Source of the DNA: Brevundimonas terrae
Lineage (GTDB): Bacteria; Pseudomonadota; Alphaproteobacteria; Caulobacterales; Caulobacteraceae
DNA: 64,000 nt
Direction of reading: 5' to 3'
NCBI RefSeq assembly: GCF_011761985.1
Contig: NZ_JAASQT010000002.1
Coordinates: 310,001-374,000 of the forward strand
Shown: one piece after another, positions 1 to 64,000 of the stretch
Layout: each line of letters starts with the position of its first letter
Numbering within the stretch: the first letter of the stretch is position 1
Made by a program: the position numbers and the translations under genes
The notes under the pieces: model-generated
What the model was told of the DNA's origin: nothing
Seen by the model: only the letters and a program-made list of their open reading frames with translations
Database searches by the model: none

Positions 1-659
1 CCTCGGGCGAGGTCATCGGTGTGCTGTATCTGGACGGCATTCTGGATGACGAGGCACGTTTCCGTATGAATGTGCTGGTCGAGAATATTGCCTCGGCCAT
101 GACCAACCGCCGCCTGCAACGCGACCTTAAAGAACAGACGATCCGCGATCCGCTGACGGGGCTGTTCAACCGTCGCTATATGGAAGAGGCGCTGACACTG
201 GAGGTGGCCCGTGCCAGCCGTTCCGAAGTGCCGCTATGCGTTGTGATGTGCGACGTGGACCACTTCAAACGCTTCAATGACGAATATGGCCATGATGCCG
301 GTGATGCGGTGCTGTCGCTGGTGGCCAGCGAGCTTGGGGAGCGTTTCCGCGATGGCGACATTGTCTGCCGTTTCGGGGGCGAGGAATTCACCATTATTGC
401 GCCGGGCACCACCAAGGAAGACTTGCTGCGTCGTGTCGAGGATGTTCGCGAGTCCGTCTCGCGCCTGTCGCCACGCCTTCGCAATGACCTGTTGGGCTCC
501 ATCACCATGTCGTTCGGTATCAGCCAGTGGGAGCCGAGCATGGACCGTAATGGCGCGGAGCTGCTGCAACATGCCGATGCGGCCCTGTATCGCGCCAAGC
601 GGGATGGCCGTAACCGGACGGTCCTGCACGAACATGGGCCGCATCTGGCAACGGGTTGA
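1..659 (+). CDS. Diguanylate cyclase, GAF-GGDEF (5' end missing)
   Basis: This is the 3' part of a gene that begins before the window. The frame is open from base 3, and the GTG at 21 is only an internal codon. The first residues (SGEVIGVLYLD) look like the last strand of a GAF sensor domain. A GGDEF domain follows, with the active-site motif GGEEF at bases 375-389 and an RDGD inhibitory I-site five residues before it, so the enzyme should make cyclic di-GMP from two GTP and be product-inhibited. No EAL domain follows. It is cytoplasmic as far as visible. A strong hairpin just after the stop ends the transcript. The family call is firm; the sensed ligand is unknown. Confidence 0.93.
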   Translation, partial: SGEVIGVLYLDGILDDEARFRMNVLVENIASAMTNRRLQRDLKEQTIRDPLTGLFNRRYMEEALTLEVARASRSEVPLCVVMCDVDHFKRFNDEYGHDAGDAVLSLVASELGERFRDGDIVCRFGGEEFTIIAPGTTKEDLLRRVEDVRESVSRLSPRLRNDLLGSITMSFGISQWEPSMDRNGAELLQHADAALYRAKRDGRNRTVLHEHGPHLATG

Positions 660-667
660 GGCAAGAA

Positions 668-700
668 AAAGGGCCACGGTAGCGATACCGTGGCCCTTTG
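668..700. terminator. Bidirectional rho-independent terminator
   Basis: An 11-bp perfect stem (GGGCCACGGTA, loop GCGA, bases 671-696) is flanked by an A-run on the left and a TTT on the right. It sits between the convergent diguanylate cyclase and mnmA genes and can serve both. Confidence 0.85.
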
Positions 701-724
701 ATTTGGGGGCTTTGATTTTGTGCC

Positions 725-1948
725 CTAGAGAACGGCCTGTGTGGACTGGATAAAGCCACCGCCCAGAACCCGCTCGTCATCGGCAGGATCATAGAGGACG
801 CAGGCCTGTCCCGGGGCGACGCCTTCTTCGCCCTCGGCAAACACCACCTTCACTATGCCGTCGTCTGCCAGTGCCAGACGGGCAGGGGAGGGCTGGCGGG
901 TCGAGCGCACGCGGGCCAGTACCTCGGCACCGTCGCGGGCAGCTTCCTCGATCGTGGCCTGCTGGCCCAGCCAGTTGGTTTCTTCCAGCACGAGGCTGGC
1001 GGTCAACAGGGCTTCGCGCGGGCCGACAATGACCTGACGCAGTTCGGGGTTCAGCTTGGTGACGAACAGAGGCTCGCCCACCGCGACATTCAGGCCGCGA
1101 CGCTGGCCGATGGTGTAGTCGGTAATGCCGGAGTGCTTGCCCAGAACGCGGCCGTCCATATGCACGATCTCGCCCGCCTCGCGGCCTTGCGGGCGCAGAC
1201 GGTCGATCAGGGTGCGATAGTCACCGGAAGGCACGAAACAGATGTCCTGACTGTCCGGCTTGGCGGCGATGCGAAGGCCAAGGCTGGCGGCGACGCCGCG
1301 CACCTGCGGTTTTTCCAGATCGGCCAGCGGGAAGCGCAGATAGTCCAGCTGGTCCTGCGTGGTCGCAAACAGGAAATAGGACTGGTCGCGCGAATGGTCG
1401 ATGGCTTTACGCATCTGGGCGCGGTTACCGGCAATGGCGCGGCGCACATAGTGGCCGGTGGCCATGGCCTCGGCACCCAGATCGCGGGCCACGTCCAGCA
1501 GGTCTCGGAACTTGACGGTCTGGTTGCAGCGGATGCAGGGAACCGGCGTCTGACCCTTGAGATAGGAGTCAGCGAACTGGTCGATCACGGCGTCTTTGAA
1601 GCGGTTCTCGTAATCCAGCACATAGTGCGGGATGCCAATCGTATCGGCAGCCAGACGGGCATCGTGGATGTCCTGACCGGCACAGCAGGCACCCTTTTTC
1701 TTCAGGGCCTCGCCATGGTCGTAAAGTTGCAGGGTGACGCCCACCACATCATAGCCTGCCTTGTGCAGCAGGGCGGCAACGACAGTGGAATCCACACCGC
1801 CCGACATGGCGGCAACAATGCGGGCACCCAGCGGCAGGCCGACGGCCTGTCGCACGCTCTCGATCGCGGCTTCCATGTCGGCGGACGACATGGGGGCGAT
1901 ATCGGGAATAGGGCAGGTCAGGTCATCGGTCATAGTCATAGCCGCCAT
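725..1948 (-). CDS. mnmA: tRNA-specific 2-thiouridylase MnmA
   Basis: MnmA puts sulfur on U34 of the tRNAs for Lys, Glu and Gln, using ATP to adenylate the base and a relayed persulfide. The PP-loop SGGVDS is at residues 49-54. The first catalytic cysteine lies in PCIRCN and the second in the DICFV motif. The 407 residues slightly exceed the usual 360-380 because of a non-conserved N-terminal stretch before the PP-loop. An ATG a few codons in (MTMTDD) is an alternative start. It stands alone, convergent with the diguanylate cyclase and downstream of sciP on the same strand. Confidence 0.96.
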
Positions 1949-2038
1949 TTAGGGGCTAAGCGGCGCGATTTCGAGGCCATAGGGGCCACAGTTGTCAAAA
2001 ATGCCAACAATGAAGCCAAATACGAAGCCGGATATGAA

Positions 2039-2070
2039 GAAGGGCCGCTCCCCCTCGGTCGCGGCCCTTA
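2039..2070 (-). terminator. Probable terminator of sciP
   Basis: AGGGCCGC at 2041-2048 pairs with GCGGCCCT at 2061-2068. Read on the minus strand, the stem is followed by TTCTTC, a weak U-tract. It lies just beyond the sciP stop codon. Confidence 0.6.
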
Positions 2071-2091
2071 TCATGTGCGACAGACGTGAAG

Positions 2092-2376
2092 TCAGTCGCG
2101 ATAGCTCTGGATACGCGTGGTCCGAAGACCCTGCATACCCCATTTTTCAATCGCCTGTTGCCAGGCCGCAAACTCTTCTGCGGTCAGGCGATAGCGCGTT
2201 AGCGCATCTTCCAGACTGATAAGTCCACCACGCACAGCAGCTACCACTTCGGCCTTGCGACGGATCACCCAGCGGTTCGTATCCACGGGCGGAAGATCGC
2301 GCAGCGTCAAGGGCGTACCCGTTGGGCCGACCACATATTGTTCGCCGTTATTATTTAGGCGTCGCTCTTGCAGCAT
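2092..2376 (-). CDS. sciP: CtrA inhibitor SciP (DUF1153)
   Basis: A 94-residue helix-turn-helix protein. The family core is clear: GEQYVVGPTG, then LRDLPP, RWVIRRKAEVVAAVRGGL and a C-terminal GLRTTRIQ. In Caulobacter SciP binds CtrA and blocks its activation of flagellar and cell-cycle genes in swarmer cells, and is itself made under CtrA control. The family is limited to alphaproteobacteria, which helps place the organism. The start is the ATG giving MLQERRLNNNGEQ; no nearer start is better supported. A CtrA-like box lies about 57 bp upstream. It sits next to the flagellar hook genes it would be expected to influence. Confidence 0.93.
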   Translation of the reverse strand: MLQERRLNNNGEQYVVGPTGTPLTLRDLPPVDTNRWVIRRKAEVVAAVRGGLISLEDALTRYRLTAEEFAAWQQAIEKWGMQGLRTTRIQSYRD

Positions 2377-2432
2377 GGGCTAATGCCTCTTTCACCACCA
2401 TCACCACTGACACTCACCATAGGGGCCTCCCG

Positions 2433-2447
2433 CTAAAGCCAATTTAA
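2433..2447 (-). promoter_or_regulatory. CtrA-like box upstream of sciP
   Basis: The minus strand reads TTAA, seven bases, TTAG: one mismatch from the CtrA consensus TTAA-N7-TTAA. It lies about 57 bp before the sciP start, where an activator would bind. CtrA control of sciP is known in Caulobacter; use of this site is inferred. Confidence 0.5.
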
Positions 2448-2482
2448 GCGTTGTGGTGAAGGAAAGCCTAATATCGAGCAAT

Positions 2483-2511
2483 GTTCTGCGGTCGTGGTAT
2501 GGCCGCAGAAC
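2483..2511 (-). terminator. Hairpin downstream of flgE
   Basis: GTTCTGCGG at 2483-2491 pairs perfectly with CCGCAGAAC at 2503-2511, about 50 bp after the flgE stop. There is no T-run on the minus strand, so it may protect the 3' end or be a rho-dependent end rather than a classical terminator. Confidence 0.5.
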
Positions 2512-2563
2512 ACTCGAATTTACTATTACTCACGGGGACTTACCGGAAAAATACCGGCAAAAA

Positions 2564-3988
2564 TCAACGCTTGATATTGATAAGCTCGGCCAACATTTCG
2601 TCTGCTGTCGTGATAATTTTCGACGAAGCGGAGTAAGCGCGCTGGGTTGTGATCAGGCTGGTGAACTCGTGCGAAAGGTCCACGGTGGACGCTTCCAGCT
2701 GCGAGGCACCGATCATGCCTGCACCGCCGGTGCCCGGAGCCTTCAGGTTATAGGTGCCCGAATTCTGGCTGACGCGGTAGGCATTGCCCGACACTTCGCT
2801 GAGGCTGTCGGTGGACGGGAAGGTGGCCAGTGCAACCTGTGCGATCTTGCGCATCACGCCATTGTCGAAGACGGCGGTAACAAAGCCGGTATCGTCGATC
2901 TGGATCTCGGTCAGATTGCCGAAGGCCGTACCGTTGGTGAAGGTCGCCTGTACGAAGCTGGTGCTGTCATACTGGGTCAGACCGCCCGCCGAGGCGTTCA
3001 GGTCAAACACGATGCTCTGGCCCGCAATACCCAGCGAGGCATCCCACTGGGCCTCGGAACCGGTTGCGCCCGGCGGCAGGCTGCCATCCGAACCGGCGAA
3101 GGTCAGGACCGGATTGGCCGGATCGAACAGGGCACCAGCGCCGAGGGCGGTCATGCGGGCGACGTCGAAACGACCGTCCTGCGTAAAGGCTACCGTACCC
3201 GATTTCAGCAGGTTGTTCGGGCTGACCGCTGGATCAACGGCACCGTCCGGCGCGCGGATTTCCGCATGCCATTCGTTGGCGGTGGCGCTCTTCAGGAACG
3301 AGATGGTGATGTTGCGTTGGCCGCCCTTGGAATCGGACACCGGCACGGTGATCTCGAAATCGGGCTTGATGCCGGTGGTTGGGTCCAGCGCGTACATCGA
3401 CATCGAATGGGTTGCCGGATCGTACAGGGCGATGTCGTCGTTGAGCTTGGTGCTGGACTTGAGGTTGGCGTTCAGGCTGACACGGGTGGTCGGCTCTGCG
3501 GCACCACCAACCGAGCCGACGTTAATGGTCGACAGGCGGTTCATGTCCGACGGGTCGAGGTTCACATTGCCGTCGGCATCGACCGGCCAGCCTTGCAGGT
3601 AATAACCCGAGGTGTTTTGCAGATAGCCCAGCTCGTCAATCTTGAACGCACCGGCGCGGGTGAACAGGCGGGCATCCGAAGGCGTAAGGTTTTCCGACTT
3701 TTCAGTGACGACAAAGAAGCCCTGTCCGGCGATGGCCAGATCGGTCGAGGATGTGGTGCGCTGAAGCTGACCCGGCTGGCTGATGAACTGGCGGGTATTC
3801 GCCTTCACGCCACCTGCCGAATAGGACACGCCCTGCGACTGGGTGTTGACGACGGTCGAGAACTCGGTGGCCACACGCTTGTAGCCGACCGTGTTCACGT
3901 TCGCGATGTTCTGCGAGATCGAGGAAAGGGCCGCTGCGTTTGAAGCCAGACCGGATACCCCGGCCAACATGGCGCCATTGATGCTCAT
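2564..3988 (-). CDS. flgE: Flagellar hook protein FlgE
   Basis: A 474-residue axial protein that polymerises into the flagellar hook. The N-terminus carries the rod/hook signature (SINGAMLAGVSGLASNAAAL, then SQNIANVNTVGYKR). The C-terminus has the matching helix (LEASTVDLSHEFTSLITTQ and EMLAELINIKR). The large middle part is the surface-exposed FlgE D2-type region. It is the last gene of fliK-flgD-flgE, 12 bp after flgD. Export is by the flagellar type III apparatus, so no signal peptide is expected. Transcription probably comes from the sigma-54 promoter before fliK. Confidence 0.95.
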   Translation of the reverse strand: MSINGAMLAGVSGLASNAAALSSISQNIANVNTVGYKRVATEFSTVVNTQSQGVSYSAGGVKANTRQFISQPGQLQRTTSSTDLAIAGQGFFVVTEKSENLTPSDARLFTRAGAFKIDELGYLQNTSGYYLQGWPVDADGNVNLDPSDMNRLSTINVGSVGGAAEPTTRVSLNANLKSSTKLNDDIALYDPATHSMSMYALDPTTGIKPDFEITVPVSDSKGGQRNITISFLKSATANEWHAEIRAPDGAVDPAVSPNNLLKSGTVAFTQDGRFDVARMTALGAGALFDPANPVLTFAGSDGSLPPGATGSEAQWDASLGIAGQSIVFDLNASAGGLTQYDSTSFVQATFTNGTAFGNLTEIQIDDTGFVTAVFDNGVMRKIAQVALATFPSTDSLSEVSGNAYRVSQNSGTYNLKAPGTGGAGMIGASQLEASTVDLSHEFTSLITTQRAYSASSKIITTADEMLAELINIKR

Positions 3989-4000
3989 GACTGGATTTCC

Positions 4001-4765
4001 TTAGGACAGATACGAAAGAGGATTGAGAGTGCGGACACGCGAGTGGTGGGTGACCTCGGGCGGGTCTTCCTCGTCAGTGCCAGGAGGAGGCGGGGTGACA
4101 GCAGCCCGTTCCTCAAGCGAAATCAGGGTTTCCAGCGGCATGATCGACTTGCCGATGGTGACGTAAGGGACGCCGTCATACATCTCGACGGAGGTGACGC
4201 GGCCGCGGATCAGGGTCTGGCTGCCGACATCCTTGCCAGCGGCATCCTTGGCCGTGACACGCAACGAATAGACGCCGCCATCATCGACCTGACCGCCGCC
4301 GGTCGTCTTGCCATCCCAGCTAAAATCGTGAACGCCGGTGGTCTTGCCGTCGCCTTCGCCACGCCAGACGACCTTGCCCGACGCATCCAGAACTTCCAGC
4401 GACACCGTTTCGGCATTCTTGCCCAGTTCGTAGGACCACTCGGCGCTACCGTCTTCGTAGCGGGTCGTGTTCCAGATCGCCGTGCCTTCCTTGCCGATAT
4501 AGGCGGCGGCATTGGACAGGGCATTGCCGTTCTGGGCGGCCAGCATGCCTTGCAGCAGGTCATTGGTCAGCAATTGCTGCTCGACGCCCGCCATCTGGGT
4601 CAACTGGGCCGTGAACTCGTTGGAATCCAGCGGCGACAATGGGTCCTGATTCTTCAACTGGGTGGTCAGAAGGGTCAGGAAGGTTTCGAAATTGTCGAAC
4701 AGCGTCGTCGCACCGGCATTGATCCGGTTTTGGCTGTTCGCGGTTTTCTGGACGGCATCAACCAT
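4001..4765 (-). CDS. flgD: Flagellar hook capping protein FlgD
   Basis: FlgD forms the scaffold cap on which hook subunits assemble and is discarded afterwards. The family signature is near the N-terminus (FLTLLTTQLKNQDPLSPLD, then FTAQLTQMAGVEQ). Residues around 80-200 form the FlgD Ig-like/tudor part (KVVWRGEGDGKTTGVHDFSWDG). The C-terminal tail after about residue 225 is Pro/Glu-rich (TPPPPGTDEEDPPE) and probably disordered. At 254 residues it has the usual size. It lies 4 bp after fliK and 12 bp before flgE, so the three are one transcription unit. Confidence 0.93.
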   Translation of the reverse strand: MVDAVQKTANSQNRINAGATTLFDNFETFLTLLTTQLKNQDPLSPLDSNEFTAQLTQMAGVEQQLLTNDLLQGMLAAQNGNALSNAAAYIGKEGTAIWNTTRYEDGSAEWSYELGKNAETVSLEVLDASGKVVWRGEGDGKTTGVHDFSWDGKTTGGGQVDDGGVYSLRVTAKDAAGKDVGSQTLIRGRVTSVEMYDGVPYVTIGKSIMPLETLISLEERAAVTPPPPGTDEEDPPEVTHHSRVRTLNPLSYLS

Positions 4766-4769
4766 CGGC

Positions 4770-6272
4770 TCAAACCTTCATATCGACGCCGGTGGGCGCG
4801 AGGTTAAGGGACTGCCAGACCGGCGGGGGCGCATCGGCCTGTTCGGCCAGACGGCTGCTGCCTGCAAAGGCGCGACGACCGGAACGGCCATCGGACATGA
4901 ATTGCTGGAAGCCACCGCGCTGGTCGCTTTCGCGGTCGGTGAATTCCAGTGCGTTCTCGGAAATCTGGAAGCCCGCCTCGTTCAACTGGCGGCGCAGTTC
5001 CTCGGCGCGGGCGCGCAGTTCGTTGGCGGCGGCGGGCGTATCGAAGACCATGCGGGCCTTCACGTCGCCATCGGCACCGACTTCCATGGCGATCTCGACC
5101 GTGCCGAGCGTTTCAGGGGTCAGGACCATGTCGAAACGGGCCACGCGCTGGCCCAGCTTCTGGACGAACTGGGCGGCGATTTCGGCGGTGGTATTAAAGG
5201 TGGCTGCCGACAGGCGGGTTTGGTCCAGACGTGCGGCGGCTGTATCGGCACCCGTTGCGTTCTGGGCGATCTCGGCCATGGCCGCTTGCGCCTCGGGGGC
5301 AGCGTCGGCGGGTAGGAGCGGGGCAGGGGCCGAGCGTGCGGCTTGGGCTTGTTCCGGTGTGGCCGATGCGGCAGCGGCATCAGCCATGCTGGAGGCCATG
5401 GTGGAGGCTTGATTACCTCCTGTAGTCGTCGCCGTCGCTGCCGTTGTCTCTGCCGACATATCTGCGGTTAGGGCATTGCCGCCCTTGTCCAGCCGGTGGG
5501 CGGCGGCATTGGATTTGAACTCGCCCGTGGTTTTCGGGGCGACTTGCAGGGCTTGTGCGGCTGTCGTGGCCAAAAGCTGCGGGTTTTGCGTCTGGCGCAG
5601 GGTCGCTTCGACCTGTTGGGCGCGTTGGCGGCTGGCCGCTTCGGCGTCTTGAGCCGAAGGTGCGGGCGCAAGGATTTCGGCTTGCTCGGCGTCGGGTGCT
5701 GTGGCGGTATCGTCTGTAGCCAGTTGCGCCATGAGCGGCACTTCGGGACGCAGGTTCAGGCGCGTCTCGGGCTTGGCCACAGGTTCGGGCGCGGCATCAA
5801 CGGGTGCCGGAGCCGGCGCGTTTACCGGAGCGGCGAGAACCGCCGGATCGGCTTCTGGGTCTGGCTCGGTCTTAGTCTCAGGCTCGGCATCGGGCGCTGA
5901 CGTTTGCGGCGTCTCGCTGTCGGGCAGACGGAATGCGTCCGGTGCCGGTGCTTTCGTTTCCGCTGTATCGGCGTTTTCAGCCGAGACCTCAGCGGTTTCG
6001 ACAGGCGGGGCTTCTACGGGCGTGACGGGTAGGATCGGCGACGGCGGGGCCGCAAAGGCGAATGCCGCGACGTTGTCACCACTGGTAATGGTATCTTTGG
6101 CAACGGCCTCTTTGGTCGTTGGGGTTTCGCTGTCCATCACTGCGTCGAGCAGACCGGCAAACGCGTTATCGGTTGCGCTGTCTGTGCCCGCACTATTTGC
6201 AGACACGCCAAAACCCGCCGCTCCATGGGGAGCGCCGAGCGGCAGAACAGACAAGATAGCGGATGCGGACAT
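4770..6272 (-). CDS. fliK: Flagellar hook-length control protein FliK
   Basis: FliK measures the hook and switches the export gate from hook to filament substrates. About 300 residues of Ala/Pro/Glu-rich low-complexity sequence precede a C-terminal Flg_hook domain (FDMVLTPETLGTVEIAMEV, RRQLNEAGF). The frame is open back to 6341, but a sigma-54 promoter at 6338-6352 would then lie inside the coding region. I therefore place the start at the ATG at 6272 (MSASAILSVLPLG, 500 residues). The ATG at 6323 would leave almost no leader. It is the first gene of the hook operon, divergent from flgK. Confidence 0.88.
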   Translation of the reverse strand: MSASAILSVLPLGAPHGAAGFGVSANSAGTDSATDNAFAGLLDAVMDSETPTTKEAVAKDTITSGDNVAAFAFAAPPSPILPVTPVEAPPVETAEVSAENADTAETKAPAPDAFRLPDSETPQTSAPDAEPETKTEPDPEADPAVLAAPVNAPAPAPVDAAPEPVAKPETRLNLRPEVPLMAQLATDDTATAPDAEQAEILAPAPSAQDAEAASRQRAQQVEATLRQTQNPQLLATTAAQALQVAPKTTGEFKSNAAAHRLDKGGNALTADMSAETTAATATTTGGNQASTMASSMADAAAASATPEQAQAARSAPAPLLPADAAPEAQAAMAEIAQNATGADTAAARLDQTRLSAATFNTTAEIAAQFVQKLGQRVARFDMVLTPETLGTVEIAMEVGADGDVKARMVFDTPAAANELRARAEELRRQLNEAGFQISENALEFTDRESDQRGGFQQFMSDGRSGRRAFAGSSRLAEQADAPPPVWQSLNLAPTGVDMKV

Positions 6273-6337
6273 TGCCCAGCGATAACTGTTGGTGAGGGTG
6301 GGCGTCTTCTGCGCCGGAAACATTCGAGAGCCTTGTC

Positions 6338-6352
6338 GCAAGGGACGGGCCA
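6338..6352 (-). promoter_or_regulatory. Sigma-54 promoter of fliK-flgD-flgE
   Basis: The minus strand reads TGGCCCG-TCCC-TTGC, which matches the sigma-54 consensus TGGCACG-N4-TTGC with one change and exact -24/-12 spacing. Transcription should begin near 6326. Late flagellar hook genes are sigma-54 dependent in Caulobacter. Confidence 0.8.
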
Positions 6353-6395
6353 GTTTGCCGAAAACGGCTCAACCTAAAGAAAACGATAGGGTTTT

Positions 6396-6444
6396 CAGGT
6401 TTTGTCCACGGCCCGTCCACAGGGCGACTTGGTGGACAAACCTG
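6396..6444. promoter_or_regulatory. Inverted repeat between the divergent sigma-54 promoters (candidate enhancer)
   Basis: CAGGTTTTGTCCAC at 6396-6409 mirrors GTGGACAAACCTG at 6432-6444, with one extra T in the left arm. It lies about 45-65 bp upstream of each sigma-54 element, roughly midway. In Caulobacter the equivalent gap holds ftr enhancer sites for FlbD and an IHF site. That this repeat is such a site is inference; I did not match it to a published ftr consensus. Confidence 0.45.
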
Positions 6445-6509
6445 CCGTACCTGATCGTTTTTGCCGGGCGGGCAGGCATGAATAGGCAGGGTCGTTTCGT
6501 GGTGGCAAA

Positions 6510-6525
6510 CTGGCCCGCTTATTGC
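6510..6525 (+). promoter_or_regulatory. Sigma-54 promoter of flgK-flgL
   Basis: CTGGCCCG-CTTA-TTGC matches the sigma-54 consensus with correct -24/-12 spacing. The predicted start near 6537 gives a leader of about 165 nt before flgK. Confidence 0.82.
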
Positions 6526-6561
6526 CCCTCTGGTGTTCGAGAGTACAGGGGCCGAATGCCA

Positions 6562-6702
6562 ATGTCTAGTAAAATCAATATCTTGAGCAAAATCGCTCAC
6601 GCGGGAACCGGGCAAGAACTGCGCGGTTGTCTGCAAGCCTTGCCGGGCGTCGCCCGCTACGGCCCTGCTGCCCGTTACTGCCCTGACGAAGGAGTTCGCT
6701 GA
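6562..6702 (+). CDS. Possible 46-residue leader ORF before flgK
   Basis: An ATG at 6562 (MSSKINILSKIAHAG) opens a 46-codon frame inside the predicted flgK leader. Its TGA overlaps the flgK ATG as TGATG, the arrangement used for translational coupling. AGGGG lies about 10 bases before its start. I recognise no family, and flgK has its own GAAGGAG site, so this may be chance. It is listed because the flgK leader is otherwise unexplained. Confidence 0.3.
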   Translation: MSSKINILSKIAHAGTGQELRGCLQALPGVARYGPAARYCPDEGVR

Positions 6703-8816
6703 TGTCCCTCGGACTGATTATGAATAACGCCACGGCGGGCATCAATACGGCCCAGAGCCAGCTTCGGGTGGTGTCCGACAATGTCTCCAACATCCACACC
6801 CCCGGCTATGTGCGCAAGATTGCCGATCAGCGATCGCTGACCACGCAGGGCGTCGGCTCGGGCGTCGAGATCGCCCGTGTGCGTCTGGCAACCGACCGTT
6901 TCCTTCAGGCCTCGACATTGAATGCCTCGGCAGATGCCGGACGCGAGACGGTTCGCTATGAACTGTATGACCGCATCCAGTCCCTGTTTGGCGACCCCGG
7001 TGGCGATACCAGCTTCTTTAGCAGCATCGACAAACTGTTCGGCGAGTTTGCCACGGCGGCAGAAATGCCGACCTCGGCGGCGGCGCGTCAAAGCGCAATC
7101 TGGAAGACGCAGGCTGTGTTTGACGAAGCCAAGCGTATTACCGGACAGATTCAGGCCGTGCGCGAGGATGCGGATGGTCGCATCCAGTCATCGGTCGAAA
7201 CGATCAATGGCCTGCTGGAACAGATCGACAAGCTGAACCGCGAGATCACGCGCGCTACGGTCACGGGGGCTGATTCAACCGGTGCCCAGAATGCACAGGC
7301 GATACTGGTCGATGAACTGTCCGGCTTTATGGATGTGCGCCTGACGCCGCGTTCTACGGGCGGGGTCGAAATCCGCACGGGCGCAGGCCTGCTGCTGGTG
7401 GGCAACAGCGCGGGCAAGTTGGAATATAACCGCGCCGGTGCCGTCAGCGGCACGACGAATTTCAACGACATCATGGTGCACGAGCCGAGCGGTTCGGTGC
7501 GTTCGCTTAACGAAGGTCTGGTCAGCGGTGAGCTGAAGGGCCTGTTGCAACTGCGCGATGTGGATACGGCACAGGCCGCCGAGCAACTGGGCGAACTGAC
7601 GGCCAAGCTGGCGGACGAACTGAACCGCGCGCACAATGCCTCGACGGCGTTTCCGGCCCCTTCGGTGCTGGAAGGCCGCAATACCGGCATGTCGGAAATC
7701 ACAGCCCTGAGCGGCTTTACCGGCACCACCACGATTGCCGTGGTCAATGCGGCCGGTGTGATCCAGAACTCGGCCGAGATTGTTTTCAACGGCGGCACGA
7801 TGACGATCAATGGCGTGGCCGCAACGCCCGCCACCTTCCTGACCGTCCTGAACGCACAGGTGCCGGGGCTGAATGCCAGCTTTACGGACGGCAAGCTGAA
7901 GCTAGAGGCGACGGGCGGCAATGGCGTGGCGATTGCCGATGATGCCACCGCGCCCAGCAGCAAGGCGGGACGCGGTTTCTCGCACTTCTTCGGTCTCAAT
8001 GATCTGGTGTCCACCTCGGGTATTTCGAACTACGAGACGGGCATGACGGGCGCGTCCCAGCACGGTTTCGCACCGGGCCAGACGGTCAGCTTCCGTTTCT
8101 CGGACAGCAATGGCGTCAAGATTCGCGATATCGAGGTCGCCATGCCCGCTGGCGGTGGCACGATGACCGAACTGCTGGCGCACCTGAATGATCCGGTGAA
8201 CGGGGCAGGGCGTCACGGTACCTTTGCGATGAACGCCCATGGCGAGGTGACATTTACGGGGCGCGGATCGCCTCCGGCACAAATGTCGGTCGTTAATGAC
8301 CGCACCAGTCAGGCACCGTCTGGCGTATCCATGAGCGAACTGTTCGGGCTTGGCGGTACGCGCACAGCCCGTTCGGGCACCTTCGAGATCCGCAGCGATA
8401 TTGTCAGTAATCCAAGCAACCTAGCACTAGGCCGACTGGACCTGACCGCTCCGGCAGGGACACCGGCCCTGAGCGCAGCCAATGGTGATGGCGCACGCCT
8501 GCTGGCGGGGGCGGGGGATGTTTCGACCCGTTTCGGTGCGGCAGGTGGCGTGTCGGGCAATACCTCGACGCTGAGCCGCTATGCCTCCGACATGGCGGGC
8601 AGCATCGGTGCCAAGTCCAACCTGACCGAGAGCGCCGCCAGCGGGGCATCGGCCCTGCTGAACGAGGCGTCCAGCCGACGCAATTCTTTTGAAGGCGTCA
8701 ATCTGGAAGAAGAACTGGTCCTGATGACGACCTATCAGCAAGCCTTCAACGCTTCGGCGCGCCTGATCCAGGCGGCGTCGGATATGTATGACACACTGTT
8801 CGGGATGGTCCGATGA
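6702..8816 (+). CDS. flgK: Flagellar hook-associated protein FlgK (HAP1)
   Basis: FlgK forms the first of two rings joining hook to filament. The N-terminus has the axial-protein helix (NNATAGINTAQSQLRVVSDN, then NIHTPGYVRK). The C-terminus has the matching signature (SFEGVNLEEELVLMTTYQQA, ending in DTLFGMVR). At 704 residues it is longer than the enterobacterial form (about 550), with the extra length in the variable middle part, as is common in alphaproteobacteria. GAAGGAG stands 7-8 bases before the ATG. The stop overlaps flgL by 4 bp. Export is by the flagellar type III system. Confidence 0.95.
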   Translation: MSLGLIMNNATAGINTAQSQLRVVSDNVSNIHTPGYVRKIADQRSLTTQGVGSGVEIARVRLATDRFLQASTLNASADAGRETVRYELYDRIQSLFGDPGGDTSFFSSIDKLFGEFATAAEMPTSAAARQSAIWKTQAVFDEAKRITGQIQAVREDADGRIQSSVETINGLLEQIDKLNREITRATVTGADSTGAQNAQAILVDELSGFMDVRLTPRSTGGVEIRTGAGLLLVGNSAGKLEYNRAGAVSGTTNFNDIMVHEPSGSVRSLNEGLVSGELKGLLQLRDVDTAQAAEQLGELTAKLADELNRAHNASTAFPAPSVLEGRNTGMSEITALSGFTGTTTIAVVNAAGVIQNSAEIVFNGGTMTINGVAATPATFLTVLNAQVPGLNASFTDGKLKLEATGGNGVAIADDATAPSSKAGRGFSHFFGLNDLVSTSGISNYETGMTGASQHGFAPGQTVSFRFSDSNGVKIRDIEVAMPAGGGTMTELLAHLNDPVNGAGRHGTFAMNAHGEVTFTGRGSPPAQMSVVNDRTSQAPSGVSMSELFGLGGTRTARSGTFEIRSDIVSNPSNLALGRLDLTAPAGTPALSAANGDGARLLAGAGDVSTRFGAAGGVSGNTSTLSRYASDMAGSIGAKSNLTESAASGASALLNEASSRRNSFEGVNLEEELVLMTTYQQAFNASARLIQAASDMYDTLFGMVR

Positions 8817-9733
8817 GCCGCGTATCCACCTACGGGAACTATCAGTCCGCACTCATGAATTTGATGGCGGCGCAGCAGCGTAACAGCGAAGCGCAGAATA
8901 CCGTGTCGACGAAGAAGAACGCCACGGACCTGCACGGCTTCGGGCGGGATGCCGCGACGGTCAATGCCCTGCGCACCAGCCAGAACCGCATCACGGCCTA
9001 TCAGGAGGTCAGCAAGACCGTCGCTGATCGTCTGGAAGCACAGGATCTGGCCATGGGCCGCCTGAACGAGGCGGCGACCAATTCGCGTCTGGCCATTGCC
9101 AATGCGATTGCCAGCGGCCGCACTGAAGGCCTGATGGCCGAGCTGGAAGTCCAGTTCCAGATTGCCCAGAACGCCCTGAATACCAAGCATCAGGGGCAGT
9201 ATCTGTTCTCGGGCGGGGTGACGGACAAGCCGCCGGTGGCGACAGGCAATCTTGATGATCTGCATGCCGCAGGTACGACAGCAGACGCTTTTGAAAACGG
9301 CTATATGCGCCAGTCCAGCCGCGTGGATGAAAACGTGGTGATGGACACCAGTTTCCTGGCTGACACGCTGGGCGAAGAAATGTTTGCCGTGTTCAAGGAC
9401 CTGAAGGCACTGGATGCAGCCACGCCGCTGACGGGGGCGCTGGATGGTGCAACAACCACGGCCCTGACCGACCTGATGAACCGTTTCAGCACCGCCGCGA
9501 CCAATGTGGTCAACGAGCAGGCCAAGAACGGCACCTATCAGCAACGTGTCGAGAAGCTGATCGAGGATCATCAGGTGCGTGCCGATTCCGTCGAGATCAT
9601 GCTGGGCGAAAAAACCGATGCCGACATGTTCAAGGCGGTATCTGAGCTGGAACTGTCGCAGATATCCCTGCAGGCCTCGGCGCAGGTGATCAACCAACTG
9701 CGACAGGTCTCGCTGCTGGACTATCTGCGCTAA
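8813..9733 (+). CDS. flgL: Flagellar hook-associated protein FlgL (HAP3)
   Basis: FlgL is the second hook-filament junction protein and belongs to the flagellin superfamily. The 306 residues show flagellin-type N-terminal coiled helices (MSRVSTYGNYQSALMNLMAA) and a C-terminal helix ending LRQVSLLDYLR. The stretch NTKHQGQYLFSGG is typical of FlgL. The ATG overlaps the flgK TGA as ATGA, so the two are translationally coupled. No flagellin gene follows; the next gene is an unrelated transporter. Confidence 0.92.
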   Translation: MSRVSTYGNYQSALMNLMAAQQRNSEAQNTVSTKKNATDLHGFGRDAATVNALRTSQNRITAYQEVSKTVADRLEAQDLAMGRLNEAATNSRLAIANAIASGRTEGLMAELEVQFQIAQNALNTKHQGQYLFSGGVTDKPPVATGNLDDLHAAGTTADAFENGYMRQSSRVDENVVMDTSFLADTLGEEMFAVFKDLKALDAATPLTGALDGATTTALTDLMNRFSTAATNVVNEQAKNGTYQQRVEKLIEDHQVRADSVEIMLGEKTDADMFKAVSELELSQISLQASAQVINQLRQVSLLDYLR

Positions 9734-9911
9734 GGCAGACAGATCGCGATCAAGCTGAACAAAAAGACGTAATCCGCGTTCATTGAACGCCGGACCTTAC
9801 GCCCGTTTCGATATGTCATCTTGTGTTGACTAGCGCGTCGGGTCTAAAGCTTGGCAAGATTTCCGGCGGGTTTCCGGTAAGGGACAGCCTAGTTTTCAGG
9901 CATGGGGTTTT

Positions 9912-11036
9912 ATGACAGCGCACGGTGCAGACTACCGCATTGATACGGATGATGCAGGACGCGTGTGCCTTGCCTTGTCGGGATCGTGGTCGGCGACCGG
10001 GCTGGGCTTTATTGCCGAACGTCTGAAGCGTGAGCTGGATGGCCGCACGGTCGAAAGCCTCGACCTGTCGTCGCTGGAACGGTTTGATACGGCGGGGGCG
10101 CTGGCCTTGCGCCAGTCTGCCGATGTCGCGACGACCAAGACCCTGTGGCAAGCCCGCCCCGAGGCCGGCAGCATCTACAAGACCGTGGCGCGGTTGGAAG
10201 ACATGACCATGCCGCCGCCCCAGCGCCCGCCATCATGGGTACGCGGTTTCAGCAAGGTGGGCCACGGCGTTTACGATTTCGCCTCCGAAACCATGGCGGC
10301 CTTTGCCTTTTTGGGCCGCTTGTTGGTGTCGTGCCTGTCTACGCTACGCAATCCGCGACGCATTCGCTGGGCGGCGTGGGTGTCGCAGATGGAGCGGTCG
10401 GGTCTGGATGCCATTCCGATTGTTGTCGTCACCAACTTCTTTATCGGCGCAGTCGTGGCCTTTATCGGTGTGGACCTTCTGAACCAGTTCGGGGCAGGGG
10501 TGTTTGCAGTCCAGTTGATCGGCGTGGCGGTGTTTCGTGAATTCGCCGTGGTGATTACGGCGGTACTTCTGGCGGGCCGTTCGGCCTCCAGCTTTGCCGC
10601 CGAGATCGGCTCCATGAAGATGAATCAGGAAGTCGATGCCATGCAGGTCATGGGCGTGGACTCGTTTCAGGCGCTGGTGATCCCGCGTCTGGCGGCGCTG
10701 TTGATTATGCTGCCGTTGCTGACCTTTGTGGCCATGCTGGGCGGGCTTCTGGGCGGTATGCTGGTGACGTGGAGCCAGTTGAGCGTGGGGCCAGCCTTCT
10801 TCCTCCAGCGTCTGGTCGAGGATGGCTACATGCCCAAACACATGCTGGTGGGCCTTATCAAGGCTCCGGTATTTGCGCTGGTTGTGGCAGCGATCGGTTG
10901 CCGTCAGGGCATGGCCGTGGCCGGTGACGTGCAGAGCCTTGGCTATCGCGTGACGGCGGCTGTGGTTCAGGCCATCTTTGCCATCATCCTGCTGGATGCC
11001 GTGTTTGCGCTGATCTTTATCGAGTTGGGCCTATGA
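9912..11036 (+). CDS. STAS-MlaE lipid ABC transporter permease
   Basis: The inner-membrane permease of an MCE-type phospholipid transport system. Residues 1-90 are a STAS domain (LDLSSLERFDTAGALALRQ), which in the E. coli Mla complex is the separate protein MlaB. Residues from about 130 on are MlaE (PF02405) with five or six hydrophobic spans and the conserved EIGSMKMNQEVDAM coupling motif. The fused form is common outside the gammaproteobacteria. It overlaps the ATPase gene by 4 bp. The operon likely moves lipid between inner and outer membranes; direction and substrate cannot be read from sequence. Confidence 0.92.
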   Translation: MTAHGADYRIDTDDAGRVCLALSGSWSATGLGFIAERLKRELDGRTVESLDLSSLERFDTAGALALRQSADVATTKTLWQARPEAGSIYKTVARLEDMTMPPPQRPPSWVRGFSKVGHGVYDFASETMAAFAFLGRLLVSCLSTLRNPRRIRWAAWVSQMERSGLDAIPIVVVTNFFIGAVVAFIGVDLLNQFGAGVFAVQLIGVAVFREFAVVITAVLLAGRSASSFAAEIGSMKMNQEVDAMQVMGVDSFQALVIPRLAALLIMLPLLTFVAMLGGLLGGMLVTWSQLSVGPAFFLQRLVEDGYMPKHMLVGLIKAPVFALVVAAIGCRQGMAVAGDVQSLGYRVTAAVVQAIFAIILLDAVFALIFIELGL

Positions 11037-11836
11037 GCGCGTCAAAGGCACCGGCTTCATCGAGTGCGTGGCAGGAACCTGTCATCGAGGTTCGCGGCAT
11101 GCTCAGCCAGTTTGGCGAGCGTGTGATCCACCAGAATCTGGACCTGACCGTCAATCGCGGCGAGATCGTCGGTGTGGTGGGCGGTTCCGGCACCGGCAAG
11201 ACGGTGCTGCTGAACTCGATCATCGGTCTGAAAGAGCCGGAGGACGGTTCGGTCAAGCTGTTCGGGCAGGACCGCAGCACCATGACCAAGGCCGAGGCGG
11301 TCGCAGTCGAGCAGCGCACGGGCATCCTGTTCCAGCGCGGGGCGTTATTCTCGTCGCTGAATGTGATGGAGAATGTCTCGGCACCTTTGCTGGAGCATAC
11401 GCGCCTGTCGCGCAATGTGATCCGCGAGCTGACCGAGATGAAGGTGGCCATGGTCGGGTTGAAACCCGAGGCGCTGTACCTGAAACCTTCCGAACTGTCG
11501 GGGGGGATGATCAAGCGGGTCGGTCTGGCCCGCGCTTTGGCGCTGGACCCCGAACTGTTGTTCCTCGACGAGCCGACAGCGGGGCTGGACCCCATCGGGG
11601 CGGCGGCTTTTGACCAGCTTATTCTGGAACTGTCGCGCGACCTTGGCCTTACGGTCTTTATGATTACGCACGACCTCGACAGCCTCTATACCATCTGTGA
11701 TCAGGTGGCGGTGCTGGCGGACAAACACGTTATTGCCAAGGCTCCCGTTGCGGAGCTGGAAAAGTCTGACCATCCCTGGATCAAGGAATACTTCCTTGGC
11801 CCACGAGGGCGGGCGGCCAAACAGAGTGCCAACTAG
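11033..11836 (+). CDS. MlaF-type ABC transporter ATPase
   Basis: A 267-residue nucleotide-binding subunit that pairs with the MlaE-type permease before it. It has Walker A GGSGTGKT, signature LSGGMIKR, Walker B ELLFLDEPTAGLDP and the switch histidine in FMITHDLDSL. The signature and the GLDPIGA stretch are characteristic of the MlaF/Ttg2A/Mkl branch. The start overlaps the permease stop (ATGA), and the MCE gene starts 14 bp after its end with AGGAGG just before it. Confidence 0.95.
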   Translation: MSASKAPASSSAWQEPVIEVRGMLSQFGERVIHQNLDLTVNRGEIVGVVGGSGTGKTVLLNSIIGLKEPEDGSVKLFGQDRSTMTKAEAVAVEQRTGILFQRGALFSSLNVMENVSAPLLEHTRLSRNVIRELTEMKVAMVGLKPEALYLKPSELSGGMIKRVGLARALALDPELLFLDEPTAGLDPIGAAAFDQLILELSRDLGLTVFMITHDLDSLYTICDQVAVLADKHVIAKAPVAELEKSDHPWIKEYFLGPRGRAAKQSAN

Positions 11837-11850
11837 GAGGCCGGATCGAA

Positions 11851-12789
11851 ATGGAAAGAGACGCTCATTACGCAGCGGTCGGCATTGTGACCGTCGCCCT
11901 TCTGGTGGCACTGGCTGTGTTCACCATCTGGCTGGCACGCCTGCAATTCAACGAGGACTATGATGTCTATGACATCATCTTCTACGGCCCTGTGCGTGGT
12001 CTGTCGGAAGGCGGCGAGGTTTACTTTAACGGTATCCGCGTCGGCGAAGTCACCAAGCTGAACCTCAATCCGGAAAGAGCTAATCAGGTGGTGGCGCGTG
12101 TGCGCGTAAACGGCACCACGCCGGTGCGCGTCACCAGCCGCGCCCAGTTGGAGCCGCAGGGCATTACCGGCCTGAACTATATCCAGATCACGGCAGGCAG
12201 CACGGAAACGCCGCTGCTGAAAAGCCAACATGCCGATAATGTCGTGCCGGTGATCCAGTCACAGGCCAGCCCGCTGGCAGAACTGCTGACCGGATCGGGA
12301 ACGGTGCTGCAACAGACCGTGGATGCGTTGAACCGCATTAACCGCGTCCTGTCGGATGACAATATCCGTTCCTTCTCGTCCAGCATCCGCAATGTCGAAG
12401 AGATGACCGCCGAGCTGAATGCCCGCAAGGGTATGCTGCTGGAGCTGGAACAGACGCTGAAAAATGCCAATGCGGCTGTGGCGGAATATCAGGGTCTTGC
12501 TGCCGATACCCGCCAGATCATCAATACGGATGGCCGCGCGGCGATTGCCAATATCGCCAAGGCCTCCGAAGAAGCGCGCACGGCGATTGCCTCGATCAAC
12601 CGTTCGGCCTCCAGCCTCGAAGAGCCGCTGGGCGAGTTCGGCACGACCACGGTGCCACAGATCAATGATGCGGTGCGTCAACTCAATCAGGCGACCCGCG
12701 CTCTGGAAGACATGATCGACAATGTGCGCCAGAGCCCGCGCGAATTTATCGGCCGACCGACGGCCAAGGAACTGGAGGTCCAGCCATGA
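11851..12789 (+). CDS. MCE/MlaD family lipid-binding protein
   Basis: One N-terminal transmembrane anchor (about residues 8-30) is followed by one MCE domain (about 38-115; YGPVRGLSEGGEVYFNG and GLNYIQI are typical). A long periplasmic helical part follows (about 130-290) with many NAxxAxx turns. In the family this forms a hexamer with a lipid-conducting pore. At 312 residues it is longer than E. coli MlaD (183); the extra C-terminal helices could build a needle-like tube, as in longer MCE proteins. It overlaps the lipoprotein gene by 4 bp. Confidence 0.9.
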   Translation: MERDAHYAAVGIVTVALLVALAVFTIWLARLQFNEDYDVYDIIFYGPVRGLSEGGEVYFNGIRVGEVTKLNLNPERANQVVARVRVNGTTPVRVTSRAQLEPQGITGLNYIQITAGSTETPLLKSQHADNVVPVIQSQASPLAELLTGSGTVLQQTVDALNRINRVLSDDNIRSFSSSIRNVEEMTAELNARKGMLLELEQTLKNANAAVAEYQGLAADTRQIINTDGRAAIANIAKASEEARTAIASINRSASSLEEPLGEFGTTTVPQINDAVRQLNQATRALEDMIDNVRQSPREFIGRPTAKELEVQP

Positions 12790-13403
12790 TCCGTATTCTG
12801 ACGCCTATGGCTGTGCTGGCGGTAACGGCGACCTTGTCCGGTTGCGCGGTGCTGAAAACGCCTGATCCGGTCCAGACCTATCGTTTCGGGGCGCTCCCTG
12901 TTTTTGCCAGCACAGATGATGTGCCGCGTTGCCAGCCGATCTCGGTTTCCCTGCGCCGTATTGATTTCGACACCGCGTCTCGCGGGGATCGTCTGCTGAC
13001 TGTGACGGGGACCGAGACGGCCTATATCGGCACGGCGCGGTGGGTGTCACAGGCCGAGACCCTGTTCCATTCGTCGCTTGAAGATGCTTTTGCCGCAGGG
13101 GCACCCTGTGTGCGTCTGGCATCGGGCGCTTTTGCGCGTGACGGGCTGTTGCTGAGCGTCGATGTGCGCCGGTTTGAAACCGTCTATGCCTCGGCCGGGG
13201 CCGTGCCGGATGTGCGCGTTTCGGTGGCCGTGCATCTGACCAACCGCGAACGCGAGGTTGTGGCGTCCAATCGCTTCGACAGTGTCGAGAACGCAGGCGA
13301 GAACCGCGTGGCCTCTATCGTGGCGGCCTATGATCGCGCCAATGCCGATGTGACGCGCAAGATTGTGGAATGGACGGCCACCGAGGCTGCCGTCGTCCGC
13401 TAG
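12786..13403 (+). CDS. ABC-type transport auxiliary lipoprotein (PqiC-like)
   Basis: A 205-residue lipoprotein: a short hydrophobic signal ends in the lipobox LSGC at about residue 20, and position +2 is Ala, so outer-membrane sorting is expected. The opening YRFGALPV and the pattern of short strands after it fit the PqiC/YmbA family, which provides the outer-membrane partner of MCE systems. It closes the permease-ATPase-MCE-lipoprotein operon, overlapping the MCE gene by 4 bp. The operon lacks an obvious MlaC-like soluble carrier, consistent with a bridging rather than a shuttle mechanism. Confidence 0.82.
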   Translation: MIRILTPMAVLAVTATLSGCAVLKTPDPVQTYRFGALPVFASTDDVPRCQPISVSLRRIDFDTASRGDRLLTVTGTETAYIGTARWVSQAETLFHSSLEDAFAAGAPCVRLASGAFARDGLLLSVDVRRFETVYASAGAVPDVRVSVAVHLTNREREVVASNRFDSVENAGENRVASIVAAYDRANADVTRKIVEWTATEAAVVR

Positions 13404-13469
13404 GCAGAGTGAAAGCCGCCAAACCATAGCGGCTTTGCACCAAGGGATGCAGCTATGACTGGAGGGAAT

Positions 13470-13949
13470 ATGCTGAAATTGGTTGGAGTATCAGCCGCTA
13501 TGATGTTCGTAGCGACTGTGGCGAATGCGCAGGTGGCTGCCAAGCCGCTGGCCGAGGGGCGTCTGTGTGCCTATGCGGATGTCGTCGGTGTGTGGGATAG
13601 CAAGGTGGTGAGCGCCGAAGAGGCGGGCGTAGAACGCTTTGCCGCAGCCTTCCCGCGCGACTACATGCGCTTCAAGCCCGATGGCGAGATGATGTACATC
13701 GCCTCCAACAACGAAATCGCGAGCGTTCCGGAAGTCCATGCACGTCTGGATGCCGCCGACAGCGCCGATGGTGCCACATATAACGCTGCGATGGTCGCCG
13801 AGGGGGTTCTGATCCTGTTCCAGAACGGTAATCCGTTCCAGGGCTTTACCTGCACCGTGGTCGAGCCTCGCGATGGCAGGGCGGTGACCATATTCAGCGA
13901 GCTTGAGGGTATGCCGGCCCTACATCGTGTCCAGTTCAAGCTGGACTAG
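13470..13949 (+). CDS. Secreted protein of unknown function
   Basis: A 159-residue protein with a signal peptide (MLKLVGVSAAMMFVATVANA, cut after ANA). I do not recognise the family. The mature part has two cysteines (in EGRLCAYADVVG and GFTCTVVEPRDG), possibly a disulfide. The start is the ATG at 13470, because GGAGG lies 4 bases before it; an upstream ATG at 13455 would place that ribosome site inside the gene. It follows the lipid transport operon by 66 bp and ends at a strong terminator. A periplasmic role is inferred only from the signal. Confidence 0.7.
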   Translation: MLKLVGVSAAMMFVATVANAQVAAKPLAEGRLCAYADVVGVWDSKVVSAEEAGVERFAAAFPRDYMRFKPDGEMMYIASNNEIASVPEVHARLDAADSADGATYNAAMVAEGVLILFQNGNPFQGFTCTVVEPRDGRAVTIFSELEGMPALHRVQFKLD

Positions 13950-13961
13950 GAGCCAATAAAA

Positions 13962-13994
13962 AAGAGCCGGAAGTTCTGAACTTCCGGCTCTTTT
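13962..13994. terminator. Bidirectional rho-independent terminator
   Basis: A long perfect stem (AAGAGCCGGAAGTT, loop CTG, bases about 13962-13993) has an A-run before and TTTT after. It separates two convergent genes. Confidence 0.88.
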
Positions 13995-14015
13995 CATTTC
14001 GGGTTGTACCGTGCC

Positions 14016-14666
14016 TTAGGCGACGCCAGCGGCAACCGTGTAGTCAGCCTCGGTCTTGGCCGCGACTTCGTCCAGCGAGACGCCTTCTGCCAGCTCGATC
14101 AGTTCCAGACCCGAACCGTCCGTTTTGACGTCAAAGGTGGCCAGATCGGTGATGATGCGGCTGACGACGCCCGTGCCGGTCAGCGGCAGGGTGCAGGCCT
14201 TCAGAACCTTGGACTGGCCGTGCTTGTTGGCGTGTTCCATGACCACGACGACGCGCTTGACGCCCGCTACGAGGTCCATGGCACCACCCATGCCTTTGAC
14301 CAGCTTGCCCGGGATCATCCAGTTGGCGATGTCGCCGTTCTGGGCCACTTCCATCGCGCCGAGGATCGACAGGTTGATGTGGCCGCCACGGATCATGGCA
14401 AACGAGTCCGCGCTGCTGAAATAGGCGCTCTCGGGGATTTCCGTGATGGTCTGCTTGCCGGCATTGATCAGGTCGGGGTCTTCTTCGCCTTCATAGGGGA
14501 AGGGGCCCATGCCCAGCATGCCGTTTTCCGATTGCAGGGTCACGACCATGCCCTCGGGGATATAGTTGGCCACCAGCGTCGGGATGCCGATGCCGAGGTT
14601 CACATAGAAACCGTCCTGCAGTTCCTTGGCGGCACGTTCGGCCAGTTGTTCGCGAGTACGAGCCAT
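14016..14666 (-). CDS. scoB: 3-oxoacid CoA-transferase subunit B
   Basis: The beta subunit of succinyl-CoA:3-ketoacid CoA-transferase, which activates acetoacetate with CoA from succinyl-CoA so that ketone bodies or C4 acids can be used. The catalytic glutamate is E47 in SENGMLG, the site of the glutamyl-CoA intermediate. The GLY-rich stretch [16 protein letters not shown] is also conserved. At 216 residues it has the expected length. It begins 4 bp after subunit A, so the two are co-translated from one mRNA. Confidence 0.95.
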
Positions 14667-14670
14667 GGTC

Positions 14671-15372
14671 TTAAGCTCCCTTCTGGCGGACGGTGCGCTG
14701 TTCGATGCGCTTTTCCGAAACGGTCTGGATCAGGCGGTCTACATAGACGCCAGGCGTGTGGATGTGGTCGGGATCAAGCGAGCCGACCGGCACGATTTCC
14801 TCGACCTCGACGACGGTGACCTTACCGGCGGTGGCCATCATCGGGTTGAAGTTGCGGGCGGTCTTGCGGAATACAAGGTTGCCGCGCTCGTCGGCCTTCC
14901 ACGCCTTCACGATGGCGAGGTCTGCGACCAGACCCGTTTCCATGATGAAGCGGCGACCGTTGAACTCGCGCTCTTCCTTGCCCTCGGCCACCAGCGTACC
15001 GACGCCGGTCGCGGTGAAGAAGGCCGGAATGCCGGCACCGCCAGCGCGGATGCGCTCGGCCAGCGTGCCTTGCGGGTTGAATTCCAGCTGCAGTTCACCG
15101 GCCAGATACTGGCGCTCGAACTCTTTGTTCTCGCCGACATAGGACGAGATCATCTTGGCAATCTGGCGGGTTTCCAGCAGTTGGCCGAGGCCGAAGCCGT
15201 CCACGCCTGCATTATTGGAAATGACCGTCAGGCCTTTGACGCCACTGTCGCGCAAACCGGCAATCAGGTTTTCGGGAATGCCACAGAGGCCAAAGCCGCC
15301 GGACATGACAGTCATGCCGTCAAACGTCAGCCCTTCCAGCGCAGACTTCACGTCAGCGTATATCTTTCCCAT
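14671..15372 (-). CDS. scoA: 3-oxoacid CoA-transferase subunit A
   Basis: The alpha subunit of the same CoA-transferase. The coenzyme A site motif [13 protein letters not shown] lies near residue 25, and [11 protein letters not shown] and [10 protein letters not shown] are also conserved. The frame is open to 15519, but the ATG at 15372 ([15 protein letters not shown]) has GGGAG 5 bases upstream and gives 233 residues, the family's standard size; the upstream 49 codons look non-coding. It is the first gene of scoA-scoB. Confidence 0.94.
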
Positions 15373-15553
15373 GTCGCTCCCTTTTTCACCGTCTGATGAA
15401 TATTGCGGTATATCCTCCCATCTAAAGGGTGAATGCGACAGCGGCAAGATGGTGATCCAACCCTGTGTCACTGAGTACCAAAAGGTACCGCTTGGTTGAC
15501 CTGCGAAGCGGGCGCGCACAAACAGGACAAAGTATCTGATGTGGAGGGGCGCT

Positions 15554-17992
15554 ATGCGTTTGCGTAATCTATCTGTGGCCTGCGGGGCCTTGTTGCTGGC
15601 TGCCGGTGCGCCAATGGCGGCGATGGCCGATGGTCCGACCTATCAGCAACCGCCAGCGCCGATTGCCGATATTCTGGATTCGCGCCCCAATCCGGGTGTG
15701 TCCATCAGCCCGGATCGCCAGACGCTTTTGCTGACGGACCGCACCAATCTGCCGTCCATTCAGGAACTGGCCGAGCCGATGCTGCGTCTGGGCGGCTATC
15801 GCATCAATCCGCGCAATAATGGTCCGGCCAATAGCCGCGTCAGCTGGATTACGGGGCTCAGCTTCCAGTCGGTCAATGGTGGCGAGGAACGCAAGGTTGC
15901 GGGTCTGCCCGCCAATGCGCGCCTGACCAATGTGTCGTGGTCGCCCGATGGCCAGTCGGTGGCGTTTCTGGTGGATGCCACCAACGGTCTGGAACTGTGG
16001 ACGGCCAGCCTGTCGGATGGCCGCGCCAAGCGCCTGACCAATGGCGTCATCAATGCCACGACGGGCAGCGGCTTTAGCTGGTTGCCGGACAGCTCGGGTC
16101 TGATGGCCCTGACCACGCCGACCAGCCGTGGCCGTCCGCCGGTCACGGATCGTCCGCCGTCGGGCCCGATGATTGACGAGACGGGTGGCCGTGTGGCCCC
16201 TGTGCGGACCTATCAGGACCTGTTGTCCAATCCGATGGACGAGGCCCAGTTCGATTATTACTTCACCAGCCAGCCGGTGGTGGTCAGCCTGAACGGCCGT
16301 ATGCGCAGCGTTGGCGAGGCGGGCGTGATTCTGGGGGCATCCGTGTCGCCCGATGGCCGCTATGTGCTGCAGACGCGGGTGAAGAAGCCCTATTCCTACA
16401 TCGTTCCGGCGGCACTGTTCCCGACACAGGTGACGGTGTCGGACATGAATGGCCGTATGGTGCATCAGGTGGCGGATCTGCCGCTGCGTGACAATGTGCC
16501 GACATCGTTCGATGCTGTGGCGGCGGGCCCGCGCTCGGCCCAGTGGCGCAGTGATCAGGACGCGACCCTTGTCTGGACCGAGGCACAGGACGGTGGTGAT
16601 CCGCGCAATGCCGCCGAGGTGCGTGATCGTGTCTTCATGCTGCGTGCGCCATTCAACGATGCGACCGTGACGCTGGCGGACCTGAAACACCGCTTTGCCG
16701 GTATCGACTGGGGCAATGACAATGCTGCCATCGTCAACAGCCGCTGGTTCCAGAACCGCACCGAGACGCGCACCCTCGTCAATCCGTCGAACCCGACGGA
16801 AACCAAGGTGCTGTTGGAGCGCAACTATCAGGACCGCTATAATAACCCCGGCAGCGTGATGACCGAGGCCAATGCCAGCGGTCGTCAGGTGATGAAGTTC
16901 ACGGCTGATGGTTCGCGCGTCTTTGTGACGGGTGAGGGTGCGACTCGCGAGGGTGCCTATCCGTTCCTCGACACGATGGACCTGAAAACCGGAGACGTGC
17001 AGCGTCTGTGGCGCTCGGCTACGGGCGAATATGAAACCGTCGTTGGCCTGTTGGACGATAACGGCCAGCGTTTCGTGACCTATCGCCAGTCCAAGACCGA
17101 TCCGGCCAACCTGCGTATTCGTGCGATGGACGGCCAGATCACGCCGCTGACCCATTTCCCCGATCCTGCCCCGCAACTGGCCAATGTGACCAGCGAGTTG
17201 ATCACCTATACCCGCAAGGACGGTGTACAGCTTTCGGGCACGCTTTATCTGCCGGCTGGCTATGACAAGGACCGTGATGGTCCGCTGCCGCTGCTGATGT
17301 GGGCTTATCCGGCTGAGTTTACTGATGCCGCCGTGGCCGGTCAGGTGGTCGATAGCGACAACCGTTTTGTACGTCCGTCGGGTTCCAGCCACCTGTTCCT
17401 GCTGACACAGGGCTATGCCATCCTCGACAATCCGACCATGCCGATCATCGGTGTGGACGGGGCCGAGCCGAACGACACCTATATCGAGCAGCTATCGGCC
17501 AGTGCCGAGGCGGCGGTTGATGCGGTGGTGGCTCTAGGCGTTGCCGACCGCGAGCGTATCGCTGTGGGCGGTCACTCCTATGGCGCGTTCATGACGGCCA
17601 ACCTTCTGGCGCATACCGATCTGTTCAAGACCGGCATTGCTCGTTCGGGGGCCTATAACCGCACCCTGACGCCGTTCGGCTTCCAGGCCGAGCAGCGCAC
17701 CTATTGGGAAGCGACCGACACCTATAACGAGATGTCGCCCTTTACCTATGCCCATAAGGTCAACGAGCCGATCCTGTTGATCCACGGCGAGGCAGATGCC
17801 AATTCCGGCACCTTCCCGATCCAGACCGAGCGTTTTTATGCGGCGCTGAAGGGCAATGGTGCGACGGCGCGTTATGTCGTCCTGCCGCTGGAGGACCACG
17901 GCTATCGTGCGCGTGAAAGCGTGGGCCACACGCTTTACGAAATGTCGAGCTGGCTGGACCGCTGGATGAAACCGGCAGCCTCGGCGCAGTAA
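15554..17992 (+). CDS. Secreted S9 family peptidase (glutamyl endopeptidase-like)
   Basis: An 812-residue prolyl-oligopeptidase-family serine peptidase with an N-terminal signal (ending AAMAD) and so probably periplasmic. A beta-propeller-like part with [12 protein letters not shown]-type repeats fills residues 60-550. The alpha/beta-hydrolase domain has the nucleophile S675 in GGHSYGAFM, Asp in HGEADANSG and His in EDHGYRAR. The overall pattern is closest to the S9D glutamyl endopeptidases. I chose the ATG at 15554 because GGAGG precedes it by 7 bases; the upstream ATG at 15539 lies before that site. A terminator follows. Confidence 0.9.
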
Positions 17993-18011
17993 ACGTCTGG
18001 GCCATAAACAA

Positions 18012-18040
18012 GAGGGCGGGGGATATCCTCCGCCCTTTTT
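18012..18040 (+). terminator. Rho-independent terminator after the S9 peptidase gene
   Basis: GGGCGGAGGATATCC-type stem: AGGGCGGGGG pairs with CCTCCGCCC (18013-18035), followed by TTTTT. Confidence 0.85.
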
Positions 18041-18060
18041 ATGTGCCGGTCAGGCTTTGG

Positions 18061-18318
18061 TCAGGGCGTTACGGTTTGCGAAAATGCTGCGCTATCTGCG
18101 GCCTTTTCACGGGCCGAACGGTCGGCATCGCCATCCATAACATTCCAGAAAACCAACATCCCGATAAGCAGCAAGGCTGTCACCAAGGTCGAGATAACGA
18201 GGATGGTCATCAGCGACCGTCCCTTGCCGCCACCGCGCACAAAGCGGGCTTCGACGGGCCGCCCTTCATGCACAGCGTCGGCGGCCTTGTTGTGTCGGTG
18301 AGCTTCAACAGGTTGCAT
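18061..18318 (-). CDS. Small single-pass membrane protein
   Basis: An 85-residue protein of unknown family. Residues about 37-60 (TILVISTLVTALLLIGMLVFW) form one transmembrane helix. The N-terminal 35 residues are Arg/His/Gly-rich and likely cytoplasmic; the short C-terminal part has several Asp/Ala/Glu residues. AGGAGG stands 7 bases before the ATG, good support for translation. It ends convergently with the S9 peptidase gene and precedes nothing in operon form. No function can be proposed. Confidence 0.7.
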   Translation of the reverse strand: MQPVEAHRHNKAADAVHEGRPVEARFVRGGGKGRSLMTILVISTLVTALLLIGMLVFWNVMDGDADRSAREKAADSAAFSQTVTP

Positions 18319-18387
18319 GGCGTTCCTCCTTGCCGGATTAACGCCCCCGTATAGTAACGTGGCGGGGATGGGCCTTGTTCCTGTGGC

Positions 18388-19278
18388 TTAACGGTCCCAG
18401 TCCGGCACCTCGCCATAGAGGTTGGCGGTAAAGGTGATGAAGGCCTGAACACGGGCCTCGGCGCGGGCGCGACCGGCGGTCAGGGCGAAAATGGCGATGT
18501 CGGGAGAGCCTTGGTAATCGGGCAGGACCACACTCAGCCGCCCGTCCTTTAGCTCTTCGCCGACATCCCAAGTGGAGCGAAGGGCGATACCGGCACCGGA
18601 CAAGGCCAGTTCGCGGGCGACCTCGGACGAGTTGGTGCGAACGCGGCTCTTGGCGCGGAAGGTGACGGGACCATCGGGGCCAAGCAGACGCCACAGAGAC
18701 TGGTTTTCGGCGGCCAGTTGGGCGTGGTCGCGCAGGTCTTCCAGCGTGCGGGGACTGCCGAAACGGGCCAGATAGTCAGGGCTGGCGCACAGGACGCGGC
18801 GGTTTGGAGCGAGACGGTGCATGGCCGGATTGTCGGCATCCCATGTGCCGATGCGGATGGCGAGGTCCACATCCTCGGCCATCAGGTCCACAAAGGCGTC
18901 GGTGAGATTCAGCTCTAGCGTCAGACGCGAATGGGCCTCCAGAAACGGTTGCAGATAGGGAGCCAGTCGCCTGCGCCCGAATGAGGTGGGGGCGGTGACG
19001 CGCAACAGGCCGCGCGCCTGTGTGGTGCGGCGCGACACTTGGGCCTCTAGATCCTCGACGCCATCCAGTAATTGAAGCGCGCGTTCATAAACCAGACGAC
19101 CCGCCTCGGTCGGGGCCAGACGTCGCGAGGTGCGCTCGATCAGGCGCACGCCCAGCCGGTCCTCCAGCCGTGCCAGCCGACGCGAGGCCACAGCGGGCGA
19201 CAGGTCCAGACGGCGGGCCGCCGCCGATAGGCTGCCTTCTTCGAGAGCGCGCACGAAAATCTCGTATTCGGCCAGCAT
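18388..19278 (-). CDS. LysR family transcriptional regulator
   Basis: A 296-residue LysR regulator. The N-terminal winged helix-turn-helix is clear (FVRALEEGSLSAAARRLDL, then SPAVASRRLARLE), followed by the linker helix and the periplasmic-binding-like effector domain. The GLLRVTAPTSFGR segment places it in the CrgA-like subgroup. The frame opens at 19308, but that codon lies inside a palindrome that looks like the operator, so the ATG at 19278 (MLAEYEIFV) with GGAG upstream is preferred. It is divergent from malate synthase G and likely represses itself and may control that gene. Confidence 0.92.
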   Translation of the reverse strand: MLAEYEIFVRALEEGSLSAAARRLDLSPAVASRRLARLEDRLGVRLIERTSRRLAPTEAGRLVYERALQLLDGVEDLEAQVSRRTTQARGLLRVTAPTSFGRRRLAPYLQPFLEAHSRLTLELNLTDAFVDLMAEDVDLAIRIGTWDADNPAMHRLAPNRRVLCASPDYLARFGSPRTLEDLRDHAQLAAENQSLWRLLGPDGPVTFRAKSRVRTNSSEVARELALSGAGIALRSTWDVGEELKDGRLSVVLPDYQGSPDIAIFALTAGRARAEARVQAFITFTANLYGEVPDWDR

Positions 19279-19290
19279 GGCGGGGCTCCA

Positions 19291-19311
19291 TCTTTGCGTA
19301 TTATGCAAAGA
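19291..19311. promoter_or_regulatory. LysR-type operator palindrome
   Basis: TCTTTGC at 19291-19297 mirrors GCAAAGA at 19305-19311 across a 7-base centre, making a 21-bp near-perfect palindrome that includes a T-N11-A LysR motif. It lies between the lysR start (19278) and the glcB start (19387). Confidence 0.65.
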
Positions 19312-19386
19312 TATACATCATTCTTTGCTGTCGATAGTGGGTCTGTGTGGGGTTAGGGTGTGGGTCTGTTATTCAGGAGCCTCCCA

Positions 19387-21540
19387 ATGAGCCATTCAAT
19401 GATCCGCCACGGCAAGCTGAGCGTAGCCCACGAACTGGATGTGTTTGTCCGCGATCGTGCTGTGGCCGGTACGGGCGTGACGGCGGAGGCGTTCTGGGCG
19501 GTGCTGGACGGCTTGGTGGATCGTTTTGCCGATGCCAACCGCGACCTGTTGGCCAAGCGCGACCGGTTGCAGTCCCTGATTGATGACTGGCACCGCGCCC
19601 ATCCGGGGCAACCGGATCAGGATGCCTATCAGGCCTTTTTGACAGGGATTGGCTATATCGAGCCGCCTGTGGCAGATGCCACCGTGACAACCTCCAATGT
19701 CGATCCCGAAATGGCGACCATGGCGGGGCCGCAACTGGTCGTGCCGCTGACCAATGCCCGCTATCTGCTGAATGCGGCCAATGCCCGTTGGGGCAGCTTG
19801 TATGATGCCTACTATGGCACCGATGCATTGGGCGATCTGCCAGCGGGCAAGGGCTATGATACGGCGCGCGGCCAAAAGGTGATCGACAAGGCGCGGGCGT
19901 TTCTGGATAGCGCGGCGTCTTTGGCCAGTGGCTCCCATGCCGATGCGGTGGCCTATCGCGTCGAGGGTGGTGCGCTGTCGGTCGAGTTGAAAGATGGCTC
20001 GGTGGCGGGGTTGGCCGATGCGGCGGCGTTTGCGGGCTATACCGGCGAGGCCACCGCGCCGACGGGTATCTTGCTGCGCCATAATGGTCTGCATTTCGAG
20101 ATCGTTATCGACCGCAATCACCGTATCGGCGCGACCGATCCTGCGGGCGTGGCTGATGTGGTTGTCGAGGCGGCGCTGACGGCGATTTGCGACGCCGAGG
20201 ACAGCGTGGCTGCCGTCGATGCCGAGGACAAGGTTCTGGTTTACGCCAACTGGCTGGGGCTGATGAAGGGCGATCTATCGGCGCGGTTCAGCAAGGACGG
20301 CCAGTCCATGGACCGGACCCTGAACCCTGACCGCGCCTATACGGCGCCGGACGGGAAGGCGTTCGCATTGAAGGGGCGAAGTGTGTTGCTGACCCGCAAT
20401 GTCGGTCTGCACCTGACAACCAATGCCGTGCTGGACAGTGACGGGCGCGAAATCCCCGAGAACATTCTCGATATCGCCATAACGGGCCTGATCGGGTTGC
20501 ACGACCTGAAGCGCCCTGTGGTTGAGCGCAACAGTCCGGCCGGTTCGGTCTATGTGGTGCGACCCAAGATGCATGGCTCGGAAGAAGTGACCTTTGCCGC
20601 CGCTCTATTCGGTGCGGTGGAGGAGGGGGTGGGCCTTGCGCCGCTGACGCTCAAAATGGGTATTATGGACGAGGAACGCCGTACCAGCGTCAACCTGCGT
20701 AACTGTATCGCGGCGGCCAAGGATCGCGTGGTCTTCATCAATACCGGCTTCCTTGATCGCACCGGCGATGAAATCCACACCATGATGGAGGCTGGTCCGG
20801 TGGTCCGTAAGGAGGCCGTGAAGGCAACAGCGTGGATCAAGGCCTATGAGGATCGCAATGTCGATATCGGCCTGAGCGCGGGTCTGTCGGGGCGCGGCCA
20901 GATCGGCAAGGGCATGTGGGCCGCGCCGGATCGTATGGGCGATATGCTGGCCACCAAGGCGGGGCATCCCAAGGCAGGGGCTTCGACGGCATGGGTACCA
21001 TCGCCCACGGCGGCGACCTTACATGCGCTGCATTACCATCAGGTCGATGTCTGGTCGGTGCAGAAAGATTTGGCACACCGTACCGAAACAGGCCTGACGC
21101 CGTTGCTGACCCTGCCGCTGGCCAGTGAACTGCCTGCGCCCGAGGATGTTCGTCAGGAACTGGACAACAACTGTCAGGGCATTCTTGGTTATGTGGTGCG
21201 CTGGATCGATCAGGGCGTAGGTTGTTCCAAGGTGCCCGACATCCACGATATCGGCCTGATGGAAGACCGTGCCACGTTGAGAATCTCCAGCCAGCACATC
21301 GCCAACTGGCTGCATCACGGTTTTACAATCGAAGCCGAGGTGATGGATTCATTGCGACGTATGGCACAGGTTGTGGACCGTCAGAATGAAGGCGATCCAG
21401 CCTATCGCCCCATGGCCCCGACCTATGACGGATTGGCCTGGCAGGCGTCCGTAGCCCTTGTTTTTAAAGGGCGAGAGCAGGCGAACGGATATACGGAGCA
21501 TTTGCTGACAGCGTTCCGTCGTCTGAGAAAACAAAGCTGA
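19387..21540 (+). CDS. glcB: Malate synthase G
   Basis: Malate synthase G condenses glyoxylate with acetyl-CoA to malate, in the glyoxylate or glycolate pathway. The 717 residues match the G isoform (about 720), not the shorter A form. Recognisable stretches are [50 protein letters not shown] and [16 protein letters not shown], which include Mg and glyoxylate ligands. The start is the ATG at 19387 after CAGGAG; a GTG-like upstream extension to 19360 lacks a ribosome site. No isocitrate lyase gene is in this window. The divergent LysR gene is the likely regulator. Confidence 0.96.
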
Positions 21541-21651
21541 ACAGTGTCTTTTTGAGACATGGTTCGTAATTGTATCAGATGTTTATGATCCATATCAAAA
21601 TGATACACTTCGCTTGCAAATAGCTAGAAATGGCCATAAACGCTCCAAGTG

Positions 21652-21666
21652 TTAACCTTCGCTAAC
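21652..21666 (+). promoter_or_regulatory. Weak CtrA-like site before the first pilus cluster
   Basis: TTAACC, TTCG, CTAACC makes a TTAA-N7-TAAC arrangement, two mismatches from the CtrA consensus, about 105 bp before the first pilin-like gene. Alone it is weak; it is noted because a full CtrA box precedes the second pilus cluster. Confidence 0.25.
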
Positions 21667-21771
21667 CACGTTCGGGTCTGAAATTGACCCATTCGATGTC
21701 ATGTTGTTTCAAAACAGGATGGCACGGGTTTTGGAAGGTTGACCCTAGTTCGAGCCGAGGGGGTTCGGGCG

Positions 21772-22455
21772 GTGTCGCACTTTGCGGCATGGGGAGCGGG
21801 ACCTTTGATCGAATTTCTGGGGCAACAGCGCCGTCATCGCGCCAATATTGTCACCTACGGTGCAAAGATCGCTGTGGGTGCCGTGAGCGCGGTCGCCATT
21901 CTGCTGGCGGCTAATATGGCCCAGGCCCACACCTCGGGATCGCCTGTTATCGGGCCGGATCCCAATCTGCCCACCATGCCGATCGGTGCCAATGCCATCG
22001 AAAGCCCGACGGGATTTGATGTGGCGCTAGAAGCGCGCATCCCTTCGCGCTGCGAGCTAGGACGTGGCGCGGATATCGATTTTGGCGAGTTGACGGGTGG
22101 TCTGAGCGCTGTCGCGCATGTGGGACTGGAATGCAACGTCCCGTTTGACCTGAATATTCGTGCCGCCAATGGGGGGTTAACCCACAAGTCCAAGCCGACT
22201 GGCGAGGGACCGTTCTCGGGACGCCTGGGTTACGGGCTCGGGATTGATGTGCCGGTTCTGGCACCGGTCGAAGGTCTGATGTCGGGCCGGTATGAAAGCC
22301 GCCAACTTCTGTCGGGCGTCACGCTGAGTAGCGCGGATGCCATCGCGAAGGGCGGAGCGATTTTGCGCTTCGAGACACGAGCCCCCGAGGGCGCGGGTCT
22401 TCTGGCGGGAGAGTATTCGGAATCTATAGTTCTGACGATTACGCCAAGAATGTAG
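21772..22455 (+). CDS. Spore-coat-U/pilin-like secreted protein
   Basis: About 227 residues. A hydrophobic export segment (KIAVGAVSAVAILLAANMAQA, cut after AQA) lies about 40 residues in, after a charged cytoplasmic stretch, so the signal is unusually internal. The mature part has the pilin-like layout: two cysteines (RCELG and LECNVPF), a strand-rich middle, and a C-terminal beta strand (SIVLTITPRM). I assign it to the SCPU/archaic chaperone-usher pilin group with moderate confidence. The start is uncertain: GTG at 21772 has GAGGGG before it; TTG at 21739 is also in frame. It opens the first pilus cluster. Confidence 0.62.
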   Translation: MSHFAAWGAGPLIEFLGQQRRHRANIVTYGAKIAVGAVSAVAILLAANMAQAHTSGSPVIGPDPNLPTMPIGANAIESPTGFDVALEARIPSRCELGRGADIDFGELTGGLSAVAHVGLECNVPFDLNIRAANGGLTHKSKPTGEGPFSGRLGYGLGIDVPVLAPVEGLMSGRYESRQLLSGVTLSSADAIAKGGAILRFETRAPEGAGLLAGEYSESIVLTITPRM

Positions 22456-22594
22456 ATTTGTGAATAAGTATTGGATTTCTCAACTATCTGGTGAATTGCC
22501 TTTTGTTCGAGAAATCTAAATGTAGTTTGATTTTGTTGAGTTTAGTTTGTTTTCAATTGTGAAAACTGTTCAAATGATTCGATAGGAAAATACG

Positions 22595-23341
22595 ATGAAA
22601 GTTTCGGCTCTTCTTTCTGCGGCTGCTGTCGCTGCTCTGATCGCTTCGCCGGCAGCTGCTGGTTCCATCAACCAAGGTGAGTGGTTCTCGCACCTGTTCC
22701 AAACCCACGTTGACTCGCCTCCGTTCGCCGGTGCCAACCTGATCGACGCGCAAACCGCTGGTTCGCCGTGGTCGGCATGGCACTCGGTTGGTGCTTCGGT
22801 TGGCAACAACGGCACGGCTGCAGGCAATGACGGCGCGACCTTCACCCTGAAGGGCAATGTCACCAAGGATTGCTCGTTCTATTCGGGTTCGAGCACCAAC
22901 CAGACGCTCGATTTCGGCACTCTGGGCATCTACGCCTCGGACAATACCGGTCCGGCTGCTGCGTTTGACATGGTCGCTCCGGCGAACGTGACCGTCTATA
23001 CCAACCTGGCAGGCTGCAACACGGCGAACTCGGTGACCATCACCAAGAACAGCGCTGACGGCCTGATCAACGCGGGCAACACCGGCGGTTATGACAGCAA
23101 CGTGTTCCAGGCCAACCTGCCGTTCTCGGTTGAAGCCAAATACACCGCCGCTGCGCACAACTCGGTCGCCAACGGCAGCCAACAAACCCTGAGCGTGTCC
23201 TCGACCGCACTGAGCAACGTGGCCAACCACGGTGCATGGAAGTCGCCGTTCTCGCTGGCCGTGAACATTCCGGTCGCTTCGAAGGCTCTGCTGGCCGGTA
23301 ACTACGAAGGTACCGTCGCCGTCCAGATCCAAGCTTTCTAA
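22595..23341 (+). CDS. Chaperone-usher pilin, copy A
   Basis: A 248-residue secreted pilin. The signal peptide is residues 1-22 (ending SPAAA). About 47 residues unique to this copy follow (SINQGEWFSHLFQ...). From NNGTAAGNDGATF (bases 22805-23341) to the end it shares 537 bp with copies B and C, differing by about 9 and 12 bases by eye. This shared domain has two cysteines (KDCSFYSG, AGCNTANS), SCPU-like strands, and the C-terminal strand NYEGTVAVQIQAF expected to meet the chaperone. A GGATAGGAAA ribosome-site region precedes the ATG. A terminator-like hairpin follows. It is secreted by the periplasmic route for assembly at the usher. Confidence 0.85.
   Translation: MKVSALLSAAAVAALIASPAAAGSINQGEWFSHLFQTHVDSPPFAGANLIDAQTAGSPWSAWHSVGASVGNNGTAAGNDGATFTLKGNVTKDCSFYSGSSTNQTLDFGTLGIYASDNTGPAAAFDMVAPANVTVYTNLAGCNTANSVTITKNSADGLINAGNTGGYDSNVFQANLPFSVEAKYTAAAHNSVANGSQQTLSVSSTALSNVANHGAWKSPFSLAVNIPVASKALLAGNYEGTVAVQIQAF
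22805..23341 (+). repeat. 537-bp pilin core repeat, copy A
   Basis: The first of three almost identical direct repeats (others at 23708-24244 and 24550-25086). They begin at the codons for NNGTAAGN and end at the stop. All three are exactly 537 bp with no gaps. Confidence 0.95.
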
Positions 23342-23353
23342 GCAAGCTTAAGT

Positions 23354-23388
23354 ACGGGTGACGGAGTAAGGCTCCGTCACCCGTTTTC
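23354..23388 (+). terminator. Hairpin/terminator after pilin A
   Basis: ACGGGTGACGGAG (23354-23366) pairs perfectly with CTCCGTCACCCGT (23372-23384), followed by TTTT. It can end or attenuate transcription before pilin B. Confidence 0.85.
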
Positions 23389-23461
23389 TGATTGAAATCG
23401 GGCGGTAACAGCCCCAAATGGGGCCGGTAGAACCGGCTTCCGCGCACCGGAGACTACCAAA

Positions 23462-24244
23462 ATGAAGCGTTTCGCACTTCTTGCAGGCGTTGCTGCCCTC
23501 AGCGTCATGGCAACCTCGGCTTCGGCCCAGAACATGATGAACCGCGGCCAGTATGTAAACGGCGGTTCGGGCCAGATCGTTGGCACGTACAACCAGACGG
23601 GCTTCCTGAAGGCTGCACAAGGTCACACGCTGACGTCAGCCGATGATGTGAATTTTGCCAAGATCAACAACCAGTCGGTTTGGCTGGCCATCGGTTCGGC
23701 CGAAGGCAACAACGGCACGGCTGCAGGCAATGACGGCGCGACCTTCACGCTGAAGGGCAATGTCACCAAGGATTGCTCGTTCTATTCGGGTTCGAGCACC
23801 AACCAGACGCTCGATTTCGGCACTCTGGGCATCTACGCCTCGGACAATACCGGTCCGGCTGCTGCGTTTGACATGGTCGCTCCGGCGAACGTGACCGTCT
23901 ATACCAACCTGGCAGGCTGCAACACGGCGAACTCGGTGACCATCACCAAGAACAGCGCCGACGGCCTGATCAACGCGGGCAACACCGGTGGTTATGACAG
24001 CAACGTGTTCCAAGCCAACCTGCCGTTCTCGGTTGAAGCCAAATACACCGCCGCTGCACACAACTCGGTCGCCAACGGCAGCCAACAAACCCTGAGCGTG
24101 TCCTCGACCGCACTGAGCAACGTGGCCAACCACGGTGCATGGAAGTCGCCGTTCTCGCTGGCCGTGAGCATTCCGGTCGCTTCGAAGGCTCTGCTGGCCG
24201 GTAACTACGAAGGTACCGTCGCCGTCCAGATCCAGGCGTTCTGA
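23462..24244 (+). CDS. Chaperone-usher pilin, copy B
   Basis: A 260-residue pilin. Its signal peptide (MKRFALLAGVAALSVMATSASA) and the next 60 residues (QNMMNRGQYVNGG...NQSVWLAIGSAEG) have no visible similarity to copies A or C. From NNGTAAGN on, the protein matches copy A with a single change (N to S near the end). The shared domain carries the disulfide cysteines and the C-terminal chaperone-binding strand. It starts 120 bp after copy A, behind a terminator, so it probably has its own promoter or depends on read-through. The variable part may provide the donor strand or a surface-exposed tip. Confidence 0.85.
   Translation: MKRFALLAGVAALSVMATSASAQNMMNRGQYVNGGSGQIVGTYNQTGFLKAAQGHTLTSADDVNFAKINNQSVWLAIGSAEGNNGTAAGNDGATFTLKGNVTKDCSFYSGSSTNQTLDFGTLGIYASDNTGPAAAFDMVAPANVTVYTNLAGCNTANSVTITKNSADGLINAGNTGGYDSNVFQANLPFSVEAKYTAAAHNSVANGSQQTLSVSSTALSNVANHGAWKSPFSLAVSIPVASKALLAGNYEGTVAVQIQAF
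23708..24244 (+). repeat. 537-bp pilin core repeat, copy B
   Basis: Nearly identical to 22805-23341: about 9 base differences by eye, nearly all silent or in the last codons. Confidence 0.95.
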
Positions 24245-24260
24245 TCCGAGTAATGCTTAA

Positions 24261-24296
24261 GCGGGTGGCAGGCTTTAGGTTTGCCACCCGTCTCTT
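24261..24296 (+). terminator. Hairpin/terminator after pilin B
   Basis: CGGGTGGCA (24262-24270) pairs with TGCCACCCG (24282-24290), followed by TCTCTTT. The stem sequence differs from that after pilin A, so only the design is shared. Confidence 0.72.
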
Positions 24297-24366
24297 TCAA
24301 TCACCTATGGCTGGCGATTTGAGGCAAAGCGCTTCGATATCCGGCTCTCCAATCGAGAGATAAGAC

Positions 24367-25086
24367 ATGAAGCGTATTGCTTTGCTATCCGCCGTTGCCG
24401 TGGTTTCATTTTCTGGCGTGGCGAATGCCCAATCCGGCACATGGCATCTGACGGGCGAAAATAGCTCGTCTGGTTCGCAACCTTGGACGACATCTCAAGA
24501 CGACTCTGTCGCGTTCGGAGCTTGGGCTGCATTGTTCCAATACAGCCTGAACAACGGCACGGCTGCGGGCAATGACGGCGCGACCTTCACCCTGAAGGGC
24601 AATGTCACCAAGGATTGCTCGTTCTATTCGGGTTCGAGCACCAACCAGACGCTCGATTTCGGCACTCTGGGCATCTACGCCTCGGACAATACCGGTCCGG
24701 CTGCTGCGTTTGACATGGTCGCTCCGGCGAACGTGACCGTCTACACCAACCTGGCAGGCTGCAACACGGCGAACTCGGTGACCATCACCAAGAACAGCGC
24801 CAACGGCCTGATCAACTCGGGCAACACCGCCGGCTATGACAGCAACGTGTTCCAGGCCAACCTGCCGTTCTCGGTTGAGGCCAAATACACCGCTGCTGCG
24901 CACAACTCGGTCGCCAACGGCAGCCAACAAACCCTGAGCGTGTCCTCGACCGCACTGAGCAACGTGGCCAACCACGGTGCATGGAAGTCGCCGTTCTCGC
25001 TGGCCGTGAACATCCCGGTCGCTTCGAAGGCTCTGCTGGCCGGTAACTACGAAGGTACCGTCGCCGTTCAGATCCAAGCGTTCTGA
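24367..25086 (+). CDS. Chaperone-usher pilin, copy C
   Basis: A 239-residue pilin. The signal peptide (MKRIALLSAVAVVSFSGVANA) is followed by about 40 copy-specific residues rich in Ser, Trp and Gly (QSGTWHLTGENSSSGSQPW...). The shared core from NNGTAAGN to the stop differs from copy A at about 12 bases, three changing amino acids (D to N, A to S, G to A). It precedes the chaperone gene by 180 bp with a GC-rich hairpin between. The three unlike N-termini on one core argue for shuffling or gene conversion rather than simple triplication. Confidence 0.85.
   Translation: MKRIALLSAVAVVSFSGVANAQSGTWHLTGENSSSGSQPWTTSQDDSVAFGAWAALFQYSLNNGTAAGNDGATFTLKGNVTKDCSFYSGSSTNQTLDFGTLGIYASDNTGPAAAFDMVAPANVTVYTNLAGCNTANSVTITKNSANGLINSGNTAGYDSNVFQANLPFSVEAKYTAAAHNSVANGSQQTLSVSSTALSNVANHGAWKSPFSLAVNIPVASKALLAGNYEGTVAVQIQAF
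24550..25086 (+). repeat. 537-bp pilin core repeat, copy C
   Basis: Third copy of the pilin core, ungapped against the other two, with about 12 differences from copy A by eye. Confidence 0.95.
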
Positions 25087-25105
25087 TTTAAAATATTAAG
25101 CGTAC

Positions 25106-25137
25106 TGCGCGCCCCGTTTCGGCGGGGCGCGTCTTTC
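25106..25137 (+). terminator. Hairpin between the pilins and the chaperone gene
   Basis: GCGCGCCCCG (25108-25116 region) pairs with CGGGGCGCG (25123-25131), followed by TCTTTCT. It would reduce read-through into chaperone and usher and so favour pilin mRNA. Confidence 0.72.
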
Positions 25138-25266
25138 TGGTCTGCGCATATAATTCGCGCGACTGGCAAGCTTTGGCGTATCGTTTGCAGATTGTTGTTC
25201 TGTTGGGTGCCGCTTGATCTGAAATGAAACGGACGAGGCACCAGAGGGACCGGGGACTAACCAAAA

Positions 25267-26100
25267 ATGCCGTTTGCCATTCAATATTTGAACCGTTTTG
25301 CTGTGGGCCTTGCCGCAGTGGTAATCGGCGTTGCGAGTGTGACCGCTGTGGCGTGGGCCATGCGCGTGTCTCCGATGGTTTCGGAACTGACGACTTCGGG
25401 GGCCGGATCGACCGCGCGTATCGAAGTGGGAAATGTGGGCAGTGCTGCCCTGCCGTTTGAAACCCTGCTGACCCGCATGGAAGTGGATGCTGCGGGCAAT
25501 ATGGTCGAAACGCCTGCGGACGAAGATTTTCTGATTTTCCCGCCGCAAGGATTGGTGCCCGTCGGGGGGCGCCAGGTCGTGCGTGTGCAATGGGTTGGCG
25601 CTCAGGAGCTGCCGGCTTCGCAAGCCTATTATCTGTGGGTTCGTCAGTTGCCGGTTCAGACCGAGGCTCCGGATTCTGACACTGGCGGCACGGCTTCGAT
25701 CCAGGTTCTTTATACGATGAAGGCCTTGATCGTTGTGGCACCTCCGGGGGCCGAGCCGAACGTGCAACTTGTGGCGGCGACGCCTGCGATGGTGGCCCCG
25801 ATGGCCCCCGAGATTGATCCGGAACTGGGAACGGCGGAGGCTGCGCCTCTGACCCACGGTATCGAGGTCAAGGTGCGCAATACAGGGCGCCGTTATGCCT
25901 TGATGAGCGGTGCGAACTGGGTCGTCGAAGCCACCGATACGGCCGGTCAGCCCTTCATGCGCCAGTATACCGGTGATGAAATCTCGCAGAGTGTTGGCGT
26001 GGGTTATCTGCAACCGCTGGGTGGCGAGCGCACCTTCCAACTGCCGACCGAGACGCAACTGGATGGCACCAAGCCGATCAAGGTGCGGTTCACGCGATGA
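25267..26100 (+). CDS. Periplasmic fimbrial chaperone (PapD-like)
   Basis: A 277-residue two-domain chaperone that folds pilin subunits by donor-strand complementation and hands them to the usher. A hydrophobic export segment (FAVGLAAVVIGVASVTAVAWA) ends near residue 35. The first Ig-like domain shows RIEVGNVGSAALPFETLLTRM and the family motif DFLIFPPQGLVPVGGRQVVRV-type FPP(Q) stretch; YYLWVRQLPV follows. The second domain starts near residue 150. The stop overlaps the usher ATG (ATGA). The divergence from Pap/Fim types suggests the archaic (Csu-like) pathway. Confidence 0.9.
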   Translation: MPFAIQYLNRFAVGLAAVVIGVASVTAVAWAMRVSPMVSELTTSGAGSTARIEVGNVGSAALPFETLLTRMEVDAAGNMVETPADEDFLIFPPQGLVPVGGRQVVRVQWVGAQELPASQAYYLWVRQLPVQTEAPDSDTGGTASIQVLYTMKALIVVAPPGAEPNVQLVAATPAMVAPMAPEIDPELGTAEAAPLTHGIEVKVRNTGRRYALMSGANWVVEATDTAGQPFMRQYTGDEISQSVGVGYLQPLGGERTFQLPTETQLDGTKPIKVRFTR

Positions 26101-28622
26101 GCAGTATAGCCACACCAGCGCGTCTGCGTATGGCGGCTTCGGCGGCTGTGCTGCTGGCGATTGCGTTTCCGGCTGCGGCCCAAGAAGCCGTAACAGCGGA
26201 GACAGCGGAACAGGAAGCTCCGGCGCGTCCGAACATCAACCCTTATAACCGCGACATTGGCATGACTGTGCCGTTGAATTTCAACCGTCGCGTTCTGGGT
26301 GAGATGGATGTTCTGCTGACGAAAGACGATCGTTTCATCGTCTATTCGTCAGGTTTCAAGCGTCTAATCAACCCGTTGCTGACGGAAGAAGCTCAGGCCG
26401 AGATCGCAGCCATTCTGGGTGACGGCGAAAGCTTTAGCCCCGAAGACATCGCTAACAGCGGCATCCGTCTGGAATACGATCCGGCGCAATTGGCCGTGAT
26501 GGTGTTGCGGATTGATCCATCCAAACGGGCCATCGAAAACCTGTTTCAGGAAGGCAAGCCTGAAGAGCATGCGGCGGCACCGGAAAGCTTTTCGGCCTAT
26601 CTGAATACCAGCCTCGGTGTTTCGAAACGTCATAATGTCAGCGATATTCAGACGCCCAGCGTGTACCTGAACGGTGCTGTGCGATTGGGCGGTGTGGTGC
26701 TTGAGGCCGACTATCAGGGGCAGGAGACTTTCGGGACGGGCGACTATGAATTCAACCGTCGCTATGCCCGTCTGGTTTACGACGATCCCGAGAATTTTCG
26801 CCGCTGGTGGGCGGGTGATCTGGATACGGAAATCCGTGGCCGTCAAAGCTATGTGCAGATGGGTGGTGTGGGTGTAGCCCGACAGCGCCAGCGTTTCGAG
26901 AGCTTCCGCAACAGTGTGCTGTCCGGCAACCGTCAGGTTGTCCTGCAAGAAGGCTCGACGGTTCGGGTCATGCGCAATGGTGTGTTCGTGCGCGAGTTCC
27001 AGTTGGATGCGGGTCAGTACGACCTGTCCAACCTGCCGCTGGAAACCGGTTCCAACGATATCCAGTTGGAAATCCGTGACCAGTTGGGCCGTACCGAAAC
27101 CCTGAACTACAGCGCCTATCTGGACGCCATTGATCTGGATCCGGGCGATTACGAGTATGGCGCGTTTCTGGGCATGACCAGCAGCGGTACATTCGGGACG
27201 CCCAACTATGATGACGGCCAACTGGCGTTCAGCGGTTATTGGCGCAAGGCGTTCGAGAACCGTCCGGCTCTGGGGCTCGGGCTTCAGGCCAGTGAAGACA
27301 TCCAGACCCTGACGGGGCAAACCCAGTTCATTCTCAAGAATGGCAGCCGCCTGCGTCTGGACGGGGCGCTCAGCACCAATGCCGATGCGGGGCAGGGCTT
27401 TATGGCCGCGCTCGGTTTTGACCATTTTGTGGATCGTGGCGATGTGTACGATTCATGGGCCGTGGCACTGGAATATACGTCCGAAGATTTTTCCTCGATC
27501 GGCAATCCAACGGCCCAGAACGCGACCGAATGGTCGATGCAAGGGGCCTATACCCGACGTTTCAGCCAATACTGGATGGGCTCGCTGAGTGCGGCCTATC
27601 GCATTGGTCGCAATGCCAGCTTTGACGACTCATATAACGTCAACGCCTACAGCACCTATAATTTCACACCGGCCTGGGGTGTGCAGGTGGGCGTGGAATA
27701 TGCCGATTATGGCCTGCCGTTCGCCAGTAATTCCGAGGGCTTCGGCGTTACCTTCGCCCTGATCTGGACACCGCGTTTCGACCGGCGTGGCGAGGCGCGT
27801 TATAATTCGGCCCGCAATTCCGGTTCGGTGCGGTTCCAGCAATCTGGCGAAAACCGTGCAGGGGCCTTGGGCTATTCTCTGGCCTCGACCTATGATGACG
27901 GCCCTGCAAGCCTGTCGGCTCAGGTGGATTATGTCGGCAACCGCTTCGATGGTGCCTTGACCCATTCCTCCTTCGGTCAGGACTTCAACCGTGTAACCGA
28001 TCAGCAGGTTACGTCGCTGAGTGTCGGCTCGTCACTGGCCTTTACGGGCGGCAAGTTCGCGATTGGTCGCCGTATCTATGACAGCTTTGCCATCGTCGAT
28101 ACGCATGAATCGCTGGATGGACGCGATGCGATTGTCGGCGATAGCCTGGAAGGCGGCCGCTATAATTCGCGTAGCGGCGCTCTGGGTCCGGCACTGGCCA
28201 ATAATCTGAGCTCCTATGTGAACCAGTCGATCCGTTATGACGTGATCGATGTTCCAGCGGGCTATGACATTGGCGACGGCATCAAGCGGGTTCGTCCGGC
28301 CTATCGCAGCGGCTATGTCATCGTGGCCGGCAGTGATGCCTTTGTCTCGGCCATGGGCCGACTGGTGGGGCAGGGCAATATTCCCGCCAGCCTGATGTCG
28401 GGCCGTATCTTCTCGGTTGATGAACCGGATACCGAGCCTGAAATCTTCTTTACCAACTCGGTGGGCCGTTTTGCGATCCAGAAACTGAAGCCGGGTCATA
28501 CCTATCGGGTGGAGCTGTTCACCTCTTCGGCACAGGGCTTCCAGTTCAAGGTGCCGGAAGACAACGAGGGGCTGCTGGATCTCCAGACAGTTTCCTTGCC
28601 CATCATCATTACCGAGCAATGA
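26097..28622 (+). CDS. Outer-membrane usher
   Basis: An 841-residue usher that forms the outer-membrane pore and assembles pilins. The signal peptide ends at PAAAQ (about residue 29). The N-terminal domain (TVPLNFNRRVLGEMDVLL) binds chaperone-pilin complexes. The 24-strand barrel follows with FVREFQLDAGQYDLSNLPLE-like plug and barrel motifs typical of the FimD/PapC family. C-terminal beta domains include VGRFAIQKLKPGHTYRVELF. The length is close to other ushers (800-880). It is coupled by 4-bp overlaps to the chaperone before it and to a frame that leads into the tip-like gene. Confidence 0.93.
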   Translation: MSSIATPARLRMAASAAVLLAIAFPAAAQEAVTAETAEQEAPARPNINPYNRDIGMTVPLNFNRRVLGEMDVLLTKDDRFIVYSSGFKRLINPLLTEEAQAEIAAILGDGESFSPEDIANSGIRLEYDPAQLAVMVLRIDPSKRAIENLFQEGKPEEHAAAPESFSAYLNTSLGVSKRHNVSDIQTPSVYLNGAVRLGGVVLEADYQGQETFGTGDYEFNRRYARLVYDDPENFRRWWAGDLDTEIRGRQSYVQMGGVGVARQRQRFESFRNSVLSGNRQVVLQEGSTVRVMRNGVFVREFQLDAGQYDLSNLPLETGSNDIQLEIRDQLGRTETLNYSAYLDAIDLDPGDYEYGAFLGMTSSGTFGTPNYDDGQLAFSGYWRKAFENRPALGLGLQASEDIQTLTGQTQFILKNGSRLRLDGALSTNADAGQGFMAALGFDHFVDRGDVYDSWAVALEYTSEDFSSIGNPTAQNATEWSMQGAYTRRFSQYWMGSLSAAYRIGRNASFDDSYNVNAYSTYNFTPAWGVQVGVEYADYGLPFASNSEGFGVTFALIWTPRFDRRGEARYNSARNSGSVRFQQSGENRAGALGYSLASTYDDGPASLSAQVDYVGNRFDGALTHSSFGQDFNRVTDQQVTSLSVGSSLAFTGGKFAIGRRIYDSFAIVDTHESLDGRDAIVGDSLEGGRYNSRSGALGPALANNLSSYVNQSIRYDVIDVPAGYDIGDGIKRVRPAYRSGYVIVAGSDAFVSAMGRLVGQGNIPASLMSGRIFSVDEPDTEPEIFFTNSVGRFAIQKLKPGHTYRVELFTSSAQGFQFKVPEDNEGLLDLQTVSLPIIITEQ

Positions 28623-28639
28623 CAGGAGGGTCCGTCACA

Positions 28640-29545
28640 ATGATCCGCTCCGCTTTACGCCGAAAGATAATCGCGGCCCTTGCTGTTGTGGCAGGTCTGG
28701 CTCTGTGGGCTCCGCAAGCTCTGGCACAAGACAAATGCGATCTGACCATGACCACCCAGTCGCAATGGGTGATCCGTCATGATCCGTTCGGCGATAACCA
28801 GTTGTCGTTGCCGTTTGAAATCCAGTTTTCGAATGCGGGCAGGACGCCCTGCGTTGGTCGTCTGGAAGTGACCTCCATAGGCAACAAGCGCGTGCTGGAA
28901 AGTCGCACCAGCGCCCAGACCGTGCCTTTCAGTCTGCGCGATGAAACGAACCGCAATAACCTGACGCCCGGATCTTCGGAAAATCTGGTTGGTCGCACCA
29001 CGCTTGTGCGTGCAGGAAGCACCGCAACCGGCCGTATTACTTTTGCGGTTACACCGCCTGCGGACATTGCAGCCGGTCGCTATACCCAGACGGTGACGGT
29101 GCAGTTCCGTATGCCCAATGGTGAAATCCATGCGGCAACCGATGTGACGCTGGTGTTCGAGGTCACGCCGTCGCTGATGATCGGTCTGGCGGGGGAGTTC
29201 ACTCGCGTAAATGGAACGCCGACGCTGAATCTGGGCGATCTGACCCAGAACGGCGTGGTGCCTCTAAATGCCAAGGTCTATGTGCGATCCAGCAGTGGTT
29301 ATCAGGTGACCGTCACGTCCGAGAACCGTGGTCTGTTGCTGCACGAGCAACCGGGCTGGGCCATTCCCTATGGTCTGCGTCTGGGCGGGACCGAAATCAA
29401 TCTGGGCAGCCCGCACATCATGACCAGCCGTGAAGCCCGTGCCCGCGTGGATGATTATCCGCTGCGTATCGATGTGCGCGATATCGGTGGCAAACGTGCG
29501 GGTCGCTATCGGGATATTCTCCGCTTTACCGTGACGGCGATCTAA
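28640..29545 (+). CDS. Pilus tip/adhesin-like secreted protein
   Basis: About 301 residues. The signal peptide ends at QALAQ (about residue 30). Two strand-rich domains follow: residues 30-180 with cysteines in DKCDLTM and RTPCVGRL, and residues 185-301 ending in the strand YRDILRFTVTAI. The two-domain size and the position after the usher fit the tip adhesin of an archaic chaperone-usher pilus (CsuE-like role). The ATG at 28640 is chosen because CAGGAGGG lies 9 bases upstream; the overlapping ATG at 28619 would put that site inside the gene. Ligand unknown. Confidence 0.72.
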   Translation: MIRSALRRKIIAALAVVAGLALWAPQALAQDKCDLTMTTQSQWVIRHDPFGDNQLSLPFEIQFSNAGRTPCVGRLEVTSIGNKRVLESRTSAQTVPFSLRDETNRNNLTPGSSENLVGRTTLVRAGSTATGRITFAVTPPADIAAGRYTQTVTVQFRMPNGEIHAATDVTLVFEVTPSLMIGLAGEFTRVNGTPTLNLGDLTQNGVVPLNAKVYVRSSSGYQVTVTSENRGLLLHEQPGWAIPYGLRLGGTEINLGSPHIMTSREARARVDDYPLRIDVRDIGGKRAGRYRDILRFTVTAI

Positions 29546-29563
29546 AGCGGTTGCGGCAAACAA

Positions 29564-29600
29564 AAACGCCCCGTCTCTAAAAAGGCGGGGCGTTCTTTTT
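29564..29600. terminator. Bidirectional terminator ending the first pilus cluster
   Basis: AACGCCCCG (29565-29573) pairs with CGGGGCGTT (29585-29593), followed by a long T-run and preceded by AAAAA. It lies between convergent genes. Confidence 0.85.
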
Positions 29601-29616
29601 TAGGTTTGATCGTTGA

Positions 29617-30030
29617 TCAGATCGGCTGGATCGTCAGGGCCAGAATCAGCGGCTGTTCCAGATTTACGTTCTGGAACTGGTAGGAAACCGTGCGGATGGT
29701 GGCCATGTTCGACTGGCGCAGAACCTGTTGGCCGCTGGAGGAAAGCTCGACGGCCTGATCATTATAGATCATGCGGGCGCTTTCACCGGTGCCAAGCTGA
29801 CGATACTGGGCGCTGACGGTATAGCCGCCCGGATTGTTGCAGGCCTCGATGACAGCGCCGGTTGCGCCTTCTTCTGCGGTCACTGTGCGGTCAGGGCGCA
29901 CCCAGCAGGATACCGGAACATGCGCGCGGACACGGAAGGTGCCGTTGGCGGTGTCCTTGGCTTGAACAGTGGCTGGCATGGCCATGAGGGCCACAGCCAT
30001 CGATACGGCGGCTAAAGCGAATCTCTTCAT
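29617..30030 (-). CDS. Secreted SCPU/pilin-like protein
   Basis: A 137-residue secreted protein with signal peptide MKRFALAAVSMAVALMAMPATVQA. The mature part has two cysteines (VSCWVR and EACNNPGG), the GTFRVRAHVPVSCWV opening usual for SCPU/pilin-like domains, and a final strand (PLILALTIQPI). I start it at the ATG at 30030, with AGAGGT upstream, rather than the frame's first codon at 30063. It is convergent with the tip gene, so it is not in the main pilus transcript, but its fold suggests an accessory or regulated pilus subunit. Confidence 0.68.
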   Translation of the reverse strand: MKRFALAAVSMAVALMAMPATVQAKDTANGTFRVRAHVPVSCWVRPDRTVTAEEGATGAVIEACNNPGGYTVSAQYRQLGTGESARMIYNDQAVELSSSGQQVLRQSNMATIRTVSYQFQNVNLEQPLILALTIQPI

Positions 30031-30194
30031 GGTTACAGACCTCTTAATGACGCTTCTCGTCATGCAATCGTTGTGTCTGTTCTAGCCAGCAGCGGTTAAT
30101 CTGAGGCGATCAGACACGCTTAGCGCTCTTTTAAAGCTTAGGGTCAACAACGCCTTAACCTAGATCAAAGCGATCCGAGCGCGTTTGTGGAATG

Positions 30195-30213
30195 TTTAAA
30201 ACCGATTAACCAT
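30195..30213 (+). promoter_or_regulatory. CtrA-like site between the pilus cluster and the aminotransferase
   Basis: TTTA, AAACCGA, TTAACCAT: an N7-spaced pair with one mismatch in the left half and the full extended right half TTAACCAT. It lies 65 bp before a 41-codon ORF. Functional use is inferred. Confidence 0.4.
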
Positions 30214-30277
30214 GTTCTTCCTATTCTCAGATCAAAGGTCCAGCATGGGCTGATTGATTCGAGGGGAGGAGCGCATC

Positions 30278-30403
30278 GTGCCGCTACAGGTTTTCAAGGG
30301 TAAGGGCCGTCACGCGCGTCGCGTTATCCATACGCGCGAGGGCAGCCTGTTGTTCCGCCTGTTCACGAACTGGCTGCGTCGCGGGGCATTTCCGGCCGCT
30401 TGA
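30278..30403 (+). CDS. 41-residue basic ORF ahead of the aminotransferase gene
   Basis: GTG at 30278 follows GGGGAGGAG by 6 bases, a very good ribosome site. The frame reads MPLQVFKGKGRHARRVIH..., 41 residues rich in Arg/Lys with a hydrophobic centre (SLLFRLFTNWL), then TGA at 30401, overlapping the ATG of the aminotransferase. I recognise no family. It could be a leader peptide coupling translation of the next gene, or a small basic amphipathic protein. Confidence 0.5.
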   Translation: MPLQVFKGKGRHARRVIHTREGSLLFRLFTNWLRRGAFPAA

Positions 30404-31572
30404 TGATGACGCCCCATTCCGTATTTGCAGAGGCACCCGTCACCATCTTTGAAAAGATGTCGGGTCTGGCGCGGGAATACGGGGCGATCAATCTGGGGCA
30501 GGGCTTTCCCGAAGACCCCGGCCCGCTGGCCTTGAGGGAACGGGCCGCACAGGCCGCTGTCCACGGCTGGAACCAGTATGCGCCTTCGCGCGGCCTGCCC
30601 GAACTGCGACAGGCGGTGGCCGAGCATTATAACCGGTTGCAGGGCACGGCCCTGACGACGGATCAGGTCATTATTACTTCGGGCGCTACCGAAGCCATCG
30701 CGGCGGCTGTTATGGCGTGGGTCCGTTCCGGCGACGAGGTGATTGTTTTCGAGCCTGCCTATGATGCCTATCGTCCGCTGATCGAGCGGGCAGGCGGCAT
30801 TGTGAAACCGATCCGGCTGGAGCCGCCGCACTGGCAGATCACGGCGCAGATGCTGGATCAGGCCATCGGCCCGAAAACACGGGCAGTGCTGTTTAATAAC
30901 CCGATGAACCCCGCCGCCAAGATGTTCGGGGCCGACGAACTGGCTGCGTTGGCCAAGGCCTGTGCGGCGCATGATCTGGTCGTGATCAGCGACGAGGTTT
31001 GGGAGCATGTCCGCCTGACCGACAGGGCGCATATTCCGCTGGCTACGATCGAGGGTATGCGCGAGCGCACCATTAAAATCGGTTCGGCGGGCAAGATGTT
31101 TGGCCTGACAGGCTGGAAGGTCGGCTTTGTGTGTGCCGAACCGGACCTGCTTGATCCGGTCGCGAGGGCGCATCAGTTCCTGACCTTTGCCACACCACCC
31201 CTGTTACAGACCGCCGTGGCCGAGGGTCTGGCATGGGACGGGGCGTGGTATGCACAAATGGCGCAGGGCATGGCAGAGCGCTGTGACTATCTGCGACAGG
31301 CCTTGGTGGCGCAGGGCTATGTCTGTCTGGACAGCCGCGGCACCTATTTCCTGAATGTCGATCTGGCGGGGTCGGGCATTGCCATGGGCGATACGGATTT
31401 TTGTGAAGCCATTGTTCGAGAGTTCGGCGTTGCCGCGATTCCGGTGTCGGCCTTTGTAAGCGATGCGGGTCAGGGCAATATTGTTCGCCTGTGTTTTGCC
31501 AAGCCCGAGACGGTATTGGCCGAGGCTGCCAAGCGACTGGGGCAGGCACGTCAAATTTTGGCCGGACGTTGA
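30403..31572 (+). CDS. PLP-dependent class I/II aminotransferase
   Basis: About 389 residues of aspartate-aminotransferase fold type I. The PLP lysine is K231 in SAGKMFGLTGWKVGF. Other conserved parts are INLGQGFPEDPGP, NQYAPSRGLPELR and ISDEVWEHV. The pattern is close to methionine/kynurenine-type aminotransferases (YbdL, KAT). The real amino acid substrate cannot be fixed from sequence. The start is ATG at 30403 or 30406; both abut the stop of the 41-codon ORF, with no strong ribosome site of their own, so translation may be coupled. Confidence 0.88.
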   Translation: MMTPHSVFAEAPVTIFEKMSGLAREYGAINLGQGFPEDPGPLALRERAAQAAVHGWNQYAPSRGLPELRQAVAEHYNRLQGTALTTDQVIITSGATEAIAAAVMAWVRSGDEVIVFEPAYDAYRPLIERAGGIVKPIRLEPPHWQITAQMLDQAIGPKTRAVLFNNPMNPAAKMFGADELAALAKACAAHDLVVISDEVWEHVRLTDRAHIPLATIEGMRERTIKIGSAGKMFGLTGWKVGFVCAEPDLLDPVARAHQFLTFATPPLLQTAVAEGLAWDGAWYAQMAQGMAERCDYLRQALVAQGYVCLDSRGTYFLNVDLAGSGIAMGDTDFCEAIVREFGVAAIPVSAFVSDAGQGNIVRLCFAKPETVLAEAAKRLGQARQILAGR

Positions 31573-31622
31573 CCTTATCTGCGGGATCGCACACTTAGCC
31601 GCAAGTTTAAGCCGTAGGTTCC

Positions 31623-34217
31623 ATGTTTCGCGCCGATGTCTTCAGCCGTGTAGCCTGTCTGTCTACGGCGATGCTTCTGGTAGCTGCGCCCCAGAATGCT
31701 TCAGGTGCCGTCGGCGATATCATGTCTATGAGCGGGCCGATGAGTGGGCCTGCGGCCATTCGGGGCAAGGACTCGTCTGCGCTGGATTACGCCTTGGCTG
31801 TCAAACAGCGGGCGATGGCCACTGACTTTGCGGCGCTGGAACAATACGGCCTTGCGGCCATGTCGCGCGCCACACCGGACAATATGGGGCGGCTTCAGCA
31901 CCTGACGGTGATGATGAGCGAGCAGGGCGAGTACGAGGCCGCCAGCCTGTGGAATGCGCGTCTGCGCCAGTTGGCGACGCAAGGTCACGATAATGTCTAT
32001 CTGGGGCTGGTCGAAATCAATGATGTGACCATCCGCCATCAGCGCGACAAGTCGGTCTCTATGGCCGATGTGGACGCTCTGATTGATCGATACGGGGGCA
32101 CGGTCGCGGGGCATCGCGCGAAAATCCTCAAAGCGCGCCTTCTGATCGACAACAAGCAGGCCCCGGCTGCGATGGCGCTTTTGCGCGATGTCTATCGTGA
32201 TCTGCCGGTTGACCGGCACGGCGATCGGGGCATCGAGGTGCAGTTGCTGAGCCATGTGGGACTGGCCCACAGCCAGTTATTTGATGTGGCCGGTTATCTG
32301 AAGGCGATGAGGCGCGCCGAACGCGCCATGGCGAGCAGCGGCTATCCGTGGCCGGATTATGAGGCGGTCAATAATCTGTCGCTGGCACTGGCCTATGTCG
32401 GGCGCTACGACGAAGCCTATCAGGCCATGCGGATTTATCAGGCACTGGCCGAGCGCACGGACACGCCGATGCGTCGGGCGATGGCGGGCAGTTTGTGCGG
32501 CTATGTGGCGGTGACACGCGACGACTGGCCTGCGGTTCTGGCGTGCTACGAACCCTTCAGGCCCGCGCTGGATGTGCCTGTGGTCATGGCGCAGTCCATC
32601 CTGCCCCGCCGTGCCGTGGGTTATGCGCGTACCGGCCAACTGGCACTGGCCCAGAAGGATATTCGTGAAATCCGCCGCCGCATTGATGCGGGCCAGATGA
32701 AGTTTACTGCGCCTGTCCATCGTGCCGAGGCCGAGGTGATGATCGCGGCGGGAGATTACCGGCGCGGCATCAAGGCACTGAGGGATTATCACCTCAGCCA
32801 GTATCGCAGGGCGACTCAGCGGTCTGCGAATGTGATGGAAGAGGTGGTCGTCGATATCGACGAACAGCTTCAACAGGCACATCATCAAAACGAATTACGC
32901 GCGCGAACCATTGCGACCCTGTGGTGGTTGATGGGGGCGGTGACCGTTCTGATTGCGGGCCTGATCCTGTTGCTGCTGCGCCAGCGCCGCATGTCGAAGG
33001 CGCTGCAAAAAGCCCATGCCCGCGAGCGCGAGGAGAATGCACGACGGAGCCAGTTCTTTGCCGATGTCAGCCATGAAATCCGCACGCCGCTGAATGGTGT
33101 GGTGGCCATGGCCGATGCGCTGCGCAAAGAGAACCTGCCGCGCGATGTCGCCGAGAAGGTGCGACTGATCGCGACCTCCAGCGAGATGCTGAACCGGCTT
33201 TTGTCCGACGTTCTCGACAATGCCAAGATGGAAGCGGGCGAACTGACCATCGAGGCCCGGCCATTCGATCTGGCACAACTGGTTCGCGATGTTGCGGCCC
33301 TGTGGCGCTCAAAGGCCGAAGCGCGTGATCTGAAACTGTCGCTGCAAACCGATCTGGGGTGCAGCCACTGGGTGTGTGGCGATGCGGTGCGCCTGGGCGA
33401 AGTGCTGAACAATCTGATCAGCAATGCCCTGAAATTCACGCCCGAGGGCCGCATCCTGCTGAGCGTTGTCAAAATGCCGGACGGGCAGTGCCTGTTTGTT
33501 GTGACCGATACGGGCATCGGTTTTGACGAAGGCAGCGATGGCCATATCTTCGAGCGCTATCGTCAGGCGGACGGTACGATCTCGAACAGGTTTGGCGGCA
33601 CAGGCCTTGGTCTGTCGATCAGCAGCAATCTGGTGAAGATGATGGGCGGGCGGCTGAATGCGGCCAGCAAGCCGGGCGAGGGCGCGCAGTTCTGGTTCAG
33701 CCTGCCACTGCCCGAAACCTATGAGCGGACTGTGGCGCAATCCGGCCATGACGAGGATTGTGGCGCGGAACGGTCCAGCGATACGAAAATGCTGCGGGTG
33801 CTGATTGTCGATGACAATCTGGTCAACCGCAACATCATCGGGATTCTGCTGAGCGGTGACGAATACCGTCTGGACTATGCGACGAACGGGCTGGAAGCCG
33901 TCGAAGCGACAGCCAACAGGACCTTCGATGTGATTCTGATGGATGTGCAGATGCCGGTTATGGACGGTCTGGAGGCGGTGCGCCGTATCCGTATGTCGGA
34001 ACAGGAAACGGGGGCATCACCCGCCGCGATTGTGGTCTGTTCCGCCAATGATGATGCCGAGGATCGCAAGCGTGCCATCGAGGCTGGAGCTGATGGCTAT
34101 GTCGCCAAGCCAATCGTGCTGGCACAACTGTTGGGGGCCATGAACAGCGCGATACGAATCCGTGCCCGACACGCGCAAAACAAGGCTGCCGATATTATGG
34201 ATTTGGCGCTGGATTAG
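31623..34217 (+). CDS. Hybrid sensor histidine kinase/response regulator
   Basis: An 864-residue membrane sensor. The signal peptide (residues 1-28) is followed by a periplasmic helical region of about 400 residues that looks TPR-like. A transmembrane helix lies at about 432-452. The HisKA dimerisation domain has H484 (DVSHEIRTPLNG). The HATPase domain has the N box (NNLISNALKFTPEG), DTGIGF and FGGTGLGLSIS. The receiver domain has D774 in ILMDVQMPVMDG. There is no Hpt domain, so the receiver must pass phosphate to a separate Hpt protein; the one at 35996 is a candidate. The signal and target are unknown. Confidence 0.93.
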   Translation: MFRADVFSRVACLSTAMLLVAAPQNASGAVGDIMSMSGPMSGPAAIRGKDSSALDYALAVKQRAMATDFAALEQYGLAAMSRATPDNMGRLQHLTVMMSEQGEYEAASLWNARLRQLATQGHDNVYLGLVEINDVTIRHQRDKSVSMADVDALIDRYGGTVAGHRAKILKARLLIDNKQAPAAMALLRDVYRDLPVDRHGDRGIEVQLLSHVGLAHSQLFDVAGYLKAMRRAERAMASSGYPWPDYEAVNNLSLALAYVGRYDEAYQAMRIYQALAERTDTPMRRAMAGSLCGYVAVTRDDWPAVLACYEPFRPALDVPVVMAQSILPRRAVGYARTGQLALAQKDIREIRRRIDAGQMKFTAPVHRAEAEVMIAAGDYRRGIKALRDYHLSQYRRATQRSANVMEEVVVDIDEQLQQAHHQNELRARTIATLWWLMGAVTVLIAGLILLLLRQRRMSKALQKAHAREREENARRSQFFADVSHEIRTPLNGVVAMADALRKENLPRDVAEKVRLIATSSEMLNRLLSDVLDNAKMEAGELTIEARPFDLAQLVRDVAALWRSKAEARDLKLSLQTDLGCSHWVCGDAVRLGEVLNNLISNALKFTPEGRILLSVVKMPDGQCLFVVTDTGIGFDEGSDGHIFERYRQADGTISNRFGGTGLGLSISSNLVKMMGGRLNAASKPGEGAQFWFSLPLPETYERTVAQSGHDEDCGAERSSDTKMLRVLIVDDNLVNRNIIGILLSGDEYRLDYATNGLEAVEATANRTFDVILMDVQMPVMDGLEAVRRIRMSEQETGASPAAIVVCSANDDAEDRKRAIEAGADGYVAKPIVLAQLLGAMNSAIRIRARHAQNKAADIMDLALD

Positions 34218-34316
34218 ACCACAGGCCATGCGTGGGTAAATTCACCCATCTTGCCCAAAGGTGCGCCAATTGCGCCCCGCAGGGGTAGGTATGCTTTTGA
34301 TTATATGAGGAAACGA

Positions 34317-34392
<76 letters not shown>

Positions 34393-34580
34393 GTACCGTC
34401 GTATGAGCCTTTGGTTGGGCTCCGGTGTCTCGCGCACTTCGTAGCGTTGCGGCGAGGGCGGGTTAATACGCACGACCTCCGAAGGGTGCAAGTGTTTAAT
34501 TTCGCAAAAGCGTTTTTTCTTCGATGAATATAATGATACCGAATGTCATTCGGACAATAATGTAGTTTAGGGAGGGACGT

Positions 34581-35996
34581 ATGGCTTTTTGGAACAGACG
34601 CCGTTCAATCGATGCCATGCTGGCACCGCAATCTGGACCGGCGCTTAAGAAGACGCTGAGCTGGCCACACCTTATGGCGCTGGGCGTCGGGGCCATTGTC
34701 GGTACCGGCATCCTGACCCTGATCGGTGTCGGCGCAGGGCTGGCGGGACCGGCTGTATTGATCAGCTTTGGCCTTGCAGGTCTGGTCTGTGCCTGTGCGG
34801 CGCTGGCCTATGCCGAGCTGTCGACTATCATGCCTGCCTCGGGCAGTGCCTATACCTACACCTATGCGTCGCTGGGCGAGATCTTTGCCTGGGTCGTGGG
34901 GTGGAGTTTGATTCTGGAATATTCGCTGGTTGTCTCGGCTGTGGCCGTAGGCTGGTCCGGCTATGCGATTCCGTTCCTTGCAGGCCTGGGCATTGATCTG
35001 CCGCTGGCCCTGACCGTCGGCCCGCACGTCGAGGGTGGCCTGATCAACCTGCCTGCCGTCTTCATCATTGCTGTGGTGACCGGCCTGCTGCTGATGGGCA
35101 CTAAGGAAAGTGCCACGCTGAACGCGATTCTGGTTCTGGTGAAGATCGCGGCTCTGGTCGTGTTTGTGGCCATTGCGCTGCCGCACTTTGATTCTGCCAA
35201 CTTCAAACCCTTTATGCCGTACGGTTTCGGTGCGCCCTTCGTCCAGACGGGCGTTATGGCGGCGGCGGCCATTATCTTCTTCGCCTTCTATGGCTTCGAC
35301 GCCATTGCGACGGCGGCCGAGGAAACCAAGAAGCCGGAACGTGATCTGGCCATCGGCATCATCGGTTCGATGGTGGTCTGCACCGTGCTTTATATCGTCG
35401 TTGCTGCCGCTGCGATCGGTGCCGCGCCGGTGTCCAGCTTCTCGGACAGCCCCGAGCCTCTGTCGCTGATCATGCGTGGTCTGGGACAGGGCGCTGCTGC
35501 ACAATGGATCGCAGCCGCTGCCGTGATTGCCCTGCCGACCGTGCTTCTGGCCTTCCTGTTCGGCCAGTCGCGTATCTTCCTTGGCATGGCGCGTGACGGT
35601 CTGTTGCCCAACCGTCTGGCCAAGATTTCGACGCGTGGTGTGCCGACCGTGGTGACCATCTTTACCGCCATCGTAGTGGCCTTCCTGGCCGGTATCATGC
35701 GTCTGGACGAGCTGGCCTCGCTGGCCAATGCCGGTACGCTGATGGCCTTTATGGCCGTGGGTATCAGCCTGATCGTGCTGCGCGTGCGCCAGCCGAACCG
35801 CGAACGCAAGTTCAAGGCTCCGCTGTGGTGGTTGGTCGGTGGCGTTGCCATCATTGGTTGCATCGTCTTCTTCTTCAGCCTGAAAGCATCGACCCAGCTT
35901 TATTTCCTGCTGTGGAATGTGCTGGGTCTGGTGATCTATCTGGTCTGGTCGTCGCGTAACTCGCGTCTGGCCAAGGGCGAGGAAGAGGCAGCCTGA
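34581..35996 (+). CDS. APC-family cationic amino acid permease
   Basis: A 471-residue inner-membrane transporter with about 12 hydrophobic spans. The family core is in the first helix (ALGVGAIVGTGILTLIGVGAG) and in FFAFYGFDAIATAAEETKKPERD, as in the CAT/YfnA branch that takes up cationic or broad-range amino acids with protons. The length is as expected. A run of AGGGAGGGACGT stands just before the ATG. It overlaps the Hpt gene by one base (TGATG), so the two are co-translated. Confidence 0.9.
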   Translation: MAFWNRRRSIDAMLAPQSGPALKKTLSWPHLMALGVGAIVGTGILTLIGVGAGLAGPAVLISFGLAGLVCACAALAYAELSTIMPASGSAYTYTYASLGEIFAWVVGWSLILEYSLVVSAVAVGWSGYAIPFLAGLGIDLPLALTVGPHVEGGLINLPAVFIIAVVTGLLLMGTKESATLNAILVLVKIAALVVFVAIALPHFDSANFKPFMPYGFGAPFVQTGVMAAAAIIFFAFYGFDAIATAAEETKKPERDLAIGIIGSMVVCTVLYIVVAAAAIGAAPVSSFSDSPEPLSLIMRGLGQGAAAQWIAAAAVIALPTVLLAFLFGQSRIFLGMARDGLLPNRLAKISTRGVPTVVTIFTAIVVAFLAGIMRLDELASLANAGTLMAFMAVGISLIVLRVRQPNRERKFKAPLWWLVGGVAIIGCIVFFFSLKASTQLYFLLWNVLGLVIYLVWSSRNSRLAKGEEEAA

Positions 35997-36349
35997 TGGC
36001 GCGTCGCGACCTGACCGGAGCGGTGGATTTCTCGGTCCTCGAGGCCGCCACCGCAGGCATGGATGATATCAGTGAAGAGATACTGGGCCTGTTCGTGCAG
36101 CAGGCCGGTATCTGGTCGCCGATGCTGACCACGACCGAATCCGGTTGGCGCGACGCCGCGCACACCCTGCGCGGTGCGGCCGGTGGCATAGGGGCGAGCG
36201 AACTGGCCGCTACCTGTGCCGAGGCCGAAGAGGCGGACGAAGCGGTGTCTGAGGGGGCGTTGCTTCGTGTGCGCGATGCGCTGGACAGGGCTTTGGCGGA
36301 TGTGGCGGCCTATCGCCACGAGCTGATGCTCAAAGGACTGAAGGGCTAA
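35996..36349 (+). CDS. Histidine phosphotransfer (Hpt) domain protein
   Basis: A 117-residue single-domain Hpt protein. The phosphoryl-accepting histidine lies in DAAHTLRGAAGGIGASEL near residue 56, followed by the conserved GA turn and a four-helix layout. It passes phosphate between a hybrid kinase receiver and a response regulator. The coupling to an amino-acid permease gene is odd for a phosphotransfer protein. The hybrid kinase 1.8 kb upstream lacks its own Hpt and is a possible partner (inference). In Caulobacterales the essential Hpt is ChpT, which is a different, dimeric fold; this one is not ChpT. Confidence 0.85.
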   Translation: MARRDLTGAVDFSVLEAATAGMDDISEEILGLFVQQAGIWSPMLTTTESGWRDAAHTLRGAAGGIGASELAATCAEAEEADEAVSEGALLRVRDALDRALADVAAYRHELMLKGLKG

Positions 36350-36367
36350 CAGGCCTCGATGACAAAA

Positions 36368-36401
36368 CAAAAAGGCGGGCCGCTATGGCCCGCCTTTTTT
36401 C
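36368..36401. terminator. Bidirectional terminator
   Basis: AAGGCGGGCC (36372-36381), loop GCTAT, GGCCCGCCTT (36387-36396), A-run before and T-run after, between convergent genes. Confidence 0.9.
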
Positions 36402-36421
36402 ATATCCGCTGATCTATTGGA

Positions 36422-36784
36422 TCAGACGCGCGTCTTGTCCCATACGGAAAACTCGTGCGCGATGCAGCGGTCGATCAGCAGGCGCCAGACCGGCTCGGCA
36501 ATATCGGCCGACAGACCCGCAGGCTCGGCAGCGACCAGCACCTTGGCCACCACATCATCGATACGCGCCTGATCGAACACGGCCTCGCGGTTAGGCTTGA
36601 TGCGGGCAGCGGCATGCATATAGCGCTGGCGCTCGGCCAGCAGTGTCACCAGAGCGCGGTCCAGTGCATCCACGCCCTTGCGGACGTCGAGCATGGTTTC
36701 GCAAGCCTCGGGCGCAGGACGCGCATCGATAGCCACGCTGGCAGGGGAAATCACATCAGCCGACAAAGGCACGCTCCAGAACAT
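36422..36784 (-). CDS. Chorismate mutase (AroQ type)
   Basis: Converts chorismate to prephenate for Phe/Tyr synthesis. The all-helical AroQ domain is seen from VRKGVDALDRALVTLLAERQRYMHAAARIK-like helix 1 (R of the VR, second R of ERQRY and K of RIK are active-site positions) to EPVWRLLIDRCIAHE. At about 120 residues it is monofunctional. The start is uncertain: ATG 36784 overlaps the end of the ferredoxin reductase gene by about 28 bp; ATG 36694 (MLDVRKGVD) would give a 90-residue core. The overlap suggests co-transcription with that gene. Confidence 0.85.
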   Translation of the reverse strand: MFWSVPLSADVISPASVAIDARPAPEACETMLDVRKGVDALDRALVTLLAERQRYMHAAARIKPNREAVFDQARIDDVVAKVLVAAEPAGLSADIAEPVWRLLIDRCIAHEFSVWDKTRV

Positions 36785-37586
36785 AGTCACCCGGCTCGGC
36801 GTTCGAGCCTTCCTTCATGCCATAGGATTCCAGCAGTTCAGCCGTTTCCTTGATCATGGCCATCGAGCCACACAGCATCACGCGGTCGGTATTGGGCGAG
36901 AAACCGATGGGCAGTTGCAGGTCGGCGAACAGGTCGCCCGACTTGATGCGGTCGGTAATCCGGCCTGGCGTTTCGAAACGCTCGCGGGTGACGGTGGGAT
37001 AGTATTTCAGTTGCGCCTTGGCCTCGTCACCGATCAGCGGGTCCTCGTGGATGCCCTTGGTGAAGAAGTCGCGATAGGCCAGATCCTGCACATTGCGCAC
37101 GGTGTGGCAGACGATCACTTCTTTAAAGCGCGAATAGGTTTCCGGCTCACGCGCGACCGACAGCCACGGCGCAAGGCCGGTGCCGGTGCCAATCAGCCAG
37201 AGGCGCTCGCCACCCGTCAGGGCATCCAGAACCAGCGTGCCGGTCGGCTTCTTGCCCATCAGAACGGTGTCACCCGCAACGATCTTTTGCAGGCGCGAGG
37301 TCAGCGGACCATCCGGCACCTTGATCGAGAAGAACTCCAGTTCCTCGGCCCAGAACGGGCTGGCGATCGAATAGGCACGCAAGACCGGCTTTGCGCCGTC
37401 TTCGCCCGGCAGGCCGATCATGACGAACTCGCCCGAACGGAAACGGAAGTCCTCGGGGCGTTTCACACCAAAGCTGAACAACTGGTCGGTCCAGTGGCGA
37501 ACCCACAGCACTTCCAGTTCATGGAAGGGGCTGGGTTTGGCCGCAGCAGTTTTTTGCGCGGTTTGATCTGGGGAGGCGTCGGTCAT
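36756..37586 (-). CDS. fpr: Ferredoxin--NADP+ reductase
   Basis: A 276-residue flavoenzyme exchanging electrons between NADPH and ferredoxin or flavodoxin. The FAD motif is RAYSIAS (arginine, tyrosine, serine), the NADP motif is GTGTGLAPWLSV, and CHTVRN, MLCGSMAMI and the C-terminal ERAFVG are all typical of the bacterial Fpr subfamily. It is slightly longer than most because of about 18 extra N-terminal residues. Roles usually include iron-sulfur repair and oxidative stress. It is followed by the overlapping chorismate mutase gene. Confidence 0.95.
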   Translation of the reverse strand: MTDASPDQTAQKTAAAKPSPFHELEVLWVRHWTDQLFSFGVKRPEDFRFRSGEFVMIGLPGEDGAKPVLRAYSIASPFWAEELEFFSIKVPDGPLTSRLQKIVAGDTVLMGKKPTGTLVLDALTGGERLWLIGTGTGLAPWLSVAREPETYSRFKEVIVCHTVRNVQDLAYRDFFTKGIHEDPLIGDEAKAQLKYYPTVTRERFETPGRITDRIKSGDLFADLQLPIGFSPNTDRVMLCGSMAMIKETAELLESYGMKEGSNAEPGDYVLERAFVG

Positions 37587-37692
37587 GGCCTCTAACTAGG
37601 GGGTCAAAACGCCAAGCGAAAGCCCGTTGCGTCATTCTCTGCCAAGAAGCTGTGCCTGATGCGCCAGTCAGGCGAAGTTTTGCAGGGGCGGC

Positions 37693-37737
37693 AAAGAAAA
37701 CGGCCCGCCACGATAATCCGTGGCGGGCCGTTTTCTT
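37693..37737. terminator. Large bidirectional terminator
   Basis: A perfect stem of about 19 bp (AAGAAAACGGCCCGCCACG with its complement; 37694-37736). It can stop transcription from the symporter/small-protein pair and, on the plus strand, anything entering from the reductase side. Confidence 0.85.
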
Positions 37738-37750
37738 GAATATGAGCCGG

Positions 37751-37882
37751 TTAGATCATCCGGCGGCCTTCTCGACGGGCGGTAAGCCAGTCAGCGAAGA
37801 AGGCTTTGACCAGTACCGCCAGAACAATGGCGACCAGAGCTGGCCAGATAAGAACATAGGTGGTGAGTCCAAAAGTGCCCAT
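37751..37882 (-). CDS. 43-residue single-TM protein, probable transporter small subunit
   Basis: The frame reads MGTFGLTTYVLIWPALVAIV..., with one hydrophobic helix (residues 8-30) and a basic C-terminus (ARREGRR). AAGGAG stands 8 bases before the ATG. It lies 18 bp after the symporter gene on the same strand, so it is co-transcribed. Very small single-helix proteins encoded beside sodium symporters are known (for example MetS with the NSS transporter MetP); by position this may be the equivalent partner for the SSS protein. That role is inference. Confidence 0.65.
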   Translation of the reverse strand: MGTFGLTTYVLIWPALVAIVLAVLVKAFFADWLTARREGRRMI

Positions 37883-37900
37883 GGTGGTAATCTCCTTAGG

Positions 37901-39547
37901 TTATTCGGCAGGTCGTTTTTCAGCAGGCCCGAAATCATCGGTGCGGGCCTTGATGAGTGCGAAGTCAAAGCGACCTTTGTTACGCAGGCTCAAGGCGACG
38001 CAGACCAGTGTGCTAACGGCATAGGCGATCAGCGCGCTGCTCAGCACGGCGTAGTCATGCAGGAAGCCAATGGCGAAGGGCGCGGTAACGAGGCTGGCAA
38101 TGATGCCGGCCACGATGGCGGGGCGGCGTCCGAAGAAGCCGAAGATCATCAGGCCCGCCACGGTACCCACGCCGATGACAGCTAGAACATCCGACACATA
38201 GCCGAGCAGGCCATCCATCGGAATCCAGCCGAAACGCACCGGAACAAAGCAGGCCAGTGCCGTCAGAACCGAGACGGTAAAGGCCGAGTTGGTCACGCGG
38301 TCCCAATAGAAGCTGGCGATGACGGGGAAGACCAAGGCACCCCACAGGGCCCCGACAAGGACCAGAAGGTCCAGAATGTTCATTCGGCCCCCTGCGAAAT
38401 ACAGGCCCGCAGCGGTCGCCACAATCATGGTGGCGCGACCGATCATCAGCATGGTCTTGGGGTTGGTGGGCAATCCCGAGCGGCCATAGACGTCGGTCAT
38501 GGCAATGGCGGACAGGGCTGACAGATCGGAATCGGCTGTCGAGGCCAGCGCACCGATAATCATCACAAAGAACACGGCCAGCAGCACAGGGCCGAGATAG
38601 GTCGCGGCCAGTTGCGGGATCAGGTTATTGGGATCCCCATCCATCGGCTTGATGCCGGCATAAAGGGCCACGACGCCCAACATGCCTATGCCGATAATGG
38701 TGGCACCGTAGCCGATAGTGGCGGTGACGAAGGTTTTCTTGATCAGGTCTTCGCGCACCGCAAACAGGCGCTGGGCAATGGTCTGGTTGCCAATCGCATA
38801 GGCCAGAACGGCGGCAATATAGGGCGCGCCCTGATTCAGAAACGCTTCGGACGAGAAGAACGAAGCCTGTTCGGGGGTGACATGGCTGCTGCCTTCGACA
38901 AACACCTGCGGGCCACCGACGGCGAAGAATACGGCGGGAATGATGACCACAACGGCACCCAGCATGGCGCAGACCTGTACGAAGTCTGTCAGCACCGAGG
39001 CGCGGAAACCGGACCATAGGGTATAGAGCAGCACACCGGCGGCTATGATGGCCACGCCCTGACTGAAGCTGAAGGGCGACAACATGGAGATCAGTGCGCC
39101 GCCAGCGATGAAGTTGGAGGTCAGGCTGATCAGGCTGCCCAGAATATTGGACCCTGCCAGCATCAACTGGCTGGAGCGTCCATGGCGGGCATACATGACC
39201 TCGGCCAAGGTGTGGGCATTGGGCGCAAGCGCGCGGATACGACGGCCATAGGGATAGATGAACAGGATCATCAGCGCGCCCCACAAGCCGTAGTGGATGG
39301 GGCCGGAAACGCCGTAGGTATAGCCGGAGGTTGCCGATGCATACATTGACGCGGCCCAGATCCAGGTGGCCGTCATGGACGCTGCGGATATCCCGAAACC
39401 GATACCGTGACCTGCGGTCATATAACCGTCGGCATCATCCTTACGGTGTCGGATCGTGAGGGATATCAGTAACGTCCCGCCAAAAAACACGGCCAATAAG
39501 GCGAGCGTCAGCGGACCGCCCAGACCGTTTAACTGTAAATCATCCAC
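37901..39547 (-). CDS. Sodium:solute symporter (SSS family)
   Basis: A 548-residue inner-membrane transporter with about 13-14 spans. Family signatures include GGTLLISLTIRHRK, ATWIWAASMYASATSGYTYG and GALASTADSDLSALSAIAMTD, the last matching the SSS sodium-site region. The pattern resembles the urea/Dur3-like and other solute branches; the solute cannot be fixed. I place the start at GTG 39547 (VDDLQLNGLGG) because AAGGAG is 11 bases before it; the upstream ATG at 39610 lacks a site and its 21 residues look unlike a transporter N-terminus. Confidence 0.88.
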   Translation of the reverse strand: MDDLQLNGLGGPLTLALLAVFFGGTLLISLTIRHRKDDADGYMTAGHGIGFGISAASMTATWIWAASMYASATSGYTYGVSGPIHYGLWGALMILFIYPYGRRIRALAPNAHTLAEVMYARHGRSSQLMLAGSNILGSLISLTSNFIAGGALISMLSPFSFSQGVAIIAAGVLLYTLWSGFRASVLTDFVQVCAMLGAVVVIIPAVFFAVGGPQVFVEGSSHVTPEQASFFSSEAFLNQGAPYIAAVLAYAIGNQTIAQRLFAVREDLIKKTFVTATIGYGATIIGIGMLGVVALYAGIKPMDGDPNNLIPQLAATYLGPVLLAVFFVMIIGALASTADSDLSALSAIAMTDVYGRSGLPTNPKTMLMIGRATMIVATAAGLYFAGGRMNILDLLVLVGALWGALVFPVIASFYWDRVTNSAFTVSVLTALACFVPVRFGWIPMDGLLGYVSDVLAVIGVGTVAGLMIFGFFGRRPAIVAGIIASLVTAPFAIGFLHDYAVLSSALIAYAVSTLVCVALSLRNKGRFDFALIKARTDDFGPAEKRPAE

Positions 39548-40042
39548 GCTTGTTTGCGCTCCTTTCGTGGTGCCGGGCCCTGATCGGATAACAAGGGCGC
39601 AGCGCCGCACGCCAAGACGTCACCGCGCATGGCGGCAAGAGGGTGCGGTCGACTCTGCAACGTGCAAAGCGCCCGTCGGGGACGAGCGCTGCGAAGGCGT
39701 TTTTTGAGATGACGCCAGATATGTTCCGAATGAACCAAGCGGAACCATAGGCTATTTATAAAAATAGTGACATAACTTTTTTGTGCGATGTGATGATCGG
39801 TAAAAATTTTGAGTCAATTTGAATACAGCTATATAATGATCTCAGAAGTATTCTGAAGACTTTAATCAAGTATAATCATCAAGGGATAGCTATTCATTCA
39901 ATTTGTACTTATTGATGTATGTAGTTATTTTATTATTACTGTTTTTGTGCGTTTTTACGAGTCTTAAATGGTGTTGTTTTTCCAGTGTCGGGAAAGACAA
40001 AATGGGAGGTGACGGCAAAGCCTTCCCGTTCTAGCTTGCCGC
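39548..40042. other. Intergenic region, AT-rich in its right half
   Basis: 495 bp between two divergent genes. No ORF with a ribosome site was seen. GTTCCG at 39723-39728 mirrors CGGAAC at 39740-39745, a possible operator. From about 39746 to 39990 the sequence is strikingly AT-rich against the surrounding GC-rich DNA, with many A/T runs. It probably holds the promoters of both the symporter and the DPP4-like gene and may be a nucleoid-protein binding tract. Confidence 0.6.
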
Positions 40043-42334
40043 ATGCGCACATTTCTTCTCGCCTCGACGATCCTGATGGCAGCCGCTGCAACGCCGGTGA
40101 TGGCCACGAGCACCAATCAGACCAATTCCGCTCCGGCGGCCGTTACGGCTCCGGCTTCCAACATCCTGACGGTCGAGCGTGTGTTCGCCAATCCGTCGCT
40201 GTCCGGCCCTGTGGCGCGCGGTGTCAGCCTGTCGCCCGATGGCGAACTGGTGGCCTTCCTGCGCTCGCGCGAGGATGACGTGGATGTGCTGGACCTGTGG
40301 GCCGCACCCGTATCGGGTGGCGAGCCGTTCAAGCTGATCGACGCCCGCGCTCTTGTGCCGGATGCGGGTGAGCTGTCCGAGGCCGAAAAGGCCCGCCGCG
40401 AACGTATGCGCATTTCGCAGCGCGGCGTGGTGGAATATAGCTGGGACGAGCAGGGCCGTTATATTCTGGCCCCGCTGGAAGGCGATGTGTTTCTGGCCAA
40501 CCGTGCCGATGGATCGGTGCGTCGCCTGACGCAAACGGCCGCTGATGAAATTGACGCCAAGGTGTCGCCCAAGGGCGCATTCGTCAGCTTCGTGCGTGAC
40601 CAGAACCTGTTCATCCAGAACCTTGAAACGGGTGCCGAACAGGCTGTCACGCTTGATGGCAAAGACCTGATTACCTGGGCCACCGCCGAGTTCATCGCTC
40701 AGGAAGAGCTGGACCGCGATACCGGTTACTGGTGGAGCCCGAACGAGAAATACATCGCGCTGCAACGCACCGATGAATCGACTGTCGATGTCGTGCCGCG
40801 TCTGGATATTTCGGGCGGTGGTGCCTCGGTTGTCGAGCAACGCTATCCGCGTGCGGGCCGCCCCAATGCTGTGGTTGAACTGTTCATCCACGATGTGGCG
40901 ACCGGCAACCGCGTTCAGGTCGATCTGGGCACCAATAAAGACATCTATCTGGGCCGTGTGAACTGGGCCTCGGATGGCTCGGTCGCCTATGTTCAGCGCC
41001 TGTCGCGCGATCAAAAGACGCTAGACCTCCTCAGCGTTAATCCGGCCACTGGCCAGAGCCGTGTGATCGCCAGCCAGACCTCGAATGCGTGGGTGCCGTT
41101 GACCCACAACTTCAAGGCCTTGAAGGACGGCAACTTCATCTGGTCCAGCGAGGAAAGCGGCTGGAACCACCTGTATCTGTACAACAAGGACGGTCGCCAG
41201 ATCCGCGCCATTACGCGCGGTGACTATCCGGTCAAATCGCTGGACGGCGTCAATCAGGATACGGGCGAGGTCTTCTTTACCGCCTCCATGCGCGATGGCC
41301 GTGAACTGCCGATTGAGCAACAACTGTTCAAGGCGTCGCTGAAGCGCACCGTGAACCCGACCGAAATCACCCCGCGCGGTGGTTGGTGGTCGGCATCGGT
41401 TAACGGCACGGGCACGGCCTATGTCGGCAACTATACCGACCTGAACACTCCGTCGCAGTCGGCGCTCTATTCTATCGACGGCACCCGCGTGCGCTGGATC
41501 GAAGAGAACAAGCTGCAACCGGGTCACCCGTTCTGGGCGTTTGCCGAGCGTCAGCAAAAGCCGACCTTCGGCACGCTGGACAGCGCGGGCGAGACGCTGC
41601 TGTGGCAGATGACCACCCCGCCGAACTTTGACCCGACCAAGACCTATCCGGTGGTGATGCAGGTCTATGGCGGCCCGTCGGGCGGTGGCGTCAAAAAGGC
41701 ATGGCAACCGGCGACCACGCAACTGCTGACCGAGGCGGGCTATATCGTCTTCCGTCTGGACAACCGTGGCGAAGGCGACCGTTCGGCCGCCTTCAAACAG
41801 GCGCTGTACCTTAAGATGGGCCAGCCCGAGATCGCCGATCAGGTGATCGGGGCCAACTATCTGCGTAGCCTGCCTTATGTGGATGACAGCCGTATCGCCA
41901 TGATGGGCTGGTCCTATGGCGGCTTTATGAGCCTGATGGCGCTGACCGAGCCGGAAATGGGTCTGGCCGCCGCGATCTCGGGCGCACCGCCGACCGAGTG
42001 GGGCCTGTACGACACAGCCTATACCGAGCGTTACATGTCCACGCCGCAGGGCAATGTGGCGGGCTATGCCGCATCGGACGTGAACACGCGCCTCGATAAT
42101 CTGACGGGTCGTTTGCTGCTGATGCACGGCATGGCAGACGACAACGTGATCTTCGAGAACACCACCCGCGTCCTCAACGCGCTTCAGGAAAAGAGCATCC
42201 CGTTCGAGACCATGCTCTATCCGGGCCAGCGTCACGGCATTCGCGGCAATGACCGCCAACTGCACCAGTGGCGCACCTATCTGGACTTCCTCGACCGCAC
42301 CATCGGCACCCGCGCCGATGTCAGCGGCCAGTAA
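40043..42334 (+). CDS. Secreted dipeptidyl peptidase IV-like S9 peptidase
   Basis: A 763-residue secreted serine peptidase that removes dipeptides (or tripeptides) from peptide N-termini, usually after proline. The signal peptide ends near TPVMA (residue 22). Residues 50-500 are the DPP4 beta-propeller, with the double-glutamate motif in FIAQEELDRDTGYWWSP, the N-terminus-binding site that separates DPP4 from endopeptidases. The hydrolase domain has S624 in GWSYGGFM, Asp in HGMADDNV and His in QRHGIRG. No good ribosome site is visible at the ATG. A terminator follows. Confidence 0.93.
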   Translation: MRTFLLASTILMAAAATPVMATSTNQTNSAPAAVTAPASNILTVERVFANPSLSGPVARGVSLSPDGELVAFLRSREDDVDVLDLWAAPVSGGEPFKLIDARALVPDAGELSEAEKARRERMRISQRGVVEYSWDEQGRYILAPLEGDVFLANRADGSVRRLTQTAADEIDAKVSPKGAFVSFVRDQNLFIQNLETGAEQAVTLDGKDLITWATAEFIAQEELDRDTGYWWSPNEKYIALQRTDESTVDVVPRLDISGGGASVVEQRYPRAGRPNAVVELFIHDVATGNRVQVDLGTNKDIYLGRVNWASDGSVAYVQRLSRDQKTLDLLSVNPATGQSRVIASQTSNAWVPLTHNFKALKDGNFIWSSEESGWNHLYLYNKDGRQIRAITRGDYPVKSLDGVNQDTGEVFFTASMRDGRELPIEQQLFKASLKRTVNPTEITPRGGWWSASVNGTGTAYVGNYTDLNTPSQSALYSIDGTRVRWIEENKLQPGHPFWAFAERQQKPTFGTLDSAGETLLWQMTTPPNFDPTKTYPVVMQVYGGPSGGGVKKAWQPATTQLLTEAGYIVFRLDNRGEGDRSAAFKQALYLKMGQPEIADQVIGANYLRSLPYVDDSRIAMMGWSYGGFMSLMALTEPEMGLAAAISGAPPTEWGLYDTAYTERYMSTPQGNVAGYAASDVNTRLDNLTGRLLLMHGMADDNVIFENTTRVLNALQEKSIPFETMLYPGQRHGIRGNDRQLHQWRTYLDFLDRTIGTRADVSGQ

Positions 42335-42344
42335 GGCCTGAAAT

Positions 42345-42381
42345 CACGGGGCAGGAGCTTAAGGCTTCGGCCCCGTTTTTA
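42345..42381 (+). terminator. Terminator after the DPP4-like gene
   Basis: ACGGGGC (42346-42352) pairs with GCCCCGT (42370-42376), followed by TTTT. Confidence 0.75.
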
Positions 42382-42392
42382 TTGGGGGGAAC

Positions 42393-42890
42393 GTGGCAGA
42401 GCCACCGATATGGGACCGCCGACCGGTCTACAAAACGCCGTCACAGGCGAGGGGCGACTTTGCGGCGCTGTCGTTCCGTCGCATCGATGCCGATTGGAAG
42501 GCGCGCCAACTGTGGGACAGGGGAGGCGGTGCTTGGCTGTTGGTAGCCTTGGCCCATGTGGTCGCGGCGGTGTTCCATCATGCGCATGCTGTGCAGCTAG
42601 GCTCTGACGCGCGATGGATTAACGAGCCACAAGTCATTTTGGGTGTGGCTTTATCTATTATCGCGATTGCGATGTATCGGCTCTCACAGCTGAGCAAGCC
42701 TGTGTGGCTGCCTGTTTTTTGTCTGTGTTGGATAGCGATTGGGTTCACACATAATTTGGTGACCCAAGTGGCAGACAAGATAAGCATGGGCTTGGCGTTC
42801 TTTGCTGCAGTGATGGCAATCGGCGGTGTTCGCGGGGCTATCTATATGGCGCGACAGCATCGGTTGGATGAGGCAGAAGAGGCGGCTTAG
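42393..42890 (+). CDS. Four-TM membrane protein of unknown function
   Basis: A 165-residue protein beginning with GTG after GGGGGGA. The N-terminal 45 residues are polar and charged. Hydrophobic stretches follow at about 47-68, 80-95, 103-122 and 130-148. The C-terminus is charged (ARQHRLDEAEEAA). I recognise no family. The codon use and GC content drop in its second half. It follows the DPP4-like gene after a terminator and precedes a 170-bp gap. Confidence 0.6.
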   Translation: MAEPPIWDRRPVYKTPSQARGDFAALSFRRIDADWKARQLWDRGGGAWLLVALAHVVAAVFHHAHAVQLGSDARWINEPQVILGVALSIIAIAMYRLSQLSKPVWLPVFCLCWIAIGFTHNLVTQVADKISMGLAFFAAVMAIGGVRGAIYMARQHRLDEAEEAA

Positions 42891-43062
42891 TACTCTGATC
42901 AAATGCAAATATGTTTTCCCTGGGCCCGCGTTTGGGGAGCGTACAAAATCCGATTTCGATCAGGACCTAATTGACGTCGGCTATAGGGCGAGAGTTGGGT
43001 TCGCGAACCCTCCACCTTTCTGACAATCAGGAACCGTCGCCAAATGCGCTCGTTCAGCGCTT

Positions 43063-43476
43063 ATGGAAAAGCTGTTCAGCGCATTTGCGACCGCAACTGC
43101 CCGTCTGGCCGGAAGGCCGTGGACCTTTATTCTCTGTCTGTTGCTGGTGTCGGTGTGGGCCGTAACCGGCCCGATGTTCCATTTCAGCCAGACGTGGCAA
43201 CTGGTCATCAATACAGGCACGACCATCATCACCTTCCTGATGGTGTTCTTGATCCAGAATTCCCAGAACCGCGACGCAGCGGCCATGCATGCCAAGTTGG
43301 ACGAGTTGATCTTTGCGGTGCGCCATGCCGATGCGGGCTTTATCGGCATCGAGCATCTGACCGATCACGAACTGGCCGCCATTCTGGACGAGGTCGAGAA
43401 ACGTGCCAGTGCCATCCATGCCGGACACGCGGCAAGGCCGGTACGTAAACAGGCCGCGCGCCGTGCGGATGACTAG
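43063..43476 (+). CDS. Low-affinity iron permease family protein
   Basis: A 137-residue inner-membrane protein with two transmembrane helices (residues about 22-40 and 48-66) and a cytoplasmic C-terminal half. The stretch WQLVINTGTTIITFLMVFLIQ, then NSQNRDAAAMHAKLDEL, is the hallmark of the PF04120 family, named after yeast Fet4 but in bacteria not proven to move iron. The charged tail is typical. Its stop overlaps the convergent DUF2938 gene by 4 bp. Confidence 0.85.
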   Translation: MEKLFSAFATATARLAGRPWTFILCLLLVSVWAVTGPMFHFSQTWQLVINTGTTIITFLMVFLIQNSQNRDAAAMHAKLDELIFAVRHADAGFIGIEHLTDHELAAILDEVEKRASAIHAGHAARPVRKQAARRADD

Positions 43477-43973
43477 GCCATGATGACGCGCATTAGCAGT
43501 CCTGCAAAATAGAGACCGACGCCAAATGCCAGATGGGAAACCAGACTGCGCCAACGCGCGACGTTGGGGTCCGGTGTTTTGCGGGCTGCTACTCCGGCCC
43601 CCATGGCGGGCTGAAGGATAAAATAGGGGGCCGCCACGGTTGCAGCGCCAAAGAGTATGGCGGGCCAGATCGTCGGGGCCAGTCGCCAGTTCTCGCCGGT
43701 TAGGGATGTGAACACCACGGCAAATATAATCCCGATACCATAATGGGCCATCCAGCCGATCAGGGCCTCGCCGCGAACAGGGGCCGCTCGGCCTATGGAG
43801 GCATGGATGAAATGGCCGTTGCGCATATGGCCCAGCCATCGGCCAACAAGAGCAAAATCAAGCGACGGGATGTTGAAGAGCCGTTTTCGGACCAACGCCC
43901 ACAGGTCCATAAAGGCTGTGGCTATAAGCCCGATGGCGAATGTGTATGTCAGGAATTCGATAGCAGGCTTCAT
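43473..43973 (-). CDS. DUF2938 family membrane protein
   Basis: About 166 residues with four hydrophobic segments. GWMAHYGIGIIFAVVF and NGHFIHASIGRAAPV match the DUF2938 pattern. Function is unknown. The start is unclear: ATG 43973 (MKPAIEFL) has GGAAAA upstream; ATG at 43985 and 43994 are in frame, but the predicted transcription start near 44001 leaves almost no leader for the latter. It is divergent from a MerR regulator, whose promoter-spacing site lies between, so it is probably the regulator's target. Confidence 0.8.
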   Translation of the reverse strand: MKPAIEFLTYTFAIGLIATAFMDLWALVRKRLFNIPSLDFALVGRWLGHMRNGHFIHASIGRAAPVRGEALIGWMAHYGIGIIFAVVFTSLTGENWRLAPTIWPAILFGAATVAAPYFILQPAMGAGVAARKTPDPNVARWRSLVSHLAFGVGLYFAGLLMRVIMA

Positions 43974-44007
43974 AAAATTTTCCATTGGTCGCAATGAAGT
44001 AGAGCCG

Positions 44008-44038
44008 GTGCTACCAGTTCAAGTGAACTTGAGGTCAA
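44008..44038 (-). promoter_or_regulatory. MerR-type promoter with 19-bp spacer
   Basis: Minus-strand -35 TTGACC (44038-44033) and -10 TAGCAC (44013-44008) are 19 bp apart, the long spacing MerR proteins correct by twisting DNA. The spacer holds the dyad TCAAGT-GA-ACTTGA (44019-44032), very like a SoxR box. It drives the DUF2938 gene and overlaps the merR upstream region. Confidence 0.7.
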
Positions 44039-44047
44039 GCGTGAAAA

Positions 44048-44461
44048 ATGGACATTGCCGAACTATCGCGCCGCTCTGGACTGCCTGCATCCACACTGCG
44101 GTATTACGAGGAAAAAGGCCTGATCGCTTCGGCCGGGCGGCATGGCTTGCGGCGTATTTTTGATGATGCGGTCATGCAGAAGCTCGCACTGATCGCTCTG
44201 GCACGACAGGCTGGTTTCTCGCTGAACGAAATTGCGGGCATGTTCGATGCGACAGGACAGGCCATGATTGACCGCACGCAATTGCACGCCAAGGCCGATG
44301 AGCTGGACATGTCTATTCGCCGCTTGAGTGCCATGCGGGACGGATTGCGCCATGCCGCACAATGTCCTGCGCCCAGCCACGTCGAATGTCCCGAGTTCCA
44401 GAAACTGATGCAGGCGGCATTGGCGGGGCCGCGTGTTCGCACAACGCCTGTGCCGAAATAG
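44048..44461 (+). CDS. MerR family transcriptional regulator
   Basis: A 137-residue MerR protein. The N-terminal HTH is typical (MDIAELSRRSGLPASTLRYYEEKGLI), followed by the second wing helix (AVMQKLALIALARQAGFSLNEI) and a dimerising coiled coil. The C-terminal part has two cysteines (AAQCPAPSHVECPEF), possibly a metal or redox site, but without the CxxC/C-x8-C sets of SoxR or MerR proper. It is divergent from DUF2938 with a 19-bp-spaced promoter and dyad between. Confidence 0.9.
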   Translation: MDIAELSRRSGLPASTLRYYEEKGLIASAGRHGLRRIFDDAVMQKLALIALARQAGFSLNEIAGMFDATGQAMIDRTQLHAKADELDMSIRRLSAMRDGLRHAAQCPAPSHVECPEFQKLMQAALAGPRVRTTPVPK

Positions 44462-44466
44462 ACGGA

Positions 44467-45027
44467 TCAGGGTTTAGGGCGGAAGGCCTCGATGGCGTCC
44501 AGTGCCTGTTTGAGGGTGCGGTCCGTTCCGGTCAGCGACAGGCCGATATCGCCACCGGTCAGGCTCCGGTTCAGGCTGTCGATAGAGCGTCGCCATGACT
44601 TGCGTTCAAAACGCGATGGGTCATGCAGCTTGATGATCAGCGACTTTTGTCCGCGATGGGACCATGTGGTGATGGCGGCAATCTGCGCCCATGCAATCGG
44701 GTGCTCGCTATAGGACGGGACTGTGATCCCCATACGGTTGATCCGCAGATGGTCCGCAGGATTGGTCAGGCGGATGGCCCCGATGATAGCCATCCCGCCG
44801 AAAAGGATGATGCAGGCCCAACCCATCGGCACAATCAACCAATCGGGATAGCGAGACGTCGAGGCGGGTAGGGGATAGATCGTCAGGTCGGTGGCATTGC
44901 CGGGCGGCGGTGTGGCGGGCTGGTCCAGAATGCCCGCCATCATCACGCCGATGGCCACAAAGCCCAGCGCGATCAGAATTCCCAGAACCACTTTGAACGG
45001 CTGGGTACGGGCAACAAATTCGCTCAT
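44467..45027 (-). CDS. Membrane protein, STM3941-like
   Basis: A 186-residue protein with two transmembrane helices (about 12-32 and 66-86) and a C-terminal soluble part containing LRINRMGITVPSYS and IAWAQIAAI, a layout like the STM3941 family (a PH-like domain on two helices). No function is known. It lies 1 bp after the CoA-transferase gene on the same strand (45029), so they share a transcript, though no functional link is clear. The assignment is tentative. Confidence 0.6.
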   Translation of the reverse strand: MSEFVARTQPFKVVLGILIALGFVAIGVMMAGILDQPATPPPGNATDLTIYPLPASTSRYPDWLIVPMGWACIILFGGMAIIGAIRLTNPADHLRINRMGITVPSYSEHPIAWAQIAAITTWSHRGQKSLIIKLHDPSRFERKSWRRSIDSLNRSLTGGDIGLSLTGTDRTLKQALDAIEAFRPKP

Positions 45028-45028
45028 C

Positions 45029-46240
45029 TTAAGGTTTCAGCTTGCCCAGCACATCCGCATTGTTGGCCCCCAAGGCAGGCGGCGGGCGGTCATAGCGCAC
45101 AGGCGTTTTCGACATGCGGATCGGCGAGGCGACGGTTTTAACGGGGGCGCTCAGGTCGTCGCGGGTTTGTTCGACGGTCAGGCCGCGATGGAGGGCTTGG
45201 GGTTCGTCAAACACCTGATCGATGTGATTGATCGGGCCGCAGGGGACGCCGTGATCTTCCAGTAGCTTCATCAGTCCCGCCATGGTGTGACGGACAGTCA
45301 GGTCTTTCAGGCGCGGGGCCAGATCATCGCGGTTGGCGACGCGGTCGGCATTACGGGCAAAGCGTTCATCATGGCCCATATCGGGCTGGCCCAGTGCCTC
45401 GCACAGTTTACGGAACTGGCCGTCATTGCCGACGGCGATGATGACCATGCCGTCCGAGCAGGGGAAGGGTTGATAGGGCGCAAGGTTGGGATGGGCATTG
45501 CCCATGCGCGTCGGAGCCTTGCCGGAAACGAAATAGTTGGTGGCCTGATTGGCCAGCATGGCCGCCTGAACATCGAACAGGGCGATGTCGATATGCTGGC
45601 CCTCGCCACTGGCGCGCGCATGCCAAAGGGCGGCCAGAATGGCATTGGAGGCATAGAGGCCGGTGAACAGGTCCACGACCGCCACGCCGACCTTCATGGG
45701 TTCGGCACCGTCGGCACCGTCCGGCTGGCCGGTGATGGACATCAGCCCGCCCATGGCCTGGATCATATAGTCATAGCCCGCGCGGTGGGCGTCCGGCCCT
45801 GTCTGGCCAAAGCCGGTGATCGAGCAATAGACCAGACGCGGATTGAGGGCCGACAGGCTGGCATAGTCCAGACCATATTTGGCCAGACCGCCGACCTTGA
45901 AATTCTCGACCACGATATCGGCATCGGCCGCCAGTTTGCGGATGGCGTCGGCCCCTTCAGGCGAAGCCATGTCCAGCTCGACGGATTTCTTGCCGCGATT
46001 GGCGCACATGAAATAGGCAGCGTCGCTGCGTGATCCATCGGTGGCGGTGGTGAAGGGCGGGCCCCATTGGCGGGTATCGTCACCGACGCCGGGACGCTCC
46101 ACCTTGATAACCTCGGCCCCCATATCGGCCAGTGTCTGTGTGGCCCATGGTCCGGCCAGAACGCGTGACAGGTCCAGAACCTTGATACCCGCAAGCGGGC
46201 CAGCCAAAAGCGGATTCGGGGCAGAGCGATCAGTGGTCAT
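45029..46240 (-). CDS. Class III (CaiB/BaiF) CoA-transferase
   Basis: A 403-residue formyl-CoA-transferase-family enzyme that moves CoA between carboxylic acids by a ping-pong route through an aspartyl-CoA. The start is clear from GIKVLDLSRVLAGPWATQTLADMGAEVIKVE. The catalytic Asp lies in GYDYMIQAMGG, and GGLMSITG and DLFTGLYASNAIL are also typical. The frame runs 72 codons upstream, but ATG 46240 (MTTDRSAPN) gives the family's length. Substrates are unknown; carnitine, oxalate and bile acid enzymes share this fold. Confidence 0.92.
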   Translation of the reverse strand: MTTDRSAPNPLLAGPLAGIKVLDLSRVLAGPWATQTLADMGAEVIKVERPGVGDDTRQWGPPFTTATDGSRSDAAYFMCANRGKKSVELDMASPEGADAIRKLAADADIVVENFKVGGLAKYGLDYASLSALNPRLVYCSITGFGQTGPDAHRAGYDYMIQAMGGLMSITGQPDGADGAEPMKVGVAVVDLFTGLYASNAILAALWHARASGEGQHIDIALFDVQAAMLANQATNYFVSGKAPTRMGNAHPNLAPYQPFPCSDGMVIIAVGNDGQFRKLCEALGQPDMGHDERFARNADRVANRDDLAPRLKDLTVRHTMAGLMKLLEDHGVPCGPINHIDQVFDEPQALHRGLTVEQTRDDLSAPVKTVASPIRMSKTPVRYDRPPPALGANNADVLGKLKP

Positions 46241-46633
46241 TCGCTTTAGATAGCAACACACTGCGGGGCTGTCGCCTTGATGCGCGGGTGCAAAACGGTG
46301 TTCGACCTTGGTCTGGCTGTTTTTACGGCATTTTGCGTATATTATCACCGTTAACACATCGGCTTGTTGAGGCGTTTCCTCCCCCCTCAGTGCCGAAACG
46401 ATAGCGGACGCGTAACTGTCCGCCGCGCGACATCCTCCCCTCCGTGTTGCGCACACGTTTCGCCTTATGCCTGAACAGGTCGATGTGACTGTTTTTGTTC
46501 GCTTTGTGTGTAACCCGTTGTGGGGTCAGTGCCGCGAGTAAGGCTGCTGGACCGCAACGCCCTATTTTGGTCATCTTGTATTAGCAAGAATACCACTGAT
46601 GGCTTGACCTGCGAACAGCATGTTAGGCCATTT

Positions 46634-46674
46634 TAGTAAGCGTATCAGTAAGCGTAAGCGTACCAGTAAGCGTT
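46634..46674. repeat. Short direct repeats AGTAAGCGT
   Basis: Three copies of AGTAAGCGT with varying 3-9 base spacers and one extra AAGCGTA. The tract ends 6 bp before the orphan terminator. It is too short and irregular for CRISPR. Confidence 0.7.
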
Positions 46675-46680
46675 GTACCC

Positions 46681-46714
46681 AAAAAGGCGGCAAGTTTTCT
46701 TGCCGCCTTTTTTC
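46681..46714. terminator. Orphan rho-independent terminator
   Basis: AAAAAGGCGGCAAG (46681-46694), loop TTTT, CTTGCCGCCTTTTTT (46699-46713). It is symmetrical and could work on both strands. The nearest gene start in either direction faces away. Confidence 0.88.
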
Positions 46715-46810
46715 GTGTATTTTTCCCGCCTGCATGCCGCAAATTCTGAATCGGGCATGGATCACTGTGGCAGACCATGCAACCGTGACAATAAATGGAG
46801 CGGGGCGCAT

Positions 46811-47653
46811 ATGACTGATCATAATACAGCGCCGGACAGGGCCGGATCGCGCACAGAATCACGGCTTCGTGGCGCTTCGTCCGATGGCAGCAATCGGGCT
46901 ATTCCTGTCTATCATCAACTGCGTTCCATTCTGCGCCAGCAGATCAAGGACGGCTTGTTCGCGATGGGTAAGGCGATGCCTTCGGAAATGCAGTTGTCGT
47001 CCTGTTACGGGGTGTCGCGGGTCACGGTGCGTCGTGCGCTGGAAATGCTGGAGAGCGAAGGTCTGATCGTGCGCCGCCATGGCGTCGGCACCTTTGTCGC
47101 CTCGGATCAGGCGCAGGTGCAAAAACCCGCTGGCCCGACCGTTTCCGGCCTTGTCGAAAACCTGATCTCGATGGGGATGACGACCACGGCGGAACTGCTG
47201 GAGTTCAGCGCCGATATGGCCCCGCCCGCGCGTGTGCTTCAGGCCCTGGGCCTACAGCATGATGACACGGTGCTGCGTCTGGTGCGGTTGCGCCGACACC
47301 AGAACCTGCCGCTTTCTGTTTCTACGGTTTATCTGCCGCATAGTGTATCGCATCTGGCCGCCGAGCATCTGCTGGATGATCGGCCTGTGATCCGTATGCT
47401 GGAGGAGGGCGGGGTGCGCCCGCACCGAGCCGAGCAGACCCTCAGCGCGGTTCCCGCAGACGATCAGGTCGCCAACTGGCTGGGTCTGGCGGTGTCATCG
47501 CCGGTGATCCGTTTGCGCCGGACCATACTGAACGACAAGGGCGAGCCGCTGGAGCACTATATCGGGCTCTATAATCCCGATCACTATGAATACCACATGA
47601 TGCTGACCCGCGATAACAGCTCGTCCCAGCCCCAGTGGCGCCACATCGGGTAG
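46811..47653 (+). CDS. GntR family (HutC/UTRA) transcriptional regulator
   Basis: A 280-residue repressor. The winged helix-turn-helix at residues about 35-100 is textbook (AIPVYHQLRSILRQQIKDGL, MPSEMQLSSCYGVSRVTVRR, GLIVRRHGVGTFV). The UTRA effector domain follows (SVSTVYLPHSV...EHYIGLYNPDHYEYHMML). The start is ATG 46811 after GGAGCGGGG; the upstream frame to 46673 overlaps the orphan terminator. HutC-like regulators respond to small molecules such as urocanate, but the ligand here is unknown. It lies 106 bp before the M14 peptidase gene. Confidence 0.92.
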   Translation: MTDHNTAPDRAGSRTESRLRGASSDGSNRAIPVYHQLRSILRQQIKDGLFAMGKAMPSEMQLSSCYGVSRVTVRRALEMLESEGLIVRRHGVGTFVASDQAQVQKPAGPTVSGLVENLISMGMTTTAELLEFSADMAPPARVLQALGLQHDDTVLRLVRLRRHQNLPLSVSTVYLPHSVSHLAAEHLLDDRPVIRMLEEGGVRPHRAEQTLSAVPADDQVANWLGLAVSSPVIRLRRTILNDKGEPLEHYIGLYNPDHYEYHMMLTRDNSSSQPQWRHIG

Positions 47654-47759
47654 CTTGTTTTAGACCCCGTACATTCGGTCTTGCACATAGCCACGAATGG
47701 CGATGAAACTCCGCGCCGGAGCATCAGCCTGTTCGGGACTGATGATGTAAGGGGTGATT

Positions 47760-50564
47760 ATGCGTTCATCGGTTCGTGCGACCGCACTTTCGGCGGTTCT
47801 TCTGGCTACGACTTTTCTGACGGCTCCGGCTGTTGTGGCCCAAACGGCTGAGGCCGTTGCGGCGGCTGTGCCGTCGGATGTCATTACACCGGCGGTGGCG
47901 GGAGTAACGGCGCCAAAGGACTTCTTCGCGCAGGAACCGGGCACGGACTATTATCTGGCCAATTATGACCAGTACGAAGCCTATCTGAAGCGCCTGTCCG
48001 AACAGTCGGACCGCATCAAGCTGGAAAGCTTTGGCACGACCGAGGAAGGCCGCACCCAGTGGATGGGGATCGTGTCTTCTCCGGCCAATCTGGCCAATCT
48101 CGAGCGCTATCAGGAGATCGCCCGCAAACTGGCCAAGGCCGAGGGCGTATCCGAAGACGAAGCCCGCCAACTGGCCGCCGAGGGCAAGGCCGTGGTGTGG
48201 ATCGATGCCGGACTGCATGCCACCGAAACCGTAACGCCTCAGGCGCAGGTCCATGTGCTTTATCGTCTGCTGACAGGGCAGGATACCGAGACGCTGCGGA
48301 CGCTGGACGACACCATCCTGATCTTCGGCCATGTGAACCCTGACGGGCATCAGTTGGTGGCCGACTGGTATATGCGTAATCCGGACCCGCAGGCGCGGTC
48401 GTTCCGCGATATTCCGCGCCTGTACCAGAAATATACTGGCCACGATAACAACCGCGACTCCTTCATGGTGACGCAGGCCGAGACGCGAAACGCCAACCGT
48501 ATCCACTATCGCGAATGGTTCCCGCAGATCGTCTTCAACCAGCACCAGACCGGCCCGCGCGGCATGGTGGTGTTCATTCCGCCGTTCCGCGACCCGTTCA
48601 ACTATAATTTCGACCCGCTGGTGATGACCACCACGACCGAGGTCGGCACCATCATGCACAGCCGCCTGATCTCGGAAGGCAAGGCCGGTTCGGGCATGGA
48701 TTCAGCGGCCAACTATTCGACCTGGCACAATGGCATGTACCGCTCGACGCCGTACTTCCATAACGCCGTGGGCATCCTGACCGAGATCATCGGCGGGCCG
48801 GTGCCGGAACAGATCCCGCTGCTGCCGGATGTGCAACTGGCCAGCAATGACAAGCCCATGCCGATCGCGCCGCGTCTGTGGCACTTGCGCGATAGCGTTG
48901 AGTACCAGTGGACCATGAACCGCGCGGTCATCGACTATGCCTCGCGCAACAAGGAACGTCTGCTGTTCAATATCTGGCGCATGGGGATGAACGGCATCGA
49001 GCGTGGCCAGCGCGATAGCTGGCGCATGACGCCGACCATGGTGGATTCCATGAAGGCAGCGGCGACCGAAACCACGCGCGGTGCGGTGGATGCGTCGCTG
49101 TTGGATACGGTGGTGCGTACTGCCGAGAACCGCGAGCCGCGCGCCTTTGTGATCCGCCCTGACGACCAGCGCGATCTTCCGGCCTCGGTGGCCTTCCTGA
49201 ACACGCTGATCCGCAACGGTGTGGACGTCGAGGTGGCCGACAAGCCGTTTACCGCCGATGGTGTCCGCTATCCGGCAGGGTCCTATATTGTCCGCACGGC
49301 GCAGGCCTATCGCCCGCATGTGATGGATATGTTCACGAAGCAGGACCACCCCCACAACACCGAATACCCCGGTGGTCCGCCCAAGCTGCCCTATGACATG
49401 GCGGGCTATACACTGGCCCTGCAGATGGGGGTCAATTTCGACGCCATCACGGGTGATTTTGCCGCGACGGGCGTGCGCGCCGAGGATGATCTGGTGGCAC
49501 CCGCTGGCCGCGTGATCGGTTCGGGGCGTGCGGGTTATGTGATCGGCCACGAGGCCAATAACAGCTTCATCCTGACCAACCGTCTGCTGGCGGCGGGTAT
49601 CAAGCCGGAATGGATCGGCCAGTCGGTGCGGGCGGGATCGGAAACCTTGCAGGCGGGGGCTATCTGGGTGCCTGCCTCGGCCGAGGCCACACGCATTGTG
49701 CGCGAGGCCGTCGGCCCGCTGGGCATTGATGCCCATGCCGTGTCGCGCCGTCCCGTTGGCGAGGCGCTGGCGCTCAAGCCTGTCCGTATCGGTCTGGTGG
49801 ATCGTTATGGCGGGGTGATGTCGTCGGGCTGGACCCGTTGGCTGCTGGAGCAATACGAGTTCCCGTTCGAGGTGGTCTATCCGCAGGCGCTGGATCAGGG
49901 CGATCTGAACGCCAAGTATGACGTGCTGGTCTTCACCGATGGCACTACGCCTGCGCTGAACGCAGCGGGCTATCGCCGTACCTCGGGCGGCGGACAGCCG
50001 AGCGCGGACAGCATTCCTGCGGAATACCGTGACTGGCTGGGGGATATCAGCGCCGATGTGACCGTGCCGCGTCTGAAGGCCTTTGCCGAGGCGGGTGGCA
50101 CGGTGCTGACCATCGGCAATGCCAACCGTCTGGCCAGCCTGTTGGGTGCACCGATCGAGCCGGCTCTGGTCAAGACCGAGAATGGTCAGGTGACGACCCT
50201 GACAACCAGCGAGTTCTTCCTGCCAGGGTCGATCCTGACGGCGGCGGTCGAGCCGTCGAACCCGCTGGCCTATGGCATGGCCGCGTCCTCGGATGTGTTC
50301 TTCAGCAATGGCCAGACCTTCCGCCTGACAGGCGACAATGCCCGTTCGGTGGTGCGCTTCGATACCGACACGCCGCTGCGTAGTGGCTGGGCGCAGCATC
50401 AGGAAAGGCTGAAGGATACGAGCGCCGTCGTGGATATCGATATGGGCGAGGGCAAGCTGTTCGTTTATGGCGCAGAGGTGATCCAACGCGCACAGCCGCA
50501 TGGAACATTCCGACTGTTCTTCAATGGCTTGTTGTACGGTCCTGCCAGTTCGTCACAAGAATAA
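47760..50564 (+). CDS. Secreted M14 zinc carboxypeptidase
   Basis: A 934-residue secreted metallopeptidase. The signal peptide ends at VVAQ (about residue 28). The M14 domain has the zinc pair H153-A-T-E156 (GLHATETV) and the later NPDGHQLVADW and FNQHQTGPRGM segments that carry the third ligand and substrate contacts. Residues about 430-930 contain a further domain of glutamine-amidotransferase-like fold (KPVRIGLVDRYGGVMSSGW, VLVFTDGTTP), common in large M14 proteins of this type. ATG 47760 is preferred to GTG 47754 because AAGGGGTG lies at the right distance. A terminator follows. Confidence 0.88.
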   Translation: MRSSVRATALSAVLLATTFLTAPAVVAQTAEAVAAAVPSDVITPAVAGVTAPKDFFAQEPGTDYYLANYDQYEAYLKRLSEQSDRIKLESFGTTEEGRTQWMGIVSSPANLANLERYQEIARKLAKAEGVSEDEARQLAAEGKAVVWIDAGLHATETVTPQAQVHVLYRLLTGQDTETLRTLDDTILIFGHVNPDGHQLVADWYMRNPDPQARSFRDIPRLYQKYTGHDNNRDSFMVTQAETRNANRIHYREWFPQIVFNQHQTGPRGMVVFIPPFRDPFNYNFDPLVMTTTTEVGTIMHSRLISEGKAGSGMDSAANYSTWHNGMYRSTPYFHNAVGILTEIIGGPVPEQIPLLPDVQLASNDKPMPIAPRLWHLRDSVEYQWTMNRAVIDYASRNKERLLFNIWRMGMNGIERGQRDSWRMTPTMVDSMKAAATETTRGAVDASLLDTVVRTAENREPRAFVIRPDDQRDLPASVAFLNTLIRNGVDVEVADKPFTADGVRYPAGSYIVRTAQAYRPHVMDMFTKQDHPHNTEYPGGPPKLPYDMAGYTLALQMGVNFDAITGDFAATGVRAEDDLVAPAGRVIGSGRAGYVIGHEANNSFILTNRLLAAGIKPEWIGQSVRAGSETLQAGAIWVPASAEATRIVREAVGPLGIDAHAVSRRPVGEALALKPVRIGLVDRYGGVMSSGWTRWLLEQYEFPFEVVYPQALDQGDLNAKYDVLVFTDGTTPALNAAGYRRTSGGGQPSADSIPAEYRDWLGDISADVTVPRLKAFAEAGGTVLTIGNANRLASLLGAPIEPALVKTENGQVTTLTTSEFFLPGSILTAAVEPSNPLAYGMAASSDVFFSNGQTFRLTGDNARSVVRFDTDTPLRSGWAQHQERLKDTSAVVDIDMGEGKLFVYGAEVIQRAQPHGTFRLFFNGLLYGPASSSQE

Positions 50565-50593
50565 ACGCTTCAGGCAATACTACGAAACCGGTG

Positions 50594-50625
50594 AAAGGGG
50601 GCTGCAAACGCGGCCCCCTTTTTGG
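50594..50625 (+). terminator. Terminator after the M14 peptidase gene
   Basis: AAGGGGGC (50595-50602) pairs with GCCCCCTT (50613-50620), followed by TTT. Confidence 0.8.
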
Positions 50626-50710
50626 TCGCCGTCACCTTGCTGTGATTGATGCTTGCGTTATGAGACTGACTATCGCAGTCTGATCCCAACACAACAGGGA
50701 GACGTGTCCG

Positions 50711-51931
50711 GTGGTCTATGTTCTGGGCGGTTGGCAGAGTGATTTTGCACGTAACTGGGCGCGCGACGGCGTGGAAATCGCCGACGCCTTTGCCGATACA
50801 CTGAACCACGGATTGCAAGCGACGGGCCTTGATCCGCACGAGATCGAGACCGGCCATGTCGGTAATTTCGTTGGCGAGTTGTTCTGTAATCAGGGCCTGT
50901 TGGGCGGTCTTTTTGCACAGACCCACAAGGGGTTTGACGGCATGCCGACCTCGCGCCACGAAGGCGCCTGTGCATCGGGATCGCTGGCTATCCTTGCCGC
51001 CATGGCCGAGATCGAGGCGGGGCGCTATGATACGGCCTGCGTGCTGGGCATCGAGATGATGCGAAATGTACCGGGCGAGATCGCAGCCCAGCATCTGGGG
51101 GCGGCGGCTTGGTCAGGCCACGAATTTACCGATGCCCGCTATCTGTGGCCGCGTGCATTTTCGGACATTGGCGAGGCCTATCAGGAGCGGTTCGGCCTGA
51201 AATACGAGCATCTGGGACGTATTGCCGAGATCAACTATGCCAATGGTCGCCGCAACCCCAATGCCCAGACCCGCAAATGGGAATTCACAGCCGAGAGCTT
51301 TATGGCAGACGAAGAGGCCAATCCGGTCATCGAGGGCCTGACCCGTCGTCAGGACTGCGGTCAGATCACGGATGGTTCGGCAGTGGTGTTCCTCGCCTCG
51401 GAGCGGGCGGCGGCTGACTATGCCAAGAAGTGCGGCCTAAAACTGGAAGACCTGCCGCGTATCAAGGGGTGGGGCCATACGGGGGCGGCGCTTTCGCTGA
51501 AAACCAAGCTTGACGCCTCGGCGGGCGGGGGCTGGGTGTTCCCGCATGTGAAGAAGGCGGGCGAGGATGCGCGCCGCCGCGCCGGCATTGCCGATGTGTG
51601 GGGGATTGATGCCGTGGAAACCCACGACTGCTTCACCACCACCGAATACATGGCCATCGAGCATCTGGGCCTGACAGGGGCAGGCGAGGCGTGGAAAGCC
51701 ATCGAAGACGGCACTATCGATTTTGACGGCAAGCTGCCCTTCAACCCTTCGGGCGGTCTGATCGGTCTGGGCCATCCGGTCGGCGCAACGGGTGTTCGTA
51801 TGGTGCTGGATGCAGCCCGTCAGGTCACCGGCAAGGCGGCAGACTATCAGGTTGAGGGTGCCAAAAACGTCCAGACCCTGAACATCGGGGGCTCGACCAC
51901 CACCACGGTCAGCTTTGTCGTCGGCACATAA
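50711..51931 (+). CDS. SCP-x/acetyl-CoA acetyltransferase-like thiolase
   Basis: A 406-residue thiolase-superfamily enzyme. The nucleophilic cysteine is in SRHEGACASGSLAI near residue 90. The second active region is GGLIGLGHPVGATGVRM near residue 350, with histidine. The cysteine typical of biosynthetic thiolases at the end is replaced by NIGGSTTTTVSF. This places it in the SCP-x/thiolase-like group rather than classical PhaA. It may cleave or form beta-ketoacyl-CoA esters. It starts with GTG; GGGAG stands a little far upstream. It stands alone. Confidence 0.85.
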   Translation: MVYVLGGWQSDFARNWARDGVEIADAFADTLNHGLQATGLDPHEIETGHVGNFVGELFCNQGLLGGLFAQTHKGFDGMPTSRHEGACASGSLAILAAMAEIEAGRYDTACVLGIEMMRNVPGEIAAQHLGAAAWSGHEFTDARYLWPRAFSDIGEAYQERFGLKYEHLGRIAEINYANGRRNPNAQTRKWEFTAESFMADEEANPVIEGLTRRQDCGQITDGSAVVFLASERAAADYAKKCGLKLEDLPRIKGWGHTGAALSLKTKLDASAGGGWVFPHVKKAGEDARRRAGIADVWGIDAVETHDCFTTTEYMAIEHLGLTGAGEAWKAIEDGTIDFDGKLPFNPSGGLIGLGHPVGATGVRMVLDAARQVTGKAADYQVEGAKNVQTLNIGGSTTTTVSFVVGT

Positions 51932-52007
51932 GGTTCTTTATACAACAGATTGAATTCAAACACTATCGATGCGGCTCGATCAACGAGGCTGTACGCGGCG
52001 GCGCCGA

Positions 52008-53483
52008 TTACGCGGCCACCACTCCGTTCTTGATATAGGCCCGATCAGCCCAGCAGGCATGCGTGCCGCTGGAGATTTTGTGCGGCAAGGCAATGCGGCA
52101 CACAGGGCCTTCTTCGAACTTCTTGCAGTCCACCAGAATGCATTCGGACGTGCCCGCATGCTCGTCGATGATGAAGCTGATCAGATAGCCGTCATCTTCG
52201 TCGGTGGCATTGATGCGCGGCACGAACGGGCTTTCGCTGGCATAGCGACCCTCGGGCAGGGTGACCGACCAGCTTTCGCCGGTTTCCAGATCGTGCTTCA
52301 CAAAGCCGTTGAACAGGAACCAGCCCGGCTTGGTCGTGGTCGAGTAGCAATAGCGGTTCTTGCGGCCCGCATAGCGGTTATTGATGACGCCGAACTCCAG
52401 CACGCGGTCGTCCAGATGGCCCTCGGTCGTCTCGCCCGTCTTCAGGTTGAAACGCCAGCGGTGCAGTTTGGACTTGAAGCTGTGCTCGTCCAGATAGGCC
52501 ATCATGCGGTCCATACCCTTGGGAGCATCGACCAGAGGCTCGGGCATCGGGACTTCCTGGAAATAGCCGTCCATGACGATCTCGTCGCCTTCCTCATAGG
52601 CATTGAGGAAGTGCAGTACATAGGTCGGGGCTGCCTCGAACCAGCGGATATCGGCCTCGGTGCCATAGCGCGGAATCACGGCAAAGCGTGACGGCAGGTC
52701 GTGCATGCGGGCGGCGTGATAACCCTTGGCCAGTAGGTCTGTATCCCAGAACAGCGGGAAGTCGTTCAGGATCGAATAGTTTTCGCTGAACGCCATGTCG
52801 TGCGGCAGGCGCGGACCGGATAGCGGCACAGGGGTGTAGTGGACCTGCTTGCCGTCCTTGTCGATCACGCCGTAATGCATATAGGGCGCGTGCTTGGAAT
52901 AGTTGAAGAACAGCATCTCGCCGGTGCGTTCATCGGTCTTGGGGTGGGCCGATACACCATCCAGCGGAACCCACGGCGCGACGCCGATCTGTTCCATGGT
53001 TTCGGGGTCCAGCATGTAGGCTTCGCCACACTGGTAGAAGGTCGAGACGGCCTTGCCGTTGTGGATCACCACGTCGGTCGAGGAGGAATCCTTCAGGCCT
53101 TCATGCGCGCCAAAACCGGGGCGCTTGGATACACCCGGACCATCCTGAATGCCGCCCCACAGCGAACCTTCGGCGATCTGCTCGGCCACAAAGCCGCGCG
53201 TACGGATAAAGCGGTTACGATAGTCGGCCTTGCCGTCCTTGATATCGATCTGGTGCAGCATGCCGTCGCCATCAAACGGGTGATAGCGGCCCAGCGGCTG
53301 ATGGAGGGGGTTTTCCGTGTTTCGCAGATAAACCCCGTCGATATCGGTGGGGATGGCCCCTTCGATCACGTCCAGATCAAGGGCCGTAACCTCTTCCCAC
53401 TGCGGGGTCCATGCCCCCGTCATATACGGATGGTTGGTAGCGCCCAGTGACGTTTTAACAGGCTCAAGACGTTCGAGTTTCAT
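52008..53483 (-). CDS. Carotenoid oxygenase family protein
   Basis: A 491-residue non-haem iron dioxygenase that splits a double bond in carotenoids, apocarotenoids or stilbenes. The four histidine iron ligands are recognisable: SAHPKTDERTGEM, LPHDMAFSENY, LHFLNAYEEGDEI and the C-terminal SGTHACWADR. YHPFDGDGMLH and YLRNTENP are also typical. The substrate cannot be read. Codon 1 is ATG 53483; a GTG lies directly before. A regulator of HxlR type begins upstream on the same strand. Confidence 0.93.
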   Translation of the reverse strand: MKLERLEPVKTSLGATNHPYMTGAWTPQWEEVTALDLDVIEGAIPTDIDGVYLRNTENPLHQPLGRYHPFDGDGMLHQIDIKDGKADYRNRFIRTRGFVAEQIAEGSLWGGIQDGPGVSKRPGFGAHEGLKDSSSTDVVIHNGKAVSTFYQCGEAYMLDPETMEQIGVAPWVPLDGVSAHPKTDERTGEMLFFNYSKHAPYMHYGVIDKDGKQVHYTPVPLSGPRLPHDMAFSENYSILNDFPLFWDTDLLAKGYHAARMHDLPSRFAVIPRYGTEADIRWFEAAPTYVLHFLNAYEEGDEIVMDGYFQEVPMPEPLVDAPKGMDRMMAYLDEHSFKSKLHRWRFNLKTGETTEGHLDDRVLEFGVINNRYAGRKNRYCYSTTTKPGWFLFNGFVKHDLETGESWSVTLPEGRYASESPFVPRINATDEDDGYLISFIIDEHAGTSECILVDCKKFEEGPVCRIALPHKISSGTHACWADRAYIKNGVVAA

Positions 53484-53537
53484 CACAGCCCCATTGGTTG
53501 ATGAGGCAGCGTAACCTTGTTAGTTTCGTTATACAAG

Positions 53538-54491
53538 TTACTGGGGCGTGGCGTGCAATCCGCTAAGGCTTTCGCGGCTGACGACTTTTTTGCAATGAGC
53601 GCAGACGATACGTGCGTGCAGGGGCTGACCACAGTTGTGCATCAGGATTTCCGGTGGCCCTTCAGGGCCGGAGAGCCATTTTTGTCCCCATTCGACAAGG
53701 GTGACGACCAGCGGAAAGAGGTCGAGCCCTTTTTGCGTCAGCCGGTATTCCATACGCACGGGCTGGGTCTGGTAGGGGCGCTGTTCAAAAACCCCTAAGG
53801 TCACAAGGCGGGCCAGACGTTCGGAAAGGATATTGGTCGCAATCCCCATTTTCTGCTGGAACTCGCCAAATCGGTGGCAGCCGTTAAAGGCCGCTGCGAT
53901 TGTGTGCGCGACCCAGCGGTCGCCGAGAACCTCGATCGTGCGCTCGAGCTTGGCTTCGGTATTGTTGCGGACTTCGACGGTAGAGCGGCGTTGGGCGCGC
54001 GCCTTTGGGGCAGGGTCAAAGCCGGCCCCCGGACCGAGGAGGGCGTTAACATCGCGAGCCAGAACTTCGGTGTCGCAATGGCTGCATCGGCATTGCGGAA
54101 CCAGCTGGTGGCCACAGTTATGCGTCAGGTTGTGGGCGCGTAGCTTGGGATCGTGATGCCACAATCCTTCCCAGCGCAAGATCATCAGCGCCGTGTTGAA
54201 AAGGTCTTCGCCGCGATCGGTCAGGCGGTATTCGTCGCGGGGCGGACGTTCAAGATAACGATGACGGGCCAAAACCCCGCCATTTTCCAGACGGCGAAGG
54301 CGCTCGGTCAGCAGGCTGCGGGCAATACCTATGCGTGACTGGAAGTCCTCGAAGCGGGTGACGCCGACAAAGGCCTGACTGCAGATCATCAAAGCCCAGC
54401 GATCCCCAAGCAGATTAAGAGCCCGACTGGCCGAACTGGCAGTGGTCTGTTTCAGATCGTCTTTTACGGGGGCCTTTGGTGTCACGCTCAT
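53538..54491 (-). CDS. Tandem HxlR-type transcriptional regulator
   Basis: A 317-residue protein made of two HxlR winged-helix domains in one chain, where family members usually have one of about 110-130 residues. Repeat 1 (about 20-150) has LLGDRWALMI, IARSLLTERLRRLENGGVL, EYRLTDRGEDL and a tail HNCGHQLVPQCRCSHC. Repeat 2 (about 175-310) has VLGDRWVAHT, IATNILSERLARLVTLGV, EYRLTQKGLDL and HNCGQPLHARIVCAHC. Each tail has CxG...CxxC, a possible zinc or redox site. ATG 54491 (MSVTPKAP) follows GAGGG. It lies 54 bp upstream of the carotenoid oxygenase gene and probably controls it. Confidence 0.9.
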   Translation of the reverse strand: MSVTPKAPVKDDLKQTTASSASRALNLLGDRWALMICSQAFVGVTRFEDFQSRIGIARSLLTERLRRLENGGVLARHRYLERPPRDEYRLTDRGEDLFNTALMILRWEGLWHHDPKLRAHNLTHNCGHQLVPQCRCSHCDTEVLARDVNALLGPGAGFDPAPKARAQRRSTVEVRNNTEAKLERTIEVLGDRWVAHTIAAAFNGCHRFGEFQQKMGIATNILSERLARLVTLGVFEQRPYQTQPVRMEYRLTQKGLDLFPLVVTLVEWGQKWLSGPEGPPEILMHNCGQPLHARIVCAHCKKVVSRESLSGLHATPQ

Positions 54492-54657
54492 TGGCGGACC
54501 CTCACGATGCGGATGGGCTGTGTCAATCGTCATATGTAACCGTACGGGCGCGTATGCTTGACGAGGCATGGCCTGACGCAGGGATTTATCCGATCCTTTG
54601 TAGGCAGAGGGCGACAGTGGCGGCTATGCTGGCCCTGTATTCAGGGAGCGGCCGGTT

Positions 54658-56313
54658 ATGAAGCGTGTAATCTCGGGAACGGTGGCGTCGCTGGCCTTGC
54701 TGATGGTGGCAGGGTGTGCGGCGACGCAGGGCACATGGGATTTCTTTCGCGGGCATATCGGGGCTTCGTCCGATGTGCTGGCCGGTTGGACGCCGTCGGA
54801 TGATGCGATGGAACGCGGGGCGATGCAGTTCGCGTTTGGCGACTATGGCGGCCTGAACTCCGACGCCATGGATACGGTGGCTGTGCCGTGGAAGCTGACG
54901 GCGGCGGCACTGGTGCTGCATCAATCACCTGACGACATTTCACCGGACGCGCTGAAACGGATTATGCGCGACTATGGCTTCTTCTATCCCGAGCGGATCG
55001 AGAACTGGCCGCAGGGCGCACCAACACCGCCCATGCCCGAAGTGGCGATGGGCCTGATACTGGGCACAGGCACGCGCTCGATCCCTCATATCGAGGTGCA
55101 GATTGCGGGCATTGGCTGTGCGGCCTGTCACTCGGCACCGGTGTATGATGCGCAGGGTAAACCCCAACCGGAGCGGATATGGATGGGGGCACCCAATCCG
55201 TCGCTGGACATGGATCGCTATACGCAGGGCATCTATGACGGCATGGCCTCGGGCATGCAGGACAAGGCGCGGCTGATGGCGGCGGTGCGGACCCTGTACC
55301 CGCAGATGACGGCCCGCGAGGAAAAGACGCTGCGGGACTTTGTCTTGCCGCGTGTGGAAGAGCGGCTGGCAGCGATTGCGGCAACGGGTGGCAGGCCGCT
55401 GCCCTATACCAATGGCCATGCGGGCGTTTCCAACGGTCTGGCGGCGCTGAAGCTCCAGCACGGACTGTTGGAGGGGGACGCCGGTGCCTATGAGCGCGAG
55501 CGGGGGCTGACCTCTATTCCGCACCTGTCGGACCGGATGTGGCGCAGCATGTTGCTGTGGGACGGTGTCTATGCGCCCGCCAATGCCAGCGAACGCCAGC
55601 GCGAAATGCGGGCCGAGGATTTGACCGAGGCGCACAAGGCGGACCTTGCGGCGATTGCGGCCTATTTCACTGTGCCGACCATGGCCATGACGGGCGAGGG
55701 CGCTGTGCGGGCTATTCCGACGGTGCGCGAGACGTTTGGCTTTGTGGGGACCGTGCGACCGCAAGCCTTCCCCGGTCAGGTGGATAGGGTGCGGGCAGAG
55801 CGCGGGGCGCGGCTGTTCGCCCAAAACTGTTCGACCTGTCACGGCACCTATCAGGAGACAGCGGCGGGGCCGCGTCTGAACAGCTTCCCCAACAAGCTGA
55901 GCAATGTCGGCACGGACCCTGTGCGGGCCGAACTGGCCGATGATGTTCTGGCCGCCAAGATCAATGCCAGCCCGATGCGCCGTTATATCCGTGCCGAGCA
56001 TACGGGGCGTTATGCGCCGCCGCCTCTGACCGGCATCTGGCAGAGCGCGCCCTATCTGCATAATGGCTCGGTGCCGTCACTGGCGGCTCTGCTGGGGCTG
56101 GAGGAACGGCCACAGACCTTTAGCGTCGGCGGTCATGCGATGGATCTGGACAAGGTCGGCGTGGCCTATCCTGCGGGCTATCAGCCCTATAGCCGACCGT
56201 CACAGGTGGATACGCGACAGCGCGGCATGGGCAATGGCGGCCATACCCGCATGTTTGCCGATCTTGGCGACGAGGATAAGCGTGATCTGCTAGAGTATTT
56301 GAAGCGACTCTAG
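54658..56313 (+). CDS. Dihaem cytochrome c lipoprotein (RoxA/MauG-like)
   Basis: A 551-residue lipoprotein (lipobox VAGC at about residue 21) with two haem c sites: C154-AAC-H158 and C391-STC-H395. The C-terminal part has APPPLTGIWQSAPYLHNGSVPSL, a stretch shared with rubber oxygenase RoxA and related dihaem peroxidase-like proteins. RoxA enzymes split polyisoprene oxidatively, but MauG-type enzymes do other oxidations, so the substrate is open. It is divergent from the HxlR/carotenoid oxygenase pair, which suggests a shared oxidative cleavage role (inference). No cytochrome partner gene is nearby. Confidence 0.82.
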   Translation: MKRVISGTVASLALLMVAGCAATQGTWDFFRGHIGASSDVLAGWTPSDDAMERGAMQFAFGDYGGLNSDAMDTVAVPWKLTAAALVLHQSPDDISPDALKRIMRDYGFFYPERIENWPQGAPTPPMPEVAMGLILGTGTRSIPHIEVQIAGIGCAACHSAPVYDAQGKPQPERIWMGAPNPSLDMDRYTQGIYDGMASGMQDKARLMAAVRTLYPQMTAREEKTLRDFVLPRVEERLAAIAATGGRPLPYTNGHAGVSNGLAALKLQHGLLEGDAGAYERERGLTSIPHLSDRMWRSMLLWDGVYAPANASERQREMRAEDLTEAHKADLAAIAAYFTVPTMAMTGEGAVRAIPTVRETFGFVGTVRPQAFPGQVDRVRAERGARLFAQNCSTCHGTYQETAAGPRLNSFPNKLSNVGTDPVRAELADDVLAAKINASPMRRYIRAEHTGRYAPPPLTGIWQSAPYLHNGSVPSLAALLGLEERPQTFSVGGHAMDLDKVGVAYPAGYQPYSRPSQVDTRQRGMGNGGHTRMFADLGDEDKRDLLEYLKRL

Positions 56314-56368
56314 ACGGGTGGCGAGGCGTGTCTGTGACGACAGGATGCGCTGATGTGTCTTTACGTCG

Positions 56369-57568
56369 TCACAGAGGCATAGCCATGAACGAGTTGACCG
56401 AACTTAACGAGTTCCCCGAACGCATTGAATATGCCGATCTGGACGATGAAGATTTGGTTGAGAGCATCGAGCAAATCCAGAACCTGATGCAGGCCAGTCG
56501 TAAGGGCGGTGACGACACTTTCGCCAATGGACTGCAAATCTCGGTCGACCGTATGGCCAAGGAACTGGCCGGTCGAAAAGAACGTAGCGCCGACTGAGGC
56601 ACGATCAGTTCATCGACGGGCAGGCGGGCGGGTGGGGGCAGTTTTCCCGCGTCCACCATGCCTGCCCGCAGGACTGTGACCACACGCTGATTTGGGGGCA
56701 GGTTCAGGCGGCGGGCCATTTCGGACGCGGCGGTTTCATCATCGCCCAGAATGGTCAGGGGCGCGGCGACAAGGCCCAGTGCCGTCAGTTCCAGCCACAG
56801 GCGGTGCCAGTCGCGGCCTGTCTGAAACGGGGCAGTGTCGCGGTCCTGAACAAAGGCCACCAGCACGGCAGCAGAGTTGGTGACGGCGGCTTCTCCGGTC
56901 AGGGGAGCGGCCAGTTGCAGCCTGTCCAGTATCTCGAACATGGGCTGGCCCATGACAACGCCGGCAGCGACGGCTAGCGGAGCGGACATTTCCATCGCCC
57001 GCGCGTTCAGTCCGTCACGGCTCCAGTTCGGATCAGCCTTGGTCAGCCGCATCCATGACGTCAGTTCGCGACGATAGGGGCGGTTGCGGAAGAAACGCAT
57101 GGTCGCCTGATTGGTCAGGCGGGCAATGTCCTTGATGGCGGCGTCATCGCCAATCAGGCGCACGCCTGGGTGCTGTGACAGGCTTTGCACGGCGTTGCGG
57201 GCGGCATCTTTTTGGCGGGTGTCAAACTTGCCGCGATAGGTGCGCCGTTTGGTCAGGAACGGGGTGAGGGGATCGGGCGCGCAGATGCCTTTTTCGACCA
57301 GTCTGGCGACCTCGCCGTTTTCGGCGGGGGCGGCAGTCAGTTGAATGCCGTGTGCGCTGGCGGCGATGATCATGCCTTCAAAGGCCGCGCCGTGGCTGGC
57401 GGCAGCATCGCGGCCGGTCGGATCGCCAACAGGCAGATGGCGATCGGGTGCAGCGATCAGGGCGATGGTGGCATCATCCACCAGACGCCAGCGGGTCGGC
57501 TGGATGTTGTGGACATTGGGCGACAGGCAGGCATCGGCCACCAGAGCGCGGAACAGGTCGGGTGTCAT
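56369..57568 (-). CDS. Acg-type nitroreductase-family protein with antisense-overlap tail
   Basis: A nitroreductase-fold protein of the Acg branch: N-terminal ACLSPNVHNIQPTRWRL contains the FMN-phosphate Ser/Arg positions, and NQRVVTVLRAG and PPPARLPVDELIV form the end of the normal domain near residue 320. The frame then runs on 77 codons through Ser/Arg-rich sequence that is antisense to the plus-strand ORF at 56385-56597. So the usual stop seems lost, or the real end is disturbed. It overlaps the upstream GNAT gene by 4 bp and is the last gene of a five-gene operon. Likely FMN binding; substrate unknown. Confidence 0.8.
   Translation of the reverse strand: MTPDLFRALVADACLSPNVHNIQPTRWRLVDDATIALIAAPDRHLPVGDPTGRDAAASHGAAFEGMIIAASAHGIQLTAAPAENGEVARLVEKGICAPDPLTPFLTKRRTYRGKFDTRQKDAARNAVQSLSQHPGVRLIGDDAAIKDIARLTNQATMRFFRNRPYRRELTSWMRLTKADPNWSRDGLNARAMEMSAPLAVAAGVVMGQPMFEILDRLQLAAPLTGEAAVTNSAAVLVAFVQDRDTAPFQTGRDWHRLWLELTALGLVAAPLTILGDDETAASEMARRLNLPPNQRVVTVLRAGMVDAGKLPPPARLPVDELIVPQSALRSFRPASSLAIRSTEICSPLAKVSSPPLRLACIRFWICSMLSTKSSSSRSAYSMRSGNSLSSVNSFMAMPL
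56385..56597 (+). CDS. Small acidic protein of unknown function
   Basis: A 70-residue ORF beginning MNELTELNEFPERIEY..., rich in Glu/Asp with one helical stretch (DLVESIEQIQNLMQ) and a basic end (GRKERSAD). AGAGGCATAGCC stands before the ATG. It looks like a real small soluble protein rather than a shadow: its composition is ordinary, while the opposite-strand tail is Ser/Arg-rich. It follows the dihaem cytochrome gene by 72 bp on the same strand. No family recognised. Confidence 0.6.
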   Translation: MNELTELNEFPERIEYADLDDEDLVESIEQIQNLMQASRKGGDDTFANGLQISVDRMAKELAGRKERSAD

Positions 57569-58677
57569 GCCAGCGCCTTTCGGAACAGGTAGGTTCGGTG
57601 CAGAACCTGCGCGTTCAGGCGTTTAAGCTGGGCAAGGCTGGCCCCGTTCACATCGGCGATCCATGTGCCGCCACAGGACTGGTATCCGCCTTTTTTAAGG
57701 GCACCGAGAACGCGGTGAAGCAGGGCGGCATTGACCCCCTTGCCCTGATGTTCTGGCATGACCGAATAGAGGATAATCACGGCGCGTTTGGGGGCAAACA
57801 GCCCGCGCAGCCAAGACCAGATCATCCGCAATCCGTATCGCGCACCGGCATGTTTCACGAACGGGTTAAGGTCTGGAATACAGATCACTACGCCTGCTGG
57901 TTCACCTTTATAATGCAGTATGGCCGACAGGTTCGGGTCCATCACCCACATCATTTCACCGGCCTGAAACTGGAACTCTTCGGCGGTCAGCGGCACGAAC
58001 ATCGGGTTGGTGTCGAACCCGCCATTCAGGCACAGGCGGCCTTCCTCCATGCGCTCCTTGAAGTCGCGACGGGTGATGGGGGCAAAGCTCCAGTCCGGTG
58101 AACCAAGGATGGCGCGGGCCCTGTCGGTCAGGGGCTGGTCGTCCGGCACGGTTTGCGGGTTGAACTGCCACGTCGCCATCGGAAACTCGCGGCCATAACC
58201 CAGCCGTTTCAGATGTACGGGTAGCCATTCTGGCGACCACACCATGTCCGTATAGGGGGCGTGTTCGAACCCTTCGGTGACAAGGCCGACCATCTGCATG
58301 GCGGTCAGGTTAAAGGGGCCCATGATCTCGGTATCGCCATGGCGTTTGGCGAAATCCTCGATGGCCGAAAATAGCAGGTCGATGGCCTCGGCATCATCGG
58401 CGGCATCGAAAAAGCCGAAACAGGTCCGCGACCAGCCGTAACGTTCGTTCGATTGCAGATGGCGATGGGCGGTGGCGCGGGCCACGGGCTTTCCATCGCG
58501 TTTGACGACGTAAAACTCCAGCGGGCTGCCTGCCTTCATCAGCGGGTTTTGCGCGGCATCCAGATACTTTCTCAGGTCCGAACGCATGGGCGACACATAG
58601 GGTGTCTCCTTGCCATAGGCGTGAAAAGGCGTGGCGAAGAAGGCGTCGAAATCGCCTTGAACCAGTTCGAGGGCCAT
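57565..58677 (-). CDS. GNAT family protein (YghO-like)
   Basis: A 370-residue protein with an N-terminal domain (PLEFYVVKRDGKPVARATA...GPFNLTAMQMVGLVTEGFE) and a C-terminal GNAT acetyl-CoA region (RAVIILYSVMPEHQGKGVNAALLHRV, where PEHQGKGV is the pyrophosphate loop). The whole resembles E. coli YghO, a double-GNAT protein of unknown role. Acceptor unknown. It overlaps the nitroreductase gene by 4 bp and the membrane-protein gene by 1 bp, so all are co-translated. Confidence 0.82.
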   Translation of the reverse strand: MALELVQGDFDAFFATPFHAYGKETPYVSPMRSDLRKYLDAAQNPLMKAGSPLEFYVVKRDGKPVARATAHRHLQSNERYGWSRTCFGFFDAADDAEAIDLLFSAIEDFAKRHGDTEIMGPFNLTAMQMVGLVTEGFEHAPYTDMVWSPEWLPVHLKRLGYGREFPMATWQFNPQTVPDDQPLTDRARAILGSPDWSFAPITRRDFKERMEEGRLCLNGGFDTNPMFVPLTAEEFQFQAGEMMWVMDPNLSAILHYKGEPAGVVICIPDLNPFVKHAGARYGLRMIWSWLRGLFAPKRAVIILYSVMPEHQGKGVNAALLHRVLGALKKGGYQSCGGTWIADVNGASLAQLKRLNAQVLHRTYLFRKALA

Positions 58678-59873
58678 CAGGCGGCTCCGGTGTTTTGGAC
58701 GATCAGGGCGGCCATTTTCTGGAACAGGGCCATGGCACGCTCGTCTTCGTCGAGCATGGCCGATCCGCCAAGCGCGACAAGGCCGATCTGTAAGGGTTGA
58801 TCGCCGATCAGAATGGCGTGGGTCGAGTTATGGCGCAGCAGAAGGTCGCGCAATTGTTCGCGCGCATCGGCCCGCTCATGCGCGCCCCACAGGCTGGACA
58901 GGTGCATGACGGCGCGGCCTTCAAAGGCTTGCGGCAGAAGGGCGGGATCATAGTCCTTCAGGTCATCGCCCTGAATGAGGATCAGGCCCTCCAGCGGCGT
59001 TACGCGGCTGGCATCATTGATGAAGTGGGGCAGGGTATCCGTGCGGGCATTAGCGAGCGCCTGATCGAACAGGCGGCGCTGCTGGTCATTACCGCCGGAG
59101 CGTAGGCGCAACAGCACCGATAGGGCCAACAGGGCCGCTAAAGTTACCACCAGAACCGAGGCGGCATCCAGCCATGTGTCGGGTCTGTGCAACCACAAAA
59201 GCGCGCCGCTCAGTATCAGGGCCGTGGCAAAGGCCAGCGACAATTCCTTGATGGTGTCCAGCCAGCCCTTGGGTGCGTTGGCCCCTGCGGCGGCGGCATA
59301 GGCCAGTCCCAACATGCCCAGCGCCGATAGGCCAAACGGTGAGCCAATGCCGAAATCGGTGACGGCCAACAGACCGGTGGCCAGCAGGGCGCGACCATAG
59401 GAGTTAAGGGTGGTGTTCTCCATCGGCGACAGGCTGTCACGACGGCGGAACACGATCAGGCCCAGCACCAGCAACAGCGCACAGGGCACATAGATGGCGA
59501 GGCTAAAAGCCTTGTCGATGCCACTGCCGGCCAGAAGCGCGGCGAATATGCCCAGCAGCGTGCCGCCACCGATGGTGATCTTGATCCACAAAGGTGCATG
59601 GCGGCGTAGTAGGATTTCGGCCAGCAACAGCGCGCTTAAAGGCAGGGCGCAGGCCAGTACCAGTGTCAGGGCGCCAAAGACCTCAAATCCTGTGGCCCGT
59701 ACCAGAGCGCGAAACGCGTAGAACAGGCCCGACAGACCAAACACCAGCAACAGCACATTCTGCACGGTCGAGCGACGCGCACGCCGCCACAGCACCAGCG
59801 CAACCGCCAATGCGCCGATGGCACCAAAGCCATCGACCAGCATGCGTGTGGTGTCGGTCAGTGAAAGCTCCAT
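58677..59873 (-). CDS. Multi-TM sensor-like protein with a possible C-terminal GAF-like domain
   Basis: A 398-residue protein. Residues 1-255 contain about eight hydrophobic helices (for example VDGFGAIGALAVALVLW and NVLLLVFGLSGLFYAF). The C-terminal 130 residues are soluble (PLEGLILIQGDDLKD..., ILIGDQPLQIGLVALGGSAML, ALFQKMAALIVQ) with a GAF-like strand/helix order, but no kinase, cyclase or DNA-binding domain follows. The ATG overlaps the stop of the ThiF gene (TAATG). A sensor or scaffold for the operon enzymes is a guess. The frame's earlier start at 59957 would overlap ThiF by 84 bp. Confidence 0.6.
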   Translation of the reverse strand: MELSLTDTTRMLVDGFGAIGALAVALVLWRRARRSTVQNVLLLVFGLSGLFYAFRALVRATGFEVFGALTLVLACALPLSALLLAEILLRRHAPLWIKITIGGGTLLGIFAALLAGSGIDKAFSLAIYVPCALLLVLGLIVFRRRDSLSPMENTTLNSYGRALLATGLLAVTDFGIGSPFGLSALGMLGLAYAAAAGANAPKGWLDTIKELSLAFATALILSGALLWLHRPDTWLDAASVLVVTLAALLALSVLLRLRSGGNDQQRRLFDQALANARTDTLPHFINDASRVTPLEGLILIQGDDLKDYDPALLPQAFEGRAVMHLSSLWGAHERADAREQLRDLLLRHNSTHAILIGDQPLQIGLVALGGSAMLDEDERAMALFQKMAALIVQNTGAA

Positions 59874-60748
59874 TATCCGGCCAGCAGCTTTTGCATCAGA
59901 CGGCGCACCACTATGCCCTTGAGCCAGCCGATTGGCGCGGGCAGCGGGCGTTCGCACTTGGCATCACGCGTATTGATGAACCAGCCGCGATAGTCGGTCT
60001 TGGTTTTGCGTCCCATCAGGATGGCCAGAGCCTCGCCCGCCATCAGGCATCCGGCGGTGGTGACCATGGGGGCGAAGCTCATGCGTTTGCGTTTGCCCGC
60101 AGCCATTTCGGCGGCGGCGGTCAGGTCGATATGGGTGTGGGACGACGAATGGGTCATCACCCATTCCAGCTCTTTCATGAAGCTGTCGGCGGCCTGTTCA
60201 TCGGTGATCGACTTCCAGTCCACCCCCTTGATCGGATAGCCGAGGCGGTCTTCGGGGCGCGGGTCGTTCGGGCGCACCACAATCACCGACGGCAGGGGCG
60301 AGGCATAGGCGTCGATGACGGTTGCGCCGTGCTGTTTGGCCTTGCGGTACAGTTGCGCCGTGGCGGGGATGTCGTCACAGCCATTGATGATGACCGGATA
60401 GTCGCGCGCCAGTTCGTCGAGGCGTTCGGTCCATTCCGCGCCCAGAACCAAAAGGTCCAGATCGGGGTTGATGCGTTTCAGCCCCTCGGCAGTGACCTCG
60501 GCCTTCAGACGGTCCACGGTGTCGGTAAAGGCGAACAACTGGCGGTTCAGGTTGGACACCTCGAACGTATCCAGATCGGCAATGGCGATCTTGCCGACGC
60601 CTGCGCGGACCAGCATCTGCACCGCTACGCCACCCATACCGCCGACACCGGCCACAAAGACCGCGCCGCCTTTGAGGCGTGCCTGCTCGGCCTCGGAAAT
60701 GAAGCCAATATTGCGGGTGGTCATTTCGGAATAGAAGTCTTGGGTCAT
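59873..60748 (-). CDS. ThiF/E1-like adenylyltransferase
   Basis: A 291-residue E1-like enzyme that activates a carboxylate (often the C-terminus of a peptide or ubiquitin-like protein) as an acyl-adenylate. The ATP loop is GVGGMGGVAVQML, and the following DLDTFEVSNLNRQLF has the arginine finger; GCDD is the Mg/ATP aspartate. GCLMAGEALAILMG lies in the last third. No CxxC zinc pair as in MoeB/ThiF proper was seen. No ubiquitin-like or rhodanese gene is adjacent. It overlaps the GNAT-like gene before it (ATGA) and the membrane gene after it. Confidence 0.88.
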   Translation of the reverse strand: MTQDFYSEMTTRNIGFISEAEQARLKGGAVFVAGVGGMGGVAVQMLVRAGVGKIAIADLDTFEVSNLNRQLFAFTDTVDRLKAEVTAEGLKRINPDLDLLVLGAEWTERLDELARDYPVIINGCDDIPATAQLYRKAKQHGATVIDAYASPLPSVIVVRPNDPRPEDRLGYPIKGVDWKSITDEQAADSFMKELEWVMTHSSSHTHIDLTAAAEMAAGKRKRMSFAPMVTTAGCLMAGEALAILMGRKTKTDYRGWFINTRDAKCERPLPAPIGWLKGIVVRRLMQKLLAG

Positions 60749-61677
60749 GGTTTCTGCTTTGCGGGTCGCAGCACGCCCCAGGCGCGGTTCGGCGACAGCC
60801 AGTGGATTAGAGGCAGGAAGGTCATGCGCGCGCCCAGCAACAGCACCAGTCCGGTCAGGCCGATGGCGGTGGTGGGCGGGGCGACCTTGCGCAGGTATTG
60901 GCCCGCGGCGGCCATGTCGATGCGGCCGATCTGGATCAGGTCGTCGCCGCGTTCATAGTCCAGTTGCTGCTGGCAGAAGTCGTTGTACTTCTGTTTTCTG
61001 TGCGGAGCCGCCTGCGCGAAGGTTTTCTTCAGCGCGTCCGATCCGCCCGTATAGGCGTCGGTGATGACAAAGCGGGTTTCGTCAAATCCGGCCTCTGTCC
61101 CCACGCCAAATGCGGCGCGGTGGCGGGCCATGATCTGGCGGGCAAGGCTGAGGTGATCAAAGCTGCGGCGGGCATCGGGGCGAGGGGATGGAAACACATC
61201 CGAGAAGGTCTCGGCCACCATACCGGCCACGGCGGGGACCTGCGTGACATTGGAAATCCATAGTGGGCGCCCCTGACCCGTCAGGAACATCAGAACGCAG
61301 GTCAGGCCATAAAGGGTCGCCGACAGGCCGCGTCCGCGCACCGTCGGGTCCACCATGACCAAACCAAGATGCATCACCGTGGTCGGGCGGCTGGATAGCT
61401 CGACATCCAGAAGCGACAACACGTTAAAGGCGATGGGGCGACGCGGGCCGTTTTTCGTTTCGGCCTGATAGACAATGGTGATGACGCAGTTCTTCAACCG
61501 CTCGGCATCGCCGCCCAGAACGCCATATTCCAACTCGCTGTCATTCAGGGTCAGGCTGGCGATTGCGCGAAGGTCATCAACCAGTTTGCGCGTTTCGGTA
61601 TCCGGCAGGTGTGCGCCCGGTCGCTCGACAATGCGCGTCCACAGGTCGCGCCCAGACCGCCATGTCAGATTGATCAT
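60745..61677 (-). CDS. GNAT-like acyltransferase, first gene of the E1 operon
   Basis: A 310-residue protein. The middle part has MHLGLVMVDPTVRGRGLSATLYGL, where VRGRGL matches the acyl-CoA pyrophosphate loop of GNAT enzymes. The N-terminal half (NLTWRSGRDLWTRIVERPGAHL...) is unusual. Near the C-terminus there is one hydrophobic helix (TTAIGLTGLVLLLGARMTFLPL), so the protein may attach to the membrane. The larger size and layout recall acyl-homoserine-lactone-synthase/FeeM-like GNATs, but I cannot confirm that. It starts the operon facing away from the second pilus cluster. Confidence 0.65.
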   Translation of the reverse strand: MINLTWRSGRDLWTRIVERPGAHLPDTETRKLVDDLRAIASLTLNDSELEYGVLGGDAERLKNCVITIVYQAETKNGPRRPIAFNVLSLLDVELSSRPTTVMHLGLVMVDPTVRGRGLSATLYGLTCVLMFLTGQGRPLWISNVTQVPAVAGMVAETFSDVFPSPRPDARRSFDHLSLARQIMARHRAAFGVGTEAGFDETRFVITDAYTGGSDALKKTFAQAAPHRKQKYNDFCQQQLDYERGDDLIQIGRIDMAAAGQYLRKVAPPTTAIGLTGLVLLLGARMTFLPLIHWLSPNRAWGVLRPAKQKP

Positions 61678-62086
61678 AGAACTGTCAGGATTCTCCCCGA
61701 AACCGATAAATATTCAGTGGCCTCTCGCCGAGGGGCGGGTCAAGCGCAGACCTGCATTTTCGGGGTAAAAAGCCCGTCCATGAGCGCCTCCAGATGTACT
61801 CGCATTCGCCATATCATTGTATTTTAAGTGCAATATTTTCTTAACCAAACAGGGTGTTAGCGCGCCTGATGGTCGCTATTAACATTGATAGACCCCCAAA
61901 ATAACCCGTTAACATACCGTTAACGGGTGACTTCTTTTGAAGTGAAAAGGACTTTTGTCATTTCGAGGGCGTCAGTGTGTTTTTGCTGCCGTGTTCCTTA
62001 GTCGTAAACAATAGTGGGTACGATTATTAACAAAAGTCCGAGCTTTGAAAATATAATACAGGTTCGGATACTGGGAGGAAATAGTT
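61678..62086. other. Divergent promoter region between the E1 operon and second pilus cluster
   Basis: 409 bp, AT-rich compared with the genes, with no ORF of note. It contains a perfect CtrA box inside a palindrome (61904-61928), ATTATTAAC tracts and several A/T runs. GGGAGGAAATAGTT forms the pilin ribosome site at its right end. Confidence 0.75.
61904..61928. promoter_or_regulatory. CtrA box within a 9-bp-arm palindrome
   Basis: ACCCGTTAA at 61904-61912 mirrors TTAACGGGT at 61920-61928 around CATACCG. The centre reads exactly TTAA-N7-TTAA, the CtrA consensus. It lies 159 bp before the pilin and 227 bp before the divergent GNAT-like gene, and could control either. Confidence 0.75.
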
Positions 62087-62629
62087 ATGAAAGCAGTTGG
62101 TATTGTATCCGGTCTTGCGGTTCTCGCGGCACTTACAGCCGGTGGCGCTGCCCAGGCCGAAAATCTGTCCGTCAACACGACTGTCGCACCGTATTGCGGT
62201 ATCCGTCTTGCAAACGTCTCCAGCGGCACCGCTTCGGTAGCTCATGAAGCCGAACAAATGGTCGCCAATCTGGAACTGGCCTGCAACACCGGCGGCACGG
62301 CCCAGTTGGTCGTCAACCCGCTGAACGGCGACTTCAAAAATGGCAACAACCTGATCAACTATGCCATGCGTTTTGACGCTGCTGACAATGCGTTCGACAT
62401 CAACACCACCGATGCCTATCCCGGTGATGCTGAAGGTTCGGGCAAGTTTACCCGCAACAAAGTCGGCTATAGCCAATCTCTGGCTAATGGCAGTGCCGCA
62501 CAGTTCTATCTGAACGTGAACGTGGCTGCACCTGGACCGGCACCGTTGGGTCAAACCTTCTATCCAGCCAATGCGGCTCCGGCTGGTACCTACAACGAGT
62601 CCTTCTCCTTCGAACTGTCGGCCATCTAA
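62087..62629 (+). CDS. Spore-coat-U/pilin-like subunit of the second pilus cluster
   Basis: A 180-residue secreted pilin. The signal peptide ends AAQA (about residue 24). The mature part begins ENLSVNTTVAPYCGIRLA and has the paired cysteine ELACNTGG, then a C-terminal strand YNESFSFELSAI, the chaperone-binding end. It is shorter than pilins A-C and not of their shared-core type. GGGAGGAAA precedes the ATG. It is followed by a hairpin and then chaperone and usher genes, so it is the main subunit of an independent archaic chaperone-usher system. Confidence 0.82.
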   Translation: MKAVGIVSGLAVLAALTAGGAAQAENLSVNTTVAPYCGIRLANVSSGTASVAHEAEQMVANLELACNTGGTAQLVVNPLNGDFKNGNNLINYAMRFDAADNAFDINTTDAYPGDAEGSGKFTRNKVGYSQSLANGSAAQFYLNVNVAAPGPAPLGQTFYPANAAPAGTYNESFSFELSAI

Positions 62630-62636
62630 GGCCAAG

Positions 62637-62670
62637 CGGCGGTCGGGTTGTGCAGCCCGACCGCCTTTTC
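62637..62670 (+). terminator. Hairpin between pilin and chaperone of the second cluster
   Basis: GGCGGTCGGG (62638-62647) pairs with CCCGACCGCC (62656-62665), followed by TTTTCTTT. Same position and likely role as the hairpin before the first cluster's chaperone. Confidence 0.82.
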
Positions 62671-62687
62671 TTTCTGGGGTCAATTCC

Positions 62688-63431
62688 ATGAAAAGAGCAG
62701 CTATTGTCGCATGCGCCGGTCTGGTGACCGCCGCCTGCCTCGTTGTGCCGTCCGTGGTGGATGCGCACGAAGTCCAGCCCATGATTGCCACGGTCGCGCC
62801 GTCAGGCTCGAACGCGAATTATCGGCTGATGATCCGTAATACGGATGCGATGCCCATTACGCTGGAAATCAATCCCTATCGCGTGACGATCACCGATGAA
62901 GGGACGGCGGTCCGGACCCCCGAGGATGCCGATGTCATTCTGTTTCCACCCCAGATCATTGTCCAGCCGGGCGGAGAGCAAGCGATCCAGATCCGCTATG
63001 TGGGCGATCCCTCGGTCACCGAAGGGCGGCTCTATGCGGTTGTGGTCAGCCAGTTGCCTGTCGATTTCACGACCCTGAACAATAGTGACAACACCCAGAC
63101 ACAGGTCAAAATCGGCTTTGATTTTGTCAGCCACATGGTGGTCCAGCCGCCTTCGGCCAAAGCCAATCTGGTCATCGGGCCGACGGTCCGTCAGGCCAAT
63201 AATGATCTGGCATTCGATGTCAGCAATACGGGTGATGGCGTGGCATTGTTGCGGACAGCGGAATGGACGCTGGTGCCACAAAGCGGCGCACCTGTTGTGG
63301 TTGATGCAGAGAATGTCGCGTTCGGCGCATTCGGGGCCATTCTCCCCGGGGGCAAACGGAGCATGACAATTCCTGCGGCTCAGGCTGCGGCGATGACCGG
63401 TAATGTGACGGTCGCCATCCATTTGAAATGA
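62688..63431 (+). CDS. Periplasmic fimbrial chaperone of the second cluster
   Basis: A 247-residue PapD-like chaperone. The signal peptide ends at VVDA (about residue 25). The first domain shows NYRLMIRNTDAMPITLEINPYRV, then the family motif DADVILFPPQIIVQPGGEQAIQIRYVGD. YAVVVSQLPVDF and FDFVSHMVVQPPSA connect to the second domain. ATG 62688 (MKRAAIVACAG) is preferred to the frame's first codon at 62571, which overlaps the pilin gene. It matches the first cluster's chaperone in layout but not closely in sequence. Confidence 0.9.
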   Translation: MKRAAIVACAGLVTAACLVVPSVVDAHEVQPMIATVAPSGSNANYRLMIRNTDAMPITLEINPYRVTITDEGTAVRTPEDADVILFPPQIIVQPGGEQAIQIRYVGDPSVTEGRLYAVVVSQLPVDFTTLNNSDNTQTQVKIGFDFVSHMVVQPPSAKANLVIGPTVRQANNDLAFDVSNTGDGVALLRTAEWTLVPQSGAPVVVDAENVAFGAFGAILPGGKRSMTIPAAQAAAMTGNVTVAIHLK

Positions 63432-63443
63432 ACGGATACAAAC

Positions 63444-64000
63444 ATGTCCGTTCAGCACATGACGGCAGGGGGGCGTAGCGCCTATCTGGGTTGCTCGCAT
63501 GCTGTTCTCATGATGACGCTTTTTCTGGCCGGAACTGCCCAGGCAGCGACCGGTGCGGAAAATAACGATCCCGACGCACCTATCATTACGAACCGTTATT
63601 CGGACGGGTCGGTGTCGTCGGGCGGGCCGGAGCTGGACGCCGCACTGTCCGGCTCTCACACGGGCGTTCCGGCTGAGGCGGGTGTCAGCTTTGCGCGTTC
63701 TCGCCCCAGGACCGCGGCAGCGGCCCCGACCACCGGAACGCCGGCCCGATCAGATGACGCGCTGGCCAATAAGGTCATGCCTGTTGCTGACGAAGGCACC
63801 CCTGTTGCTAGCGCGCCCGATGTGGTTGCACCTGTCGCGGTGCAGACGACTGCGCCGGGGACGCCACGGGTCTATACCTCGATTGATGTGCCGCTGACGC
63901 TGAATGGCCGCTTTGTGGGCATGGTCAGTGCGGATGTGGATGTGCAGGGCAATGGTCTTGTGGATGCGCGGCGTTTTTTTGATCTGATCCAGCCGGTGGT
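63444..64000 (+). CDS. Outer-membrane usher, N-terminal part (runs off the window)
   Basis: The frame opens at ATG 63444 (MSVQHMTAGGRSAYL) and has no stop by the end of the window. A hydrophobic export segment (residues about 16-32, ending AQA) is followed by a Pro/Ala/Thr-rich linker of about 100 residues, then VPLTLNGRFVGMVSADVDV and DARRFFDLIQPV, which align with the chaperone-binding N-terminal domain of the first usher (VPLNFNRRVLGEMDVLL...RLINPL). So it is the second cluster's usher. The linker before that domain is longer than usual. Confidence 0.82.
   Translation, partial: MSVQHMTAGGRSAYLGCSHAVLMMTLFLAGTAQAATGAENNDPDAPIITNRYSDGSVSSGGPELDAALSGSHTGVPAEAGVSFARSRPRTAAAAPTTGTPARSDDALANKVMPVADEGTPVASAPDVVAPVAVQTTAPGTPRVYTSIDVPLTLNGRFVGMVSADVDVQGNGLVDARRFFDLIQPV

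Follow-up and report, generated by a model that had tools for sequence, protein, structure and literature searches.

A chaperone-usher pilus operon of Brevundimonas whose three pilins combine one near-identical core with distinct N-terminal modules

Layout of the operon

The window, a stretch of 64,000 nucleotides from Brevundimonas terrae, contains a chaperone-usher pilus operon in which a small pilin-like gene is followed by pilins A, B, and C, a chaperone, an usher, and a larger last subunit (Table 1). Each pilin is made up of a head, which comprises the signal peptide and a mature variable module, and a core. In most relatives the copy of the first gene has, by eye, no long module ahead of the first cysteine, and the window copy has a longer start.

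Table 1. Genes and predicted features of the pilus operon, in window coordinates
Feature	Position	Strand	Remarks
First gene, small pilin-like protein	21739..22455	+	aligned by profile with the pilin core
Pilin A, 248 aa	22595..23341	+	head (signal plus module) 22595-22804; core 22805-23341
Probable donor strand FTLKGNV, pilin A core	22841..22861	+	by analogy with CsuA/B; three codons 5' of the first conserved Cys (22871-22873)
Terminator-like hairpin 3' of pilin A	23354..23384	+	terminator scan and RNA folding
Pilin B, 260 aa	23462..24244	+	head 23462-23707; core 23708-24244
Probable donor strand FTLKGNV, pilin B core	23744..23764	+	suggested by analogy with CsuA/B
Hairpin 3' of pilin B	24261..24291	+	RNA z -4.3; absent from the terminator scan list
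Pilin C, 239 aa	24367..25086	+	head 24367-24549, without clear relative; core 24550-25086
Probable donor strand FTLKGNV, pilin C core	24586..24606	+	suggested by analogy with CsuA/B
Terminator-like hairpin 3' of pilin C	25107..25132	+	terminator scan and RNA folding
Periplasmic pilus chaperone, PapD-like fold	25267..26100	+	top structure matches archaic CsuC and CFA/I CfaA, Z 14.8 each
Outer-membrane usher	26097..28622	+	Pfam Usher E 4.5e-5, below curated cut-off
Probable tip subunit, last operon gene	28619..29545	+	SCPU E 6.5e-4, below cut-off; role suggested by position and size

The AF2 model of the chaperone has a pLDDT of 82.6, and ranks 1 to 45 of its structure matches are pilus chaperones. 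The Pfam match of the chaperone to PapD_N lies below the cut-off (E 0.0017), and against solved structures its profile gives only weak matches, to EcpB (E 0.12) and FaeE (E 0.57). The usher matches its Pfam family over residues 287-734 of 841 with 22.9 bits, under the cut-off of 27.1 bits, and NCBIfam gave nothing above the cut-off for the seven proteins searched.

The hairpins that follow pilins A, B, and C were compared with shuffled sequences and have z values of -6.5, -4.3, and -2.6, respectively. A terminator scan lists 9 sites in the region, where 4.4 would be expected, and two of the three pilin hairpins are among them. Across six genomes a stem-loop is predicted 3' of all 15 pilins, the weakest after copy 2 of G102; this larger set was folded without shuffles.

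The three cores are 537 bp each and align without gaps, which bears out the initial annotation in its description of equal-length, near-identical cores joined to unlike N-terminal parts. They differ at 9 (A and B), 13 (A and C), and 16 (B and C) bases, the same order as the 9-12 first counted but slightly higher, and the same pairs differ by 1, 3, and 4 amino acids. The mature N-terminal parts have pairwise identities of 14-28%, and local alignment against shuffles detects no relation among them (z -0.5 to 1.9). The signal peptides, however, are of one kind, with identities of 41-52%, so that the earlier statement that the N-terminal regions share almost nothing is true of the mature part only. 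The junction is as sharp as had been described: in the window genome homology begins at the codons for NNG and ends at the stop codon. Head C has a G+C content of 0.54 against 0.61 in its own core and lacks a clear relative, and it is possibly a recent acquisition. One search of the window genome with pilin A as query found no further pilin copies besides the three complete genes, and antigenic-variation cassettes were rejected on this result.

The module ahead of the probable donor strand

Structural modeling of the pilin gives a weak model (mean pLDDT 58.7) in which residues 1-94 are unstructured. The core of this model has middling fold matches to CfaE (Z 7.5), CsuA/B (Z 6.3 and 6.1), and CupE1 (Z 6.0), and a plain Foldseek search with the model returned no match at E 0.001 or better. 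The pilin profile had 0 matches up to E 10 among the sequences of solved structures, and the Pfam SCPU domain matches 3 of 31 pilins, with a best E of 2.5e-4. Across the 31 pilins, V101, C105, and C153 (pilin B numbering) are invariant, and F95, L97, and G99 are at least 90% conserved. Residues F95, L97, G99, and V101 form an alternating hydrophobic pattern a short way N-terminal to C105, seen at the level of sequence alone.

The donor residues of CsuA/B are Val8, Leu10, and Ile12, with Cys16 at the start of strand A, and in CupE1 a donor strand of 13 residues projects from the sheet in which the Cys41-Cys85 bridge lies. Background taken from papers, here and below, draws on passages of PMC9452303, PMC10104325, PMC6053082, PMC5700814, and PMC4654587. 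When Cys105 of pilin B is placed on Cys16 of CsuA/B, Leu97, Gly99, and Val101 fall at the donor positions. The first aligned residue is 105 in the pilin model, 14-17 in the CsuA/B chains, and 42 in CupE1. The pre-cysteine strand of the first-gene family (23 sequences) is also aligned by profile with the FTLKGNV segment of the pilins. From the comparison with CsuA/B and CupE1, and with residue 105 as the first to align, the donor strand is likely to be FTLKGNV, within the constant core and just ahead of the first conserved cysteine. The suggestion that the variable part itself occupies the place of a donor strand is not borne out by this comparison.

With the donor strand inside the core, the variable part becomes an additional element, probably an extra extension of 40-80 residues that precedes the donor strand and would serve for display on a polymerising unit shared by all copies. 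In 34 pilins the module spans 40-82 residues, with 0 cysteines in 2053 residues and 123 charged residues in total. The modules are rich in Gly, Ser, and Asn and are weakly charged. The module of G051, which stands outside the 34-pilin count, is much shorter. Self-association as in the Saf pilus, described in passages of PMC5700814, was considered as a model for the heads and was not used.

Histories of heads and cores across Brevundimonas

With one genome per species in the comparison set, the usher is present at E 1e-200 or better in 27 of 131 genomes of the genus, the window genome included. Pilin profile matches at E 1e-8 occur in 25 of 348 sampled genomes of the family, belonging to 3 of 22 genera. 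Fifteen of the 27 usher genomes have one pilin in an unbroken locus, six have two or three intact pilins, and the remaining six are interrupted by a contig end at or within the pilin genes. Draft assemblies broken in this way are G068, G077, G048, G100, G124, and G023. Pilin copy numbers in drafts are therefore unreliable, and loci of this kind should be read with caution in draft assemblies, which are broken there and may also be collapsed.

Near-identical cores with divergent heads are found in all six genomes with at least two intact pilins, the window genome and five relatives. In each of the 12 within-genome pairs the cores differ at 0-16 of 531-537 bases (97-100% identity), and the mature heads are 14-42% identical. 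This count leaves out G068 and G124, where second copies are cut by contig ends; the cut copies fit the pattern, with 7 differences in 324 bases and 3 in 82, respectively. Pilin copies with related heads were noted in G080 (L092:5720-6508), outside the usher operon, and in G068 (L071:3867-4790), on a separate short contig, both with different neighbour genes.

A total of 37 pilins was collected, of which those of G051, G039, and G129 were left out of the split into head and core, the boundary not being recognisable. Signal cleavage was set by a simple motif for the head comparison and the module counts. For the trees, 13 of 34 pilins were dropped by a hand-made list, which left 21 rows for the heads and 19 for the cores, as two of the cores were cut and too short to use. 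The nearest relatives of head B are copy 2 of G124 (z 24.8) and copy 2 of G024 (z 8.8), and that of head A is copy 1 of G108 (z 13.0), with further counterparts in G007 and in copy 1 of G024. Against the heads of their own paralogues, A and B reach z values of at most 1.9. In G024 and G124 the counterparts of A and B come in an unchanged gene order. Other heads recur among G080, G102, G068, G048, and G108, and head C has no clear relative among the compared heads (best z 3.1).

The cores have a different history. Those of the window genome and those of G024 each form a clade (support 100/98), and an AU test rejects a clade of the cores of pilin B and of G024 copy 2 (p 2e-55). For the heads, AU tests reject a same-genome clade in every one of the 5 genomes examined (p 0.011 to 2e-41; G058 was left out). 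The three cores of G080 encode one protein and the three of G102 another, 3 residues apart (4 nonsynonymous changes), and the heads within each of these genomes are far apart despite the uniform core proteins. The edges of homology also shift by genome, reaching 27 nt beyond the 5' edge in G058 and 19 nt past the stop codon in one G080 pair, as is expected from conversion and not from a fixed junction site. Heads with cross-species counterparts in matching order, together with cores that track the genome, argue for conversion that is limited by loss of homology.

Several observations weaken this picture or limit its reach. In the group of G080, G102, and G068 the core differences within genomes (up to 13 of 531 in G102) equal those between species (~2-3%), which suggests that conversion is not continuous in that group, and the cores of G068 do not form a clade. 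The two cores of G108 differ at 12 bases, about 8 of them amino-acid-changing, and their clade has a support of only 50/10. Two heads of G058 are related to each other (z 10.8; tree support 84/93) and their cores are identical, so recent duplication occurs as well. Resolution in the head tree is poor: of its 18 inner branches 3 are starred and 12 open, and the very long branch of head C is joined weakly (71/90) to head A of the same genome. Position is not always kept either, since one head that G102 has inside the operon is found elsewhere in G080.

Two explanations can be set aside with little hesitation. That one core was collapsed in assembly and copied into three genes might be suspected from the contig ends at the pilin genes of 6 of 27 usher genomes, but the copies are not identical and the window genome's contig is 755 kb long. 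The same pattern appears in three single-contig genomes (G080, G102, and G108), on which ground the artefact was rejected. In G080 one copy stands on the same contig at a distance of 208 kb from the operon, with a core that differs from the other two at 1 and 3 of 531 bases. With this copy and the pattern in all six multi-copy genomes, the artefact has a negligible probability. Hardly more credible is that the likeness of the cores is due to purifying selection on the protein alone. Such selection would agree with amino-acid changes in the cores that are mostly outnumbered by silent ones, but silent core sites are homogenised too, which protein-level selection does not explain. The core dS between paralogues is 0-0.10, against 0.57-0.58 between the window genome and G024 (usher dS 1.36), which refutes the explanation. 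The core protein also differs between species, with 66% identity between the window genome and G024 and 56% between G024 and G108.

The choice offered by the initial annotation was between gene conversion that holds the core constant and repeated replacement of the 5' part, in which a recently tripled core would have had new heads pasted onto it. Replacement would fit head C, with no clear relative and its G+C below that of the core, and a related head that G102 carries within the operon and G080 outside it. It is largely refuted for heads A and B, whose counterparts in G024 and G124 come in matching order; the recurrence of other heads across G080, G102, G068, and G108 also speaks against it, and the heads are thus the stable part. 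We regard replacement as unlikely overall, although head C may have arisen in this way. Alternatively, each genome may have undergone independent recent tandem duplications followed by very fast divergence of the heads only, without conversion, an alternative that passages of PMC6053082 also raise for tandem flagellin copies. The related heads and identical cores of G058 would agree with this, but head silent sites are far more diverged (dS 0.57 to saturated, signal included, where alignable) than core silent sites. In the remaining genomes the heads cluster with those of other species, or a same-genome clade is rejected for them, and the remote copy of G080 is not tandem, so duplication without conversion appears quite improbable. 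Gene conversion confined to the core, rather than repeated 5' replacement, would then be the best reading, and it is well supported by the compared sequences through the homogenised silent sites, the occurrence in 6 of 6 multi-copy genomes, and the conflicting histories of heads and cores.

Possible function, comparable systems, and neighbouring genes

In this reading the paralogous pilins bear different, long-lived N-terminal modules, and conversion between their genes would keep homogenising the 3' 530 bp, including that of a distant chromosomal copy in one relative. The compared pattern suggests that such recombination stops where homology runs out, at the unrelated heads or past the stop codon. 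Besides the donor strand FTLKGNV, the homogenised part most likely contains the acceptor groove and both conserved cysteines, and with these in common every pilin could polymerise with every other. The variable extension would emerge where the donor strand leaves the neighbouring subunit and would thus be displayed on the fibre. Cells may build mixed or alternative fibres that have one scaffold and different surface modules, and the hairpin after each pilin gene may set the relative amounts of the pilins. Copolymerisation with exchangeable display modules is plausible on this reasoning. Variation of the pilus surface had also been proposed; nothing points to a rapid form of it for heads A and B, which keep their order from species to species. 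To the whole explanation, core-limited conversion with a shared donor strand and displayed modules, we give a probability of roughly 0.7, jointly with the assignment of the three pilins as the array of major pilins in a divergent chaperone-usher pilus of archaic-like type.

A further idea, to which we lend somewhat less than even odds, is that of a "universal coupler" pilin, in which conversion, also between distant loci, would hold the donor strand and groove identical so that modules could be added, kept, and mixed in one fibre without loss of assembly. If true, chaperone-usher pili would here have a modular system of surface display, and recombination would serve to maintain compatibility rather than to generate variation. 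If copolymerisation is true, the fibre would be a natural modular pilus, and the question of why chaperone-usher subunits stay compatible while diversifying would become testable.

The operon resembles those of the archaic chaperone-usher pili, Csu of Acinetobacter and CupE of Pseudomonas, in its small pilins, PapD-like chaperone, usher, and larger last subunit. The pilins themselves share with Csu and CupE a conserved cysteine pair and an alternating hydrophobic strand just before the first cysteine, and their fold matches to CsuA/B and CupE1 are middling. Unlike Csu and CupE, the Brevundimonas pilins have a module of ~40-80 residues ahead of the probable donor strand, occur in up to three copies with one homogenised core, and belong with proteins that fall below Pfam cut-offs. 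Chaperone-usher pili and concerted evolution are both already known, tandem flagellins included. Among the papers listed by searches of the open-access literature, none deals with this operon or with conversion restricted to one domain of chaperone-usher pilins, although such a report may exist elsewhere.

Passages of PMC6053082 describe tuf and the tandem flagellin genes fla as within-genome paralogues that are closer to each other than to their cross-species counterparts, silent sites included. The Brevundimonas pilins are alike in this respect, silent sites again included, although the likeness is unclear inside the group of G080, G102, and G068. In contrast to tuf and fla, only the 3' two thirds of the pilin gene is homogenised and the heads stay distinct. 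In the clustered protocadherins of vertebrates, some domains are homogenised while others stay diverse. These are tandem paralogues under gene conversion (abstract of PMC1852091). Protocadherins differ from the Brevundimonas pilins in being eukaryotic, unrelated proteins with a different gene structure. Where pilins undergo gene conversion, the best-known outcome is variation, and in Neisseria pilE/pilS conversion from silent cassettes changes the expressed pilin. Action of gene conversion on these pilin genes is described in the abstract of PMC4023411. Unlike pilE/pilS, the Brevundimonas copies are all complete genes, and conversion would remove differences between them. Its role here appears to be the opposite, in that it keeps the polymerising part the same in every copy and the separate surface modules endure.

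Other pilin-like genes were also noted. Just 3' of the operon, on the minus strand, a 148-aa apparently secreted protein (29617-30063) resembles a short pilin by eye; it has no family match above the cut-off, and hhalign of the pilin profile against it is not significant. A second chaperone-usher cluster (L134) occupies 62087-64000 and continues past the end of the window. Its usher (G000:C2:373738-376182, in the window genome) is 29% identical to the first, and in its short pilin ~12 residues, by eye, separate the apparent signal cleavage site from the first cysteine. When aligned to the pilin profile by hhalign, the second-cluster pilin gives a weak match (probability 2), and the pilin of G203 gives a good score with an implausible alignment around the first cysteine. 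The 148-aa protein, the second-cluster pilin, and the G203 pilin have, by eye, ~12-19 mature residues before the first cysteine.
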